Shown: in pieces, positions 1 through 64,000 of the stretch
Layout: every line of letters starts with the position of its first letter
Position numbering within the stretch: position 1 is the stretch's first letter
NCBI GenBank assembly: GCA_947473355.1
Contig: CANJCQ010000005.1
Coordinates: forward strand, 1 to 64,000
Origin: Sphingomonadaceae bacterium
Lineage (GTDB): Bacteria; Pseudomonadota; Alphaproteobacteria; Sphingomonadales; Sphingomonadaceae
Length of the DNA: 64,000 nt
Reading direction: 5' to 3'
Translations under genes and position numbers: made by a program
Notes under the pieces: model-generated
What the model was told of the DNA's origin: nothing
What the model saw: the letters and a program-made list of their open reading frames with translations, nothing else
Databases searched by the model: none

Positions 1-108
1 ATGCGATCGCGGGAAAAATGGCTTGATCCGGCGCATCTGCACCTCGCTCAGCATAAACAGATCGTCCACAAGCAGCACCTCCTGGTGCCACCATTGAATC
101 AACCCTCA
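1..108 (-). mobile_element. Partial IS5-family-like insertion sequence: N-terminus of transposase plus terminal end
   Basis: Minus-strand translation gives ...VLLVDDLFMLSEVQMRRIKPFFPRSH, which resembles the N-terminus of IS5-family transposases (LxxEQMxRLKPFFPxSHG). It is followed outward by gaatcaaccctc as a candidate terminal repeat. It runs off the left edge of the window. Confidence 0.6.
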
Positions 109-160
109 GCCCATCATGCAAGCAATTTAACAGGTCCTGACCCTAGACAGCGCGGACTAT

Positions 161-862
161 ATGGTGCCCTTTCTCCATGACCTGCTGAAGCCGCGTTCGA
201 TGCTGGATATCGGTTGCGGCGCGGGCGGCTGGGTCAGGGCCTTCGAGCGTGCCGGATGCCCTGTCGCGCATGGTCTGGATGGCCCCTGGGTAACCGACGA
301 AAGCCGCCTGATCCGCGCCGAACAATTCGTTTCATTCGATTTCGCCACTGCCACACCGCCCTTCATGCCGGCACTGCTTCAGCCCCGGTATGACCTTGTC
401 ACTTCATTCGAATTTGCCGAGCATATCTTCGATGAGATGGCTGATCCGCTGGTCGACCTGCTGACTAGCCTGAGCGACACGATTGTGCTGGGCGCGGCCA
501 TTCCGCTTCAGGGCGGCACGCACCATGTCAATGAGCAGTGGCCGTCTTACTGGGCCACCAAGTTCGCGGCGCGCGGCTTTGTGGCATGCGATTTCATCCG
601 TCCGGCGCTCTGGGAAGAGCCGCGCATCCTGCCCTGGTATCGCCAGAACAGCGTTGCCTATTTTCGCGGGTCTGCGCCGGAGCATATTGCTGCTGCTGCG
701 GCACAATCATGGCAGGCCTGGGCCAGCCAGCCGCGCTCGATTGCAGACCCTGACATGTGGATGATGCGATCGAACGAGGCGCTGTCAAATTTCGAGAATC
801 TTCTGCGGATAGGCAATCGGGTGGGCCGCAATTTCGTCAGAAAACTGATTGGCCGCAAATAG
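161..862 (+). CDS. Class I SAM-dependent methyltransferase (possibly N-terminally truncated)
   Basis: SMLDIGCGAGGWVRAFE motif I; open frame continues upstream to a stop at 128-130. Confidence 0.7.
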   Translation: MVPFLHDLLKPRSMLDIGCGAGGWVRAFERAGCPVAHGLDGPWVTDESRLIRAEQFVSFDFATATPPFMPALLQPRYDLVTSFEFAEHIFDEMADPLVDLLTSLSDTIVLGAAIPLQGGTHHVNEQWPSYWATKFAARGFVACDFIRPALWEEPRILPWYRQNSVAYFRGSAPEHIAAAAAQSWQAWASQPRSIADPDMWMMRSNEALSNFENLLRIGNRVGRNFVRKLIGRK

Positions 863-942
863 ATCGATTCTGGTGCGTGACCCGGCGCGATTTGCCAGCT
901 ATTTCCCCGTGATCGAAATGATCGATCCGTTGAAGGTTTCCC

Positions 943-2442
943 ATGACTGAATCCACATACCGCATCCAGGGCGCAACCGGCGAATGGGAGGTCGTGATCG
1001 GCCTGGAGGTCCACGCCCAGATCGCCACAAAGAGCAAGCTGTTCTCGGGTGCTGCCACCGAGTTCGGTGCCGAGCCCAATTCGCAGGTCAGCCTCGTCGA
1101 TGCCGCCATGCCCGGCATGCTGCCAGTGCCCAACCGTGAGTGCATCCGCCAGGCAGTGCGCACCGGCATGGCGATCGAGGCACCGATCAACAAATGGTCA
1201 AGGTTTGATCGCAAGAACTACTTCTATGCCGATCTGCCGCAGGGCTATCAGATCAGCCAGCTATATCATCCACTGGTCGGCGAAGGGGAAATCGCGATTT
1301 CGCCCGACGACAAGAACCCCGACGCAGTCAAGATCATCGGCATCGAGCGCATTCACGTTGAGCAGGATGCCGGCAAGCTGATGCACGATCAGCACCCGAC
1401 CATGTCCTATGTCGATCTCAATCGCTCAGGCGTGGCCCTGATGGAAATCGTCAGCCGCCCGGACATGCGCTCGCCGGCCGAGGCCGGGGCATACCTGCGC
1501 AAGCTGCGCGCGATCCTGCGCTATGTTGGCTCGTGCGACGGCAATATGGAAGAGGGCTCGATGCGCGCCGACGTCAATGTCAGCGTGCGCAAGCCGGGCG
1601 ATGAGTTCGGCACGCGGACCGAGACCAAGAACGTCAATTCGGTGCGCTTTGTCATGGCCGTGATCGAAGGCGAAGCGCGCCGCCAGGTCGATGTGATCGA
1701 GGATGGCGGCAAGATCGTCCAGGAAACCCGGCTTTATGATCCCGACCGGGGCGAGACCCGTTCGATGCGCAGCAAGGAAGACGCGCACGACTATCGCTAT
1801 TTCCCCGATCCCGATCTGCTGCCGCTTGAGCTGGACGATGCGTTCCTCGCTGAATGCCGCGCCAGCCTGCCCGAACTGCCGGATGCCAAGCGCATCCGCT
1901 ATGAAACGGCGCTGGGCCTTTCGCCCTACAACGCCAATATCCTGACCGCCGAAGTCGATACTGCGCGCTGGTTCGAGCGGCTGCTTTCCGCCTCGGCCGA
2001 GCGGCAGAACAAGCAGGAAGCCGATGTCGCCAAGCAGGCAGCGAACTGGCTGACCTCGGAACTGTTCGGCGCGCTCAACCGGCTGGGCAAGACATTGGAA
2101 ACATCGCCGGTCAGCCCGGCGCAGGCGGCGGAACTTCTGGCCTTGGTCGCCGATGGCACGATTTCAGGCACGATCTCCAAGCAGGTGTTTGAACTGATGC
2201 TGGAAAGCGGTGACGGCGCGGCGGCGATTGTCGAACGCGAGGGTCTCAAGCAGACCTCCGACACCGGCGCGATCGAGGCGGTCGTGGCCAAGGTTCTCGC
2301 CGACAACGCCGATAAGGTCGAGCAGTATCGCGGCGGCAAGGAGGCCCTGTTCGGATTCTTCGTCGGCCAGACGATGAAGGCGATGCAGGGCAAGGCCAAT
2401 CCTCAGGTGGTCAATGAGGCGGTGAAGCAGGCGCTGGGCTAG
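943..2442 (+). CDS. gatB: Aspartyl/glutamyl-tRNA(Asn/Gln) amidotransferase subunit B
   Basis: [14 protein letters not shown] start, full-length GatB-like ORF of 499 aa. Confidence 0.97.
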
Positions 2443-2485
2443 TCGGCACGGTTGTTTCGGCGCCGAGGGCGCCCATATCGCGCAT

Positions 2486-3292
2486 ATGACCCACAGACTT
2501 CCAGCCCTGTTCCTCGGCCACGGCTCGCCCATGACTGTCATCTCCGACGTTCCCGAGCGGCGCGATCTTGAGGCACTTGGGGAAACGCTTGGGCGGGCAC
2601 TTCCGCGACCGCAAGTGATCCTTGTTGTCTCGGCGCATTGGGAGACTCAGGGCGCGACGCATTTGACCGAAGGCATGGCTCCGCGCACGATCCACGATTT
2701 CCGGGGCTTTCCCGAAGAGCTCTATGACATCCACTATCCCGCCCCCGGCTCGCCCTCGCTGGTGGCTCGGGTCGAGGAATTGCTGGGGCCGGGCCAAGTG
2801 ATGCGGGACGATAGCTGGGGCTTTGATCACGGGGCATGGGGCGTGGCGCGGCCGATGTTTCCCGATGCCGATATTCCCATGGTGGAAATGAGCCTCGACC
2901 GCAGCCTGACCATGGCCCAGCATCTGGTGCTCGGCAAGGCGCTGGCGCCGCTGCGCGATGAAGGCGTGCTCATCGTCGGCAGCGGCAACATAGTCCACAA
3001 TCTGGCGCTCTATGGACAGAGCCGGGGCACCCGCCCCGCATGGGCAGAAGAGTTTCACGCGCGCATCAACCGGGCGGTGCTCGAACACGACCACGCCGCC
3101 CTGACCGAGTTTGCGGACAGCGACGAGGCCGCAGCCAAGGCGGTAAACAGCGCCGAACACTACCTTCCGCTGCTTTACGCAGTCGGTGCGCGGCTGCCCG
3201 GTGACGAGGTGGCGATTTTCAACGACACGCTGGATGGCGCGCTGACGATGACGTCGGTTTTGATCGGCGATGCGGGGCTGGTGGCGGCTTAG
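2486..3292 (+). CDS. Class III extradiol (DODA-type) dioxygenase family protein
   Basis: LFLGHGSPM...VVSAHWET...HDFRGFPEELYDIHYPAPGSP, DODA family signature. Confidence 0.88.
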   Translation: MTHRLPALFLGHGSPMTVISDVPERRDLEALGETLGRALPRPQVILVVSAHWETQGATHLTEGMAPRTIHDFRGFPEELYDIHYPAPGSPSLVARVEELLGPGQVMRDDSWGFDHGAWGVARPMFPDADIPMVEMSLDRSLTMAQHLVLGKALAPLRDEGVLIVGSGNIVHNLALYGQSRGTRPAWAEEFHARINRAVLEHDHAALTEFADSDEAAAKAVNSAEHYLPLLYAVGARLPGDEVAIFNDTLDGALTMTSVLIGDAGLVAA

Positions 3293-3588
3293 CCCTCCCG
3301 CGTCCCGCTCAGTGCCATCGAGCCAAACGCGCCGGCCTTGACGTTGCCCGAAATCGAATCGCCATCAACAACCGCTTCGCAGTCCAGCGTCATCGGCATG
3401 GGCACTTTCATGTCCATCTTCCAGGTCAGCTTGTTGCCATCGACCTTGCCGTCAGCCACTTCCATCGCGCCCATTGCGCCGGCGACGCCGCCGGTGAAGC
3501 TGTCGCCAGCGACAGTGACGGTGAACTTGCCCTTCTGGTCGCCCATCGGGGTCTTGGTGACGATGTCGTAGGTTCCGGCGACTGACAT
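3289..3588 (-). CDS. Conserved hypothetical protein (~99 aa)
   Basis: MSVAGTYDIVTKTPMGDQKGKFTVTV...; SD-like aggaat upstream of the ATG. Confidence 0.6.
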   Translation of the reverse strand: MSVAGTYDIVTKTPMGDQKGKFTVTVAGDSFTGGVAGAMGAMEVADGKVDGNKLTWKMDMKVPMPMTLDCEAVVDGDSISGNVKAGAFGSMALSGTREG

Positions 3589-3644
3589 GATATTCCTCCT
3601 GTTGGATTCTTCTGGCGGCTGTTCTGGCGAAGCCTGCGCTGCTG

Positions 3645-6554
3645 TCAACCGCCCGCGTCGGCTGCCGCAACATATTCCACTGGCAGGGCTATTCCCGCGA
3701 GCTGGGGTTCGATCAGCTTGCGTGTCCCGACTACCACGAAAGTCAGCCCATCGCCCTGCAGATATGTCCGGGCGGCGGTGTCGATGGCATGCGCATCGAC
3801 TGCGCGATAGCGGGCGGGGAGCGTGGCGTAGAAGTTGTCCGGGCGGCTCAGCAGCTGATTGCGGATGATGCCGCCGAGCACCTGGGCGTTGGTCTCGAAG
3901 CTGTTCGGAAGCCCTCGGATATTGCCGTCAGTGACGCGGTTCAGTTCCTCGGCGTTGACTGGTTTTGCCGCAGGGAAGGCCTTGATCTGGGCGAGCAGCA
4001 GCCGGATCGAATCGCCGGTCTTGTCGGCCTGGACCGGAGCGACCAGCGCGAAGGCGCGCGGGCCGGCCGGGGCGCGGACTGTGCTGGCGACACCGTAGGA
4101 CCAGCCCTTGTCCTCGCGCAGATCGAGGTTGAGGCGCGAAAGGAAGCCGTTGCCGAGCACTTCGTTGGCAAGATCGAGCGCTTCTATGTCAGGCGTCTGG
4201 CCGGTCAGGGGCAGCACCCGCCCGGCATAGATCACTGACTGCGGCGAATCGGGACGGTCGATGACCACGATGCGCGGGCGAGGCGCCGGGATGGCGGCGT
4301 CGAGGTGCTTGATTGGCCGCGCCGTTGCCGGGTTCTGCCAGGTGCCGAACGCCTTCTCCAGCAGAGGCAGCAGTTCGGCCATGGTGATGTCGCCCGCAAC
4401 CGTGATGCTGGCATTGTCAGGGCGCAGCCATTTGTCATGCGCGGCGCGCAGCGCGGCGGGAGTCAGCGCCGCGATCGAGGCCTTGTCGCCAAGTCCGTCG
4501 CCCGGCTGCGCATAGGGATGTGCGCCGAACAGGATGCGGCCAAGTTCGCGCGATGCCTGGCTGCGCGGGGAGGAGAGCGTCTGGGCCAGCTCGGCCTGCT
4601 GCTGATCCTTGACGCGGGCGACATCTGTGTCGGCAAAGGCAGGATGGCGCGCGATATCGGCCATCAGGGCCAGCGAGGGCGCGAGATTGGCGCTGAGCGC
4701 GGACAAGGTGACATTGCTCTGGTCGAGGCTGCCGCTGGCAGAAATGCTGGCGCCAAGCCGTTCCTGCTGCTCGGCGATGGCCATGGCATCGCGCCCCCCA
4801 CCAAGTGCATTGGTGCCTTCATCGAGCATGCCGAGCATCAGCGACTGGCTGCCGGGCGAGTCGAGCGAGTCAGCGGCGAAGCCGGCATCGAAGGCCAGAT
4901 TGACGATGAGCTTGGGCACTGCCGTGCGGCGGGCCAGCGCAACCGGCATGCCATTGGAAAGCTTTGCGTGTTCAATCGCCGGGAAAGTCAGCTCGGCAAC
5001 CGGGGCAATCGGCGGGGCGATCCGCTTGGGGCCGGGGGCAATTGCGGCGGCTGGCTTCTGGCGGGGCGGAGCGGGGCCGTCGCGCACTGCATCCATGGCC
5101 TCATCGCCCCAGCCGCCCATGGTCTCGCCGCGATCGGTGCGCTTGCCGGGGGAGACTGTGAGAGCAAAGACCGGCCGGGTCATCCAGCGCTGCATTGCGG
5201 CGCGCACGTCGGCGGGAGTGATCGCGGCCAGGCGGGCGAGGTCGGCCTTGTATTTGGCGGGATCGCCTGAATAGAGCTGGCCCTCGGCGAGCGTCGCGCC
5301 CTTGCCGCCCATGCCGCCCGACACTTCAAGCCCGCCGATCTGGGCAGAGACCGCGCCGGTCAACGCGCGGCGCACTTCGTCATCGCTCGGCCCTTCGGCC
5401 ACGAACTGGGTGATCAGTTGGTCGAGCCGGACTTCGGCCTTGGCCCGGTCAACCCCGGGCTTGAGGTCAAGCGTGACCTGGATAAATTGCAGCTGCTCGA
5501 AAGTCTGCGCGCCTGCCGTGACAGAGACGGCGAGCTGTTCGGCGCGGACCAGCGTCTTGTCTAGCCGCGAGGAGGCGAGCCCGCCAAGCACGCGCGTGCC
5601 CACTTCGAGGGCGAGCGAATCGGGATCGTTGAGGCCGGGACCGCTCCAGTTGCGGGTGATGCGAGTGACGGGCACGGCGTCGACAATTTCGCGAGTGACT
5701 GGCGCGGCCAGGGTGACCGGTCCGGCGGCGACTTTGGCGACTTCCGGCCCGCGCGGGATCGCAGCGAAGTATTTTTCGACCAGGGGCCGGGCGGTAGCCA
5801 TATCGACGTCGCCAGACAGCGCCAGCACGACATTGTTGGGCGCATAGTTATCGCGGAACCACTGGCGGACATCGCTAAGGCTGGCCGCATCGAGATCGGC
5901 CATCGAGCCGATGGTGGCGTGGCGATAGGGATGGCCCACGGGGAACAGGCCATCGCCGATGGCATAGTCCATCAGGCCATAGGGCTCGTTGTCGTTCTGA
6001 CGCTTCTCGTTCTGGACGACGCCGCGCTGCTTGTTCAGCTTGTCTTGGCTGACCGCGCCGAGCAGATGCCCCATGCGGTCGCTTTCCATGAACAACGCCA
6101 GATCAAGTGCGCCCTTCGGCACGGTCTCGACATAATTGGTGCGATCATACCAGGTGGAGCCATTGGTCTGGGCGGATCCTGCGGCCTCGAGCGGCTTGTC
6201 GAAGCTGGGCACATTTTCCGAGCCGCCGAAGAACAGGTGCTCGTAGAGGTGGGCAAAGCCGGTCTTGCCGCGCGGCTCGTTCTTCGAGCCGACCCGGTAA
6301 TAGATGGTCACGCCGACGATGGGCGCCTTGCGGTCGGTGTGGATCAGGGTGGTGAGGCCATTGGGGAGCGTGAAGCTCTCGTAGGGGATGTCGACGGCCT
6401 TGACGAGATCGGCGAGCGGCGCGGGCTGGGCGGTGACCGGGGCGGGGGCAGGTTCTGCAACCGGCATTATGTTGGTGGCGAACTGCCGCTGCGTCTGCGC
6501 GGCGCAGGCCGTCAGCGAGAGGGCAGCGAGAGCGGCGACGACTATGCGGTGCAT
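3645..6554 (-). CDS. M16 family (insulinase/pitrilysin-like) zinc metallopeptidase, two-domain lipoprotein
   Basis: Signal with LTACAA lipobox; HLYEH (HxxEH) zinc motif; duplicated M16 domains over 969 aa. Confidence 0.9.
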   Translation of the reverse strand: MHRIVVAALAALSLTACAAQTQRQFATNIMPVAEPAPAPVTAQPAPLADLVKAVDIPYESFTLPNGLTTLIHTDRKAPIVGVTIYYRVGSKNEPRGKTGFAHLYEHLFFGGSENVPSFDKPLEAAGSAQTNGSTWYDRTNYVETVPKGALDLALFMESDRMGHLLGAVSQDKLNKQRGVVQNEKRQNDNEPYGLMDYAIGDGLFPVGHPYRHATIGSMADLDAASLSDVRQWFRDNYAPNNVVLALSGDVDMATARPLVEKYFAAIPRGPEVAKVAAGPVTLAAPVTREIVDAVPVTRITRNWSGPGLNDPDSLALEVGTRVLGGLASSRLDKTLVRAEQLAVSVTAGAQTFEQLQFIQVTLDLKPGVDRAKAEVRLDQLITQFVAEGPSDDEVRRALTGAVSAQIGGLEVSGGMGGKGATLAEGQLYSGDPAKYKADLARLAAITPADVRAAMQRWMTRPVFALTVSPGKRTDRGETMGGWGDEAMDAVRDGPAPPRQKPAAAIAPGPKRIAPPIAPVAELTFPAIEHAKLSNGMPVALARRTAVPKLIVNLAFDAGFAADSLDSPGSQSLMLGMLDEGTNALGGGRDAMAIAEQQERLGASISASGSLDQSNVTLSALSANLAPSLALMADIARHPAFADTDVARVKDQQQAELAQTLSSPRSQASRELGRILFGAHPYAQPGDGLGDKASIAALTPAALRAAHDKWLRPDNASITVAGDITMAELLPLLEKAFGTWQNPATARPIKHLDAAIPAPRPRIVVIDRPDSPQSVIYAGRVLPLTGQTPDIEALDLANEVLGNGFLSRLNLDLREDKGWSYGVASTVRAPAGPRAFALVAPVQADKTGDSIRLLLAQIKAFPAAKPVNAEELNRVTDGNIRGLPNSFETNAQVLGGIIRNQLLSRPDNFYATLPARYRAVDAHAIDTAARTYLQGDGLTFVVVGTRKLIEPQLAGIALPVEYVAAADAGG

Positions 6555-6638
6555 GACAATTCCTGAAACTTCGAGCCGGGCTGGCTTAACCAGCGAAGCC
6601 GAACGCGAGATGAACGGATTGCCGAGGCGGCAATAGCC

Positions 6639-7091
6639 CTATTTGCGAATGAAGGTCTGCCCGCTGTTGAACATGGCGATGCGCCAGTGGCCATCGGCCT
6701 CGCGGCGGCACTCCATCTGCACTTCGGCAACAGCAGCGGGATCGCAGGTGTCGAATGGCGGCGTGCCGACGCGGGCGAAGAACAGCAACAGGAAGCCGGC
6801 TTCGGCCTGGCCATCGCCCGTGAACTTGACCCGGAAGTTGGAGTGGATGTGCCGCATGACCGGGGCGCCGCCGGCCGCTTCCAGCCGGTCCCAGCGGTCC
6901 TTGTAGAACTGGGCGGTGGCCCCAAGTCCTTCGCGCCATTCGCCGCCGACGAAATAGCGGCAATCCTGCGTGAGTACGTCCGCCTGGGTCATCTTGAGGC
7001 CGCTGTTCGTATCCAGCTCGTCGCCCCATTCGTTAATGACTTGCTGGATTGCCGCGACGTCTGCCGCCTGCTCGCTGGTGAATTTGGCCAT
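6639..7091 (-). CDS. NTF2/SnoaL-like family protein
   Basis: ~150 aa with NTF2-like pattern (RDYF/YKDRWDRLEAAGG...FRVKFTGDGQAEAGF). Confidence 0.6.
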   Translation of the reverse strand: MAKFTSEQAADVAAIQQVINEWGDELDTNSGLKMTQADVLTQDCRYFVGGEWREGLGATAQFYKDRWDRLEAAGGAPVMRHIHSNFRVKFTGDGQAEAGFLLLFFARVGTPPFDTCDPAAVAEVQMECRREADGHWRIAMFNSGQTFIRK

Positions 7092-7150
7092 GGGTGCTCC
7101 TTCGTTACCCGCGCATCGATATGCGCTGGCGAGGCGGAGGCCAAGCGGGA

Positions 7151-8833
7151 TTATTCGTCTATGTCGGTGGTGCGGTAGGTCAGGCTGGTCGTGCCATTGG
7201 CCGGGATCGTAACTGCCCAGACGCGCTTGCCCGGCTTGGCCAGCAACCTGCCGGGAAGGTTCAGGAACCGCGCGTCGCCGCCGGTCGGGAAGTCGATCTC
7301 ATAGCGGACCGGGAAGGGGTTGGCGTTGCGGATGGTGACCTTGTGATCGGTCCACTTGTCGCCGCCGCCTTCAAGCTCCTCGGTCTCCTGTGTGACATTG
7401 GCGGGCTCGCCAAAGGTCATTTCGACTTCCTCGTCGACCGCCTTGTCAGGCAGGCTCGATTCGCCGACGACCATGCGGCCATAACTGCTTTCCTGATAGA
7501 CGACTGCCTTGCCAGCGGGCAGCGGATCGCCGAGGCCATCGGCCTTGCGGTTGCGGAAGCGGAACAGCATCTGCGGTTCGCCTGGCTCCTCGCTATCAAC
7601 CTTGGCGTGATAGACAAGTTGCCCGGTAACCCGCTCCTTCTGGAGGAAGGCGACCTGCTTCTGGCTGCGCGCGGCGACAGTGACGGGGACGGGGATGGCA
7701 TAAAGCTTGAGGTCGCCGAGCTCTTCCGATTTGGCCATGACCCTGCCGGGCGCGCCATCCGCGAACCTTTCGTTTCTGGTCTTCATCTGTCCGGTCACCA
7801 TGATGGCATCTGCCTCCATCGCCATGCTCATCGGCGCAGGGGCTTGCAGGGCGATCTGGCGGCGCACTTCGATGTCGCTGGTCGTACCTGCAGGCCAGCA
7901 GCCAGAACTGCGGTTGAGCCATGCGGCGCGATTGCGGGCATCACGGCCGGTGTCGTCGCGAGTTGCCTCCGAGCGGTTGACCCGGCCCGCCACCGCCGAT
8001 GTCGTCGCATCGACAAAACTGGTCTCGTCGCCGCTGGCCATGGTCAGCCAGGCGAACAGCGCCATCGATTTGCCGTCGTCCGCCAGCGTGGCAACATAAG
8101 TCGCGTCCCAGTCGAAGCCGGTGGCAATGTAGGCCAAGGTGATGGTGACCTTGCCGCCCGGCTGGTCTTTGGTGGTCATCGACAGCACCGGCTTGGCGGA
8201 GAGTGTAGCGGGGGCGTTCGGGTAGATCAGCGTCTGGTTGAGCCCGGTGCAATAGACCGCCTCGGCGCCGCGCGGGGTATCGATCACCATGCGGTCGGCG
8301 GCGGAGCGGATGGTGGCGCGTTCTTCGGTCACCTTGCCGGTGGCGCGATCGGTGCGGCGCAGGATAACGTGTTGGCCAGTGAAGGCATCGACCAGACCGC
8401 CCTGGCTGAGCAGCGCTGCATCGCGGTTGCGCTCGCGCGGGGCTGTGCCGAAGAGGATTGCCGATTGCGGGACAATGCCGCCTGCCACGCCTTCGAAACG
8501 CACGGTGACTTCGCCGGGGGGCAGGGTGACAGTACGGGTTTCTGCGATGAGGGCGAAGGCGGTGGGATCGTCACGGTTGATCGCGCCCTCGCCGCGATCG
8601 GGGTCGCGGTAGAGAGTGACGGCGACAGCATCGGGGGCGGTGGAGAGAATTACCGGCGGGGCGGCGAAAGCAGGGGCTGGAGTTAGAAATAGGGAGAGCA
8701 CAGCCAGAAAGCCCCTCCCCTTCAGGGGAGGGGTTGGGATGGGGGGTGTCGTCCTGGCTTTGTGTTGCCGGACAGCCCCCACCCCCAGCCCCTCCCCTGA
8801 AGGGGAGGGGGGGAAAGCGAACCACCTCACCAC
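7151..8833 (-). CDS. DUF4139 domain-containing exported protein with REP-derived leader
   Basis: Similar architecture to the adjacent 8827..10308 product; the N-terminus reads through two REP palindromes (PPSPSGEG...PPLKGRG) before FLAVLSLFLTPAPAFA. Confidence 0.7.
   Translation of the reverse strand: MVRWFAFPPSPSGEGLGVGAVRQHKARTTPPIPTPPLKGRGFLAVLSLFLTPAPAFAAPPVILSTAPDAVAVTLYRDPDRGEGAINRDDPTAFALIAETRTVTLPPGEVTVRFEGVAGGIVPQSAILFGTAPRERNRDAALLSQGGLVDAFTGQHVILRRTDRATGKVTEERATIRSAADRMVIDTPRGAEAVYCTGLNQTLIYPNAPATLSAKPVLSMTTKDQPGGKVTITLAYIATGFDWDATYVATLADDGKSMALFAWLTMASGDETSFVDATTSAVAGRVNRSEATRDDTGRDARNRAAWLNRSSGCWPAGTTSDIEVRRQIALQAPAPMSMAMEADAIMVTGQMKTRNERFADGAPGRVMAKSEELGDLKLYAIPVPVTVAARSQKQVAFLQKERVTGQLVYHAKVDSEEPGEPQMLFRFRNRKADGLGDPLPAGKAVVYQESSYGRMVVGESSLPDKAVDEEVEMTFGEPANVTQETEELEGGGDKWTDHKVTIRNANPFPVRYEIDFPTGGDARFLNLPGRLLAKPGKRVWAVTIPANGTTSLTYRTTDIDE
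8712..8810. repeat. REP/BIME: two inverted CCCCTCCCCT-AGGGGAGGGG palindromes
   Basis: Palindromes at 8712-8733 (ccccteccct/[14 protein letters not shown], TTC centre) and 8789-8810, in opposite orientation around a spacer. Confidence 0.9.
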
Positions 8834-10308
8834 GGCGTCAGAAAGGTAACCGTCAGCTCGGTCTTGCCGTTAGCCGCAACCGGGACTTCCCAGCTGCGCT
8901 CGTCGGCATTGTCCTGCGTGCCCTTGATGCTTTCCTCAGGCACGCGAATGTCGCGCCACCACCACCACTGGCCAAGCCCGCCCTGCACGACATCGACAGT
9001 GACCGGCACCGGCTTCGAATTGGTGACGATGTAGCGCATGGTTGTGCGATAATAGGTCTTGGGGCGTTCGGCGTAGGCCTCTTCGGTGCGGCCATCCGAG
9101 TAGGTAACTTTCCAGCGAGCGAATTTCTCCCACTCGTCGAGCGTGATCACATCGCGTTTTTCGGTCACTGCCTGCACCTTGACGTCGAAGGCATCGCCGG
9201 TGCGCAGCGCCAGCGAGGAGCCGCCGGGGGTGTGCGGGATTTCGCTTTCGCCGATGAACTGGGCCTGCCCGCGCGCATCGCGCATATAGACACGCACGGT
9301 GCCGGCGGGCAGCGCTTCGCCGATGCCTTGCGCCTTGGCGTTGGAGAATTTGAGCACTGAACTGGCGCTCTGCGCTTCGCTATTGCTGGCCAGCCAGCCG
9401 TTGCGGAATTCATAGCCCTTGCGTGCCGGAACCCCTGAGGCGTCGAGGAAGCTGACTTGCTTGGTCTGGGCATTGGCAATCGTGGTGCGGCCTTCGATCG
9501 GATAGACATGGAAATCGCCGAGCTGCTGGCCGCCGCCGCTTTCGGTGCCGGGGCGATTGCCGCGCGGGCGAATTTGCGAGCTTTGGTTGTAGCCGCCATA
9601 TTGCTGCACCTGCCCGACATTGCCCGCCACCAGCAGCGCGCGGCTGTTGTTGAAAGTCGTGCCGGTGTTGTTGGTCAGCGTGATCCAGCCCTGCACGTCG
9701 ATCTTGCCGGCCTTCTCGTCAAACAGCGCGACATAGTCGCTCTTCCACGCCATGCCGGGGGTGAGGTAGCTGAGCGTGAGGGGCCGCGCGCCGCCGGTGC
9801 GGGCGTCGAGCGTGACGCTGAGCGTGGGGCTGGCGCGCAGGTTGGGCGGGATCGAATCGAAGATGACGCGGACCGGCAGGCCGTCGTCGCGCAGTATCTC
9901 GATGCGATCGCCGATCTTGAGGACGACGCCGCCGTTCGCGGCCAGCACCAATGCCCGCTCGCGAGTCTCGTTGCCGGTCGCAGGGTTGGTGCGCAGCAGG
10001 GTGACGGTCCGGCCGACGGCTTTCTGCATCAGCGCGGAAGGCGAGAGCAGGTCGTAGTCGAAGTTCTGCTCGATGATGCCGAAGCCTTCGCCTGAAATCG
10101 TCACCGTCTCCGGGCGGATCTGCGCCGAGACCTCGGGGAATTCCTGGCGGCTGCGGCCGCCGGGCAGGGTGACCTGGCGGACATCCTGCACCAGCGCGAG
10201 GTTGTTGTTGTAGATGGTGACAGAAACATCACCCTGCGCGCTCTGCGCCTGGGCAATTCCCGGCAGGGCCAGCAGTCCTGCACCCAGTGCCCAAATGGTC
10301 ATTCGCAT
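8827..10308 (-). CDS. DUF4139 domain-containing exported protein
   Basis: Signal peptide MRMTIWALGAGLLALPGIAQAQ; DVSVTIYNNNLALVQDVR start typical of the family. Confidence 0.75.
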   Translation of the reverse strand: MRMTIWALGAGLLALPGIAQAQSAQGDVSVTIYNNNLALVQDVRQVTLPGGRSRQEFPEVSAQIRPETVTISGEGFGIIEQNFDYDLLSPSALMQKAVGRTVTLLRTNPATGNETRERALVLAANGGVVLKIGDRIEILRDDGLPVRVIFDSIPPNLRASPTLSVTLDARTGGARPLTLSYLTPGMAWKSDYVALFDEKAGKIDVQGWITLTNNTGTTFNNSRALLVAGNVGQVQQYGGYNQSSQIRPRGNRPGTESGGGQQLGDFHVYPIEGRTTIANAQTKQVSFLDASGVPARKGYEFRNGWLASNSEAQSASSVLKFSNAKAQGIGEALPAGTVRVYMRDARGQAQFIGESEIPHTPGGSSLALRTGDAFDVKVQAVTEKRDVITLDEWEKFARWKVTYSDGRTEEAYAERPKTYYRTTMRYIVTNSKPVPVTVDVVQGGLGQWWWWRDIRVPEESIKGTQDNADERSWEVPVAANGKTELTVTFLTPW

Positions 10309-10457
10309 GGCAATCCCCTCTTTCCGGCGGATGGTGTTGGTATTCGAAAGTACCGGCGCTTGACAGGTATCAATGCCGCTCCTCGAATTTCATACTATCC
10401 TCCCCTTGTGTTGCGAAATTGCAACACTATCTCCCGAGCACAGGAGGCAGAACCACC

Positions 10458-13033
<2,576 letters not shown>

Positions 13034-13037
<4 letters not shown>

Positions 13038-14021
13038 AACGGCCGCCCCGGCGGCCCCGCCAGATCAAGCGGCTTATCGCGGATCCATTTCGAGAGCATC
13101 AGCTTGCGGCCCCGTGTGACCGGCAGCCCGGCGTGCCACATGGCAGGCTCGGGCTGTCCCCTGGCGTCGGTGTTGACGAAAAACAGGCCGTCGCCGGGCT
13201 TGCCGTTTAGTTCCAGCCCCAGCCGGAGAAAAGCCGGTTGCCCCGCCTTGATACCCCTCGCTGAGCGTGACCAGAAAGGTCGCCACCCGCTGGTTATCCC
13301 CGCCGGGCAGGGCATCGCTGTGGAGTTTGTATTCCTGCCCCGGCTGGTAGCTCAACACCTGAAGCGGCTCGCCTTGCTCGCATGTGGTTGCACTCGCTGC
13401 GGCAATGCGGCGATTGATGGCATGGAGCACCGGGTCTTCGATGACGAAAGGGAAGCCGGCGGAGTGCGCAGTCCTCACCGGGTCTTGCCGCTGCTGGCCG
13501 GTGGCGGGATCGAAAACCACTGCGGGCGCGAGCCGGGGCAGGGCGAGTTCGGCAAGATAGCGGCATTCGTCCACCGTGAGGAAAGCTGGCAGGCGTTCGA
13601 TGCGAGGCGCGGCGTGGACGGTCGCGCGCTCCGGCGGCATCCCGAGCGGATTGCCCTCCTCGTCCAGCGCCATGGCTGCGATCAGCGAGCACTGCTTGCG
13701 CGCGAGCGGATCCTTCGCGGCGCGGCGCGAAAGCATGGCCAGCGCTTCGCTCCAGCGCCGCCCGCTGCCGCCAGCGCCGTTGGCAAGCAGCGCAATGTGG
13801 ACCGCCGCCGCTTCATCGAGGCCAAGTTCAGCTGCCCTGCCATAGAGCCGCCTTGCCTCGCCAAGATCGCGCCGGATCAGCGCTCCCGCCATGCGCCAGT
13901 CGGCCAGAGTCAGCGCGGCCATGCCATCGCCGCCAAGGGTCGCCTGTTCGAGCAGGGCAAAAGCCTCGCCCACCCGGCCTTGGGCAGCGAGCAATTCGGC
14001 GCGTGAGGCGTGGTCTTGCAT
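13034..14021 (-). pseudogene. Prolyl-4-hydroxylase-like 2OG-Fe(II) oxygenase with Sel1/TPR-like N-terminus, apparent frameshift
   Basis: Frame 1 (13074..14021) carries LHSDAL and GYQGGATGF. Frame 2 (13034..13315) carries the expected continuation LRLGLELNGKPGDGLFFVNTD...WHAGLPVTRGRKLMLSKWIR. The junction is at AAAA 13229-13232. Confidence 0.8.
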
Positions 14022-14109
14022 GACAGCCCCGGCCTAACGCCTGTTTAGCGCAAAGCAAAGGGGCGGAGGATTGCTCCCCCGCCCCTGATTGCCTTGCTAT
14101 GTCCGAAGA

Positions 14110-17100
14110 TCAGAACTTGGCGCGGACCCCGGCGTAGAACTGACGGCCACGAACCGAATAAATCGGGCTGCCGGTGCCGCCGCCCGCAACGCGCTCGCCG
14201 GTGCCGGTCTGGCCGAACGGCGGGATCACGTTGAACAGGTTGTCGACGCCTGCATAGAACTTGAGGTTCTTGAGGGTGCCGGACTTCTCCATGTCCCACT
14301 CGAAGCGGAAATCATGATAGAAGACTGCCGGATACTGCGAAGATGTGGCGTAGTCCGCATCCTGTGGCAGACGATCCTGCAAAGCGTTGAAGTCTTCGTA
14401 GGCGTTGATCCACATCGATCCGATGTAGTGGACTTCCCAGCCAAAGGTGAACGGACCCTTGGAGACGTCCATCGACACGCGGAACTCGTTGGTCGGATCG
14501 CCCAGTTCGCCCAGCACGCGGTTTTCGAAGTCCGGAAGAGTCGGGTTCTCGTAATTGCTGACCTTGAACGAATGGGTGTAGATCAGGTTGCCCTTGACGC
14601 TGAAATCATTGCCCAGGTTGCGGGCATAATCCAGCTGGAAGTCAACACCGCGGCGCACGCGCTTGGCGAAGTTGAACGGCGCGCTGATCAAGGTGTTGCC
14701 CTGGATCTGGCCAGCGGTTTCACCGAGCGGACCAATGCCCGTGCGGACACGACTGAACAAGCCGCAGAACGGGTTGCTAAGCGTCGGCTGGTCATAGCAG
14801 GCGTTGACGATGTTCTGCGCGGTGAGCGATACGATCACCCCGTTGACTGTGATATCGTAGTAGTCAACGGCAATGTTCAGGCCCGGAATGAACTTGGGTG
14901 TGGCCACCATGCCGACAGTCAGGGACTTCGCTTTTCGGCCTGCAGATTGGGGTTCACCCCGCTGAGGATCGGCAGCGAATAGGCGTTGTTGTTAACGTTG
15001 CCAATCAATGCGCCGAGATCGGCCGTGCAATTGGCTCCGCGGAACTGCGTCCCCGCGCCGATGCGGCTTGTGGAGCAAGGATCGGTGAAGCCCGGAGCGA
15101 AGTTCGGGATCAGATCGCCGAAGGTTTCCGACAGGTTCGGTGCGCGCACCGAGCGGCTGTAGTTGGCGCGGAAATTCAGGCCCGGTGTCGGCGACCACTG
15201 GCCGCCGCCGTTCCAAGCCCAGACCGTGCCTGCGCCGCTGTTGTAGTCTGACACACGGGCCGCACCGGTCAGGGTCAGCTCTTCAAGGAAAGGCTGGTTC
15301 TTGAACAGCGGGATCCGGATTTCGCCGTAGGCTTCCTTCACCGTGAACGCCGGGGGCAGGAAGTTGCCGAAGGCGACCGCATTGGTGTTGCCAGATGCAC
15401 CGAAGTCATCCTGCCGATACTCGGCAGTTTCCTTGCGATATTCGCCGCCGAGCACGAAGTCGACCGGGCCGCCCGGCAGGTTGAAGAAGCCGCCGGTGTT
15501 GCCCGCGACGAAGCCGGAAATATCCGTCTGCGCCATCTTCGACTTGTTGCCATAGTTCACGCCGAAATAGGCGATCGAGGCAGCATTGTTGCCCTGGCCG
15601 AAAGGATTGTAGGGCTGGCAAGCCGCGATATCGGCAGCGAGCCGCGCAGTGTTTGCAGCGCCGGCAGGGAAAGCGGTAGCAGAGGCGGGATCAAACTTCG
15701 CGCGGCATTCGATATTGCCCGTGGTCGGGTTGCGGCCTGCATCCAGCGCCAGCATGAAGCGCTGCTTGTCGACATAGCCGGTGGCATTCGTGTTTTCGGT
15801 GAACTTCCCATAGTTGAAGGAAATTTCATATTCCAGTCGGAGTTGAAGGTGCCGCGTGCGCCCACGACAGCGCGATAGGTCTGGCGCAGGAAGCGCTCGT
15901 CGCGCGCACCCAGATCGCTCAGGTTGCGGGCAATGACGAAGCGGTAGGTGCCAGCATTGATTTGCGCCAGATCGGCTGCGTTGAGCGGACCGCCGACACC
16001 CTGGCCACCAAAGGTTGTGCGGGTCTGCGAAGAGGCGATGCCATCAATGTTGCACGACACGGTCAGGCTGGTGTTGCAGCCTGATGCCAGAATGGCGTTG
16101 GTGATCGTGCTGCGAGCGGCGGTGGTCAGGAAGGGGTTGTCCAGACGTACGCGTTCGCGAAGATCGAACTGTGCGAAAGTGCCCTGGATCGAAGCTGTGC
16201 CGGCATTGCCGTCAAACGAAACAACGCGGGTGTACTTGCCTTCCCAGAACAGATCGAGCGCCGGGGACACTTCAAAGTGGCCGAGCATGTTGAAGTTGTA
16301 GCGATCCTGGCGGGGCAGGGCAGTGAACAGCACGCCTTCTCGGCCGGTCTGGCCGTTGCCGCCGGTGATCGTACCGATCACACCGGTGCCGAGGCGGGTA
16401 CCGGTCTGCACTGCCAGCGAGCCATCGGGCTGGAAGATATAGGTGCAGTTGTATGGCGTTCCCGGCGTGACGCCGTTGCTGATGCCGACGCCGCAGTTTG
16501 CGCCGTTGCTGGGCTGGGTGATTGGCACCAGGCCGTTGACGTGGATGCTCGCTTGGCGGATGTCGAGGTGATAGGTGCGGTCGGGAATGCCGTCGCTACC
16601 CATAACCAGGCCGGCAGGATCGAGGTCGGTGCCGACGAAGCCTTCAACCGAGCGCGCCCAGGGTGCATCCGAGGCATAGACACGGTTCTGGTGAGCGTAT
16701 TCTGCCGAAAGCGTGATGTTGCCGCGGCCATCGGCGAAATTCTTGCCCCAGACCGCGTCGATATTGTAGTTGAAGCCATATTTACCTGGTGTAGAAACGC
16801 CCGCCTTGGCGTTAGTTTCAAGCCCTTCGAAATTGCGCTTGAGCATGAAGTTGACCACGCCGGCGATCGCGTCCGAACCATAGACGGCGGAGTTGCCGCC
16901 GGTGACAATATCGACCTTGTCAACCAGGTTAGCCGGGATGGTGTTGGTATCGACCGAAACCGCATTGTTCAGGATGTCAGCGCCGACGTGGCGGCGACCA
17001 TTGACTAGCACCAGCGTGCGCACCGTGCCCAGACCGCGCAGATCGAGCAGGTTGAGGCCAGAGATGCCGACGCCCAGGTTGGGGTTCTGCTGACCGCGCG

Positions 17101-17374
17101 TGGAGCGCAGCTGCGGATAGTCGTTCAGCGAATCGCCGATATTCGAGTGACCCTGGTTGACGAAAGTTTCGCCCGAAATGGCAACGACCGGTACAGTCGA
17201 CTTGAGATCAGGCCGCGAGATGCGCGAGCCGGTGACGACGATGGCATCAGCGGCATCTGCATCCGCGGCGGGAGCGTCCTGCGCCATGGCGGGGCTTGCC
17301 AGGGCTGCGGCAGTGAGCAGCGCGGCGGGTATCATCATAGAATTACCGCGCAGAGCGGCCTTCAGAACAGTCAT
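14110..17374 (-). pseudogene. TonB-dependent receptor split into three frames
   Basis: N-terminal plug ADAIVVTGSRISRPDLKSTVPVV; middle fragment 14919..15755; C-terminal beta-barrel 14110..14910 ending GRQFYAGVRAKF. Frames switch near 15831 and 14932. Confidence 0.85.
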
Positions 17375-17722
17375 TTGCACAGTGCATTCCTTCGGTTGCG
17401 GCCTGGAAATCCAGGGGTGGCAATTTGGCTGGTCTGCTCCTGCCTCGCATGTGCAGCGGGAGCGTGACATTGCCAAAAGATGAATGAGCATGTCGCAACC
17501 GTTTAACTGACACAATTGTTAGTAGATTCACCATTCCAATTTGATGTTTAGTGTGTCATTTTGGCAACATTTGGACTTGGGGTACTACGCAAGCTTGCTC
17601 GCTATTCCCGGACATCGCACCCGCGCCGAGCCCGCACCACGATTGACCCGCCTCGTCGACAGGTTTAACCGAACGTTTAATCCGCTCGCGGATACCCTTT
17701 CAGCTTCACGAGGAATGAACAG

Positions 17723-18508
17723 ATGAAACTCGATTCCAGCATTGCCGCAGTCGTCACTGGTTCGGCATCCGGGCTTGGCGCAGCAACCGCGCGGGCGCTG
17801 GCAGCCAAGGGCGTCAAGGTCGCAATCTTCGATCTGCAGGAAGAAAAGGGCAAGGCCATCGCCGAGGAAATCGGCGGCATCTTCTGCGAAGTGAACGTGA
17901 TGGACGATGCCAGCGTCGATGCCGGGCTCGCCAAGGCCCGCGCCGCGCATGGTCAGGAGCGCATCCTCGTCAATTGCGCGGGCACCGCCAATGCCATCAA
18001 GACCATCAGCCGCGACCGGGAGACCGGGGCGGTGAAGCACTTCCCGATGGATGCCTTCACTTTCATCGTCAATCTCAACCTGATCGGCACTTTCCGCTGC
18101 ATCGCCAAGTCGGCAGCAGGCATGGTCACTGCCGATCCCATCGACGAACTCGGCCAGCGCGGGGTGATCATCAACACTGCCTCGGTCGCTGCCGAAGATG
18201 GCCAGATCGGCCAGGCGGCCTATTCCGCGTCCAAGGGCGGTGTGGTCGGCATGACCCTGCCGATCGCGCGCGACCTGATGAACGAGGGCATCCGGGTGAA
18301 CACCATCCTGCCCGGCATCTTTGAGACGCCGCTGATGAAGTCGCTGCCGGAAAAGGCGCAGGAATCGCTGGCCGCATCGGTGCCTTTCCCCAAGCGTCTG
18401 GGCCGGCCCGAGGAATATGCCAATCTGGCGCTGGCGATGATCGAGAACGATTACTGGAACGGCGAAGACGTCCGGCTCGATGGCGCGATCCGCATGGCAC
18501 CGCGCTGA
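17723..18508 (+). CDS. SDR family oxidoreductase (3-hydroxyacyl-CoA dehydrogenase type-II-like)
   Basis: VVTGSASGLGAATARAL, YSASKGGV, full-length SDR. Confidence 0.88.
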   Translation: MKLDSSIAAVVTGSASGLGAATARALAAKGVKVAIFDLQEEKGKAIAEEIGGIFCEVNVMDDASVDAGLAKARAAHGQERILVNCAGTANAIKTISRDRETGAVKHFPMDAFTFIVNLNLIGTFRCIAKSAAGMVTADPIDELGQRGVIINTASVAAEDGQIGQAAYSASKGGVVGMTLPIARDLMNEGIRVNTILPGIFETPLMKSLPEKAQESLAASVPFPKRLGRPEEYANLALAMIENDYWNGEDVRLDGAIRMAPR

Positions 18509-18523
18509 TCCGACGCAGTGCCA

Positions 18524-19150
18524 ATGGCCGAAGCCGATCTTGGAACGCTGCCCGGGGCGCGGGCGCTGCTGCTGGATACGGCAAGCGCAATCATGCGCGA
18601 GGGCGATGTCGATGATATTTCGCTGTCCGAACTGTCCTTGCGGTCAGGCCTCAATTCGGCACTGGTGAAGTATTATTTCGGCAACAAGGCGGGGCTCCTC
18701 AAAGCCTTGCTGGATCGCGACTGGCAGGCGATTGTCACCAGCGTTGATGCGCTGGTGGCGAAAGACGGCTGGGATCCGGAGGCCAAGCTGCGGCGGCATA
18801 TCTCCAAAGTGGTCGATACCTTCTATGCCGTGCCCTATCTCAACCGGCTGACCATGCGGCTGGTCGGTGAGAGCGACGAAGCCGAGGCGCGGCGGATCGC
18901 CGATTGCTATCTCTCGCCGCTCTACCGTGCCTATGAACAGCTGATCGGTGACGGGGTGAAGGCGGAAGTGTTCCGCCCGATCGACCCGCAATTGTTCTAT
19001 TTCACTGTCACCGGCGCGGTTGACCGGTTCTTTTCGGCGCGGCTGGTGCTAAGGCACTGCTTCGATCAGGAAGTCCTGACCGAAGAGCTGCGCGACCGCT
19101 ATCGCGAACACACCGTGGACATCATCATGGCAGGCATCCTTGCGCACTGA
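18524..19150 (+). CDS. TetR/AcrR family transcriptional regulator
   Basis: N-terminal HTH ...LSLRSGLNSALVKYYFGNKAGLLKALLDRD. Confidence 0.88.
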   Translation: MAEADLGTLPGARALLLDTASAIMREGDVDDISLSELSLRSGLNSALVKYYFGNKAGLLKALLDRDWQAIVTSVDALVAKDGWDPEAKLRRHISKVVDTFYAVPYLNRLTMRLVGESDEAEARRIADCYLSPLYRAYEQLIGDGVKAEVFRPIDPQLFYFTVTGAVDRFFSARLVLRHCFDQEVLTEELRDRYREHTVDIIMAGILAH

Positions 19151-20033
19151 AAAACCCGGCACATGGCATGTGGGCGTGATCGGCGGCTCGGGCATCGCCG
19201 ATGGCGTGGAGCTGGACGATGCGCAGGAGATCGAGGTCGCCAGCCCCTTCGGTGAGCCGTCCGGGCCAGTGACCACGGGGCACATCGGCGATGTCCGCTT
19301 CACCTTCATCGCGCGGCACGGCGCGGGCCACCGCATTCCCCCCAGCTCGGTCAATTTCCGCGCCAACATCGACGTTCTCAAGCGCTGCGGGGTGACTGAT
19401 CTGCTGGCGCTTTCCGCCATCGGATCACTGCGCGAGGAATTTGCGCCGGGGCATTTCGTGGCCGTGGACCAGTTCATCGATCGCACTTCGGCGCGCGCTT
19501 CCAGCTTCTTCGGCCCGGGCCTCGTCGCTCATGTCAGCCTTGCCGATCCGGTCTGTCCGAGGCTGGCAGGCTTTGCCGCCGAGGCTGCGCGCGGCGCCGG
19601 GGCCACAGTTCACGATTCCGGCTGCTATGTCGCCATCGAGGGCCCACAGTTCTCGACCCGCGCCGAGAGCCTGCTTTATCGGCAATGGGGCGCGGATGTG
19701 ATCGGCATGACGGCGATGCCCGAGGCCCGCCTCGCCCGCGAGGCCGAGCTCCCCTATGCCATGCTCGCCATGGTCACTGACTATGATTGCTGGCGCGAGG
19801 ACGAGGCCGGGGTCGAGGCGGCGGAAGTGTTCGCAGTGATGGCGGCCAATGCGACGCGCGCGCGCAGCGCAGTCAAAGGGCTGGCAGCTTTGTTGCCGCA
19901 GGTTCGCGAGCCCAGCCCGATCGATCATGCGCTCGAACATTCCATGGCCACTGCGCCTGCGGCCCGTGATCCCAGACTGGTCGCGATGCTCGATGCCGTG
20001 GCAGGGCGGGTGCTGCGACCGACCGGAGACTGA
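19140..20033 (+). CDS. MTAP/PNP family S-methyl-5'-thioadenosine (or thioinosine) phosphorylase
   Basis: VGVIGGSGIADG, RHGAGHRIPPSSVNFRANI, EGPQFSTRAES; TTG start overlapping the tetR end. Confidence 0.9.
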   Translation: MRTEKPGTWHVGVIGGSGIADGVELDDAQEIEVASPFGEPSGPVTTGHIGDVRFTFIARHGAGHRIPPSSVNFRANIDVLKRCGVTDLLALSAIGSLREEFAPGHFVAVDQFIDRTSARASSFFGPGLVAHVSLADPVCPRLAGFAAEAARGAGATVHDSGCYVAIEGPQFSTRAESLLYRQWGADVIGMTAMPEARLAREAELPYAMLAMVTDYDCWREDEAGVEAAEVFAVMAANATRARSAVKGLAALLPQVREPSPIDHALEHSMATAPAARDPRLVAMLDAVAGRVLRPTGD

Positions 20034-20039
20034 TCTGAC

Positions 20040-20759
20040 ATGCACGGCTTCGCCAATCCCGCTCGCTTTCTGCGCATTGCGCGCTGGCTGACGCCGCTGT
20101 TGCTGCTCGTCGGCCTCGCCATGGCGGGCATCTCGCTGGCGATGGGGCTGTGGAGCGTGCCGCCCGACCGCTTGCAGGGCGATACAGTGCGCATCCTGTT
20201 CATCCATGTTCCCGCCGCATGGCTCGGCATGGCCGGCTGGATGGCAATTGCAGGCGCAAGTTTTACCGAGCTGGTCTGGCGCCACCCGCTGGCCGGGATC
20301 GCGGCGCGGGCTGCCGCTGTGCCGGGCGCCGTGTTCACCGCGATCTGCCTTGCCACCGGATCGCTTTGGGGCCGCCCGGCCTGGGGCACCTGGTGGGAAT
20401 GGGACGGGCGGCTGACCAGCATGCTGGTGCTGTTGTTCCTCTATTTCGCCTATATTGCGCTCGCCGATGCGGCGAGCCGCGCCGGGAGCGGACAGGGGCG
20501 GATGGCGGCGATCTTCGGCCTGATTGGCGCGGTCAACATTCCGATCATTCACTATTCGGTGCTGTGGTGGAACAGCCTGCACCAGCCGCCGAGCATTACT
20601 ATGGGCAAGTCGGCGATTGCCGGTGTATTTTTGTACCCATTGCTGGCCGCGACGCTGGGCTTCTCGCTGATCTTCGGCGGCGTGGTGCTGGCGCGGATGC
20701 GGGCGATCCTGGCAGATCAGCAGGCGGAGGCAAGGTTGCGCCGCAAGGCGATGGAGTGA
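20040..20759 (+). CDS. ccmC: Heme exporter/cytochrome c biogenesis protein CcmC
   Basis: WGTWWEWDGRLTS, RILFIHVPAAWLGMAGW and multiple TM segments. Confidence 0.93.
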   Translation: MHGFANPARFLRIARWLTPLLLLVGLAMAGISLAMGLWSVPPDRLQGDTVRILFIHVPAAWLGMAGWMAIAGASFTELVWRHPLAGIAARAAAVPGAVFTAICLATGSLWGRPAWGTWWEWDGRLTSMLVLLFLYFAYIALADAASRAGSGQGRMAAIFGLIGAVNIPIIHYSVLWWNSLHQPPSITMGKSAIAGVFLYPLLAATLGFSLIFGGVVLARMRAILADQQAEARLRRKAME

Positions 20760-20788
20760 TCCCCTCGTAGCTTGCCTTAACCCGCTTT

Positions 20789-20884
20789 CGTCATTCCAGC
20801 GTAAGCGGGAACCCATCTCCCGCCATATCGGTTTGAGCAAACTTCGAGCTCGTAAGCTGGGTCCCCGCATTCGCGGGGATGACG
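20789..20884. repeat. REP-type inverted repeat (CGTCATTCC...GCGGGAACCCA / TGGGTCCCCGC...GGGGATGACG)
   Basis: Imperfect inverted repeat filling the ccmC-selD convergent intergenic region. Confidence 0.8.
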
Positions 20885-20916
20885 TTAAAGGTTAGGGGGA
20901 TTGGCAAGATACCGCG

Positions 20917-21975
20917 TCACATGGCAGCAATCCGCACCGCACCCTCGCACATCTCACCAATCACCGCCGCCCGGTCAAACCCCGCCGCCCGGATGCAGTC
21001 CATCGCCGCAGCCACACCTTCCGGCGCCACTGCCACCAGCAGGCCGCCGCTGGTCTGCGGATCGGTCAGCAGGTCGCGCTGCCACTCTGCCAGTTCCGGC
21101 GAAAGATCGGCTTCGTGGCCATAACTCGCCCAGTTGCGGTCTGAGGCGCCGGTGCGGGTGCCGCTGCGGGCGAGATCGGCAACGCTTTCCAGCAGCGGCA
21201 GAGCGTCAAATCGGACCTTCGCGCCAAGGCCGGAACCGCGGCACATTTCCAGCCCATGGCCGAGCAGGCCGAAGCCAGTGACGTCGGTTATTGCGTGCAC
21301 TTGGGGCAGGGCGGCAAGTTCCGCGCCCACGGCATTGAGCTTTGTCGCCGAGGCGACCAGCGCGGCATAGGCCTTGTCATGCGCCACCGCGTCCAACGCT
21401 CCACCTTTCAGCGCCGCGCTCAGGACGCCGACGCCGAGCGGTTTGGTCAGGATCAGCACATCGCCGGCCTGTGCGCCCGAATTGCGCATCACCCGGTCCG
21501 GATGGACGAGGCCGATCACTGCGAGGCCATAGATCGGCTCGGGCGCATCGATCGAATGGCCGCCCGCCACCGGGATCCCCGCCTCGGCGCAGATCGAGGC
21601 GCCGCCCGCCAGAATCACGGAGACTGTCTCGGGCGCGATCTTGCCGAGCGGCATGCCGAGGATAGCGAGCGCCATGATCGGCCGCCCGCCCATGGCATAG
21701 ACATCCGACAGCGCATTGGCTGCGGCGATACGGCCGAAATCGCGGGCATCATCGACAATCGGCATGAAGAAATCGGTGGTGGCAATAACGGCCTGATCGT
21801 CGGAAATGCGGTAGACAGCCGCATCGTCGCCCGTTTCGGTGCCAACCAGCAGATCAGGGAAAGCCTGCATCTTGGGCATGGCCGCGAGCAGTTCGTGCAG
21901 CATGGCCGGCGAAAGCTTGCAGCCGCAGCCGCCGCCGTGGGAGAGCGCGGTCAGGCGGGTTTCGTATTCGGCCAT
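20917..21975 (-). CDS. selD: Selenide, water dikinase (selenophosphate synthetase), Cys form
   Basis: [69 protein letters not shown]. Confidence 0.96.
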
Positions 21976-22023
21976 GTTCAACTTTCTTGTCCGGTGGCAT
22001 AGGGGGCAGTGAGGAGGATCCCG

Positions 22024-23373
22024 TTGCACGCTGAAAACCCGCTTCGCAAGCTGCCCTCGGTGCAGCACTTGCTCGAATTGGCACCTGCGGCGGAAATGTG
22101 CGTGAAGCATGGGCGCGCGGCTGTGACCTCGGCGATCCGCGTGGTGCTGGGTGAGCTGCGCAGTGAAATTGCGCGCGGGGCCGGGCGGGTTGTGGACGGC
22201 GCGGCCATTCTGGAACGATGCGACAAGCTCGTCGCCGCCCGCCGCCGCCCCGGCCTGCGCCGGGTGATCAATGCCACGGGCATCGTGCTTCACACCAATC
22301 TCGGTCGTGCGCCGCTGGCAGCGGAGGCCATTGCGGCTATGGCAGACATCGCGGCGGGCTACAGCAATCTGGAATTCGATCTTGCGAGTGGCAAGCGAGG
22401 TTCGCGCACCGCTGCGCTGGAACCGCTGTTGCGCGAGGTGGCTGGCGCAGAAGCGGCGCTGGCGGTCAACAACGGCGCGGCGGCCATCCTTCTGGCGCTT
22501 TCGGCTTTGGCGGGCGGCGGCGAGGTGATCGTTTCGCGCGGCGAGCTTGTCGAGATCGGCGGCGGCTTCCGCATTCCCGATGTGATCATGCAAGGAGGGG
22601 CACGGCTGGTCGAGGTGGGCTCGACCAACAAGACAAGGCTGGCGGATTACCGCGAGGCCATCGGCCCGGAAACGCGGGTACTGCTCAAGGTCCACCAAAG
22701 CAATTTCCGCACCGTCGGCTTCACTGCGGAGACCGGGATCGGCGAACTTGCGGGGCTGGCGCGCGAACATGGCCTGCTGGTCGTAGCCGACCTTGGTAGC
22801 GGCCTGCTGCGGCCTTCGCCCGGCTCGCTTGAGCCCACTTTGGCCGAGGCGCTGGGCGCGGGCGCAGACCTCGTAACCTGCAGTGGCGACAAACTCCTCG
22901 GCGGCCCGCAGGCGGGGCTGATCCTTGGGCGCAAGGCGGCAGTCGATCCGCTGCGCAGCCATCCGCTGCTCCGCGCGGTGCGGCTCGACAAGATGACGCT
23001 GGCGGCGCTGGAGGCGACCCTTATGCTGCACCGCGACCAGCCTGATCGCGTGCCGGTGACCCGCATGCTGGCGCAGGGCGAGGCAGAGTTGCAGGCGCGA
23101 GCGGAACGGCTGCAAAGCTTGCTGGGCTACGGCAATTTGATCGCCAGCGAGGCCTACGCCGGCGGCGGTGCGCTGCCCGAGGAGCGCATCGCCAGCCGCG
23201 CGCTGGCGCTTGATCTGCCTATGGGGGCGGATGCAGTAGCTGCCAAGTTGCGCGAAGGGGCGCCTGCCGTGGTTGGCCGGATCGCCGATGGCCAGCTTCT
23301 GATCGACATGCTGACTGTCTCCGACGCCGAGCTGCCCGCTCTGGCTAAAGCCCTCAAGGCTGTCCTGGGGTGA
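22024..23373 (+). CDS. selA: L-seryl-tRNA(Sec) selenium transferase
   Basis: [51 protein letters not shown]-lysine motif; SD gaggagg before TTG 22024. Confidence 0.95.
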
Positions 23374-25187
23374 GCCGCAGCACTGTCGGCGTGATCGGCC
23401 ATGTCGATCACGGCAAGACCGCGCTGGTCCGTGCGCTCACCGGGCAGGAAACCGACCGCCTGCCCGAGGAAAAGGCGCGCGGGATTTCCATCGCGCTGGG
23501 CTTTGCGCATCTCGATGAGGCAGTCGACCTGATCGACATGCCGGGCCACGAACGCTTCGTGCGCACGATGATTTCGGGCGCCACCGGCATCGATGCTGTC
23601 CTGCTGGTGGTCGCGGCCAATGAAGGCGTGCAGCCGCAGACGGTCGAGCATGTCGAGATTGCCGGGCTGCTGGGGATTGGCCGCGCGCTGGTGGCAGTGA
23701 GCAAGTGCGATCTGGTGGAGCCGGGGGTGGCGGAACTGGTTGCGGCGGAGGCCTTGGAACTGCTTGAGCGCAGCGGGTTAGCTCCCCTCCCGCAAGCGGG
23801 AGGGGTTGGGGGTGGGCCAGCGATGATGGTTGCCCACTCACCCACCCCTAGCCCCTCCCGCAAGCGGGAGGGGAATTGCGGCGCAATCCTGACATCGGCA
23901 GTTTCCAATCAAGGCATCGCCGAACTCCGCCAAGCCCTCCGCGCCCTTGCCGAGCACCAGCACTCTCGCCCTGCCGATGGTTCCACCTGGCTCCCCATCG
24001 ACCGCGCTTTCGCGATCCCCGGCCATGGCCCTGTCGTCACCGGCACCTTGCGCGGGGCGCCGCTCAGCCCCGGCGATGCGCTCGAACTGCTGCCTTCGCG
24101 CCGCAAAGTCCGGGTCCGTGCCTTGCAGGTGCATGGCGCAGCGATCATGTCTGCCCAGCCCGGCCAGCGGGTCGCGGCCAACCTGCGCGGGGTGGAGCTG
24201 GGCCAGCTGGCGCGCGGCATGGCGCTGGCTGCGGCAGGTGCACTGGAGGCGGCGGATTGGCTGACCCTGGCCCTGCGCTCAGTCCCCGAATCGCCCGCGC
24301 TCAAGAACGGCGCGCGGATGCGGGCGCTGTTTGGCACGCAGGAGGCCGAGGCGCGGCTGCGGCTGCTGGATCGGGATGTGCTGGAGCCGGGCGAGGCATG
24401 CTTTGCCCAGTTGCGGCTGGCCTCACCAGCAGCCATTCCGGCGGGGGAACATGTCATTCTGCGCCGCGCTTCGCCTGCACTGACTTTGGCGGGTGGGCGC
24501 GTGCTGGAACTCGAAGCGCACCGGCTGCGGCGGCATGATGGCGCGGTGCTCGACTGGCTTGAGCTGCTGCGCGATGGCTCACCCGAAGAAGTGATTGCCG
24601 CCGAAGTGACGCGCGCGGGAGAAGTTGGAACCACTGTCCAGCACCTCGCGCGGCTGACCGCGCTGGCGCCTGCCCGCGTCGAGGAACTGCTGCAAGTCCT
24701 GCCGGTCGAAGTCAACCGCGCAGGTGCTGTGGTGAGGCAGGAGGCGGCGCAGAGCCGCAGGCGCCTTACCCTGCGCCCCGATCCCGAACGTGCCCGCGCC
24801 GATGCGGAGCGCGCAACCGAGATCGCCGACTTGCTGCAGCCAGCCGGGCTGACCCCGCCGCTGCCCAAGGTACTCATCATCGATGCCAGTTCGCACCGCG
24901 CGGTCGAAATGCTGCTGCGTGACGGGACGCTGATCCGCGCCGTGGACCGCGATAAAGGCAAGGAGTTGCTGTTCCACCGCGATGCGATTGCAGCGGCGCG
25001 GCAGTTGTTGTCGCCCTTGCTTGGGGCGAAAGACGATGGGGGCATACTGGTCAGCGAGATATGCTCCGCGCTGGGGATCAGCCGCAAGTTCTGTATGCCG
25101 TTGCTCGATCATCTCGACACGGTGCGGTTTACCAGACGGGTGGGGGATCGGCGGGTGGCGGGGCAGGCAATGCGCGAGGATAGTTGA
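23370..25187 (+). CDS. selB: Selenocysteine-specific translation elongation factor SelB (with internal REP-encoded insert)
   Basis: [50 protein letters not shown]; 4-bp overlap with selA; C-terminal winged-helix region. Confidence 0.95.
23784..23873. repeat. REP/BIME inside selB: two identical 22-nt palindromes CCCCTCCCGCAAGCGGGAGGGG
   Basis: Perfect copies at 23784-23805 and 23852-23873, flanked by inverted TTGGGGGTGGG / CCCACCCCTAG. Confidence 0.95.
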
Positions 25188-25242
25188 CCATTCATCCCCG
25201 CCCATTCAGGGGAGGGGTAATAATAGGTTCGGGAGTTTATGC

Positions 25243-26154
25243 GTGGCCAGACCACTCAAGAATTTGTGCGAAGTCGCGGTAATCGGCGGTGGCCTTGCTG
25301 GCCTCTCCGCTGCCCGCCATGCGGCTCGCCTCGGGCGCCTGGTGACTTTGTTCGAAAGCAGCGGCATCTATGGCGGGCAGCTGGCGACAGTCGATCATGT
25401 CGACGGCCTGCCGGTGCCGGGCGCGTTCTCCGGGCAGGATCTGGCGATTGATCTGCTGGAGCAATGCCGCAAGGTCGGGGTGCAGGTGATCGAGGCGCAG
25501 ATTGACAAGCTCGATGCGGGCGAGCGGCTGGTTCTGACAGACTGGGAAGGGCAGGCCCATACACCTGAAGCGGTGATCGTCGCCTCGGGCGCGACCTTGC
25601 GCAAGCTGGGTGTGCCGGGCGAGGAGCAGTTCACGGGTCGCGGTGTGTCGCGCTGCGCCAGTTGCGACGGCGGGTTTTATCGCGACATGGATGTGGTCGT
25701 GGTCGGCGGCGGCGATGCGGCGGTGCATGAGGCGCTGGTGCTGGCGCGGATGTCGCGCATTGTGATCATGGTCTGCCGCAGCCCGCTCAAGGCTAGCCGG
25801 GAATACATCAACCGACTCGACGCACGCGAGAATGTGCGCTTTGTCTGGGACAGCGAAGTGGTGGAAGTGCTCGGTGAAATGAAGGTTTCAGGGGTGCGGC
25901 TTCACAATGTTGTCAGCGGGGCAGAAAGCGAGATTGCGGCGTCGGGCGTTTTCCCGTTCATCGGTGTCGAGCCCAACACCATGTTCCTGCCCGCCGCCAT
26001 GCGCGAGGCCAGCGGCCATATGGTGAGCAGGGATCCGCGCATCATCGCTGTCGGCGCGGTTCGCGCGGATTATGGTGGCATGGCGGTGCAGGCGATGGCA
26101 GAAGGAGTCGATGCGGCGCAGGCCGCACACATGATGCTGAGAAATGGAGCGTAA
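25243..26154 (+). CDS. Thioredoxin-reductase-like FAD/NAD(P)-dependent oxidoreductase (CASC redox centre)
   Basis: VIGGGLAGLSAARHAARLG, YGGQLATVDHVDGLPV, SRCASCDGGFYRDMDVVVVGGGDAAVHEAL; GTG start with gggag SD. Confidence 0.88.
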   Translation: MARPLKNLCEVAVIGGGLAGLSAARHAARLGRLVTLFESSGIYGGQLATVDHVDGLPVPGAFSGQDLAIDLLEQCRKVGVQVIEAQIDKLDAGERLVLTDWEGQAHTPEAVIVASGATLRKLGVPGEEQFTGRGVSRCASCDGGFYRDMDVVVVGGGDAAVHEALVLARMSRIVIMVCRSPLKASREYINRLDARENVRFVWDSEVVEVLGEMKVSGVRLHNVVSGAESEIAASGVFPFIGVEPNTMFLPAAMREASGHMVSRDPRIIAVGAVRADYGGMAVQAMAEGVDAAQAAHMMLRNGA

Positions 26155-26155
26155 C

Positions 26156-27883
26156 ATGGCGGAGAAAAGCGGCGACTATGCCGTCGTCTGGCCGAGCGGC
26201 GAACGCCGCCTCAAAGTGCGTCCCCTGGCGCGCCGGCTCGATACGCTGAACGGCAAGAAAGTTGCGCAGCTGTGGGACTATCTGTTCGCAGGCGACGAGG
26301 TATTCTCTGCGCTCGAAGCCGAGATGGCCAAGGCTTATCCGCAAATCGAATGGGTATCATGGCGCGAATTCGGCTCGACCCACGGGGTCAACGAGAAGGA
26401 AGTTCTCGCCTCACTGCCGCAGCGCTTCAGGGAAATGGGAGTTGATGCAGCCATAAGCTGCATGGCCTGTTGAGGCTCCTGTACGCCCGCCGTGCTGCGG
26501 GCTGCGGAAATTTGCGAAAGAGCCGGGTTCCCGACCTCGTCGCTGGTCTGCGAGGGTTTCCTGGGCCAGGCGGCGGCGACTTCGGTTGGCCTCGGCATGC
26601 CAAACTTGCCGGTGGCGACCATTGTCGGCCATCCCGGCGCGCAGAATAACGAGGAAATCCGCAGGTTCGCCGCCGAGGTGACCGCGCGCGAAGTAATCGA
26701 GAACCTGACGGTCCAGCCCGACGAGATCGTCTTCGGCGAAGAGCCGGGCGAGCGCGACATCGTCTTTACCGGCAGCTTCGAGGATGTGAACGAGTTCTTC
26801 CTCGAAAAGGAATGGAGCGACGGCCTGCCGATTGTCCCGCCGACGCTGGAGAAGATCGAGAAGTTCCTGAGCTTCACTCCCCGCAAGGCCGATGAGTGCC
26901 TTGGCATCGCCTTGCCCGCCAGCCGCGCGGTAACGATCTGGGCGGTGGCGGTCAATGGCGTGATGGCGGGTTGCCGCCCTGAATACATGCCGGTGCTGGT
27001 TGCGCTTGCCGAGGCGATGTGCGATCCGGTCTATGGCGTCCAGCACAGTGGTAACACGCCGGGCGCCGAAACGCTGATCATCCTGAATGGGCCGATCATC
27101 AAGGACCTGAAATTCAACTACACGCAAGGCGTGCTGCGCGATGGCTTCCAGCCGAACACCAGCGTGGGCCGGTTCTGGCGATTGGCCTTGCGCAACATGG
27201 CAGGCTTCCTGCTGCACAAGACAGACAAGGGCACTTTCGGCAACACCTTCCGCGTCGTGCTCGCTGAAAACGAGGATGCGCTGGCGGCGATCGGCTGGCC
27301 GTCAAATGCCGAGGACATGGGCTTCAGGACCGGCGACAACACCGTCACCATCACACGCCTCACCGGCGGCGATGTCATGCCTTCGGTGACGGGTTCAACG
27401 CCGGAACGGATGATGCCCTATATTGCCGACGGCGTCGCCAAGGAGACCGGCTGGGAAATCGCTTTCACCACCGGCGGGCTGACCCACGGCACCTTGCGGC
27501 CGGTGCTGGTGCTCAGCCCGATCCTCGCCGAGACCATCGCCAAAGCCGGGTGGAGCAAGCTCGACGTCAAGCAATACCTTTATGACCATGCCCGGATGCC
27601 GGCCTGGCGGGTAGAAGAGTTTGCCGAGAAGTGGACCGAGTTCAAGATCGTCTCGCTGCAGCATCAGTATAATATCGGAAATCTTTCCAAGGACTTCGCC
27701 GAGTCCGATGATCCGAACCGTATGGTGCCGATTGTGGTTGATCCGCGCGATTTCATGGTGCTGGTCTCGGGCGATCCGCTGCGCACCAATGCACAGGCCT
27801 TCGCGCACAACGGCTATCTCGGTTTCCCGGTGGCGAAGCAGATCGCGCTGCCCGAGGATTGGGACAAGCGGGTGGGTAAATAG
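26156..27883 (+). CDS. UGSC-family selenoprotein, read through in-frame TGA at 26471-26473 (Sec)
   Basis: ORFs 26144..26473 and 26492..27883 share one frame. The codons between them read TGC ATG GCC TGT TGA GGC TCC TGT = C M A C U G S C, with continuous protein-like sequence on both sides and sel genes immediately upstream. Confidence 0.9.
26485..26502 (+). promoter_or_regulatory. Candidate bacterial SECIS hairpin
   Basis: GCCCGC-cgtgct-GCGGGC, a perfect 6-bp stem with 6-nt loop containing GU, 11 nt after the TGA. Confidence 0.65.
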
Positions 27884-27907
27884 CGACATTGTCCTAAATC
27901 AATTTGC

Positions 27908-27936
27908 TTGACTTGTATAACCATATAGGTTACATG
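27908..27936 (+). promoter_or_regulatory. Putative regulated promoter: TTGACT-N17-TACATG with palindromic operator AACC-ATATA-GGTT in the spacer
   Basis: TGTATAACCATATAGGTTACA (27914-27934) lies between -35-like 27908-27913 and -10-like 27931-27936. Confidence 0.45.
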
Positions 27937-28453
27937 CCGCGTGCTTTCCTTCGGGAGAGTAGCAGGACCGGGACAGGGCTAGGCCAGCCCTTGACCTGTC
28001 CTTTGCCTCTTTGACCCGCTCATCCTGAGCGTGCCGAAGGGGCAGCGCGGTCGGCGTAGTGGGCGCGTGCAGGCGGGGCGGTTACGCTCAAGCGGCATGC
28101 CCACCCAGAGCGTCGCAGCGGCAGACCGGATGGTGCGATTACCGCGGCCTTGCTCGCCCAACCGTCCTCCGCCAGTGGCGCGGGGCGGCTACCGGGTCTG
28201 GAACCGGGAAAACACTGTTGGCGCGGCATTGTCAGCCGCGCGGGTGCAGATGCGGCCATGCGAGCCTGCCGCGCTGCCCTGGCCGGTCGCCGAAAGGTCA
28301 AGCCGAAGGTGCAGCGGAAAGACGCCCCGGCCATTCGCGAAATCCTCCGCCCGCCCCCAGCGCGTGCCGCCTACAGGCCCACGCCGACCGCGCGGTCCTG
28401 TTCATTTCACAAGGCATTACAGTCCGGCTCGCCGCCGGATATTTTTGTATGGA

Positions 28454-29209
28454 TTAGAGCGTATAGCCGCCGTCGCTCGACAGCACGGTCCCGGTGATAT
28501 TCTCCGCCTCGTCCGACAGCAGCCAGACGATCTGGCGGGCCATGACCTGGGCACTGGTGAAGCCGCCGTCCGTCGGTAATTGCTCGGCCATGGCCGCCAG
28601 CGCGGCTTCCCGGCTGCCTAACTTTGCTTCCAGCGCCTTGAACTGATCAGTCTTGGTCCAGATCGGAGTTTCGACCCGGCCTGGGGCGACGGCGTTGACG
28701 CGGATGTTATCGGCAAGATGTTCAGCCGCGGCCACTTTCGCGAGATGGATGACGCCTGCCTTGCTTGTGCCATAGGCGGCAGTCATGGCCACTGGCCTGA
28801 CCCCCACCGCCGAGCTGGTCAGCACCACGCTGCCTTTGCCTTGGGGCTTGATCAGCCGCAGCGACGTGCGCAGCGCGAGAAAGGCTCCGTCGAGATTGAT
28901 CGACAGGATCCGCCGCCATTCGGCAAATTCGAGCTCAGTCAGTGCCCCGCCATTGGCGACCCCGGCATTGACCAGCGCATGATCGAGCCGGGGCACTTCC
29001 GCCTCGATCCGTTCCCACAGCGCTGGATCGGCGACGTCGCCCGCGAAATAACGGGTGGGGCATGGAAAGGCGAGTGCCGCCAATCCGGCTGCGTCGATAT
29101 CGACCAGCACCAGCTCGGCGATCCCCTGTGCTGCAAGCTGGCTTGCGACTTCGGCGCCGATGCCTGAGGCAGCGCCGGTGATCAGCGCGGTGTGTCCGGC
29201 GAAAGTCAT
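28454..29209 (-). CDS. SDR family oxidoreductase
   Basis: ALITGAASGIGAEVASQLA, YGTSKAGVIHLAK, C-terminal TGTVLSSDGGYTL. Confidence 0.88.
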   Translation of the reverse strand: MTFAGHTALITGAASGIGAEVASQLAAQGIAELVLVDIDAAGLAALAFPCPTRYFAGDVADPALWERIEAEVPRLDHALVNAGVANGGALTELEFAEWRRILSINLDGAFLALRTSLRLIKPQGKGSVVLTSSAVGVRPVAMTAAYGTSKAGVIHLAKVAAAEHLADNIRVNAVAPGRVETPIWTKTDQFKALEAKLGSREAALAAMAEQLPTDGGFTSAQVMARQIVWLLSDEAENITGTVLSSDGGYTL

Positions 29210-29210
29210 G

Positions 29211-29600
29211 TCAGGCAGCTCCGCCGCCGGCGAGACCGGCCGTGTCGAAATAGTCGCGCCAGCCGGTCAGTTTCCCGTCCGCAACTTCGAAAGTGCCCAT
29301 AACTGCCAGCGACATGACCACTGTCCCATCGGTGGTACACAGATGATCGATGCGCTCGGTCAGCACCTTGTTTGCCACTTCGGCCATGGCCAGCATATCG
29401 ACCCGCAGCACGCCTGCGCCGGTGCTGGCCTCGAAACCCTGGATGAAGGCCAGGGTTTCATCCACGCCGGTCGTGTCGGACATGCCGACGTTGAGGTAGC
29501 GGGTGGTCGGGGTGAAGAAGGCGCGCACGCCTTCGCTGAAGCCGCCTGGCTGTTCGAGCATGGCGAGGAAAGCCATGACTGTTTCGGTGGGGGTCGTCAT
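29211..29600 (-). CDS. SnoaL/limonene-epoxide-hydrolase-like NTF2-fold protein
   Basis: ~129 aa; LTERIDHLCTTDGTVVMSLAVMGTFEVADGKLTGWRDYFD. Confidence 0.7.
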   Translation of the reverse strand: MTTPTETVMAFLAMLEQPGGFSEGVRAFFTPTTRYLNVGMSDTTGVDETLAFIQGFEASTGAGVLRVDMLAMAEVANKVLTERIDHLCTTDGTVVMSLAVMGTFEVADGKLTGWRDYFDTAGLAGGGAA

Positions 29601-29609
29601 ATGTGCTCC

Positions 29610-30065
29610 TTATGCGGCTTCGACAAACAGGCGAGTGATGCGGGTGGTCTTGATCTTCCAGCCATCAGCCTCGCGGGCATAGGTCTCGTAGTAATAGCCA
29701 TAGCCGGTAAAGCGGCTGTATTGCATGCCAGCTGGATAGAAGAACCGGTCTGTGAAGGTCCAGATCGCCTCGGCAGTGTCTGGCCCGGTCACGTCGATTT
29801 CCGCCTGATGGCCCTGATGCGAAGTGACATAGCCTGCCAGCGCCTGCGCCTGCCAGCTGTCGCGCCCGGTCATCACGATGTTCATCTGCGGCAGGAAGTC
29901 GGTGCCGCTGGTGGGATCAGTGCAGCAGCCGCGAAAATCGAGCACGCAATCTGCGGCGAGGATCGAGCGGACCAAGGCCGCGTCGCCCTGATCGACCCCG
30001 CGCCAGTACTTGGCCTTGATGTTCCGGATAGCTTCGATCGCGGCGAGCCGTTCGGTTTCGGTCAT
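29610..30065 (-). CDS. SnoaL-like NTF2-fold protein
   Basis: AIEAIRNIKAKYWRGVDQGDAALVRSILAADCVLDF; YYYETYAREADGWKIKTTRITRL. Confidence 0.75.
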   Translation of the reverse strand: MTETERLAAIEAIRNIKAKYWRGVDQGDAALVRSILAADCVLDFRGCCTDPTSGTDFLPQMNIVMTGRDSWQAQALAGYVTSHQGHQAEIDVTGPDTAEAIWTFTDRFFYPAGMQYSRFTGYGYYYETYAREADGWKIKTTRITRLFVEAA

Positions 30066-30120
30066 GCATGCTCTCCCGTTTTGCGGGAGGCTAGCAGGTT
30101 GAGGATAGGGGGTTAAGGGG

Positions 30121-30287
30121 TTTCGCGCAGAGGCGCAGAGATAGCAGAGGGCGCAAAGAGAATTCGCTTGCGGCGGAGCCGCGCTCAATCCTCCGCATGT
30201 ATTCAATTCGGCAAATGGAATGTAAAAGACCTTCGGCCAGGCAATACTTCTCTGCGGACTTTGCTATCTCTGCGCCTCTGCGCGAAA
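30121..30287. repeat. Long inverted repeat with 25-bp perfect arms (TTTCGCGCAGAGGCGCAGAGATAGC)
   Basis: Left arm 30121-30145, right arm 30263-30287. Confidence 0.9.
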
Positions 30288-30294
30288 TCAAACC

Positions 30295-31719
30295 TCAGCC
30301 CGCCTCGCCAATCCCCAGCTCGCCCAGCTTGCGGTAGAGCGTCGAGCGCCCGATCCCCAGCCGCCGCGCGACTTCGGTCATGCGGCCGCGATAGTGGCCG
30401 ATGGCAAGGCGGATGACGTCGGCTTCGATATCTTCGAGCGGGCGCAGGTTGCCGTCTGGGGTGTAGAGCATGACGCCGACGCCTTCCTGTGCCATGGCCA
30501 GCACCGGCGCATCGGGGCCGCCAAGCATGTTGGAAAGCTGCGGAAAGTCGCTCGAAGTCAGCGCATCGCCGTCGCAGAAAACGGCAGCGCGAAACAGCAC
30601 AGCCTGCAGCTGGCGGACATTGCCGGGCCAGTCATAGGCGGCGAGCAGCGACAGCGCGCTGTCGGTGATGCCGAGCGGCCTCAGCCCCGGCTGCTCACCA
30701 ATGCGAGCGAGGAAATGGCGGGCGAGCGCGGAAATATCACCCGGCCGCTCGCGCAGCGGCGGCACTATCACCGTGACGTGCGAAATGGCCTCGTGCAGTT
30801 CAGGCAGGAAATGCCCGACCGCGACCAGTTCCCCCAACGGCAGGTTGCTGGCGGCGATCACGCGGGTATCGATTTTGAAGCTGTGCCGCGCACCGATCGG
30901 GCGAACGTCACCGCGCAGCAGCGATTCGGCGAGCCGCTCCTGCACAGCCATCGGCAGGCAGTCGATCTCGTCGATCGCCAGTGTGCCGCCATCGCAATGC
31001 TGCAGCGCGCCGATCTGGCGATCGAAAGCGCCGGGGAAAGCGCCTTTTTCATGCCCGAACAGCATTGATTCGATCGAATTGGCCGGGGTTGAACTGGCAT
31101 TGATGATGCGCATCGGGCCTTTCGAGCGCGGGCTGGCGGCGTGGATGGCGCGGACCAGCATTTCCTTGCCGCTGCCGCTTTCGCCTTCGATCAGCACCGG
31201 CGAATGGCTGCGCGCGGCCTTGGCGGCAATCGCAAGGGCAGTGCGGAAGGTTGGCGCGGCGCCGATCATCGATTCGAAATCAGGGCTGGACGAGAACTTC
31301 TCGGTCAGCGGAGCCAGCTCGTCCTGCGGGGTTTCGCGGGTGGTCGCGGCGCGCAGGGCCTGCATCAGCCGGTCAGGGGCGACGGGCTTCACCAGATAAT
31401 CAGTCGCGCCTGCGCGCATCGCCTCGACGGCCAGCAGCGGCGAGGCGCTGGTGGTCAGCATCAGGATCGGCAAAGCCGGGCGGCGAGACTTGAGTTCGGC
31501 GATCAGCGTGCTGGCATCATCGCCGGGCACCCATTGGTCGAGAATGATGGCGTTAATCTGCATGCCTTGCCGCGTGCCCAGCATGGCAATGGCTGTTTCG
31601 GAATCAGCTGCGACAAGTGTGCGCCAGCCCTCGCGCGCGGCGAGCGCCGTGATCAGCCGGCACTGGGCCGGCTCATCATCAATCAGCATGAGCAGTCGCT
31701 GCTCGAACTCAGCCATCAT
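30295..31719 (-). CDS. NtrC-family response regulator: REC + AAA+ sigma54-activator-like + Fis HTH, with variant GAFPGA
   Basis: LLMLIDDEPAQ, IILDQW, GESGSGKEML, LFGHEKGAFPGA, RLGIGRSTLYRKL. Confidence 0.9.
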   Translation of the reverse strand: MMAEFEQRLLMLIDDEPAQCRLITALAAREGWRTLVAADSETAIAMLGTRQGMQINAIILDQWVPGDDASTLIAELKSRRPALPILMLTTSASPLLAVEAMRAGATDYLVKPVAPDRLMQALRAATTRETPQDELAPLTEKFSSSPDFESMIGAAPTFRTALAIAAKAARSHSPVLIEGESGSGKEMLVRAIHAASPRSKGPMRIINASSTPANSIESMLFGHEKGAFPGAFDRQIGALQHCDGGTLAIDEIDCLPMAVQERLAESLLRGDVRPIGARHSFKIDTRVIAASNLPLGELVAVGHFLPELHEAISHVTVIVPPLRERPGDISALARHFLARIGEQPGLRPLGITDSALSLLAAYDWPGNVRQLQAVLFRAAVFCDGDALTSSDFPQLSNMLGGPDAPVLAMAQEGVGVMLYTPDGNLRPLEDIEADVIRLAIGHYRGRMTEVARRLGIGRSTLYRKLGELGIGEAG

Positions 31720-31900
31720 GTCCCCGTTTTCGCCGAGACGTGCTGTCTGGCGAGCCACCTGCCATAGTCGGGTTGAGTAAAGAGCCGATTAAGCTTGCTC
31801 ATTTGCGTTCAAAAATGCCGCCACACCCCTTGAGCGCCAAGGCCGGGCAGGTTAGATGCTGAGGTCCAAAACCAGGATCACTCCCCAAGGACGATGCAGC

Positions 31901-32023
31901 ATGGCCTCTGGCAATGATATCAAGGCAGCGGAAGCTACCTATTCCGGATTTATCAACCTGTTCAAATACGGCATGATCGGCGTGGCGATTGTCGCGATCA
32001 TTGTTATCTCGCTGATTGCCTGA
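31901..32023 (+). CDS. aa3-type cytochrome c oxidase subunit IV family small membrane protein (40 aa)
   Basis: MASGNDIKAAEATYSGFINLFKYGMIGVAIVAIIVISLIA, immediately upstream of pntAA; absent from the supplied ORF track because of its size. Confidence 0.8.
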   Translation: MASGNDIKAAEATYSGFINLFKYGMIGVAIVAIIVISLIA

Positions 32024-33164
32024 CCCCCAAGTGCCTGGGGGCTTGCGGATCGCCGTTCTGAAGGAACGGGCGGTCGGTGAGACGCGCGTTGCCGCGAGCG
32101 CCGAGACGGTGAAGAAGTTCACTGCGCTGGGCGCGACGGTTGCGGTCGAAACGGGCGCGGGTGCCTCCGCATCGATTGCAGATGCTGACTATGCCGCTGC
32201 CGGGGCGCAGCTTGGCAGCGCGGCCGAAGTTGTCAGCGGCGCCGATATCGTCCTGTGCGTTCAGGGGCCTGAACCCGATTTGCTTAAAGGTACCGCCAAA
32301 GCGGCATGGATCGTCGGCTCCCTCGCGCCATTTTCCGAGCGCGCCCGGATCGATGCCTATGCCGCAGCCGGTTTCGAGGCGCTGGCGATGGAATGGATGC
32401 CGCGCATCACTCGGGCGCAATCGATGGACGTGCTTTCCAGTCAGTCGAACCTCGCAGGCTATCTGGCGGTGATTGCCAGCGCGGGCGCCTATGGCCGCGC
32501 CTTTCCGATGATGATGACCGCAGCCGGCACAGTCAGCGCGGCGCGGGTTTTCGTGATGGGCGTTGGCGTGGCCGGCCTGCAGGCCATCGCCACGGCACGG
32601 CGGCTGGGGGCGATTGTCTCCGCAACCGATGTGCGCAGCGCGACCAGGGAGCAGATCCTGTCACTGGGGGCCAAGCCGGTGTTCGTCGAGAATGTCGCGG
32701 GCATCGAGGGCGAAGGCGCGGGCGGCTATGCCACCGAAATGTCGCCGGAATACCAGAAGGCGCAGGCCGAACTGGTGTCATCGCACATCGCCAAGCAGGA
32801 TATCGTCATCACCACCGCGCTGATCCCGGGCAAGGCAGCGCCACGGCTGGTGACCGATGCGCAGATCGCCTCAATGAAGCCGGGTTCGGTGATTTTCGAC
32901 CTGGCGGCAGCGAGCGGCGGCAATGTCGAGGGCAGCGTTGCTGACAAAGTGGCAGAGCGGCACGGGGTCTCGATTATTGCCTATGCCAACCCGCCCGCGC
33001 ACCTCGCGGCCGACGCTTCGGCGCTCTATGCGCGCAACCTGTTCAATTTCCTTTCGGCGTTCTGGGATAAGGAGGCTGGAAAGCCTGTTCTGGACGCGGA
33101 GATCGGCGATGCCGTGCGGCTGACTTTGGGCGGCAAGGTCGTGAACGGGAGGCTATTGGGATGA
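32016..33164 (+). CDS. pntAA: NAD(P) transhydrogenase subunit alpha part 1 (start uncertain: TTG 32016, GTG 32031 or TTG 32043)
   Basis: LRIAVLKERAVGETRVAAS; AGYLAVIASAGAYGRAFPMMMTAAGTV. Confidence 0.93.
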   Translation: MPDPQVPGGLRIAVLKERAVGETRVAASAETVKKFTALGATVAVETGAGASASIADADYAAAGAQLGSAAEVVSGADIVLCVQGPEPDLLKGTAKAAWIVGSLAPFSERARIDAYAAAGFEALAMEWMPRITRAQSMDVLSSQSNLAGYLAVIASAGAYGRAFPMMMTAAGTVSAARVFVMGVGVAGLQAIATARRLGAIVSATDVRSATREQILSLGAKPVFVENVAGIEGEGAGGYATEMSPEYQKAQAELVSSHIAKQDIVITTALIPGKAAPRLVTDAQIASMKPGSVIFDLAAASGGNVEGSVADKVAERHGVSIIAYANPPAHLAADASALYARNLFNFLSAFWDKEAGKPVLDAEIGDAVRLTLGGKVVNGRLLG

Positions 33165-33376
33165 GCTGGCATCCAATTGATACTGCACCCCGAGATCATT
33201 CGATCATTTGGGGCAAAGATGCTGACGGTGACGAGTTTCGCTGCCGTTGGTGGACCAAGCAACAAGTAGCTGACTACGAAGCCAGTACCCCGGACAAATG
33301 GGATAGCGGTTGGCTCGATGTTGATGACCCAGATATCGGCTACGATCCGATCTTCTGGCGACCATGGCAGGCATAG
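33161..33376 (+). CDS. Small Trp-rich hypothetical protein between pntAA and pntAB
   Basis: ATGA overlap with pntAA; MSWHPIDTAPRDHSIIWGKDADGDEFRCRWWTKQQ..., WxPIDTAPRD-type start. Confidence 0.7.
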   Translation: MSWHPIDTAPRDHSIIWGKDADGDEFRCRWWTKQQVADYEASTPDKWDSGWLDVDDPDIGYDPIFWRPWQA

Positions 33377-33380
33377 ACCA

Positions 33381-33659
33381 ATGGACTTCATCTCAATCCT
33401 CTCAATCTTCACCCTCGCCTGTTTCGTCGGCTATTACGTCGTCTGGTCGGTTACCCCTGCGCTGCACACGCCGCTGATGAGCGTCACCAACGCCATCTCC
33501 AGCGTCATCATCGTTGGCGCGCTGATTGCTTCGGCTTCGGGTGAAGGGCTGGCGAGCTGGCTGGGGCTGCTGGGCGTGACGCTGGCCAGCGTCAACATCT
33601 TCGGCGGTTTTGCCGTCACCGCGCGGATGCTGGCGATGTTTAAGCGGAAGGGGCGGTGA
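33381..33659 (+). CDS. pntAB: NAD(P) transhydrogenase subunit alpha part 2
   Basis: GYYVVWSVTPALHTPLMSVTNAISSVIIVGAL, NIFGGFAVTARMLAMF. Confidence 0.95.
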   Translation: MDFISILSIFTLACFVGYYVVWSVTPALHTPLMSVTNAISSVIIVGALIASASGEGLASWLGLLGVTLASVNIFGGFAVTARMLAMFKRKGR

Positions 33660-35116
33660 TGGAACATACCGTACTCCCGCCCTGGGCGCTGATTGCCTAT
33701 CTTGCCGCTGGCATGCTGTTCATTCTGTCACTGCGTGGCCTCGGCTCGCCGGTCACGGCGCAGCGCGGCAACCGGTTTGGCATGGCGGGTATGGTCATCG
33801 CCATTGTCACCACGCTGTTTACCCAGGCACCGATCCCGCCCGGCGACTGGTGGCCGCGCCCGGGGCCGCATGATCTTGTGGTGCTGGCGAAGATTCTGGC
33901 GGCTATCGGGATTGGTGCCGTGATCGGGCTGACCACCGCCAAGCGTATCGCCATGACCGACATGCCGCAACTCGTTGCGGCCTTCCATTCGCTTGTGGGG
34001 CTGGCCGCTGTGCTGGTCGGTTGGGCGGCTTATCTCAATCCCGAGGCTTTTGGCATTCTCAACGGCAGCGGTCTTATCGACCCACTCAGCCGCATCGAAA
34101 TGGGCCTCGGCTTCGCCATCGGCGCAATAACCTTCTCCGGCTCGGTCATCGCTTTTGCCAAGCTCAACGGCAACATGAGCGGCGCGCCGATCCTGCTGCC
34201 GCTGCGCCACTGGATCAACCTCGGCACGCTCGCAGCGATCCTCGGCCTGATCGGCTGGTTCACGCTGGACCAGTCGCTGTGGGTGATCGCCGCAATAACT
34301 GCTGCCGCTTTCCTGATCGGCTTCCTGCTGATCATCCCCATCGGCGGGGCGGACATGCCGGTGGTGGTCTCGATGCTCAATAGCTACTCGGGCTGGGCGG
34401 CGGCGGCGATGGGCTTCACGCTCCACAACACCGCGATGATCATCACCGGGGCGCTGGTGGGAAGCTCGGGCGCGATCCTCTCTTACATCATGTGCAAGGC
34501 GATGAACCGCAGCTTCATTTCGGTGATCGCGGGCGGCTTCGGGGCCGAGGCAGGCGCTGGCGACGATGCGGCGCGGGTCGATCGGCCGTGGAAGCGCGGC
34601 AGCGCCGAAGACGCGGCCTTCCTGCTCAGCGAAGCCGAACAGGTCATCATCATTCCGGGCTATGGCATGGCCGTCGCGCAAGCCCAGCATGTGCTGCGCG
34701 AAATGGCGGACAAGCTGAAGGCCGAAGGCGTGCGGGTCAAATATGCCATCCATCCGGTTGCGGGCCGCATGCCGGGGCATATGAACGTGCTGCTGGCAGA
34801 GGCCAATGTGCCTTATGAAGACGTGTTCGAGCTGGAGGACATCAACAGCGAATTCGCCCAGACCGACGTCGCCTTCATCATCGGTGCCAACGATGTGGTC
34901 AATCCCGCGGCCAAGACAGACACGAGCTCGCCGATCTATGGCATGCCGGTGTTCGATGTCGAAAAGGCCAAGACCATCATGTTCATCAAGCGTTCAATGG
35001 GCAGCGTTGGATATGCGGGCGTCGATAATGACGTGTTCTACATGGATCAGACGATGATGCTGCTAGCCGATGCCAAGAAGATGGTCGAAGATATCGTGAA
35101 AGCGTTGCAGCACTGA
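33656..35116 (+). CDS. pntB: NAD(P) transhydrogenase subunit beta
   Basis: MPQLVAAFHSLVGLAAVLVG, PGYGMAVAQAQH, VGYAGVDNDVFYMDQTMMLLADAKK. Confidence 0.97.
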   Translation: MMEHTVLPPWALIAYLAAGMLFILSLRGLGSPVTAQRGNRFGMAGMVIAIVTTLFTQAPIPPGDWWPRPGPHDLVVLAKILAAIGIGAVIGLTTAKRIAMTDMPQLVAAFHSLVGLAAVLVGWAAYLNPEAFGILNGSGLIDPLSRIEMGLGFAIGAITFSGSVIAFAKLNGNMSGAPILLPLRHWINLGTLAAILGLIGWFTLDQSLWVIAAITAAAFLIGFLLIIPIGGADMPVVVSMLNSYSGWAAAAMGFTLHNTAMIITGALVGSSGAILSYIMCKAMNRSFISVIAGGFGAEAGAGDDAARVDRPWKRGSAEDAAFLLSEAEQVIIIPGYGMAVAQAQHVLREMADKLKAEGVRVKYAIHPVAGRMPGHMNVLLAEANVPYEDVFELEDINSEFAQTDVAFIIGANDVVNPAAKTDTSSPIYGMPVFDVEKAKTIMFIKRSMGSVGYAGVDNDVFYMDQTMMLLADAKKMVEDIVKALQH

Positions 35117-35421
35117 TGCGCCGCCTAGTCCTCCTCATCGCCCTGCTTGCCGCTTCGGGCTGCGTTCAGCAGATCAAGGAAAGCCGAGTCAAGTCTGCGC
35201 TGACCGAAGGCGGGCTGTCCGAGCCGTTGGCTGGCTGCATGGCGCACCGGATGGCAAGCAAGCTGACGATCAAACAGCTTGGCAGCCTGCAAAAGGTCAA
35301 TGCCACGCGCGGGCGCACGATCACCGAATTCGTCAGCGCGCTGCGCCAGCATGGCGACGCCGATGCGGTGGAAGTGACGGTGAGCTCGGCGGCGCTGTGC
35401 AAGACCGGGTTTGTGCGCTGA
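35116..35421 (+). CDS. Hypothetical small lipoprotein-like protein
   Basis: LLIALLAASGCVQQ lipobox; overlaps the pntB stop. Confidence 0.6.
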   Translation: MRRLVLLIALLAASGCVQQIKESRVKSALTEGGLSEPLAGCMAHRMASKLTIKQLGSLQKVNATRGRTITEFVSALRQHGDADAVEVTVSSAALCKTGFVR

Positions 35422-35510
35422 ACTGACTGCGTGGTGGCTGGACGAGCCCTTCGCGCTTGCCTAAACACCGGCGACATTAAGTTCCCAATATCCTGCAGGA
35501 GTAATCGGCG

Positions 35511-36200
35511 TTGCGCAAACTCGGCCTGATCGGCGGCATGAGCTGGTTTTCCACTCGCACCTATTATGAGCACATCAACCGGCTGGTGCATGCCCGCGTC
35601 GATCACAATGCATCTGCCCCGCTGCTGATCGAGAGCCTCGATTTTTCGCAGCTCGTCCGCCTGTCCGATGCTGAAGACTGGGCTCGGGCGACAAAGATCC
35701 TCAAGGATTCTGCGATGCGCCTCGAAGCGGCAGGGGCAACCGCGCTGATCATCGGTGCCAATTCGATGCACAAGGTCTATGATCAGGTCGCCGCCAGCGT
35801 CTCCATCCCGATCATCCACATCGCCGAATGCGTGGGTGAACGCATGGCGGCAAACGGCGTGCGCAAGGCAGCGCTGCTCGGCACGCGCAATGTCATGCTG
35901 GAGAGCTTCTATCGGCAAAAGCTGATCGCCCGCGATATCGAACTGCTGCCGCCTGAGATGGCCTTCGTCGATACGCTCGACCGGATTATCTATGAGGAAC
36001 TGATCGAAGGCAGAGTCACCCGCCAGGCCGAGCGCGAGCTCAAGACGATCATCACCAATCTGGAACAGGACGGGGCCGAGGCTGTGGTGCTGGGCGCCAC
36101 CGAGCTGGAAATGGTGGTCGATGTCGATGCCAATGTCCTGCCTATCTACGATTGTACACGCATCCATGCCGAAGCGGCAGTGGACTGGATAATGGGTTAA
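35511..36200 (+). CDS. Aspartate/glutamate racemase family protein
   Basis: KLGLIGGMSWFSTRTYYEHIN; GANSMHK; LGATELEMV. Confidence 0.9.
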   Translation: MRKLGLIGGMSWFSTRTYYEHINRLVHARVDHNASAPLLIESLDFSQLVRLSDAEDWARATKILKDSAMRLEAAGATALIIGANSMHKVYDQVAASVSIPIIHIAECVGERMAANGVRKAALLGTRNVMLESFYRQKLIARDIELLPPEMAFVDTLDRIIYEELIEGRVTRQAERELKTIITNLEQDGAEAVVLGATELEMVVDVDANVLPIYDCTRIHAEAAVDWIMG

Positions 36201-36202
36201 AT

Positions 36203-36257
36203 GATCCTCCCCCACCGGGGGAGGGGGACCGCCCGCGTAGCGGGTGGTGGAGGGGGC
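36203..36257. repeat. REP element left of the DUF559 gene
   Basis: gatcctcccccaccgggggaggggg...cgtagcgggtggtggagggggc. Confidence 0.85.
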
Positions 36258-36280
36258 ACACGTCGGCCGGAAAGGCTCCA

Positions 36281-36691
36281 ATGCGCGATCATACCACCAA
36301 AGCCTTGCGGTCTGCGCGTCGCTTCAGGCGGGAAATGTCGCTCCCTGAAGTGCTGCTCTGGCAGTCGCTTCGCCAGCGGCCGCTGGGCGTCAAATTCCGC
36401 CGCCAGCATCCCATCGGATCGTTCGTTGCTGACTTCTTCTGTGCCGAGGCCAATGTTGTGATCGAGATCGATGGCATAGCGCATGGCATGGGTTCCCGGC
36501 CCGAGCGCGACGAAATTCGCGACGACTGGCTTATGCAATGCGGCAAGCAGGTGGTTCGCATTCCGGCGACCGAAGTCTTGAGTGATGTCCAATCGGTGGC
36601 TGAGTCACTGGTGAACTTGTGCTTGGCCGCGCCCCCTCCGTCAGGTGCTTCGCACCTGCCACCTCCCCCGGCGGGGGAGGATTTCGCATGA
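36281..36691 (+). CDS. DUF559 (Vsr-like) endonuclease-domain protein with REP-encoded C-terminus
   Basis: [54 protein letters not shown]; tail [22 protein letters not shown] encoded by the flanking REP. Confidence 0.9.
36631..36683. repeat. REP element right of / overlapping the DUF559 3' end
   Basis: gccccctccgtcaggtgcttcgcacctgccacctcccccggcgggggaggattt. Confidence 0.88.
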
Positions 36692-37848
36692 CTCGCTCTC
36701 CCTTCGCGTCTGACCCCGCCTTGTCGCGCGGGCGCGAATTTCCGCTTGAAGGGGCCATCGCGCGGGGGCCGCGCAGTGCCTATCAGCGCGATCGCGATCG
36801 CATCATTCATTCGATCGCCTTCCGCCGCCTGCGCCACAAGACCCAGGTGTTCATCGCGCCCGATGGCGATCACTACCGGGTCCGCCTGACGCACAGCCTT
36901 GAAGTCGCCCAGATCGCCCGGGTCATTGCTCGTGCGCTCGGGCTTGATGAAGACCTGACCGAGGCACTGGCGCTGGCGCACGATCTGGGCCATCCGCCCT
37001 TTGGGCATGCCGGCGAGGATGCGCTGGGGGCCGCGCTGCACGGTGCTGGCGGCTTCGATCACAATGCCCATTGCCTGCGCGTGCTGATGAGGCTCGAATC
37101 GCCCTATTGCGAGCATGACGGGCTCAATCTCTCGTGGGAAATGCTGGAGGGACTGGCCAAGCATAACGGGCCGGTTTCATCGCCCGGCTGGGCCTTGGCG
37201 GAGCTTGATGCCGCTTATTCGCTTGACCTGAACATCTGGCCCTCGCTCGAAGCCCAGGTTGCGGCGATTGCCGACGACATCGCCTATGACAACCACGACA
37301 TCGACGACGGCCTGCGCGCCGGGTTCCTGTCAGTGGACGAGCTGCTGGCCCAGCCTTTCGTCGCGGACGAATGGCGCAAGGTCGAAAAGCGCTTTCCCGG
37401 CGCGCCGCTGGCCCGGCAACTCAGCGAACTGGTGCGCAGCCAGATCGGGCTTATGGTCAACGATGTTCTGGCCGAGACCAACCGGCGCACAGCAGGCATG
37501 GGCTCTGTCCAGGACATTCGCCTTGCCGCGGGCCCCAGTGCCGGGTTTTCGGCCGAGCTGGCGGAGGAAGAGCGGGGGCTCAAGCGCTTCATGTATGAAA
37601 AGCTCTATTATCACCCCGAACAGCTTGCCACGGCGACGCGGGCAAGAACGGTCATTGCCGAACTATACGCGGCCTATGCCCAGGAGCCGGGGCTGATGGA
37701 CGAGAGCTGGCATGCCCGCTTGCCCGAGCTTCAGCCCGAGCGGGCCCGTCACATTGCTGACTACATCGCCGGGATGACTGATCGCTATGCCATCCGCTGT
37801 CACGCGGCGATCTATGGCCGCACCCCGGAAGGGCTGCGGAATGTTTGA
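36688..37848 (+). CDS. dgt: Deoxyguanosinetriphosphate triphosphohydrolase-like protein
   Basis: [22 protein letters not shown]...[14 protein letters not shown]...[20 protein letters not shown] motif; ATGA overlap with DUF559. Confidence 0.93.
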
Positions 37849-37920
37849 GGTCACCGGGGGATAAGTCGCCAAATTGCTTTGACTCGAAGCGGCCATACCC
37901 GCCATCCCATGCTTGTCGCT

Positions 37921-38108
37921 GACAGCGCGGGAGAGTCCCACTGATTTTCAAATTACGGTGACAGTTAACTTAATTCATTGAAGTGCCAGTGGCTACTGCC
38001 TCAGTCGATGCGGAATTAAGTAAACTGTCACCGTAATTTTCCCGCCGAAGGGGTAACCCTGAACTTGTTTCAGGGGAAAGCTCTCAGGTTTCCGGGACAG
38101 AGGGGGCG
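37921..38108 (+). promoter_or_regulatory. Glycine riboswitch (gcvT element), variant with repeat-expanded P2 and P3
   Basis: 5' core GGGAGAG 37929-37935; CGCCGAAGGGGTAA from 38043; CTCTCAGG 38081-38088; GGGACAGAGGGGG 38094-38105. All lie just upstream of gcvT. Confidence 0.85.
37950..38039. repeat. Inverted repeat AAATTACGGTGACAGTT(A/T)ACTTAATTC (27-bp arms, one mismatch)
   Basis: Arms at 37950-37976 and 38013-38039. Confidence 0.95.
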
Positions 38109-38136
38109 CCGATAGTGGTGCATTCTGTGCGGAGCC

Positions 38137-39279
38137 GTGCGTGTGACTGATGATCTGACCCCTGATCCCGACGCGCCGCCGGAAGGCCCGCTGACCCTGC
38201 CGCTTGATGCCTGGCACCGCGAGCGCGGCGCGCGGATGGTCGAGTTCGCCGGATATATGATGCCGGTGCAGTATGAGGGCATCATCGCCGAGCATTTGTG
38301 GACGCGGGAAAGCGCCGGGCTGTTCGATGTCAGCCACATGGGGCAGCTCTATCTTTCGGGAGAAGGCCTCGACGCGGCGCTGGAGGCGCTGCTGCCGATC
38401 GACCTTTCGACGCTGAAAGTGGGCCAGGTGCGCTATTCGCTGCTGCTGGGCGAAGACGGCGGGATACTTGATGACCTGATGGTCTCGCGCTGGGGTAGCG
38501 GTCTCTATCTCGTGGTCAATGGCGCCACCAAGTGGGATGACATTGGTCACCTGCGCGAGCATCTGCCCGACGAAATCAGCCTTAATCACATCGAAGAACC
38601 GGCGCTGCTTGCCTTGCAGGGCCCCAAGGCCTTCGCCTCGCTCGAACCTCTGGTGTCGGGCGAGTGGCCGCTCTCCGCGCTAACATTCATGCGCGGGGGG
38701 CCGTTCAAGCTGTGCGGCGTGGACGCGTGGATCAGCCGCTCGGGCTATACCGGCGAGGACGGCTTCGAGATTTCACTACCCCGCGAAAATGCCGCCGAGA
38801 TTGCCGATGCGTTATGCGACAATCCGGCAGTCAAACCCATCGGCCTTGGCGCGCGCGATTCGCTGCGGCTGGAGGCGGGGCTGCCACTCTACGGGCATGA
38901 CCTGAACGAAGATACCGACCCGGTCAGCGCTGGCCTCACCTTCGCCATATCGAAGCGTCGGCGGACAGAAGGCGGCTTCCCCGGGGCGGAGCGGATTTTG
39001 AAGCTGCTTGCCGACGGCACCAGTGCGGTCCGGGTCGGCCTCGCGCTTGAAGGCCGCATGGCAGCGCGCGAGGGGGCGGCAGTCTTTGCGGGCACCCGCG
39101 AAGTTGGCCGGGTCACCTCGGGCGGTTTCTCGCCGAGCCTCCAGCATCCCATCGCCATGGCCTATGTCGATGCAGGCTCCGCTGCGCCGGGCACTGCACT
39201 CGAGCTTCATAACCGGGGCAAGCGGCTCGCCGCAACGGTCGTACCGCTGCCCTTCGTCCCCCACCGCTACCACCGCTGA
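38137..39279 (+). CDS. gcvT: Glycine cleavage system aminomethyltransferase
   Basis: LPLDAWHRERGARMVEFAGYMMPVQYEGIIAEHLWTRESAGLFDVSHMGQ. Confidence 0.96.
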   Translation: MRVTDDLTPDPDAPPEGPLTLPLDAWHRERGARMVEFAGYMMPVQYEGIIAEHLWTRESAGLFDVSHMGQLYLSGEGLDAALEALLPIDLSTLKVGQVRYSLLLGEDGGILDDLMVSRWGSGLYLVVNGATKWDDIGHLREHLPDEISLNHIEEPALLALQGPKAFASLEPLVSGEWPLSALTFMRGGPFKLCGVDAWISRSGYTGEDGFEISLPRENAAEIADALCDNPAVKPIGLGARDSLRLEAGLPLYGHDLNEDTDPVSAGLTFAISKRRRTEGGFPGAERILKLLADGTSAVRVGLALEGRMAAREGAAVFAGTREVGRVTSGGFSPSLQHPIAMAYVDAGSAAPGTALELHNRGKRLAATVVPLPFVPHRYHR

Positions 39280-39289
39280 GGAGAGGCTG

Positions 39290-39661
39290 ATGAGCCGCTT
39301 TTACACTAAAGACCACGAATGGATCGACGTTGACGGAGACACCGGCACCGTCGGTATCACTGATTATGCCCAGAGCCAATTGGGCGACATTACCTTTGTC
39401 GAACTGCCCGCCGCCGGACAGGCGGTGTCCAAGGGTGACGGGGTTTCGGTGGTCGATTCCGTGAAGGCTGCCTCGGATGTTTACACCCCCGTCAGCGGCA
39501 AAGTGGCGGAAGTCAACGGCGCGCTGGAGAGCGAGCCAGAGCTGGTCAATGCCGATGCCGAGAACAAGGGGTGGCTGTTCAAGGTGACGCTGGCAGATAG
39601 CGGTGAACTTGGCGGTCTCATGGATAGGGCGGCGTATGATGCCTATGTCGCCGAGCTCTAA
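39290..39661 (+). CDS. gcvH: Glycine cleavage system H protein
   Basis: YTKDHEWIDVDGDTGTVGITDYAQSQLGDITFVELP; ESVKA-type lipoyl site VVDSVKAASDVYTPVSG. Confidence 0.97.
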   Translation: MSRFYTKDHEWIDVDGDTGTVGITDYAQSQLGDITFVELPAAGQAVSKGDGVSVVDSVKAASDVYTPVSGKVAEVNGALESEPELVNADAENKGWLFKVTLADSGELGGLMDRAAYDAYVAEL

Positions 39662-39663
39662 AT

Positions 39664-39783
39664 GATCCTCCCCCTTCGGGGAAGGTGGCAGCGCGAAGCG
39701 CTGACGGAGGGGGCGAGGCGCGTGAAGGTTTTGCCCCTGACCCCCTCCGCCCCTTTGGGGCACCTCCCCCAGCGGGGGAGGAT
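39664..39783. repeat. REP/BIME between gcvH and gcvPA
   Basis: gatcctcccccttcggggaaggtggcagcgcgaagcgctgacggaggggg ... ccccctccgcccctttggggcacctcccccagcgggggaggatt. Confidence 0.9.
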
Positions 39784-39801
39784 TGAATAAGGAACAGGTA
39801 A

Positions 39802-41160
39802 TTGCGCTATCTTCCCCTGACCCCATCTGATCGCTCGGCCATGCTCGCCACTATCGGCGCGGGCTCGCTCGACGATCTCTTCGTCGATGTGCCCGCCGAA
39901 GCGCGGCTGGCGGGACTGGTTCCCGGTCTGCCGCTCCACGCCAGCGAAATGGCAGTCGATCGCCACATGTCGGCTCTGGCAGCGAAAAATGTCGATGCGG
40001 GATCAGTGCCCTTCTTCCTCGGTGCTGGGGCCTATCGCCATCATGTCCCGGCCTCGGTCGATCACCTGATCCAGCGCGGCGAATTCCTCACAAGCTACAC
40101 CCCCTATCAGCCCGAAATCGCGCAAGGCACATTGCAGGTGCTGTTCGAGTTCCAGACCCAGGTCGCGCGCCTGTTCGGCACCGATATCGCCAATGCCTCG
40201 ATGTATGATGGCTCGACTGCCTGCTGGGAGGCTGTCGCCATGGCGGGCCGCGTGACCAAGCGGAGCCGCGCGGTGCTGTGCCGCGGGCTGCATCCGCATT
40301 ATGTCGCCACGATCCGCACAATGGCGCAGTTTACAGGCGACACGGTCGATTGCCGCAATCCTCGGCTGGAACCCTTGCCTGATATCGCCGGAGTGATCGA
40401 TGCGATCGACGGCGAGACCTCATGTGTTGTCGTGCAATACCCGGACATTCTCGGCCGAGTCACCGATCTCGCCCCGATCGCCGGGGCGGCGCACGCTATG
40501 GGCGCGCTGCTGATTGTCGTGGTGACCGAGCCGGTTGCACTCGGCATGCTCGAAGCCCCCGGAAACCTCGGCGCGGACATAGTTGTCGGCGAGGGACAAT
40601 CGCTCGGCGTCGGGCTTCAGTTCGGCGGGCCTTACCTTGGCCTGTTCGGTTGCAACGAGAAATTTGTGCGCCAGATGCCGGGGCGGCTGTGCGGTGAGAC
40701 TGTCGATGCCGATGGCAAGCGCGGCTTCGTGCTGACGCTGTCCACCCGCGAGCAGCATATCCGCCGCGAGAAGGCGACGAGCAACATCTGCACCAATTCG
40801 GGGCTCTGCGCGCTGGCATTCAGCATCCATATGACCCTGCTTGGCGGCGAGGGGCTGGCGCGGCTGGCGCGGCTCAATCATGCGCGGGCACAGGCGGCGG
40901 CGGCGCGGCTTGCGCAGGTTCCGGGGGTCCGGGTGCTCAACGAGACGTTCTTCAACGAGTTCACGCTGGTCCTGCCGCGCGATGCCGGCGCGGTGGTTGA
41001 AAAGCTGGCCGAGCGCTATGTGCTGGGCGGGGTGCCGCTGGCCCGGCTCTATCCGGGGGTGAGTGAGCTGGGCACCGGTTTGCTGGTGACGGCAACCGAG
41101 ACCACCAGCCTTGAGGACATCGAGGCCCTGGCCATAGCGCTGCAGGAGGTGCTGGCATGA
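39802..41160 (+). CDS. gcvPA: Glycine dehydrogenase (decarboxylating) subunit 1
   Basis: [49 protein letters not shown]. Confidence 0.96.
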
Positions 41161-42740
41161 GCGCGGTCAACCCTTCAGGCTGGCGGCCCAAGCAAGGCGC
41201 CGCTGCGCCCGGCCAGCCATCCGAAACGGCCAGCGGCGATCGCGGATTGTCACTGGAAGAGCCGCTGATTTTCGAACTGGCCGCACCGGGCGACTTCGGT
41301 GCCAAATGCGGCGTCGATTTCGATGAGCCGGACACGGACCCATCGCCCTCGCTCGCCCGCTTCCTGCGCAAGGCACCGCCTGCGCTCCCCGGCCTGACCG
41401 AGCCCGAGACCGTGCGGCATTACACCCGCCTTTCGCGTCAGAACTATGCCATCGATCTGGGGCCATTTCCGCTCGGCTCATGCACGATGAAGCACAACCC
41501 GCGGCTCAACGAAAAAATGGCGCGGCTGCCGGGCTTTGCCGATATCCACCCGCTCCAGCCGCATGCCACGGTGCGCGGGGCCTATGAGGCTATGGCGCAG
41601 CTTGCTGATTGGCTGACAAGGCTCACCGGCATGGCGACAGTGGCGCTGACGCCCAAGGCAGGCGCGCATGGCGAGCTGTGCGGGCTGCTCTGCATACGTG
41701 CGGCGCAGGTCGCCAAGGGCGATGCCCGCTCGGTCGTGCTGGTGCCCGAAAGTGCGCATGGTACCAATCCCGCCACGGCTGCTTTCGCAGGCTACCGGGT
41801 TGAGAATATCCCCGCCACTGCCGATGGCCGGGTCGATCTGGCTGCGCTGAAAGCGCGGCTGGGGCCGGATGTGGCAGGGGTGATGATCACCAATCCCAAC
41901 ACTTGCGGTCTGTTTGAGCGCGAGATGAAGGCGATTTCTGACGCGGTTCATGCTGCGGGCGGCTATGTCTATTGCGACGGGGCCAATTTCAACGCGATTG
42001 TCGGCAAGGTGCGCCCGGGCGATCTGGGTATTGATGCCATGCACATCAACCTGCACAAGACCTTCTCCACCCCGCATGGTGGCGGCGGGCCGGGTTCGGG
42101 GCCGGTGGTGCTCTCGGCGGCGCTCGCTCCGTTTGCGCCGCTGCCTTTCGTCACCCGGCAGGCCGATGGTTCGGTGCGGCTGATCGAGGAGGCTGATGCC
42201 CCCGCCGATCATCCGCAGACATTCGGAAGAATGTGCGCTTTCCATGGCCAGATGGGCATGTACACCCGCGCGCTGACCTATATCCTCAGCCACGGCGCCG
42301 ATGGCCTGCGGCAGGTCGCCGAAGATGCGGTGCTCAATGCCAATTATGTCCTGCGCAGTCTGGACGATGTGCTCGATGCGCCGTTCGCGGCGTCAGGCCC
42401 CTGCATGCACGAGGCGCTGTTCAGCGATGCGGGCCTCGCCGAGGGCTTCACCACGCTCGACATTGCCAAGGGGCTGATTGACGAGGGCTTCCACCCGATG
42501 ACGGTCTATTTCCCGCTGGTGGTCCACGGCGCAATGCTGGTCGAGCCGACCGAGACCGAGAGCAAGGCCGGGCTGGATCGTTTCATCGCCTCGATGCGCA
42601 GCCTCGCCGCGCGGGCAAAGACCGGGGACGAGCTGCTCAAGTCAGCGCCGCACTTCGCGCCGAGGCGGCGTTTGGATGAGACTCAAGCGGCGCGCAGGCC
42701 GGTGCTGGCGTGGCGGGGCGATGTGGCTGCTAGTGATTGA
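41157..42740 (+). CDS. gcvPB: Glycine dehydrogenase (decarboxylating) subunit 2
   Basis: [48 protein letters not shown] motif. Confidence 0.96.
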
Positions 42741-42864
42741 TTGCCTTGTCGCCCGCCTGGCCGACAGATTCGACGTCGCGGCCGAGGCCCTTGACGGTGT
42801 TGCAAGCCGCAGCGACGAGCACCAGGCTGCTGACCGCGAGTGTGACTATGGCTTTGCGTAACAT
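42730..42864 (-). CDS. Entericidin A/B family lipoprotein
   Basis: [44 protein letters not shown] (44 aa) with lipobox. Confidence 0.9.
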   Translation of the reverse strand: MLRKAIVTLAVSSLVLVAAACNTVKGLGRDVESVGQAGDKAINH

Positions 42865-42935
42865 GGTGGTTTCCTTGAATTGAACAGATTGATCGCTGCG
42901 GCTGGCTAACTTGCGCTCGCCTGAACAGGTTCCCT

Positions 42936-43841
42936 TCAATTCGTGTCGAGCGCGGCGAGCTGTGTCAGATCGCGGGCCAGCCGATGCTCGCGCCAGGCGA
43001 TCACGGTTCCGGCCACGATGATTAGCGGCGCACCCAGCCATGTCGTGGCGGGCGGCAGGTGATCCCAAACCAGCCAGCCGAACAGCGTTGCCCAGATCAA
43101 CTGGGTATAGTCCATAACCGCGACGCTGGCGACCGCGCCATGGCGCAGGCTCGCGGTCAGGCCCAGCTGACCGCCAAGCCCGCCAAGCCCGATGCCCAGC
43201 AGCAGCAGCCATTGCCACACACTGTGCGCGGTTGCGTAAAATGGCAGGAAGCCCAGCATCATGACCGAGCCCCAGAGCGAAAAATAGAACACGATCCGCA
43301 AGGGCTCTTCGGTCCGCCCCATGCCCCGGATCAGGAAGCTGACAATGGCCGTCATCAGCGCGGAAGTGAGTGCGATCAGACCGCCCTGCAGCGGGATATG
43401 GCCATGGCCCGGCTGGGCAATGATGAGCACTCCGGCAAAACCCAGCACGACCGCTGTCCAGCGCCACGGCCCGACATGTTCGCGCAAGGCGAGCGCGGCG
43501 ATGATCACCACAAACAGCGGGGTAGTGAAGCTCAGCGTGGTCGACTCGGCCAGTGGCAGCATCAGCACCGCGCTGAAACTGGTGACCATGCCAATCATGC
43601 CGATCACCGAGCGCAAGGCATGGGTGCGCGGCTTGTCAGTCTTGAGGCGGGACAGCTCGCCCCGGATCGCCAGAAAGCCCAGCACCAGCGGAACAGTCAG
43701 GAACTGACGCCAGAACATGATTTCGGGCAGCGAAAGCCCGCTGCTCCCGGCGATCTTGATCAGCAGCGCCATGGTCGCGAACGATGCCGCCCCGGCGATG
43801 CGCACTCCGAGGGCAAAGACTGGGCGTTGGGGCTGATCCAC
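42936..43841 (-). CDS. DMT superfamily (EamA) transporter
   Basis: Ten-TM EamA-type ORF; PEIMFWRQFLTVPLVL, RSVIGMIGMVTSFSAVLMLPLAESTTLSFTTPLFV. Confidence 0.88.
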   Translation of the reverse strand: MDQPQRPVFALGVRIAGAASFATMALLIKIAGSSGLSLPEIMFWRQFLTVPLVLGFLAIRGELSRLKTDKPRTHALRSVIGMIGMVTSFSAVLMLPLAESTTLSFTTPLFVVIIAALALREHVGPWRWTAVVLGFAGVLIIAQPGHGHIPLQGGLIALTSALMTAIVSFLIRGMGRTEEPLRIVFYFSLWGSVMMLGFLPFYATAHSVWQWLLLLGIGLGGLGGQLGLTASLRHGAVASVAVMDYTQLIWATLFGWLVWDHLPPATTWLGAPLIIVAGTVIAWREHRLARDLTQLAALDTN

Positions 43842-43884
43842 GCAGTGGGTTTAATTCCGCAGCGCAGCAAGGCAAGGGCGCAGG

Positions 43885-44091
43885 ATGGATTCCGGATTTA
43901 TTACACTGGCGGCGCTTGGCGCATTCGCCGTGGCCATCGCCCTTGTCGCCTGGCTGGGCGACCGCCGCCGCATGCGCCGCAGCGATCCAGACGCGGTCGG
44001 ATTCATGCCCTGGACGGGGATATTCTTCTGGGCCTTGCTTGCCGCCTGCACCCTGGTGGGGATGGCGGCCAAGGCGTGGCTGGTGAGTTAA
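43885..44091 (+). CDS. Small hypothetical membrane protein
   Basis: 68 aa, two hydrophobic segments. Confidence 0.5.
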   Translation: MDSGFITLAALGAFAVAIALVAWLGDRRRMRRSDPDAVGFMPWTGIFFWALLAACTLVGMAAKAWLVS

Positions 44092-44218
44092 CTTGGAGCA
44101 GCGGACTTATGAATCTGGCAAAGCGCTGTTATGAACATGTGGACTGTGATCTTGCTATCGCCTGGACCAGGTGACATTCTTTCGGAACGGAATGTTTCAA
44201 TCACGGATGGGGGAATCT

Positions 44219-44509
44219 ATGTCAAACGGTACAGGTAACAAGATGGTTTCGTCCATATCAGGCATTCTCAGCATAACGGGACTAGTTCTTATGCTGTCGG
44301 TATTTGCATCAGTCTGGAACTATTCAGCAAATGGCGCAGTGTTGCTTACCGGCGGAGTTTCAGGTGTTGCCGGAGCCGTGTTGGGCTGGCTGGGGCGGCG
44401 GAACGGCCGCACCACGCTGGGCGAATTGGGGCTCTGGGTGGGACTTGCTGTGGCAGCAGTCACAGTGGTTGCTTTGCTGGCAGGCAATTATGAAGTTGAA
44501 TTCGGCTAA
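44219..44509 (+). CDS. Hypothetical membrane protein
   Basis: SD ggggg before ATG 44219; hydrophobic segments. Confidence 0.5.
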   Translation: MSNGTGNKMVSSISGILSITGLVLMLSVFASVWNYSANGAVLLTGGVSGVAGAVLGWLGRRNGRTTLGELGLWVGLAVAAVTVVALLAGNYEVEFG

Positions 44510-44511
44510 AC

Positions 44512-46050
44512 CTAGAGGCAGGCTTCCAGATAGGCCTGATCGAAGCCGAATTGGCGCGCTTTTTCAAGCGTATAGGGGCGCAAGCCCGACGGGCGGAATT
44601 CGCCGATGATCTTGCCGTCGTCGCTCTCGTCGAGATATTCGAACTTGAACAGCTCCTGCGTGACGATGACATCGCCTTCCATGCCGATCACCTCGGTGAT
44701 GTTGGTGGTGCGGCGCGAACCATCGCGCAGACGTTGCACCTGAACCACGAGGTCGACCGATTCGGCGATCTGGCGCGAAATGGCTTCCTTGGGGATCTTG
44801 ATGTCGCCCATCAGGATCATGTTTTCCATACGGCCAAGGCATTCGCGCGGGGAGTTGGCGTGGAGCGTACACATCGAGCCATCGTGGCCGGTGTTCATGG
44901 CGGCCAAAAGGTCAAAGCATTCGGCACCACGAATTTCGCCCAGGATGATCCGGTCAGGGCGCATACGCAGTGCGTTCTTGACGAGATCGCCGATGGTGAT
45001 CGCGCCCTGGCCTTCGAGGTTTGGCGGGCGGGTTTCCAGCGGCAGCCAGTGCGGCTGTTGCAGGCGAAGTTCGGCGGCGTCCTCGATGGTCAGCACGCGC
45101 TCGCCCGGGTCGATCATTTTCGACAGGGCATTGAGCATGGTGGTCTTGCCCGAACCGGTGCCGCCCGAGATGACGATGTTCATCCGGCAAGCGCCGGCGA
45201 TCTTCAGCGCGGTCGCCATCTTCTCGCTCATCGAACCAAAGTCCTTGAGCATGTCGATGGTGATCGGCTTCTCGGAGAATTTACGAATCGAGATCGCGGT
45301 GCCGCGCAGCGACAGCGGCGGCACGATGACGTTGACGCGGCTGCCGTCCTTGAGGCGGGCGTCGGCCAGCGGCGTGGTCTGGTCGACGCGGCGGCCGACC
45401 TGGTTGACGATGCGCTGGGCAATCTGGAACAGGTGGTTTTCGTCGCGGAAGCGGATCGGGGCGAGGATGAGCTTGCCCTTCTTTTCGATGTAGGTCTGAT
45501 CCGGGCCGTTGACCATGATGTCGGTGATGTCCGGATCGCCGAGCAGCTCTTCGAGCGGTCCGAAGCCGAGGAGTTCGTCGATCAGCACTTTTTCCAGCGC
45601 GAACTGTTCGCGCCGGTTGAGCGTGACCTTGAGCTCGGCCAGCACTTCAAGAATGATCGGACGGAATTCTTCCGACAGCTCGTCCTTGGTCAGCGTCGAG
45701 GCGGCTTCGGGGTCGACGCGCTCAAGCAGGCGCGGCAACACCTGTTCCTTGATCTTGTGAACCGATGCCTCAAAGCCCTCGGCGTGATGGTGGCTTTCGA
45801 CCACCGTATTGGCGCGATCGGTCAGGCGGGTCATCGCATCGGACTTGAGGGTCTGCGAATCGACCGGCCGGGTAAGCGGATCATCCTTGGGCAGCGGCGG
45901 GAACTGATCGCCGCCAGGCACGGGTGCCTGGCCTGGCATAGGTGCGCCTTGCCCGGCTTCAGAGCCGGTCGACATCGGGCGTGCGACGCCAAATGCTGGA
46001 CGAGCCGGCTGCATGCCGCCCGCTCCAGTGCGTCGCCCGAATGCACTCAT
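44512..46050 (-). CDS. cpaF: CpaF/TadA-family secretion ATPase (Flp pilus / type II secretion)
   Basis: LLGDPDITDIMVNGPDQTYIEKKGKL, VISGGTGSGKTTMLNALSKMI, GEIRGAECFDLLAAMNTGHDGSMCTLHANSP. Confidence 0.95.
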   Translation of the reverse strand: MSAFGRRTGAGGMQPARPAFGVARPMSTGSEAGQGAPMPGQAPVPGGDQFPPLPKDDPLTRPVDSQTLKSDAMTRLTDRANTVVESHHHAEGFEASVHKIKEQVLPRLLERVDPEAASTLTKDELSEEFRPIILEVLAELKVTLNRREQFALEKVLIDELLGFGPLEELLGDPDITDIMVNGPDQTYIEKKGKLILAPIRFRDENHLFQIAQRIVNQVGRRVDQTTPLADARLKDGSRVNVIVPPLSLRGTAISIRKFSEKPITIDMLKDFGSMSEKMATALKIAGACRMNIVISGGTGSGKTTMLNALSKMIDPGERVLTIEDAAELRLQQPHWLPLETRPPNLEGQGAITIGDLVKNALRMRPDRIILGEIRGAECFDLLAAMNTGHDGSMCTLHANSPRECLGRMENMILMGDIKIPKEAISRQIAESVDLVVQVQRLRDGSRRTTNITEVIGMEGDVIVTQELFKFEYLDESDDGKIIGEFRPSGLRPYTLEKARQFGFDQAYLEACL

Positions 46051-46187
46051 TGATACACCATTTTCCTATCTTTACCGGCCAGGACCAAGTGATCGCAGCC
46101 GTAATCGTGATTGAATGATAGGGTTGAAACTTTGATAACTTACTAATGCGGGCTCAGAGAAATCCAGGGAGCCAAATGCCGCGGAAA

Positions 46188-47711
46188 TCAGCGCAGGCTT
46201 TCCGGACAGATCCAGATATCCGCCAAATGTGAAGAATAGACTTCCGGGAACTGCCGCGTGGCCTTCAGCTGGCAATGGTCCTTGATGTAGCCATGGACCA
46301 TCCCGGCAGTGGCTGGGTTCTCTTCGGAGGCTGGATAGGCGTGGTAGGTGACCACGGCAGTCGGGCGCCACGCAATGATGGCGCGCATGGCTTCGGCAGT
46401 GGTCACATGGCTGACATTGTGCTCGGCCGGGAAATAGAGATGCAGCGGGTAATAGAGGGGGTTGGGCGGATAAGTGCCGATCTGGCGATAGAGATCGACT
46501 GGACCTTCATAGACCAGCAGGCGCGGATGGGCGGCGCTGGCGCGGATATCTGCTACCGCCATGGCCATGGCCTCGCGGGAGGCCTGCCGATTGGTGAAAT
46601 CGAAGCCGGGGCCAAGCAGCAGTATGAACAGCACTGCCGCATAACCATAGAGCGGGCCGATCTTGCGAAAGCCCAAGGCGCGCGCCGCTGCCACGCTTAC
46701 CGGCAGGCACAGCGGCAGCAGATAGTGCTCATAGAAATTCGGGACCAGAGCGACTCCTGCCACGCCCGCGATCAGCCAGCCGGCGAGGAATGCGCGCGGG
46801 CCATCTGGCGAGGTGTCGCGGATCAGCAAGCCGGCCAGTGCCGGCAGCCAGGCCGGGCTGAGCAGCATGGTCAGTGTGCCGATCCGCAGCCACATGTCGC
46901 CTGCCGGATTATAGGCCTTTGCGAGATTGGCTGTAACCATGGCGTGCCAGAATTCGGGCAAGTGGCCTGCCAGGGCATAGCAGGCAGCGAACATCGCCAT
47001 CGGCGCAGCGCCCGCCAGTATGAGGGCCAGGGTAATTCCGGCGAGGCGGATGGCAGGAACTTTCGCCCGTCCCAACTGCCAGATCACGTAGATTCCCAGA
47101 AACGCAGCCTCGCAGATTGCGGTCTGCTTGAATGTGATGGCGAAGCCGGCTGCGGCCATTGCCGCGAAGAGACTGGCTGGCACAGATCCCTGGCGCAAAC
47201 GCGGCAGGGCATTTACAACCAGCAGAGCGGCAAGCGCCATCGGCAGATTGTAGAATACCGGCGATTGCCCGCCGCCGCCGCCGAAGAACACCAGCAGCAC
47301 CAGATAGAGCGAACCGCCCAGCATGGCGCCGACACGGTTGGTGAAATGCGCGGCGATGCAGCCCGCGAGGTATGCGGTGGCGGCTGCCGCCAGCAGCGCT
47401 GCCGTTTGATAGGCATAGACCGAACGCGAGAAAAAGCCGGGCAGCCAATAGGTCAGGAACAGCCCTGGCCCCTTGCGGTCCCAAACATCGACATAAGGCA
47501 GGGCACCATCATGCATGCGCAGGCCCACCTGCCAGTAGAAATACTCGTCGTTGAAATAATTGCTGTCGCCGAACACCGAAATGCGGCTGATCAAGGCCAG
47601 GATCAGGAACCAGCCAATCTGCGCAGCGCGCGAGGCAAACAGCGCGCCCATGGCAGCGCCCGGATCGAATGGGGTTCTGGCGGGTCCGGCAGGCACTTCC
47701 AAATTCCGCAC
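46188..47711 (-). CDS. Polytopic membrane protein, glycosyltransferase family 39-like
   Basis: NYFNDEYFYWQVGLRMHDGALPYVDVWDRKGPGLF; many TM segments. Confidence 0.65.
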   Translation of the reverse strand: MRNLEVPAGPARTPFDPGAAMGALFASRAAQIGWFLILALISRISVFGDSNYFNDEYFYWQVGLRMHDGALPYVDVWDRKGPGLFLTYWLPGFFSRSVYAYQTAALLAAAATAYLAGCIAAHFTNRVGAMLGGSLYLVLLVFFGGGGGQSPVFYNLPMALAALLVVNALPRLRQGSVPASLFAAMAAAGFAITFKQTAICEAAFLGIYVIWQLGRAKVPAIRLAGITLALILAGAAPMAMFAACYALAGHLPEFWHAMVTANLAKAYNPAGDMWLRIGTLTMLLSPAWLPALAGLLIRDTSPDGPRAFLAGWLIAGVAGVALVPNFYEHYLLPLCLPVSVAAARALGFRKIGPLYGYAAVLFILLLGPGFDFTNRQASREAMAMAVADIRASAAHPRLLVYEGPVDLYRQIGTYPPNPLYYPLHLYFPAEHNVSHVTTAEAMRAIIAWRPTAVVTYHAYPASEENPATAGMVHGYIKDHCQLKATRQFPEVYSSHLADIWICPESLR

Positions 47712-47878
47712 TCCTCTGCCGTTTGCCTTGGTGGGATTATCAGCCTTGGGCTTGCTGCGCGAGAAGTCTCAGCCGCTTGTCACCCACTTCGCTCGTTCAT
47801 GTGGGGCTCGTTCATATCGGCGCAGGGCATTTTGTGATAGGCCGCAGCATATTCGACCAGGAACCGGGCAGGTACATC

Positions 47879-48343
47879 ATGAGAAAGTTTTTGTGGGCAC
47901 TGGCGCTCGTCGCATCGCCGCTATCTGCGCCATTGGCGGCCGCCGGGCCTGCCCTGCCAGACTGGCTGTCCGGTTCCTGGGCGATGGAGGATGGCGCGAG
48001 CTGGGCGGAGGAATACTGGACGAGCCCGCGCGGCGGGATCATGCTGGGCACCGGCCGCGAGGGCTTCGGATCCGCGATCAGGTTCTGGGAATCGATGCAC
48101 ATTGCAGTGAACCGCGAGGGCAAGCTGATACTCTACGCCCAGCCGAAAGGCGCCCCGCCAGTCGAATTCCCGATGGCAACGATGAGCGACGACGCGGTCG
48201 AATTCGCCAACGGGGCGCACGATTATCCGCAGCGCATCCGCTATTGGCGGCAAGGTCAGTTGCTGATGGCCGAAACCTCGAAGCTCGATGGCAGCGATGC
48301 GCAGCGGTGGAACTATCGCCCGGTGGCCATGGGGGAGCGGTAA
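47879..48343 (+). CDS. DUF6265-like exported protein
   Basis: Signal peptide; WLSGSWAMEDGASWAEEYWTSPRGGIMLGTGRE. Confidence 0.7.
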   Translation: MRKFLWALALVASPLSAPLAAAGPALPDWLSGSWAMEDGASWAEEYWTSPRGGIMLGTGREGFGSAIRFWESMHIAVNREGKLILYAQPKGAPPVEFPMATMSDDAVEFANGAHDYPQRIRYWRQGQLLMAETSKLDGSDAQRWNYRPVAMGER

Positions 48344-48365
48344 GTCGTTTCAGCGACAGTCTGAA

Positions 48366-48521
48366 GTAAAAGTCCCTCTCCATTTTCACGGAGTGCAAAT
48401 GGGGAGGTGTCGCGCCTGAAAGGCGTGACGGAGGAGGTTTGGCGCTGGCGGAATACCCCTCCGTCAGCCGCTTCGCGTCTGCCACCTCCCCATTTGTGCT
48501 GCGCAAAAATGGGGAGGGAAA
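48366..48521. repeat. REP/BIME between the DUF6265-like gene and atpC
   Basis: ctctccattttcacggagtgcaaatggggaggtg...gacggaggagg / cccctccgtcagccgcttcgcgtctgccacctccccatttg...aaatggggaggga. Confidence 0.88.
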
Positions 48522-48536
48522 TGCGAGATGTTCGCT

Positions 48537-48797
48537 CTAGCCTTCGACGTGCTCCGCCAGAACCGTCAAACCCTTGTCACCGACCTCAGCAAACCCGCCG
48601 CGCACGCGGATCTCTTCCGGCGCGGCACCTTCGGTCTTGTAGACCATCAGCGCGCCATCGTCGCGGATGGTCGACATGACCGGAGCATGGCCGACCAGCA
48701 CACCGAAATCGCCTTCGCCGCCGGGAACGACGACCATGTAGACGTCTTCTGAGCGGACCAGACGGGCGGGGGTGACGAGTTCGAAGTGGAGGGACAT
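48537..48797 (-). CDS. atpC: F1F0 ATP synthase epsilon subunit
   Basis: [40 protein letters not shown]. Confidence 0.95.
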
Positions 48798-48801
48798 CGG
48801 C

Positions 48802-50560
<1,759 letters not shown>

Positions 50561-50562
50561 AT

Positions 50563-51441
50563 CTACAGCGCTTCCGCGCCAGCAATAATTTCGATCAGCT
50601 CAGTAGTGATCGCGGCCTGTCGGCTGCGGTTGTACTGGATGGTAAGCTTCTGGATCAGCTCACCGGCGTTGCGGGTAGCATTGTCCATCGCGGTCATCGA
50701 AGCGCCTTGCTCCGAAGCCTGATTCTCAAGCAGCGCGCCGAACAGCTGGGTCTTGAGGTAACGCGGGAGCAGCTCGGCGAGGATTTCGTCCTCGTCCGGC
50801 TCATATTCCACAGCGGCCCCGGCAGTTGCCGTCACTTCCACCTTGGGCGCGGGGACGGGGATGATCTGCTGTTCGGTTGGATCCTGCGTCAGCGCGTTCT
50901 TGAAGGTCGAGAAGAACAGGTGGGCGACGTCGAACTTGCCTTCGTCATAGTAACCGACCAGTTCGCCAGCGATCTTTTCGGCCTCGGCATAGCCGGGCTC
51001 GCGCACTTCGCTGGTATCATAGTAGTGCAGGATCGCCTTGGGCCACTCGCGGATCAGCGGCGCGCGGCCCTTGCGGCCGACTAGATAGAACAGCACGGTC
51101 TTGCCTTCAGCGGCAAGCGAGGCGGCCTTGAGCTTGGCGGCCTTGACGATGTTCGAATTGAACGCGCCGCACAGACCCTTGTCGGAAGTGGCGACGACCA
51201 GCAGGTAGACCTGATCCTTGCCGGTGCCGGTGAACAGCTTCGGCGCGCCGTCGTTGCCCGCGACCTTGCCGGCGATGCTGGCCATCACGGAGGCCATGCG
51301 CGTGGCATAGGGCCGCGCGGCCTCGGCACCAGCCTGCGCCTTGCGCAGCTTGGCAGCGGCGACCATCTGCTTGGCCTTGGTGATCTTCTGGGTCGATTTG
51401 ACCGAGTTGATCCGCCCTTTGAGTTCCTTGAGTGAAGCCAC
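50563..51441 (-). CDS. atpG: F1F0 ATP synthase gamma subunit
   Basis: [35 protein letters not shown]. Confidence 0.97.
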
Positions 51442-51460
51442 TCTATCGGTTCCTCTGTAT

Positions 51461-51542
51461 CGTCACCCCGGACTTGATCCGGGGTCCAGCTGTGTTCGCC
51501 GCCGCTGCTAAGCGGGACCCCGGGTCAAGCCCGGGGTGACGG
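51461..51542. repeat. REP-type inverted repeat between atpA and atpG
   Basis: CGTCACCCCGGACTTGATCCGGGGTCCAGC ... GCGGGACCCCGGGTCAAGCCCGGGGTGACGG. Confidence 0.9.
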
Positions 51543-51555
51543 CGGATGGAGTTAC

Positions 51556-53127
<1,572 letters not shown>

Positions 53128-53700
53128 TTAGCCCTTCATTGCCTGGGCGAGTGAATTCAAACGTGTGCGGATGGATGAGTCGATCTGGCGGCTGCCGATG
53201 CGGACAACGAGTCCGCCCAGCAGCTCTGGATCGACCGAAGTTTTGATCTTGATGTCGCGGCCTTCGCGGGCCTTGAGCTTTTCGGCGAGTGACTTGAGCT
53301 GTGCGGCATCAAGCGGATGGGCGCTGGTAACTTCGGCAGTCATCTCGCCGCGCGCGGCAGCAGCGATGGTGGCAAAAGCGCGGATCACTTCGGGGAGCGC
53401 AGCGAGTCGGCCATTGGCAGCAAGCACGCCGATGAAGCTCTTTGTCGTATCCGACAGCTTGAGCACACTGGCCACTGCGCTCATCGCCTTGGCGGCGTCG
53501 CTGCGGCTGACCAGCGGGTTGCGAATCAGCGCGGCGAGATCGGGCGCCTTGACCAGCGCTTCACCCAGCGTGTCGAGATCGGTCTCGACTGCGGTGACAG
53601 CCTTCTTGTCGCTGGCAAGTTCAAACAGGGCAGCGGCATAACGCCCCTGCAAACTCGCCTTGATACCGCCGGAATTCTCCACGCGCGTCGCTTCCCTCAT
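53128..53700 (-). CDS. atpH: F1F0 ATP synthase delta subunit
   Basis: [17 protein letters not shown]...; [29 protein letters not shown]. Confidence 0.95.
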
Positions 53701-53916
53701 ACCGGATTAGCTGACGAGTGGATTGCATCGCTAGAAAGCGCTGCACCCGCCAGACGGGGGCGCGCCTAGCATCGGTTTTGCTGCGATGCAAGGCGGCGGG
53801 GCAGGCTAATCGAAACTTCTCCCTTTCGGCGGGTTGTCCGGCAAGTTTGACCGCAAGTGGCGGGAAGCCCACGCGACAAAATGGGAGCATGGCTTGTGTC
53901 TTGAAGGAGCCATGCC

Positions 53917-54978
53917 ATGATCAGTCCAGCCATGACCGAGCCACCCACTGACGATGAAGCACGCTGGCGCATCGCGCTGGCCAAGGACCGGCGCTTTGAT
54001 GGCGCTTTCGTAACTGGCGTGCATTCCACCGGGATCTATTGCCGTCCCTCCTGCCCGGCGCGGCCGCCCAAGCGCGAGAACGTTGCCTTCTATGCGACCC
54101 CGGCTGATGCCGAGTCGGCGGGGCTGCGGGCCTGTTTGCGGTGTCGGCCGGATGCGATTGCGCGGGACGAGGCGGCGGTGGCGGAAGCGATCAGGATCTT
54201 GCGCGATGCCGAGGGCGTGGTGCCGCTGGAACGGTTGGCTGCGGTGACCGGCTATTCGCCTGCCCATTTCCAGCGCCTGTTCAAGCGCGCGGTTGGCCTT
54301 TCTCCCGCTGCCTTCGCTCGCGCCCTGCGGCTGGAGCGCGCCGCCGATGCCCTGAGCGGGGCGAACCGGGTGACCGATGCAATATACGATTCGGGATTCA
54401 GCGCGCCCTCGCGATTCTACGAAGCAAGCGAAGGGAGGCTCGGGATGACACCATCGGCCTGGAAACATGGCGGCAAGGGCGCGACGATCCGCTGGGCGGT
54501 GGTGACGACCAGCCTTGGCGAGATGCTGGTCGCAGCGACGGACAAGGGCGTGTGCCGCCTGTCATTCGGCGAAGGGCGCGAGGCGTTGGAGAGCCGCTTC
54601 CCTCATGCCGTGCTGGTCGCGGGCGGGGAGGAATTTGCCGCGCTGCTGGCCGAGGTCGTTGCAGCAGTCGAACAGCCCGGCAGGCCCCACGCCGTGCCGC
54701 TCGATGTCCAGGGCACGGCCTTTCAGGAAGCAGTCTGGCAGGAACTGCGCAAGATCCCGCCGGGCGAGACGCGCTCCTATGCCGAAATCGCCGCCGCGGT
54801 CGGCAAGCCCAAGGCAGTTCGCGCTGCGGGTAGTGCCAATGGCGCGAACAATGTCGCGGTGCTGATTCCGTGCCACCGGGTGGTGCGCTCCGATGGGGCG
54901 CTGGGCGGCTATGCCTATGGGACGGAAATCAAGGAGAAGCTGCTGGCGCGGGAGCGAGGCAGTCAGACAAAACTATAA
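53917..54978 (+). CDS. ada: Bifunctional DNA-binding transcriptional regulator / O6-methylguanine-DNA methyltransferase Ada
   Basis: FVTGVHSTGIYCRPSCPARPPKRENV; AraC HTH; LIPCHRVVRSDGALGGYAYG. Confidence 0.96.
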   Translation: MISPAMTEPPTDDEARWRIALAKDRRFDGAFVTGVHSTGIYCRPSCPARPPKRENVAFYATPADAESAGLRACLRCRPDAIARDEAAVAEAIRILRDAEGVVPLERLAAVTGYSPAHFQRLFKRAVGLSPAAFARALRLERAADALSGANRVTDAIYDSGFSAPSRFYEASEGRLGMTPSAWKHGGKGATIRWAVVTTSLGEMLVAATDKGVCRLSFGEGREALESRFPHAVLVAGGEEFAALLAEVVAAVEQPGRPHAVPLDVQGTAFQEAVWQELRKIPPGETRSYAEIAAAVGKPKAVRAAGSANGANNVAVLIPCHRVVRSDGALGGYAYGTEIKEKLLARERGSQTKL

Positions 54979-57128
54979 GGATCAATATCCACCGCCACCC
55001 TTACTCCTTGCGGAAACCTCAGCGGGTCCAGCCAACCCCGGATCACCCGTTGCAATTCGCTGCTCCGCCGCGCGTTGATCAGTAGGCGGTAGCGATACCT
55101 TCCGCGCAGCAGCGACATCGGCGCAGGCGCGGGGCCGTGGATGGCTATGTCGGGCAGGCGGGGGCGGACACCGCCGATGGCGCGGGCGGCGTCGCGCGCC
55201 TCCGCTTCGTCTTCGGATGAGACGATGATCGCGGCCCAGCGGCCGAAGGGCGGAGCGCCGGCATCGCGGCGGGCTTCGGCTTCGGCGGCATAGAATGCAT
55301 CGCGGTCGCCGGCGGCAAGCGCGGCGATGACCGGGGCATCGGGGTGGCGCGTCTGGATCAGCACTTCGCCCTGCTTGGCCCCGCGCCCGGCGCGGCCTGC
55401 GACCTGGGCGATCTGCTGATAGCTGCGCTCGCCCGCGCGCAAGTCGCCGCCTTCGAGGCCGAGATCGGCATCGACCACGCCGACCAGTGTCAGTTCGGGG
55501 AAGTGATAGCCCTTGGTCACCAGCTGGGTGCCGATGATCACGTCGATCAGGCCTTCCTCGGCCATGGCGACGAAGTCGGCGATGCGCTCGGGGGTGTTGA
55601 GGGTGTCGGATGTGGCCATGGCGACACGGGCTTCGGGCATCAGCTCGGCCACCTCATCGGCGATACGCTCCACCCCTGGGCCGCAGGCGACGAGGCAGTC
55701 CTGAGTGGCGCATTCAGGGCAGGCATTGGGCACCGGCGTATCGTGGCCACAGTGGTGGCAGGCGAGGCGCTGCGAGAAGCGGTGTTCGACCAGCCAGGCT
55801 GAGCAATTGGGACACTGGAAGCGATAGCCGCAGTGACGGCACAGGGTGAGCGGGGCATAACCGCGCCGGTTGAGGAACAGCAGTGACTGCTCGCCGCGCG
55901 CAAGCCGCTCGCGCATCTCTGCGACAAGGCGCGGGGCGAGCCAGCGGCCGCGCTCGGGTTCTTCCTTGCAGAGGTTGACGATGGATATTTCGGGCAAGGT
56001 CGCCCCGCCAAAGCGGGCGGGAAGGTCGATCTTGCGATAGACCCCGGCCTCGGCCAGCTGCATCGATTCGAGCGCCGGGGTAGCACTGGCGAGTATCACC
56101 GGGCAGGCCTCGAACCGCGCGCGGATCACCGCGACATCGCGCGCATTATAACGCACCCCATCGTCCTGCTTGAACGAGACTTCATGTGCCTCGTCGACCA
56201 CCAGCAGGCCGAGCCGGGCATAGGGCAGGAACAGCGCTGAGCGCGCGCCGACCACCACCTGCGCTTCTCCGCTCGCAATTGCCCGCCACGCCCGCCGCCG
56301 CTCGCTGGCCTTGATCGAGCTGTGCCACAGCACCGGAGCCACGCCGAAGCGGGTCTCGAAGCGGCGCAGGAAGTGTTCGGTCAGTGCTATTTCCGGGAGC
56401 AGGACGAGGACCTGTTTGTCGGCCTCGATCGCGGCAGCAATGGCTTCAAAATAGCACTCGGTCTTGCCTGAGCCGGTGACGCCATCGAGCAGGAAGGGGG
56501 CGAACTTGCCGCCATTTACTGCGGCGACGAAAATGTCGGCAGCGGCTTGCTGGTCGACGGTCAGTTCAGGCACGGCGAACTGGGCGCGCGCGCGCGGGTA
56601 GGGCCGATCGAGATCGACAGTCACCGCCTCCAGAATTCCTGCATTCAGCATGCCGCGCAGCACGCCGTCTGAGACGCCTGCGATCTCGGCCAGCTCGCGA
56701 ATCGAGGCTTGCTCGCCTTGCAGCGCGTCCATGGCGACGGCGCGCTGGGGAGTGAGGCGCTCCGGCTCCAGCCCGCTCAGGCGATATTCGCTGGTCGTGC
56801 CGCCGCCTTTGAGCGCTGCACTGCTCGAGAGCGCCATCCGCGCGACCGACTGGATGGGCGCGCAATAATAGTCAGCGGTCCATTCGATCAGGCGGCGCAG
56901 CGGCGCGGAGAGCGGCGGCACGGGCAGGACTTCGATCAGCGGGCGCAATCTGCTGTCGGCGACCTGTTCGCCCGGCAGCCGGTCCGCCTCCCAGACAATT
57001 CCGACGATCTGGCGCGGCCCCAGCGGGGCGAGCACGACCGAGCCGATTTCGATTTCCATGTCCGCTGGGACGCGATAGTCCAGCACGCTGAGGACGGCGT
57101 TGAAAACGAGGAGTCGGGCGCGGTTCAT
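54963..57128 (-). CDS. priA: Primosomal protein N' (replication restart helicase)
   Basis: LLDGVTGSGKTECYF, VDEAHEVSFKQDDGVRYNARDVA, zinc-binding CRHCGYRFQCPNC. Confidence 0.96.
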   Translation of the reverse strand: MNRARLLVFNAVLSVLDYRVPADMEIEIGSVVLAPLGPRQIVGIVWEADRLPGEQVADSRLRPLIEVLPVPPLSAPLRRLIEWTADYYCAPIQSVARMALSSSAALKGGGTTSEYRLSGLEPERLTPQRAVAMDALQGEQASIRELAEIAGVSDGVLRGMLNAGILEAVTVDLDRPYPRARAQFAVPELTVDQQAAADIFVAAVNGGKFAPFLLDGVTGSGKTECYFEAIAAAIEADKQVLVLLPEIALTEHFLRRFETRFGVAPVLWHSSIKASERRRAWRAIASGEAQVVVGARSALFLPYARLGLLVVDEAHEVSFKQDDGVRYNARDVAVIRARFEACPVILASATPALESMQLAEAGVYRKIDLPARFGGATLPEISIVNLCKEEPERGRWLAPRLVAEMRERLARGEQSLLFLNRRGYAPLTLCRHCGYRFQCPNCSAWLVEHRFSQRLACHHCGHDTPVPNACPECATQDCLVACGPGVERIADEVAELMPEARVAMATSDTLNTPERIADFVAMAEEGLIDVIIGTQLVTKGYHFPELTLVGVVDADLGLEGGDLRAGERSYQQIAQVAGRAGRGAKQGEVLIQTRHPDAPVIAALAAGDRDAFYAAEAEARRDAGAPPFGRWAAIIVSSEDEAEARDAARAIGGVRPRLPDIAIHGPAPAPMSLLRGRYRYRLLINARRSSELQRVIRGWLDPLRFPQGVRVAVDIDPYSFV

Positions 57129-57175
57129 CTTGTTGCATATAGTCAGTTGTTTTTGCTCTCGGGAAGGAGTTGGAC

Positions 57176-57859
57176 ATGGTCGCATATGAATTGAACACAG
57201 TTGGGCGCAGGACATTCCTCGCAGGCGCCGCCGCAACGGGGGTGCTGGCACTTTCGGCATGCGATTCCCTGCCGGCACTCAGCCTGACCGAGGCCATCCG
57301 CCGTCTGCTCACCCGGGCCAGCCGTGCTGCCTTCGCGCGGCTGACGGCGCCGGGCGGGTTCTATGACAGCGAGCTTTCCCGACTCGATCTGCCGGATGTG
57401 TTCGGCAGCCGCGGCGGTGTCTTGCAGAACATCCTGACTTCGGCCGTGTTCAAGACCCGGCTGCAGCGCGAATTCAACCATATCGCCGAACGCGGTGCCC
57501 GCCGCGCCGCGCCGCTGGTTGCCGATGCCGTGCGCATGATCGGAATCGATAACGCGCGCGACCTCATCCGGGGTGGGCCTACCGCTGCGACCGGCTTTTT
57601 GCGCCAGTCGATGGGGGTAAGCCTGATTGAGGCGATGGTGCCGGAATTGGGCGAAGGCATGCGGTTGGCCAGTGATCCGATTGTCGGCCAGGCGATTGCG
57701 GCGCTGACCGGGGTCGATGTGGGGACTGTTGCCCGCTCGCTGTCATCGCGTGCCGATGAGGCGATCTGGGGCGAAATCGGGCGGCAGGAAGCAGACATCC
57801 GGGCCCATCCGGAGGCCACCAATGATCCGGTGCTGATCGGGGCGCTCAAAGCGCTCTGA
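57176..57859 (+). CDS. DUF4197 domain-containing protein with Tat-like/lipoprotein leader
   Basis: RRTFLAGAAATGVLALSAC; GGVLQNILTSAVFKTRLQREFNHIAERGARRAAPLV. Confidence 0.8.
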   Translation: MVAYELNTVGRRTFLAGAAATGVLALSACDSLPALSLTEAIRRLLTRASRAAFARLTAPGGFYDSELSRLDLPDVFGSRGGVLQNILTSAVFKTRLQREFNHIAERGARRAAPLVADAVRMIGIDNARDLIRGGPTAATGFLRQSMGVSLIEAMVPELGEGMRLASDPIVGQAIAALTGVDVGTVARSLSSRADEAIWGEIGRQEADIRAHPEATNDPVLIGALKAL

Positions 57860-57959
57860 CTGGTTGACCTGACTGGTTGACTCTGGCCATGCCGGGTCCG
57901 ATGGTGCGCGCCTGATCGGAGCGTCCTCAAGGTCGCCCGCAAGGCGAGAGGAGACGCCC

Positions 57960-59321
57960 ATGGCCACTGCGCTGCATACCCATTCCGAGGCCGAGCACCT
58001 GGTCAGCATGGTCGATCACGATGATCCCTTCGTGCTGGGCCATGCCGATCTCATCGAGAGCCAGCTTGAGGCTATAGGCGAGATTTTCCAGGACCGGCTC
58101 GGCAAGATCAAATTGCTCGGCAATCGCGCCGAAGAGGGTGGGATCAGCACGGTGCGATCGCTGCACGATGTCGTGCCGCTGCTTTTCGCGCATACCGCCT
58201 ACAAGAGCTATCCGGAGAGTTGGCTGCTCGAAGGCAAGTGGGACCGGCTCAGCAAGTGGCTCGACACAGTCTCGACCGAACGCGTCGAACCGATGGACAC
58301 CAGCCAGGTCCAAGGCCTCGACGACTGGCTGACCATGCTGGAGGAGCGCCAGCATTTCGTCTCCTGTTCCAGCGGCACCACCGGCAAATGCGCGATGATG
58401 AATGCGACTCAGGCGGATCTCGATTTTGCCGGCAAGAGCCTGCTGCAGGCGATCCGCTGGGGCGGGCTCGCGCCCAACCATGACCGGCGGATGATCAGCT
58501 TGGGTCAGGTCGCTGCCACCCCGCGCAACCGCGCGACCGGCGCGCCAATGGTCCAGGCCTTCAGTCCGCCCGATTTCCCACCCTTCGCGCCGAACGTGCC
58601 GCCGATCACGATTGGCGGGATCACCGAGATGGTGGTGCTGCGCAAGCGCATCGCCGAGGGTGTCGCCCAGCCGAGCGAGCTCGAATACTTTGAAGCGCAG
58701 GCAAAAGTGCGCGAAGCCTCGATCGAATCGTCGATCGAGCAAGCCGCGCAGGCGCTGATCGCCAACCGCGACTGGCCGCTGCATATCATGGGGCTGTTCG
58801 TGCCGCTCTATCAGGTGTCCAAGCGGGTGCGCGAGCTGGGCTTTAGCGGCAAGGATTTTCAGGAGAATACCACCTTCATCAGTGGCGGGTTGAAGCGGGT
58901 GGCCCTGCCCGACAACTACAAGGAGTTCGTCTTCGAGACGCTCAACATCAGTCAGGACCGCGCGCTGCAAAGCTATGGTATGCAGGAGCTCAGCACCAAT
59001 GCGCCGCGTTGTTCGGCCGGGCGCTATCACATGGCGCCGTGGACTGTGCTGATGCTGCTCGACGAGAGCGGCGAGAACCTGATCGAGCCCTGCTTCGACG
59101 GCGAAGTGGAAGGCCGCGCCGCCTTCTTCGACATGTCGATGCAAGGCCGCTGGGGCGGGGTGATTTCGGGCGACAAGATCCGCGCGACCTGGGCCAAGTG
59201 TGAATGCGGTCGTGCCAGCCCCTCGGTCGCTGATGATATCCAGCGCTTTGCCGACCTTGCCAGTGGTGACAAGATCGCCTGCTCGGGCACGATCGACGCC
59301 TATGTGCGCGGGGTCACCTAA
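57960..59321 (+). CDS. ANL/LuxE-like adenylate-forming family protein (function unknown)
   Basis: HFVSCSSGTTGKCAMM P-loop-like motif of the AMP-binding superfamily; ~453 aa. Confidence 0.65.
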   Translation: MATALHTHSEAEHLVSMVDHDDPFVLGHADLIESQLEAIGEIFQDRLGKIKLLGNRAEEGGISTVRSLHDVVPLLFAHTAYKSYPESWLLEGKWDRLSKWLDTVSTERVEPMDTSQVQGLDDWLTMLEERQHFVSCSSGTTGKCAMMNATQADLDFAGKSLLQAIRWGGLAPNHDRRMISLGQVAATPRNRATGAPMVQAFSPPDFPPFAPNVPPITIGGITEMVVLRKRIAEGVAQPSELEYFEAQAKVREASIESSIEQAAQALIANRDWPLHIMGLFVPLYQVSKRVRELGFSGKDFQENTTFISGGLKRVALPDNYKEFVFETLNISQDRALQSYGMQELSTNAPRCSAGRYHMAPWTVLMLLDESGENLIEPCFDGEVEGRAAFFDMSMQGRWGGVISGDKIRATWAKCECGRASPSVADDIQRFADLASGDKIACSGTIDAYVRGVT

Positions 59322-59360
59322 AAATGCAATTGGCCTGAAAATGCAATTGGCCTGCAACGA

Positions 59361-59389
59361 TTGACGCGGCGCGCGTCTGGTTATATTCT
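59361..59389 (+). promoter_or_regulatory. Possible promoter upstream of the amidohydrolase gene (TTGACG ... TATTCT)
   Basis: TTGACG 59361-59366, TATTCT 59384-59389, 17-bp spacer. Confidence 0.4.
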
Positions 59390-59455
59390 CAATGGCGATG
59401 ATGGGTTCGATATTGCGAATTCAATATTCTGAACTCAATAACGGGAGAGTAAGCG

Positions 59456-60655
59456 ATGAGCGAAGCAGACCCACTGTTCGGCAGTGCACTCAAGGAAGAC
59501 TGGACCTGGGGCCCGATTTTCGACGCCGACGTCCATATCGATCCCCCGCATGACATGTGGAAGGATTATCTGCCCGAATCGCAGAAGGCCAAGGCGCCGG
59601 TTATCGAGCACGCCGATGATTGCGACTACATCTGCTTCGAGGGCAATCGCCGCCCGGTGATGATGATCAACAACCAGGCCGGGCGCACCGGCAAGGAGTT
59701 CAAGATGGTCGGACGCCTGTCCGATCAGCGCAACACCTATGACCCGGCCAAGCGCCTCGCCGACATGGACCTCGATGGCATCGACCAGGCGATCTGCTTC
59801 GGCGGCGGCCCGCTGGGCAGCTTTGACAACGATCTCTATCTCGCCAGCTTCGAGGCCTACAGCCGCTGGGTGATGGACTGGGCGTCCAATGCGCCGCACC
59901 GCCTGTTCCCGGTCGGCCATTGTCCGATGCGCGACATCGATGAGACCATCGAACATGTCCACCGGCTCGCCAAGATGGGCTTCAAGATGCTCCAGCTTCC
60001 GGCATTCCCGCAGAACCCGGAAGCTTGGCGGACCTCTTCCAGCATCAAGAACATGAAGGACGGTCAGGTCTCTGCGCAGACCGGTGATCCCAAGGGCGCA
60101 CTGCAATATTCCGATCCGGAGTTTGACCGCTTGTGGAAAGTGCTGTGCGACTATGGCATGGTCATCACCTTCCATCTGGGTGGCCGCGTGCCGCGGTTCG
60201 GTCAGAAGGAGTTCTTCCTCGCCGACATGCCGATGAGCAAACTGGCCATGGCGGAACCGATTGGCATCTTCATCCATAACGGCATCTTTGATCGGTTCCC
60301 CGATCTGCGTATCGGTAGCATGGAAAGCGGCGTGGGCTGGTTCGCCTGGTTTGCCGAATACAATGATCGCACCTGGGAAAAGCAGCGCTTCTGGACTGAA
60401 AGCGTGCTCAAGAACCCGCCAAGCTACTACATGGACCAGAATATCTGGGGCTCGTTCATTCAGGACCGCCCGGGCATTCTGATGCGCGATCTGCCGGGCG
60501 GTAAGAACATCATGTGGTCGAGCGACTATCCGCATTCGGAAACGACTTTCCCGAACAGCCACGCCATTATCCGGCGCGATTTCGCCGGTGTGCCTGAGGC
60601 AGATATCCGCGACATCATCTGCAATAACGCCAAGCAGTTCCTGCGGATCAGCTGA
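59456..60655 (+). CDS. Amidohydrolase family (ACMSD-like) metal-dependent hydrolase
   Basis: FDADVHIDPPHDMWKDYLP; GGKNIMWSSDYPHSETTFPNSH. Confidence 0.88.
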   Translation: MSEADPLFGSALKEDWTWGPIFDADVHIDPPHDMWKDYLPESQKAKAPVIEHADDCDYICFEGNRRPVMMINNQAGRTGKEFKMVGRLSDQRNTYDPAKRLADMDLDGIDQAICFGGGPLGSFDNDLYLASFEAYSRWVMDWASNAPHRLFPVGHCPMRDIDETIEHVHRLAKMGFKMLQLPAFPQNPEAWRTSSSIKNMKDGQVSAQTGDPKGALQYSDPEFDRLWKVLCDYGMVITFHLGGRVPRFGQKEFFLADMPMSKLAMAEPIGIFIHNGIFDRFPDLRIGSMESGVGWFAWFAEYNDRTWEKQRFWTESVLKNPPSYYMDQNIWGSFIQDRPGILMRDLPGGKNIMWSSDYPHSETTFPNSHAIIRRDFAGVPEADIRDIICNNAKQFLRIS

Positions 60656-60686
60656 GGGGCGCAAGCCATCCCGGCTCTACTAATCC

Positions 60687-60825
60687 CGTCACCCTGAACT
60701 TGTTTCAGGGTCCATCAAGTCTCAAACGTGGTGCTATCCGCTAAGGATCAAGCCCCTCGGTTTGCTTGCAAATGCGCGCTCCGTTCGTGCTGATAAATTG
60801 ACCCTGAAACAAGTTCAGGGTGACG
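60687..60825. repeat. REP-type inverted repeat CGTCACCCTGAACTTGTTTCAGGGT / ACCCTGAAACAAGTTCAGGGTGACG
   Basis: Arms at 60687-60711 and 60801-60825, essentially perfect. Confidence 0.93.
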
Positions 60826-60865
60826 ATGGTTGAGTAATTTTGCGTGACAATCGGGAGGATACCTT

Positions 60866-62437
60866 TTGGCGACCAGTGCTAGCGAAGGGTCAATTCCCTC
60901 CACCGCTGCCAGCAGCATCCCGGCTGCGGCCTGGTATGCGCTGTTCATCCTCACTGCCGCCAACGCCCTGAACTATGCCGACCGGCAGATCGTCTCGATC
61001 CTGGCCCAGGCGATCAAGGCCGACCTGCACCTCGACGACGCCGATCTCGGCTTTATCCTCGGCACTGCCTTTGCCGTGTTCTATTCAGTCGTCGGCATCG
61101 CCATGGGGCGGATTTCCGACATGCTGCCGCGCAAGAAGGTGATGGCTTTCGGCACCGCGCTGTGGTCGACGATGACCGCGCTGGGCGGGGCCTCGACCAA
61201 TTTTACAATGCTGGGCGCGGCGCGGCTCGGCGTCGGCGTCGGTGAAGCCGTGGCCAACCCTTGCGGTCATTCGCTGGTCGCCGACATCTTTCCGCAGCGC
61301 AACCGCGCCGTGGCGCTCAGCCTGCTGATGACCGGTGTGTTCATCGGCCAGGTTGCGGCACTAGTGATCGGCGGCTGGTTCCTCCAGAACTGGAAGGATG
61401 TTTGCGCGTCTGTTCCCTATGCGGGAGCCTGCGCAATACCAGGCTGGAAGGCGGCTCTGTTCGCGGTCGGCCTACCCGGCCTGCCAGTGGCGCTGTTGCT
61501 GCTCACCCTGCGCGAGCCTGCTCGCGTCCAGAAGGACCGGGGCGGCACCTTTTCTATCCTGTTTACTGAGTTTGCCGCTGCCCTGCCGCCGTTCACCCTG
61601 CTGATGATCGGGCGCGAAGGCGGCCAGCGGGCGCTGATCCGCAATCTGATGCTTGCTGCCGCTACCATCGTGGTCGCAGGGGCGCTGATGCATTGGACCG
61701 GCGACCGGGCGCAGTGGGCGGCAACTGGCCTCGGTTTCTATGCCATCGTCACCTGGGCACAGGTGCAAAGCTATCGCGACGCGCCGCTCTTCAAACTGAC
61801 CTTTGGCGATCGCACTTTCCAGACCGCCGTCTCCGCCGCCGCCCTTATGGGTACGATGGGCGGCACGGTCGCGGTCTGGGCCGCGCCTTATGCCATCCGC
61901 ACTTTCGGCATCGCTCCGGGCAAGCTTGGCGCGATGCTGGCCACGGTCAACATCTGCGGGTCGATCATCGGGGTCGTTTCAGGCGGCTTTCTGACTGACA
62001 TGTGGAAGCGCCGCGACGCCCGCGCCCCGGTCGGCATCGGCGCCATTGCGGTGCTTGGCATGGTTCCTGCGATCATCTTCATGCTGAATGCGAAAACGCC
62101 CGCGCTGTTCTTTACCGGCAGCTTCATCCTCGCCTTGTTCCTGTCGTTCTGGAGCGGTTCGACCGCCGCCATGGTGCAGGATCTGGTGCTGCCCCGCATG
62201 CGCGGCGCTGCGGCGGCAGCCTATTCGCTGATCGCGATTGTCGTTGGCTCGGGCTTTGGCCCCTATTGGGCGGGCAAGGTCTCCAAGATGACCGGATCGC
62301 TCAATTCCGGGCTGCTCTCTATTCTGGTGCTTGCCCCGGTCTCGCTGCTGCTGCTGTGGCTGACCTCGCGGCGGCTGCCCACTCAAACTCCCGAGGCCCG
62401 GCTGGCGATAGCCCGGGCGGCGGGTGAACCAGTCTGA
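60866..62437 (+). CDS. MFS transporter
   Basis: NALNYADRQIVSILAQAIKADLHL; 12 TM-type pattern. Confidence 0.9.
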   Translation: MATSASEGSIPSTAASSIPAAAWYALFILTAANALNYADRQIVSILAQAIKADLHLDDADLGFILGTAFAVFYSVVGIAMGRISDMLPRKKVMAFGTALWSTMTALGGASTNFTMLGAARLGVGVGEAVANPCGHSLVADIFPQRNRAVALSLLMTGVFIGQVAALVIGGWFLQNWKDVCASVPYAGACAIPGWKAALFAVGLPGLPVALLLLTLREPARVQKDRGGTFSILFTEFAAALPPFTLLMIGREGGQRALIRNLMLAAATIVVAGALMHWTGDRAQWAATGLGFYAIVTWAQVQSYRDAPLFKLTFGDRTFQTAVSAAALMGTMGGTVAVWAAPYAIRTFGIAPGKLGAMLATVNICGSIIGVVSGGFLTDMWKRRDARAPVGIGAIAVLGMVPAIIFMLNAKTPALFFTGSFILALFLSFWSGSTAAMVQDLVLPRMRGAAAAAYSLIAIVVGSGFGPYWAGKVSKMTGSLNSGLLSILVLAPVSLLLLWLTSRRLPTQTPEARLAIARAAGEPV

Positions 62438-62464
62438 CAGGCCAACTTGACAGGAACGTGCACT

Positions 62465-63766
62465 ATGGAAGCCGCCGTACAAGACGTCCTCACTGCTGAT
62501 GATCCGCTCTATGACGAGCTTTACGACGTCACTAACGAGGCCATGGCGATCGGCAACTGGGTCGATGTCAATTCAATCATGCCGCAGCTTCACAAATTGC
62601 GCGCGGTTGCTCCGGTTCACAAAGGCCGGGTGCGCGAACTGCTGGGCTTGCCGCACCACGACCGGCACATCCGGTCGGCAGGGCGGCAGCATTTTACCGC
62701 GCTGACCTATGAGGCCTGCGAGGCGGCATTCCGCGATCCGCAGACCTTTTCCAATTCGGTGCAGGGCCATGCCAGCGATCTGGACAAATATTCGATGGGC
62801 ATCCTCGAAATGGATCCGCCGATGCACCGCGCCTATCGCCGCACCATCCAGCCCAAATTCCTCATGCCCGAGGCGATGGGCTGGTGGCGCAAGCGGACTA
62901 TCGACAACATCGTCCACCGGCTGATCGAACGTCTGGCCAAGGGGGAGCGCGCCGACCTCAACATCGATTACTGCGCCCGCATCCCGGTCTATACCATCAC
63001 CACGGCCATCGGCCTCGATGGCGACGACGCGCTGCGCTTCCGCCATGCCTATATGAATTCGACCAGCTCCAGCCGCAATGTGACGATGGAAGATCGCATT
63101 GCCAACGGCAGGATCGTCGAGGAAACAGTGCTTGGCCTGATCGCCGCGCGCCGGGCAAAGCCGCAGGATGATCTCGTTTCCTTCCTGCTCAAGACCAGGC
63201 TGATGCTGCCCGGCGAAGAGCCGCGTCCGCTGACCGATCGTGAGATCATGGCCCACGTCAAGCTGGTCATGGTCGCGGGCGGCGGCACCAGCTGGCGCCA
63301 GATGGGGATCACTCTGTTCGCGCTGTTGACGCATGTCGACCAGTTCGAACAGGTCAAGGAAGACCGCAGCCTGATCGGCGACGCCATTGAGGAAGCGCTG
63401 CGCTGGAACCCCACTGCGCCCTATTTCTATCGCATGGTGATGAAGGACACGACTTTCTATGGCATCGACATGCCTGAAGGCTCGGTTCTCGAACTGTGCC
63501 TCGGTCCAGCCAACCGCGATCCTTCGCGCTGGTCCAATCCCGACACATTCGACATGCACCGCGAGAAGCTGACCAACATGGCCTTGGGCCTCGGCACTCA
63601 CCGCTGCCTCGGCATGAATGTCGCGCGGGTCGAGATCGAAACCGGGATCAACGCGCTGCTCGATGCTTTTCCCAATCTGCGGCTGGATCCGGATGCGCCA
63701 GCGCCGTTCATTACCGGCGGGCTGGAGCAGCAAGGGCCGTCGGGGCTGCCGGTTTTGCTACGTTAG
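62465..63766 (+). CDS. Cytochrome P450
   Basis: EALRWNPTAPYFYRMVMKDTTFYGIDMPEG (ExxR); LGLGTHRCLGMNVARVE heme-ligand loop. Confidence 0.94.
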   Translation: MEAAVQDVLTADDPLYDELYDVTNEAMAIGNWVDVNSIMPQLHKLRAVAPVHKGRVRELLGLPHHDRHIRSAGRQHFTALTYEACEAAFRDPQTFSNSVQGHASDLDKYSMGILEMDPPMHRAYRRTIQPKFLMPEAMGWWRKRTIDNIVHRLIERLAKGERADLNIDYCARIPVYTITTAIGLDGDDALRFRHAYMNSTSSSRNVTMEDRIANGRIVEETVLGLIAARRAKPQDDLVSFLLKTRLMLPGEEPRPLTDREIMAHVKLVMVAGGGTSWRQMGITLFALLTHVDQFEQVKEDRSLIGDAIEEALRWNPTAPYFYRMVMKDTTFYGIDMPEGSVLELCLGPANRDPSRWSNPDTFDMHREKLTNMALGLGTHRCLGMNVARVEIETGINALLDAFPNLRLDPDAPAPFITGGLEQQGPSGLPVLLR

Positions 63767-64000
63767 TCCTGCTTCGCTGCCTGCTCGGGATAGGGGCCCA
63801 TCAGCATAAACAGCGTCGCGGATAGCAAGCAAACCGGCAGAATGCCCCACAGCGCCGGGACATAGCTATGGGTCAGGTCATAGACCCGGTTGAGGATCAC
63901 CGGTCCACCCGCGCCTGCCAGTGCAACGAAACCGCCGATCGTGCCAAACATCATTCCAAAACTCTCCGCCTTGAAATAGCGCGAGGTGAGATAGGCCAGA
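63763..64000 (-). CDS. MFS transporter, C-terminal part (truncated by window edge)
   Basis: Minus-strand frame LAYLTSRYFKAESFGMMFGTIGGFVALAGAGGPVILNRVYDLTHSYVPALWGILPVCLL... Confidence 0.75.
   Translation of the reverse strand, partial: LAYLTSRYFKAESFGMMFGTIGGFVALAGAGGPVILNRVYDLTHSYVPALWGILPVCLLSATLFMLMGPYPEQAAKQD

Follow-up and report, generated by a model that had tools for sequence, protein, structure and literature searches.

A fused UGSC selenoprotein in a Sphingomonadaceae genome appears distantly related to the selenocysteine enzymes of clostridial glycine and proline metabolism

The UGSC selenoprotein family was reported in the GOS survey with 255 selenocysteine (Sec) sequences (PMC2398784) and is reviewed in PMC13188914. 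Few selenoprotein families are as frequent in aquatic samples, yet it has no assigned function. The survey also describes a fusion of UGSC to a conserved domain, Unknown_1, that also occurs alone in a few organisms (PMC2398784, Figure S1A). In glycine and D-proline reductase the selenolate attacks a carbon of the substrate and a thiolate breaks the resulting Se-C bond, leaving a selenenylsulfide (PMC10298544). GrdB-like enzymes of this kind cut C-N bonds (PMC10298544) and C-F cleavage of fluoroacetate has been proposed (PMC10838667).

We analysed a 64,000-nucleotide stretch of DNA (the window) in which the open reading frames 26156-26470 and 26474-27880 share one frame and are parted by a single TGA. 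A preliminary description made from these letters had taken the two frames for one UGSC gene with the TGA decoded as Sec and with Sec genes upstream. The same-frame arrangement, the six codons between the TGA and the next GTG and the junction AISCMAC-U-GSCTP are all as claimed, and selD (divergent), selA, selB and a thioredoxin reductase (TrxR)-like gene were found upstream. The features of the locus are as follows.

20917..21975, minus strand: selD, selenophosphate synthase, Cys form GGGCGCK (AIRS domains and sequence motif)
22009..23373, plus strand: selA, L-seryl-tRNA(Sec) selenium transferase (TIGR00474, 512 bits over the cut-off)
23370..25187, plus strand: selB, Sec-specific elongation factor (TIGR00475, 272 bits over the cut-off)
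25243..26154, plus strand: TrxR-like flavoprotein with a CASC active site and a putative GTG start
26156..27883, plus strand: whole selenoprotein gene encoding 575 residues, of which Sec is residue 106; UGSC domain plus fused partner domain; stop TAG at 27881-27883
26156..26770, plus strand: UGSC domain (PF24696), related to the GrdB Sec domain by hhalign
26471..26473, plus strand: TGA read as Sec, the U of U-G-S-C
26485..26502, plus strand: bacterial SECIS-type hairpin GCCCGC-CGTGCT-GCGGGC with GU in the loop, 11 nt after the TGA, with frozen synonymous sites
26771..27880, plus strand: C-terminal partner domain, matching no Pfam or NCBIfam family

The start codon is most likely the ATG at 26156 rather than a start at 26144; a GGAG lies just 5' of it and 105 residues precede the TGA, which sits in the context M-A-C-U-G-S-C-T-P. 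The Pfam model PF24696 matched residues 14-189 of the read-through protein without a break at 93.2 bits (cut-off 25), and the piece before the TGA alone scored 31; the proposed family assignment thus holds at the level of Pfam. The stricter NCBIfam equivalog NF041046 gave 38.1 bits, below its cut-off of 125, so by its sequence the protein belongs to the UGSC family and not to that equivalog. On this evidence 26156-27883 is read as one selenoprotein, a new member of a family and fusion already known in outline since 2008. As the preliminary description had said of standard gene callers, ORF rules split the gene into two fragments here, and the stricter NCBI model misses the subgroup that contains this fused gene.

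The C-terminal domain had been described as being of unclear function and fused to UGSC. The fusion was borne out, but the domain is no orphan, as other bacteria have it as a separate partner gene next to a stand-alone UGSC gene. Stand-alone UGSC genes, found in Betaproteobacteria and in one SAR202 genome, carry a TGA at the motif G-G-U-G-S-C-T-L, and the stand-alone C-domain gene adjoins such a Sec gene at five loci (L015, L018, L020, L022 and L023). The window's own genome contains two more UGSC/partner pairs as separate genes in the Cys form, at C55 2600-4332, where stop and start codons overlap, and at C30 33783-35473. Given that stand-alone partner genes lie beside both Sec and Cys UGSC genes, the fusion joins two long-standing operon partners. 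A tree of 37 UGSC domains groups the fused proteins in one clade (support 100/99), with a Sec subclade inside it (97/88); on this tree Sec and Cys were exchanged at least three times. The underlying alignment has 19 Sec and 18 Cys rows, with U/C-G-S-C at the site. One of the Cys pairs of the window's genome sits among dehydrogenase and degradation-type genes. Genes for TctC-type tricarboxylate receptors lie near stand-alone pairs of Betaproteobacteria (L015, L016, L021, L022 and L023), at only 5 of 10 stand-alone loci. Their presence is a possible hint at a carboxylate substrate, but such genes are common in those bacteria.

The partner domain has invariant residues that include W-x-D-G-L-P-x-x-P-T, M-A-G-C, N-G-P, I-G-R and E-N. 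Sequence searches of the PDB with the read-through protein and with profiles of both domains found no relative, and viral contigs gave no homolog. The pyruvoyl-forming family PF09338 (GrdE/PrdA) had no match in the domain, and an alignment with GrdE gave E 0.56, with no relation to GrdE/PrdA or GrdB; a pyruvoyl mechanism is therefore not supported. Class I fumarate hydratases occupied the top Foldseek ranks for the partner domain (best E 3e-3, TM 0.29). This candidate was dropped, since fumarases of the same genomes reached only E 0.23 with hhalign, within the range of shuffled profiles; the fold of the domain thus has no secure match.

A stand-alone UGSC protein gave sub-threshold matches to the NCBIfam models of GrdB, GrdH, PrdB and GrdF (E 0.016-0.1), all at the Sec site, and GRDB proteins were therefore gathered for a profile comparison. 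This set consists of Chloroflexota proteins only, as Pseudomonadota genomes gave just three short relatives. In hhalign the profile of the 37 UGSC domains aligned with it (probability 96.1%, E 3e-9) so that the two Sec sites coincided, and the alignment ran on to the C-terminal P-H-P segment. The fused proteins alone gave 92.9%, the stand-alone proteins alone 95.5%, and with 22 columns around the Sec masked the comparison still gave 65% and E 6e-5. These E-values are for single comparisons, not database E-values, and lie far outside the controls, where the best of 60 column shuffles reached E 0.05 and the reversed profile 0.07. Two of the Chloroflexota proteins read V-A-T-U-G-S-C-N-R-C-G-A-T-I-S-K-E-I-E-R. 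The profile searches gave no match to PF07355 (GRDB), the relation being visible only by profile-profile comparison; judged by these alignments, UGSC is a relative of GRDB and not a member of it. The UGSC half thus seems distantly related to the Sec enzymes that clostridia use on glycine and proline. The relation is not stated in the few papers found that name UGSC, in a search of largely open literature.

Three Chloroflexota loci (L098, L101 and L102) belong to genomes rich in GRDB and GrdE paralogs, of which several have an in-frame TGA; one genome alone has 18 matches to PF09338. These paralogs are a reservoir of unstudied glycine-reductase-like selenoproteins.

The TrxR-like gene stands beside the fused gene in all 12 cases with Sec, even where the sel genes lie elsewhere, and its C-A-[ST]-C motif is conserved; it is absent from the 1.5 kb on either side of the Cys-fused genes. 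The window's TrxR-like protein scored 217.7 bits with TIGR01292, below the equivalog cut-off of 343. It has CRSP at the place of HRR, the usual signature of NADPH-dependent thioredoxin reductases. This flavoprotein is the probable reductant of the selenoprotein. Given the Sec, the Cys three positions further along and an adjacent CxxC flavoprotein, a catalytic cycle like that of GrdB can be inferred, and by analogy the fusion is probably a selenium-dependent reductase for the reductive cleavage of a small carboxylate.

The adjacency of the TrxR-like gene would also suit a different function, in which the Sec read-through is real, UGSC is a thioredoxin-type thiol/disulfide or peroxide oxidoreductase, and the likeness to GrdB reflects shared fold ancestry and not chemistry. 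The survey speaks of a 'likely Trx-like fold' (PMC2398784), and thiol oxidoreductases make up most prokaryotic selenoprotein families (PMC13188914). However, the hhalign match to GrdB superimposes Sec on Sec, and in the AlphaFold model, which is of low to middling confidence (mean pLDDT 72 for the chain), the UGSC domain looks like an alternating beta-alpha, Rossmann- or flavodoxin-like domain. A Foldseek search with the full model gave no significant match, and no thioredoxin was among the 50 PDB matches listed. We consider a thioredoxin-type function rather unlikely.

That the TGA is decoded as Sec is indicated by comparison across genomes. Eleven further genomes have the fused protein, always with a single TGA at this codon: eight of the same genus carry it full-length, a ninth has it divided between two contigs, and it is present at L010 and L014. 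All 12 Sec homologs continue in frame past the TGA and keep the hairpin, which is more than chance would give. The positions 26474-26492 are conserved both as protein (GSCTPA) and as RNA. Homologs had been predicted to show U or C at the TGA position, and this is the case, with Sec in the 12 fused proteins and Cys in distant fused homologs (GCC-GAC in L034 and L035, GSC-GTC in L037) as well as in stand-alone Cys homologs. In comparisons with seven relatives dN/dS was about 0.1-0.2 before and after the TGA, and purifying selection acts on both sides of it. One part of the earlier reading that was not upheld concerns the CxxC ahead of the Sec. Within the supposed redox cluster C-M-A-C-U-G-S-C the U-G-S-C is conserved, but the first Cys is Ser or Gly in L013, L014, L030 and L031 and therefore has no part in a conserved redox cluster.

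The hairpin was present as described, with its 11-nt spacing and the GU in its loop. Its 18 nt have a folding energy of -11.2 kcal/mol; of the 977 TGA triplets on the plus strand of the window, only 3 are followed at 8-14 nt by a hairpin of this strength. In the hairpin, codons +5 Pro, +6 Ala, +7 Val and +9 Arg show no synonymous difference among 12/12 Sec homologs, and the codons flanking the hairpin vary freely at synonymous sites. Leu +8, the single variable codon inside it, changes a loop base (C/U), and the GU is kept in all 12. Among 54 four- or sixfold degenerate codons with an invariant amino acid six are frozen, and four of these six lie in the hairpin (hypergeometric P 2e-4). In the Cys homologs the stem is not preserved. 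An Rfam scan of the window gave no match over threshold, SECIS included. The hairpin and its synonymous freezing identify it, at the level of sequence, as a SECIS-type element just downstream of the UGA.

The Sec machinery follows the TGA form closely. A tRNA-Sec with anticodon TCA (78 bits) is on contig C54 of the window's genome; its absence had been named as a finding that would count against Sec. Among 200 related genomes selA was found in 10/10 with a Sec-form UGSC and in 1/190 others (Fisher P 5e-16), the lone selA genome without the Sec form being an assembly that is 64% complete. Matches to tRNA-Sec reached 67-81 bits in 11/11 selA genomes and at most 53 bits in 13 genomes without selA. 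In the genomes of L014 and of the stand-alone Sec loci selA was over the cut-off in 6/7 and present as a fragment in the seventh. The proteins with PF00384 in the 11 selA genomes have no internal TGA, and a Sec-type formate dehydrogenase was accordingly rejected as the reason for the machinery. Apart from the splitting of the locus by standard ORF rules, little speaks for the TGA as a true stop between two genes or in a pseudogene, which is most improbable against the shared TGA and low dN/dS, the Pfam match spanning it, the Cys that distant fused homologs have in its place, the frozen hairpin and the strict co-occurrence with selA and tRNA-Sec. Decoding as Trp or another amino acid, for which no evidence was found, is hardly credible given that distant homologs carry Cys and never Trp at this position and that the sel genes and tRNA-Sec occur together with the TGA form.

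In six genomes selA, selB, the TrxR-like gene and UGSC lie together as in the window. In four (G083, G093, G043 and G013) selA is elsewhere and of another type, about 49% identical, and the TrxR-like gene still adjoins the fused gene. Two selA types of about this identity thus occur within one genus (L055-L059, in G093, G083, G043, G041 and G013), one beside UGSC and the other at a different place in the genome, next to another selD; this suggests that the Sec genes were acquired at least twice or were replaced. The tRNA-Sec gene lies about 34 nt from the fused gene in G119 (contig C29) and about 1.1 kb from it in G010 (contig C31), so that in some strains the Sec kit and its selenoprotein form one compact cassette. 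In the window's genome a tyrosine-integrase-like gene (L078, G000:C54 349-1869) lies directly 3' of the tRNA-Sec gene, the position that an element with selC as its attachment site would take; a repeat of the tRNA-Sec end was not found within 16 kb at L078. SelB has an insertion of about 29 residues between GTPase segments (window 23783-23871) that is absent in L009, L012 and L014. Its DNA contains two perfect copies of CTCCCGCAAGCGGGAG (23787 and 23855), and a small palindromic repeat element therefore seems to have entered the essential gene selB in frame.

Taken as a whole, the explanation that we favour, with moderate confidence, is a single Sec read-through protein in which a GrdB-related UGSC domain and its fused partner carry out a selenium-dependent reductive cleavage. 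By the comparative evidence SelB and tRNA-Sec would insert Sec at UGA 26471, helped by the hairpin that follows. By profile comparison the N-terminal UGSC domain is a short relative of the C-terminal GrdB domain that carries the Sec in glycine, sarcosine and betaine reductase, and the partner domain would probably bind or activate the substrate. The selenolate may then attack the substrate, a small molecule that probably bears a carboxylate, at a carbon or sulfur, the Cys of U-G-S-C may resolve the intermediate to a selenenylsulfide, and the TrxR-like flavoprotein could re-reduce this directly or through a thioredoxin. It is possible, though we lean against going so far, that UGSC and its partner form a new class of reductive-cleavage enzyme: a minimal GrdB type with no pyruvoyl subunit, a partner of new fold and a flavoprotein reductase of its own, in bacteria that are not known to ferment amino acids. 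These Novosphingobium strains may then keep their whole Sec machinery for this enzyme.

If the relation to GrdB is true, UGSC, so far presumed to be a redox protein of thioredoxin-like type, becomes a likely substrate-cleaving enzyme. In addition, the fused gene provides a clear example of a genus in which the Sec trait accompanies a single known selenoprotein (families examined: UGSC and PF00384), which is useful for the question why bacteria keep or lose Sec decoding. So far as the literature searched goes, the relation to GrdB, the evidence from the split pairs and the strict link to the TrxR-like gene and to the Sec trait of the genus are new.

Compared with known systems, the window protein shares with the UGSC family (PF24696, NF041046) the U-G-S-C site, the domain length, the exchange of Sec and Cys and the Pfam match, and differs in its fused C-terminal domain, its score under the NF041046 cut-off and its own clade. 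Like the UGSC/Unknown_1 fusion it joins UGSC to a conserved domain that also occurs alone; the two architectures are probably the same, with Unknown_1 as the C-terminal domain, a match made by the main-text description of the survey and not by alignment. The GrdB-like proteins of monofluoroacetate dehalorespiration in Cloacibacillus (PMC10838667), likened here by description and not by sequence, are relatives of GrdB with a proposed C-X cleavage of a small carboxylate, but come from anaerobes. GrdB is longer, about 435 residues against about 185 of UGSC, and GrdB/PrdB (PF07355) work with a GrdE/PrdA-type partner, whereas the partner of UGSC is from another family and its host is an aerobic-type Novosphingobium. 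The two nevertheless have in common a homologous Sec domain with UxxC, the helix and strand that follow it (EIERAGIPT) and the C-terminal 'PHP'.

Follow-up and report, generated by a model that had tools for sequence, protein, structure and literature searches.

The gcvT leader in the window analysed here (the whole 64,000-nucleotide stretch of a Sphingomonadaceae genome) is very probably a broken tandem glycine riboswitch, which a REPIN entered, from which the middle was lost and whose remaining halves were fused, leaving a switch that is probably dead. In the proposed sequence of events the P2 region of an ancestral tandem riboswitch would have received a REPIN, the kind of paired REP that a RAYT transposase moves, and everything between the P2 loop of aptamer 1 and the P2 stem of aptamer 2 would have been lost either with the insertion or by recombination between REPINs residing in both P2 loops, insertion presumably preceding or accompanying the deletion. 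The platform hairpin would then stay without its P1 competitor and the leader would be locked in the ligand-free fold.

Two aptamer halves in the gcvT leader

The initial annotation described one glycine aptamer in front of gcvT, with a core kept intact across repeats inserted in P2 and P3. This is a gcvT glycine-riboswitch locus, and the motifs lie where they had been placed (GGGAGAG at 37929, CGCCGAAGGGGTAA at 38043, CTCTCAGG at 38081 and GGGACAGAGGGGG at 38094). The dgt-like gene is the neighbour of gcvT in relatives too, as judged from DNA matches to the gene end in many genomes of the genus, and TTGAC[TA] occurs at about the same distance from GGGAGAG in 115 of 124 relatives. Named matches of the GcvT protein put the group in or near Novosphingobium.

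Table 1. Features of the gcvT leader and the adjoining genes in the window
Feature	Position	Strand	Basis
Upstream gene, HD-domain dNTPase (dgt-like)	36619..37848	+	Pfam HD, HD_assoc
TTGACT, putative -35 element of the gcv promoter	37879..37884	+	Modal distance from GGGAGAG
Aptamer 1 remnant	37915..37946	+	PWM; GATTCG loop motif
REPIN, replacing both P2 loops and all between	37950..38039	+	Inverted repeat, family copies, RAYT gene
Aptamer 2 remnant: P2 3' edge, P3, J3/1, P1 3' strand	38041..38106	+	PWM; DNA match
P3b stem-loop, palindrome of the genome's CGTC-type REP	38056..38075	+	Genomic copies
Predicted expression-platform hairpin ACAGAG...TTCTGT	38097..38128	+	Single-sequence folds
gcvT, intact, 380 aa	38137..39279	+	Pfam GCV_T, GCV_T_C
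gcvH, between gcvT and gcvPA/gcvPB	frame ending 39661		
gcvPA and gcvPB, open frames in the same operon as gcvT	39802..42740	+	Named by sequence content, not family search

PWMs built from 124 different tandem leaders in the genus divide the pieces of the window's leader between the two aptamers with margins of 15-63 bits. The 18 nt up to GGGAGAG score +29.7 bits as aptamer 1 and -33.5 as aptamer 2, while the P3 entry (22.7 versus 7.9 bits) and the 28 nt from CTCTCAGG (+45.1 versus -13.0 bits) both score higher as aptamer 2, and the P3 core GCCGAAGG...CTCTCAGG is present and also scores as aptamer 2. By its sequence the leader is a chimera of an aptamer 1 half on the 5' side and an aptamer 2 half on the 3' side. 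The core is thus not one that was kept across the inserts: its ends come from two aptamers and P1 is unpaired. About 110 nt of riboswitch sequence have been lost, since the distance from GGGAGAG to GCCGAAGG of aptamer 2 has a median of 131 nt in relatives and measures 108 nt in the window, 90 of them belonging to the REPIN.

The remnant of aptamer 1 comprises the kink-turn leader strand GTCGCTGAC, the P1 5' strand, the GGGAGAG core and the P2 5' strand up to the GATT(CG) loop. The first junction falls in this loop, where the conserved GATTCG (107 of 124 relatives) reads GATT followed across the junction by TTC. The second falls at the base of the P2 stem of aptamer 2, and the DNA match to relatives starts at 38042, inside their aptamer 2. 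A crossover at GCCGAAGG could have come first, giving a chimeric singleton that later received the REPIN in its P2; the motif is common to both aptamers and such an exchange would leave the halves in the same order. We regard this route as unlikely, as it predicts the P2 3' strand of aptamer 1 (GGC/GAC) beside GCCGAAGG, where the window has CCC, which is closer to aptamer 2 (GGCC), and as a search of 401 genomes of the order for a REPIN-free chimera (GGGAGAG, 8-38 nt, GCCGAMGGKGTAA) returned none.

Neither the window nor its genome (G000) has a match to the Rfam glycine model (RF00504) at or above the gathering cutoff of 32 bits; the best score in the window is 28.4 bits. This alignment takes its 5' strand from within the REPIN loop (37994) and leaves GGGAGAG at 37929 unused, so that the core was not aligned across the inserts, an outcome that the initial annotation had set beforehand as its own refutation. 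The annotation was right that the window holds one aptamer candidate, which is, however, below the cutoff and has end pieces from two different aptamers. Matches of the inverted repeat to microRNA families of Rfam were dismissed as hairpin noise.

Tandem architecture is the rule among the relatives. A glycine riboswitch above the cutoff, nearly always as two adjacent aptamers, was found in 57 of 61 genomes, a set made up of G000 and 60 relatives, and tandem aptamers occur in 147 of the 155 genus genomes that are at least 90% complete. The eight exceptions are G000; G099 and G012, in which the contig breaks off within aptamer 2 and within gcvT, respectively; and five genomes without a close GcvT. 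G000 is therefore the sole genome of the 155 in which gcvT has an assembled leader lacking the tandem pair. The five (G003, G142, G202, G205 and G207) carry distant GcvT-like domains only and have no glycine riboswitch, which suggests that gcvT was lost together with its riboswitch.

The deletion is seen in one draft assembly, from one genome of the species, and an assembler could have collapsed a tandem riboswitch carrying a REPIN; short-read assemblers are troubled by long hairpins and near-repeats, and some of the other arm copies lie near contig ends. Such an artefact is nevertheless very unlikely. The exact arm occurs once in the assembly, which leaves no second identical copy for a mis-join, the order dgt-leader-gcvT is that of the relatives, and aptamers 1 and 2 differ too much to have been simply collapsed into one.

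The REPIN at P2 and the palindrome at P3b

The inverted repeat reported at the P2 position was confirmed: its 27-nt arms (37950-37976 and 38013-38039) are 96% complementary and stand in inverted orientation around a 36-nt spacer, the arrangement of a REPIN doublet. It is not a chance palindrome, because the arm has seven matches with at most three mismatches in the 4.05-Mb genome and its reversed control none. The paired form of this arm was found at this site only among 301 genomes of the family. Divergent copies form an inverted arm pair directly upstream of a Y1 transposase (Y1_Tnp) gene of the RAYT type at locus L036, and G081 and G171 also carry doublets of this family. Both dispersed copies and a RAYT gene beside related copies were found, and the proposal that a mobile palindrome occupies the P2 position holds, the element being a REPIN with a RAYT gene in the same genome.

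The REPIN loops of G081 end in TCGATG-GAATTAAG and that of the window ends nearly alike in TCGATGCGGAATTAAG; the 36-nt loop hence most likely belongs to the element and is not leftover linker. A derivation from the linker (GTCGATAGCG) or from P2 (CAGTGG) was considered and rejected as the main reading in view of the same G081 loops. The leader and the dgt end of G081 are very similar to those of the window even though the gcvT tree separates the two, G081 being placed elsewhere and the window without firm support.

The tip of P3b was correctly described as equal to a genomic REP hairpin, and all 20 nt of this segment (38056-38075) match the repeat at 60691. The 17-nt core of the palindrome has 57 copies in the genome and none for the control. 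The consensus of the REP in G000 is CGTCA[C/T]CCTGAACTTGTTTCAGG[G/A][T/C]CCAT, and a CGTC tag with a CCA tail is the form described for REPs of alphaproteobacteria (PMC3733652). At P3b the palindrome stands by itself, flush with the riboswitch core, so the claim of a REP at P3 holds for the palindrome but not for the tag and tail, which are absent. Repeats of the CGTC type, described as having no dedicated transposase (PMC3733652), often form REPIN-like inverted pairs 110-111 bp apart, as at 60691-60819 in the window and at many of the 57 sites.

The same tip is found in G081 and G004 and variants of it in G079, G146 and G170, five relatives in all. REP-like palindromes accordingly form the P3b tip of aptamer 2 in six species (L263, L069, L283, L290, L296 and the window). 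G103, a near sister of G004 (gcvT branches of 0.004 and 0.024), carries a P3b of unrelated sequence, and five changes of the P3b label are needed on the tree, four of them on firmly supported branches; exchange of P3b tips with REP palindromes, in either direction, therefore seems to have gone on separately from the P2 event.

A tolerated insertion was found in G146 (L290), where a second REPIN family with arms AAAACGGGGACACTATACTTAATTC lies inside P2 of aptamer 2. Both aptamers score above the cutoff (64.0 and 37.7 bits), Rfam aligns across the 113-nt P2 that holds the REPIN, and by inspection the P2 strands on either side of it, GGTGGC/GCCGCC, retain the ability to pair. Among 196 genus genomes scanned, a REPIN in P2 was found in G146 and the window only. 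G146 has the architecture that had been imagined for the window.

A working single aptamer in the window, with P2 and P3 tips lengthened by REPs and an unharmed core, appears highly improbable. Its core motifs are all present in order, and relatives tolerate REP hairpins at P3 (several species) and at P2 (G146). The halves nevertheless derive from different aptamers, P1 is reduced to one contiguous pair, the P2 base is unpaired, and the Rfam alignment is both below the cutoff and anchored inside the REPIN.

Pairing of P1, the kink-turn and the expression platform

Contiguous P1 pairs beside the core average 6.7 in native aptamer 1 and number five in native aptamer 2 of 131 of 137 leaders. In the window CAGCGCGG and CAGAGGGG give one contiguous pair (natives 5-7), and a fusion of the same type from any of the 137 leaders would also give one; P1 cannot form because its strands derive from different aptamers. 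On these letters P1 pairing is lost, and the P2 base, UCCC against UCCC, is unpaired. The leader strand of the kink-turn is retained and its linker partner deleted, so the window has neither the two aptamers nor the leader-linker kink-turn of a tandem riboswitch. In the tandem riboswitch of B. subtilis, mutation of the kink-turn abolished regulation (PMC5666159).

Folding probability of P1 was dropped as proof of inactivity. In ligand-free folds of native leaders the P1 of aptamer 2 has a probability of about 0.01, so this measure does not separate dead from live switches; the pairing potential of P1, as read from its strands, does separate them.

The hairpin ACAGAG...TTCTGT, directly before the Shine-Dalgarno-like CGGAG, is kept in the window. 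It is predicted identically in the window and in G103, and its motif is common to 74 of 104 leaders, the window included. RNAalifold gave no consensus structure for this region, so that the platform hairpin rests on the single-sequence folds and the shared motif. In the relatives the modelled hairpin could compete with P1 of aptamer 2 for CAGAG; the competitor strand CTCTG is absent in the window. Including the Shine-Dalgarno site, the segment at 38097-38134, a potential competitor of aptamer 2 P1, is likely the translational expression platform in the genus.

The lost P1, the lost linker strand of the kink-turn and the retained platform hairpin together suggest that the gcv operon would be expressed without glycine control. 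The glycine response has most likely disappeared, and with the promoter and the gcv frames kept, transcription presumably continues free of that control. P3 and J3/1 of aptamer 2 are well conserved (45.1 bits against a mean of 53.5), which could mean that the event is recent or that some function persists. The chimera might be a singleton that still works through a rearranged fold, in which P3 and J3/1 of aptamer 2 bind glycine while the REPIN helix assists; the platform is conserved as well, and singletons formed by deletion of the middle were mentioned as possible by Crum et al. (PMC6944388). We consider this quite improbable, given that P1 and a kink-turn partner are missing, that B. subtilis requires the kink-turn and that no ghost aptamer is seen. 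There is equally little likelihood that the fused halves still sense glycine with the REPIN helix replacing P2 or the missing aptamer, which would make the leader a new kind of singleton arising in one step.

Comparison with known systems

Glycine riboswitches, REPINs and REPs are already known. Full-text searches of open-licence papers listed no title or abstract describing the insertion of a REP or REPIN into a riboswitch. How tandem glycine riboswitches turn into singletons or are lost is addressed here by a mappable middle deletion with a mobile hairpin at its junction, in a genus where every other assembled leader examined is tandem. G146 and the window also make up a testable pair, a tolerated and a destructive REPIN insertion.

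The window shares with the tandem gcvT glycine riboswitch (RF00504) the gene context, the promoter position, the platform hairpin and the motifs GGGAGAG, GCCGAAGG, CTCTCAGG and GACAGAGG. It differs in lacking the 3' half of aptamer 1, the linker and the 5' half of aptamer 2, in scoring below the Rfam cutoff and in a P1 and a kink-turn that cannot form.

The mobile element in the window fits the definition of REPINs (Bertels and Rainey, 2011, PMC3116915), being an inverted REP doublet that forms a long hairpin and belonging to a family accompanied in its genome by a Y1 transposase gene; unlike those RAYT-associated REPs, its family has a low copy number and the element sits inside a riboswitch and not in plain intergenic space. 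The P3b palindrome is identical to that of the genome's CGTC...CCA repeats and so resembles the CGTC-tagged REPs of alphaproteobacteria (PMC3733652), from which it differs in having neither tag nor tail.

Ghost-aptamer singletons keep one whole aptamer and a ghost stem (Crum et al., 2019, PMC6944388). The leader in the window too is a tandem minus one aptamer's worth of sequence, but in it both aptamers are halved. The published model favours the gradual decay of one aptamer, and a "middle deletion" route to singletons was named but judged unlikely (Crum et al., 2019, PMC6944388); the chimera in the window matches this middle deletion, though probably as a dead switch.
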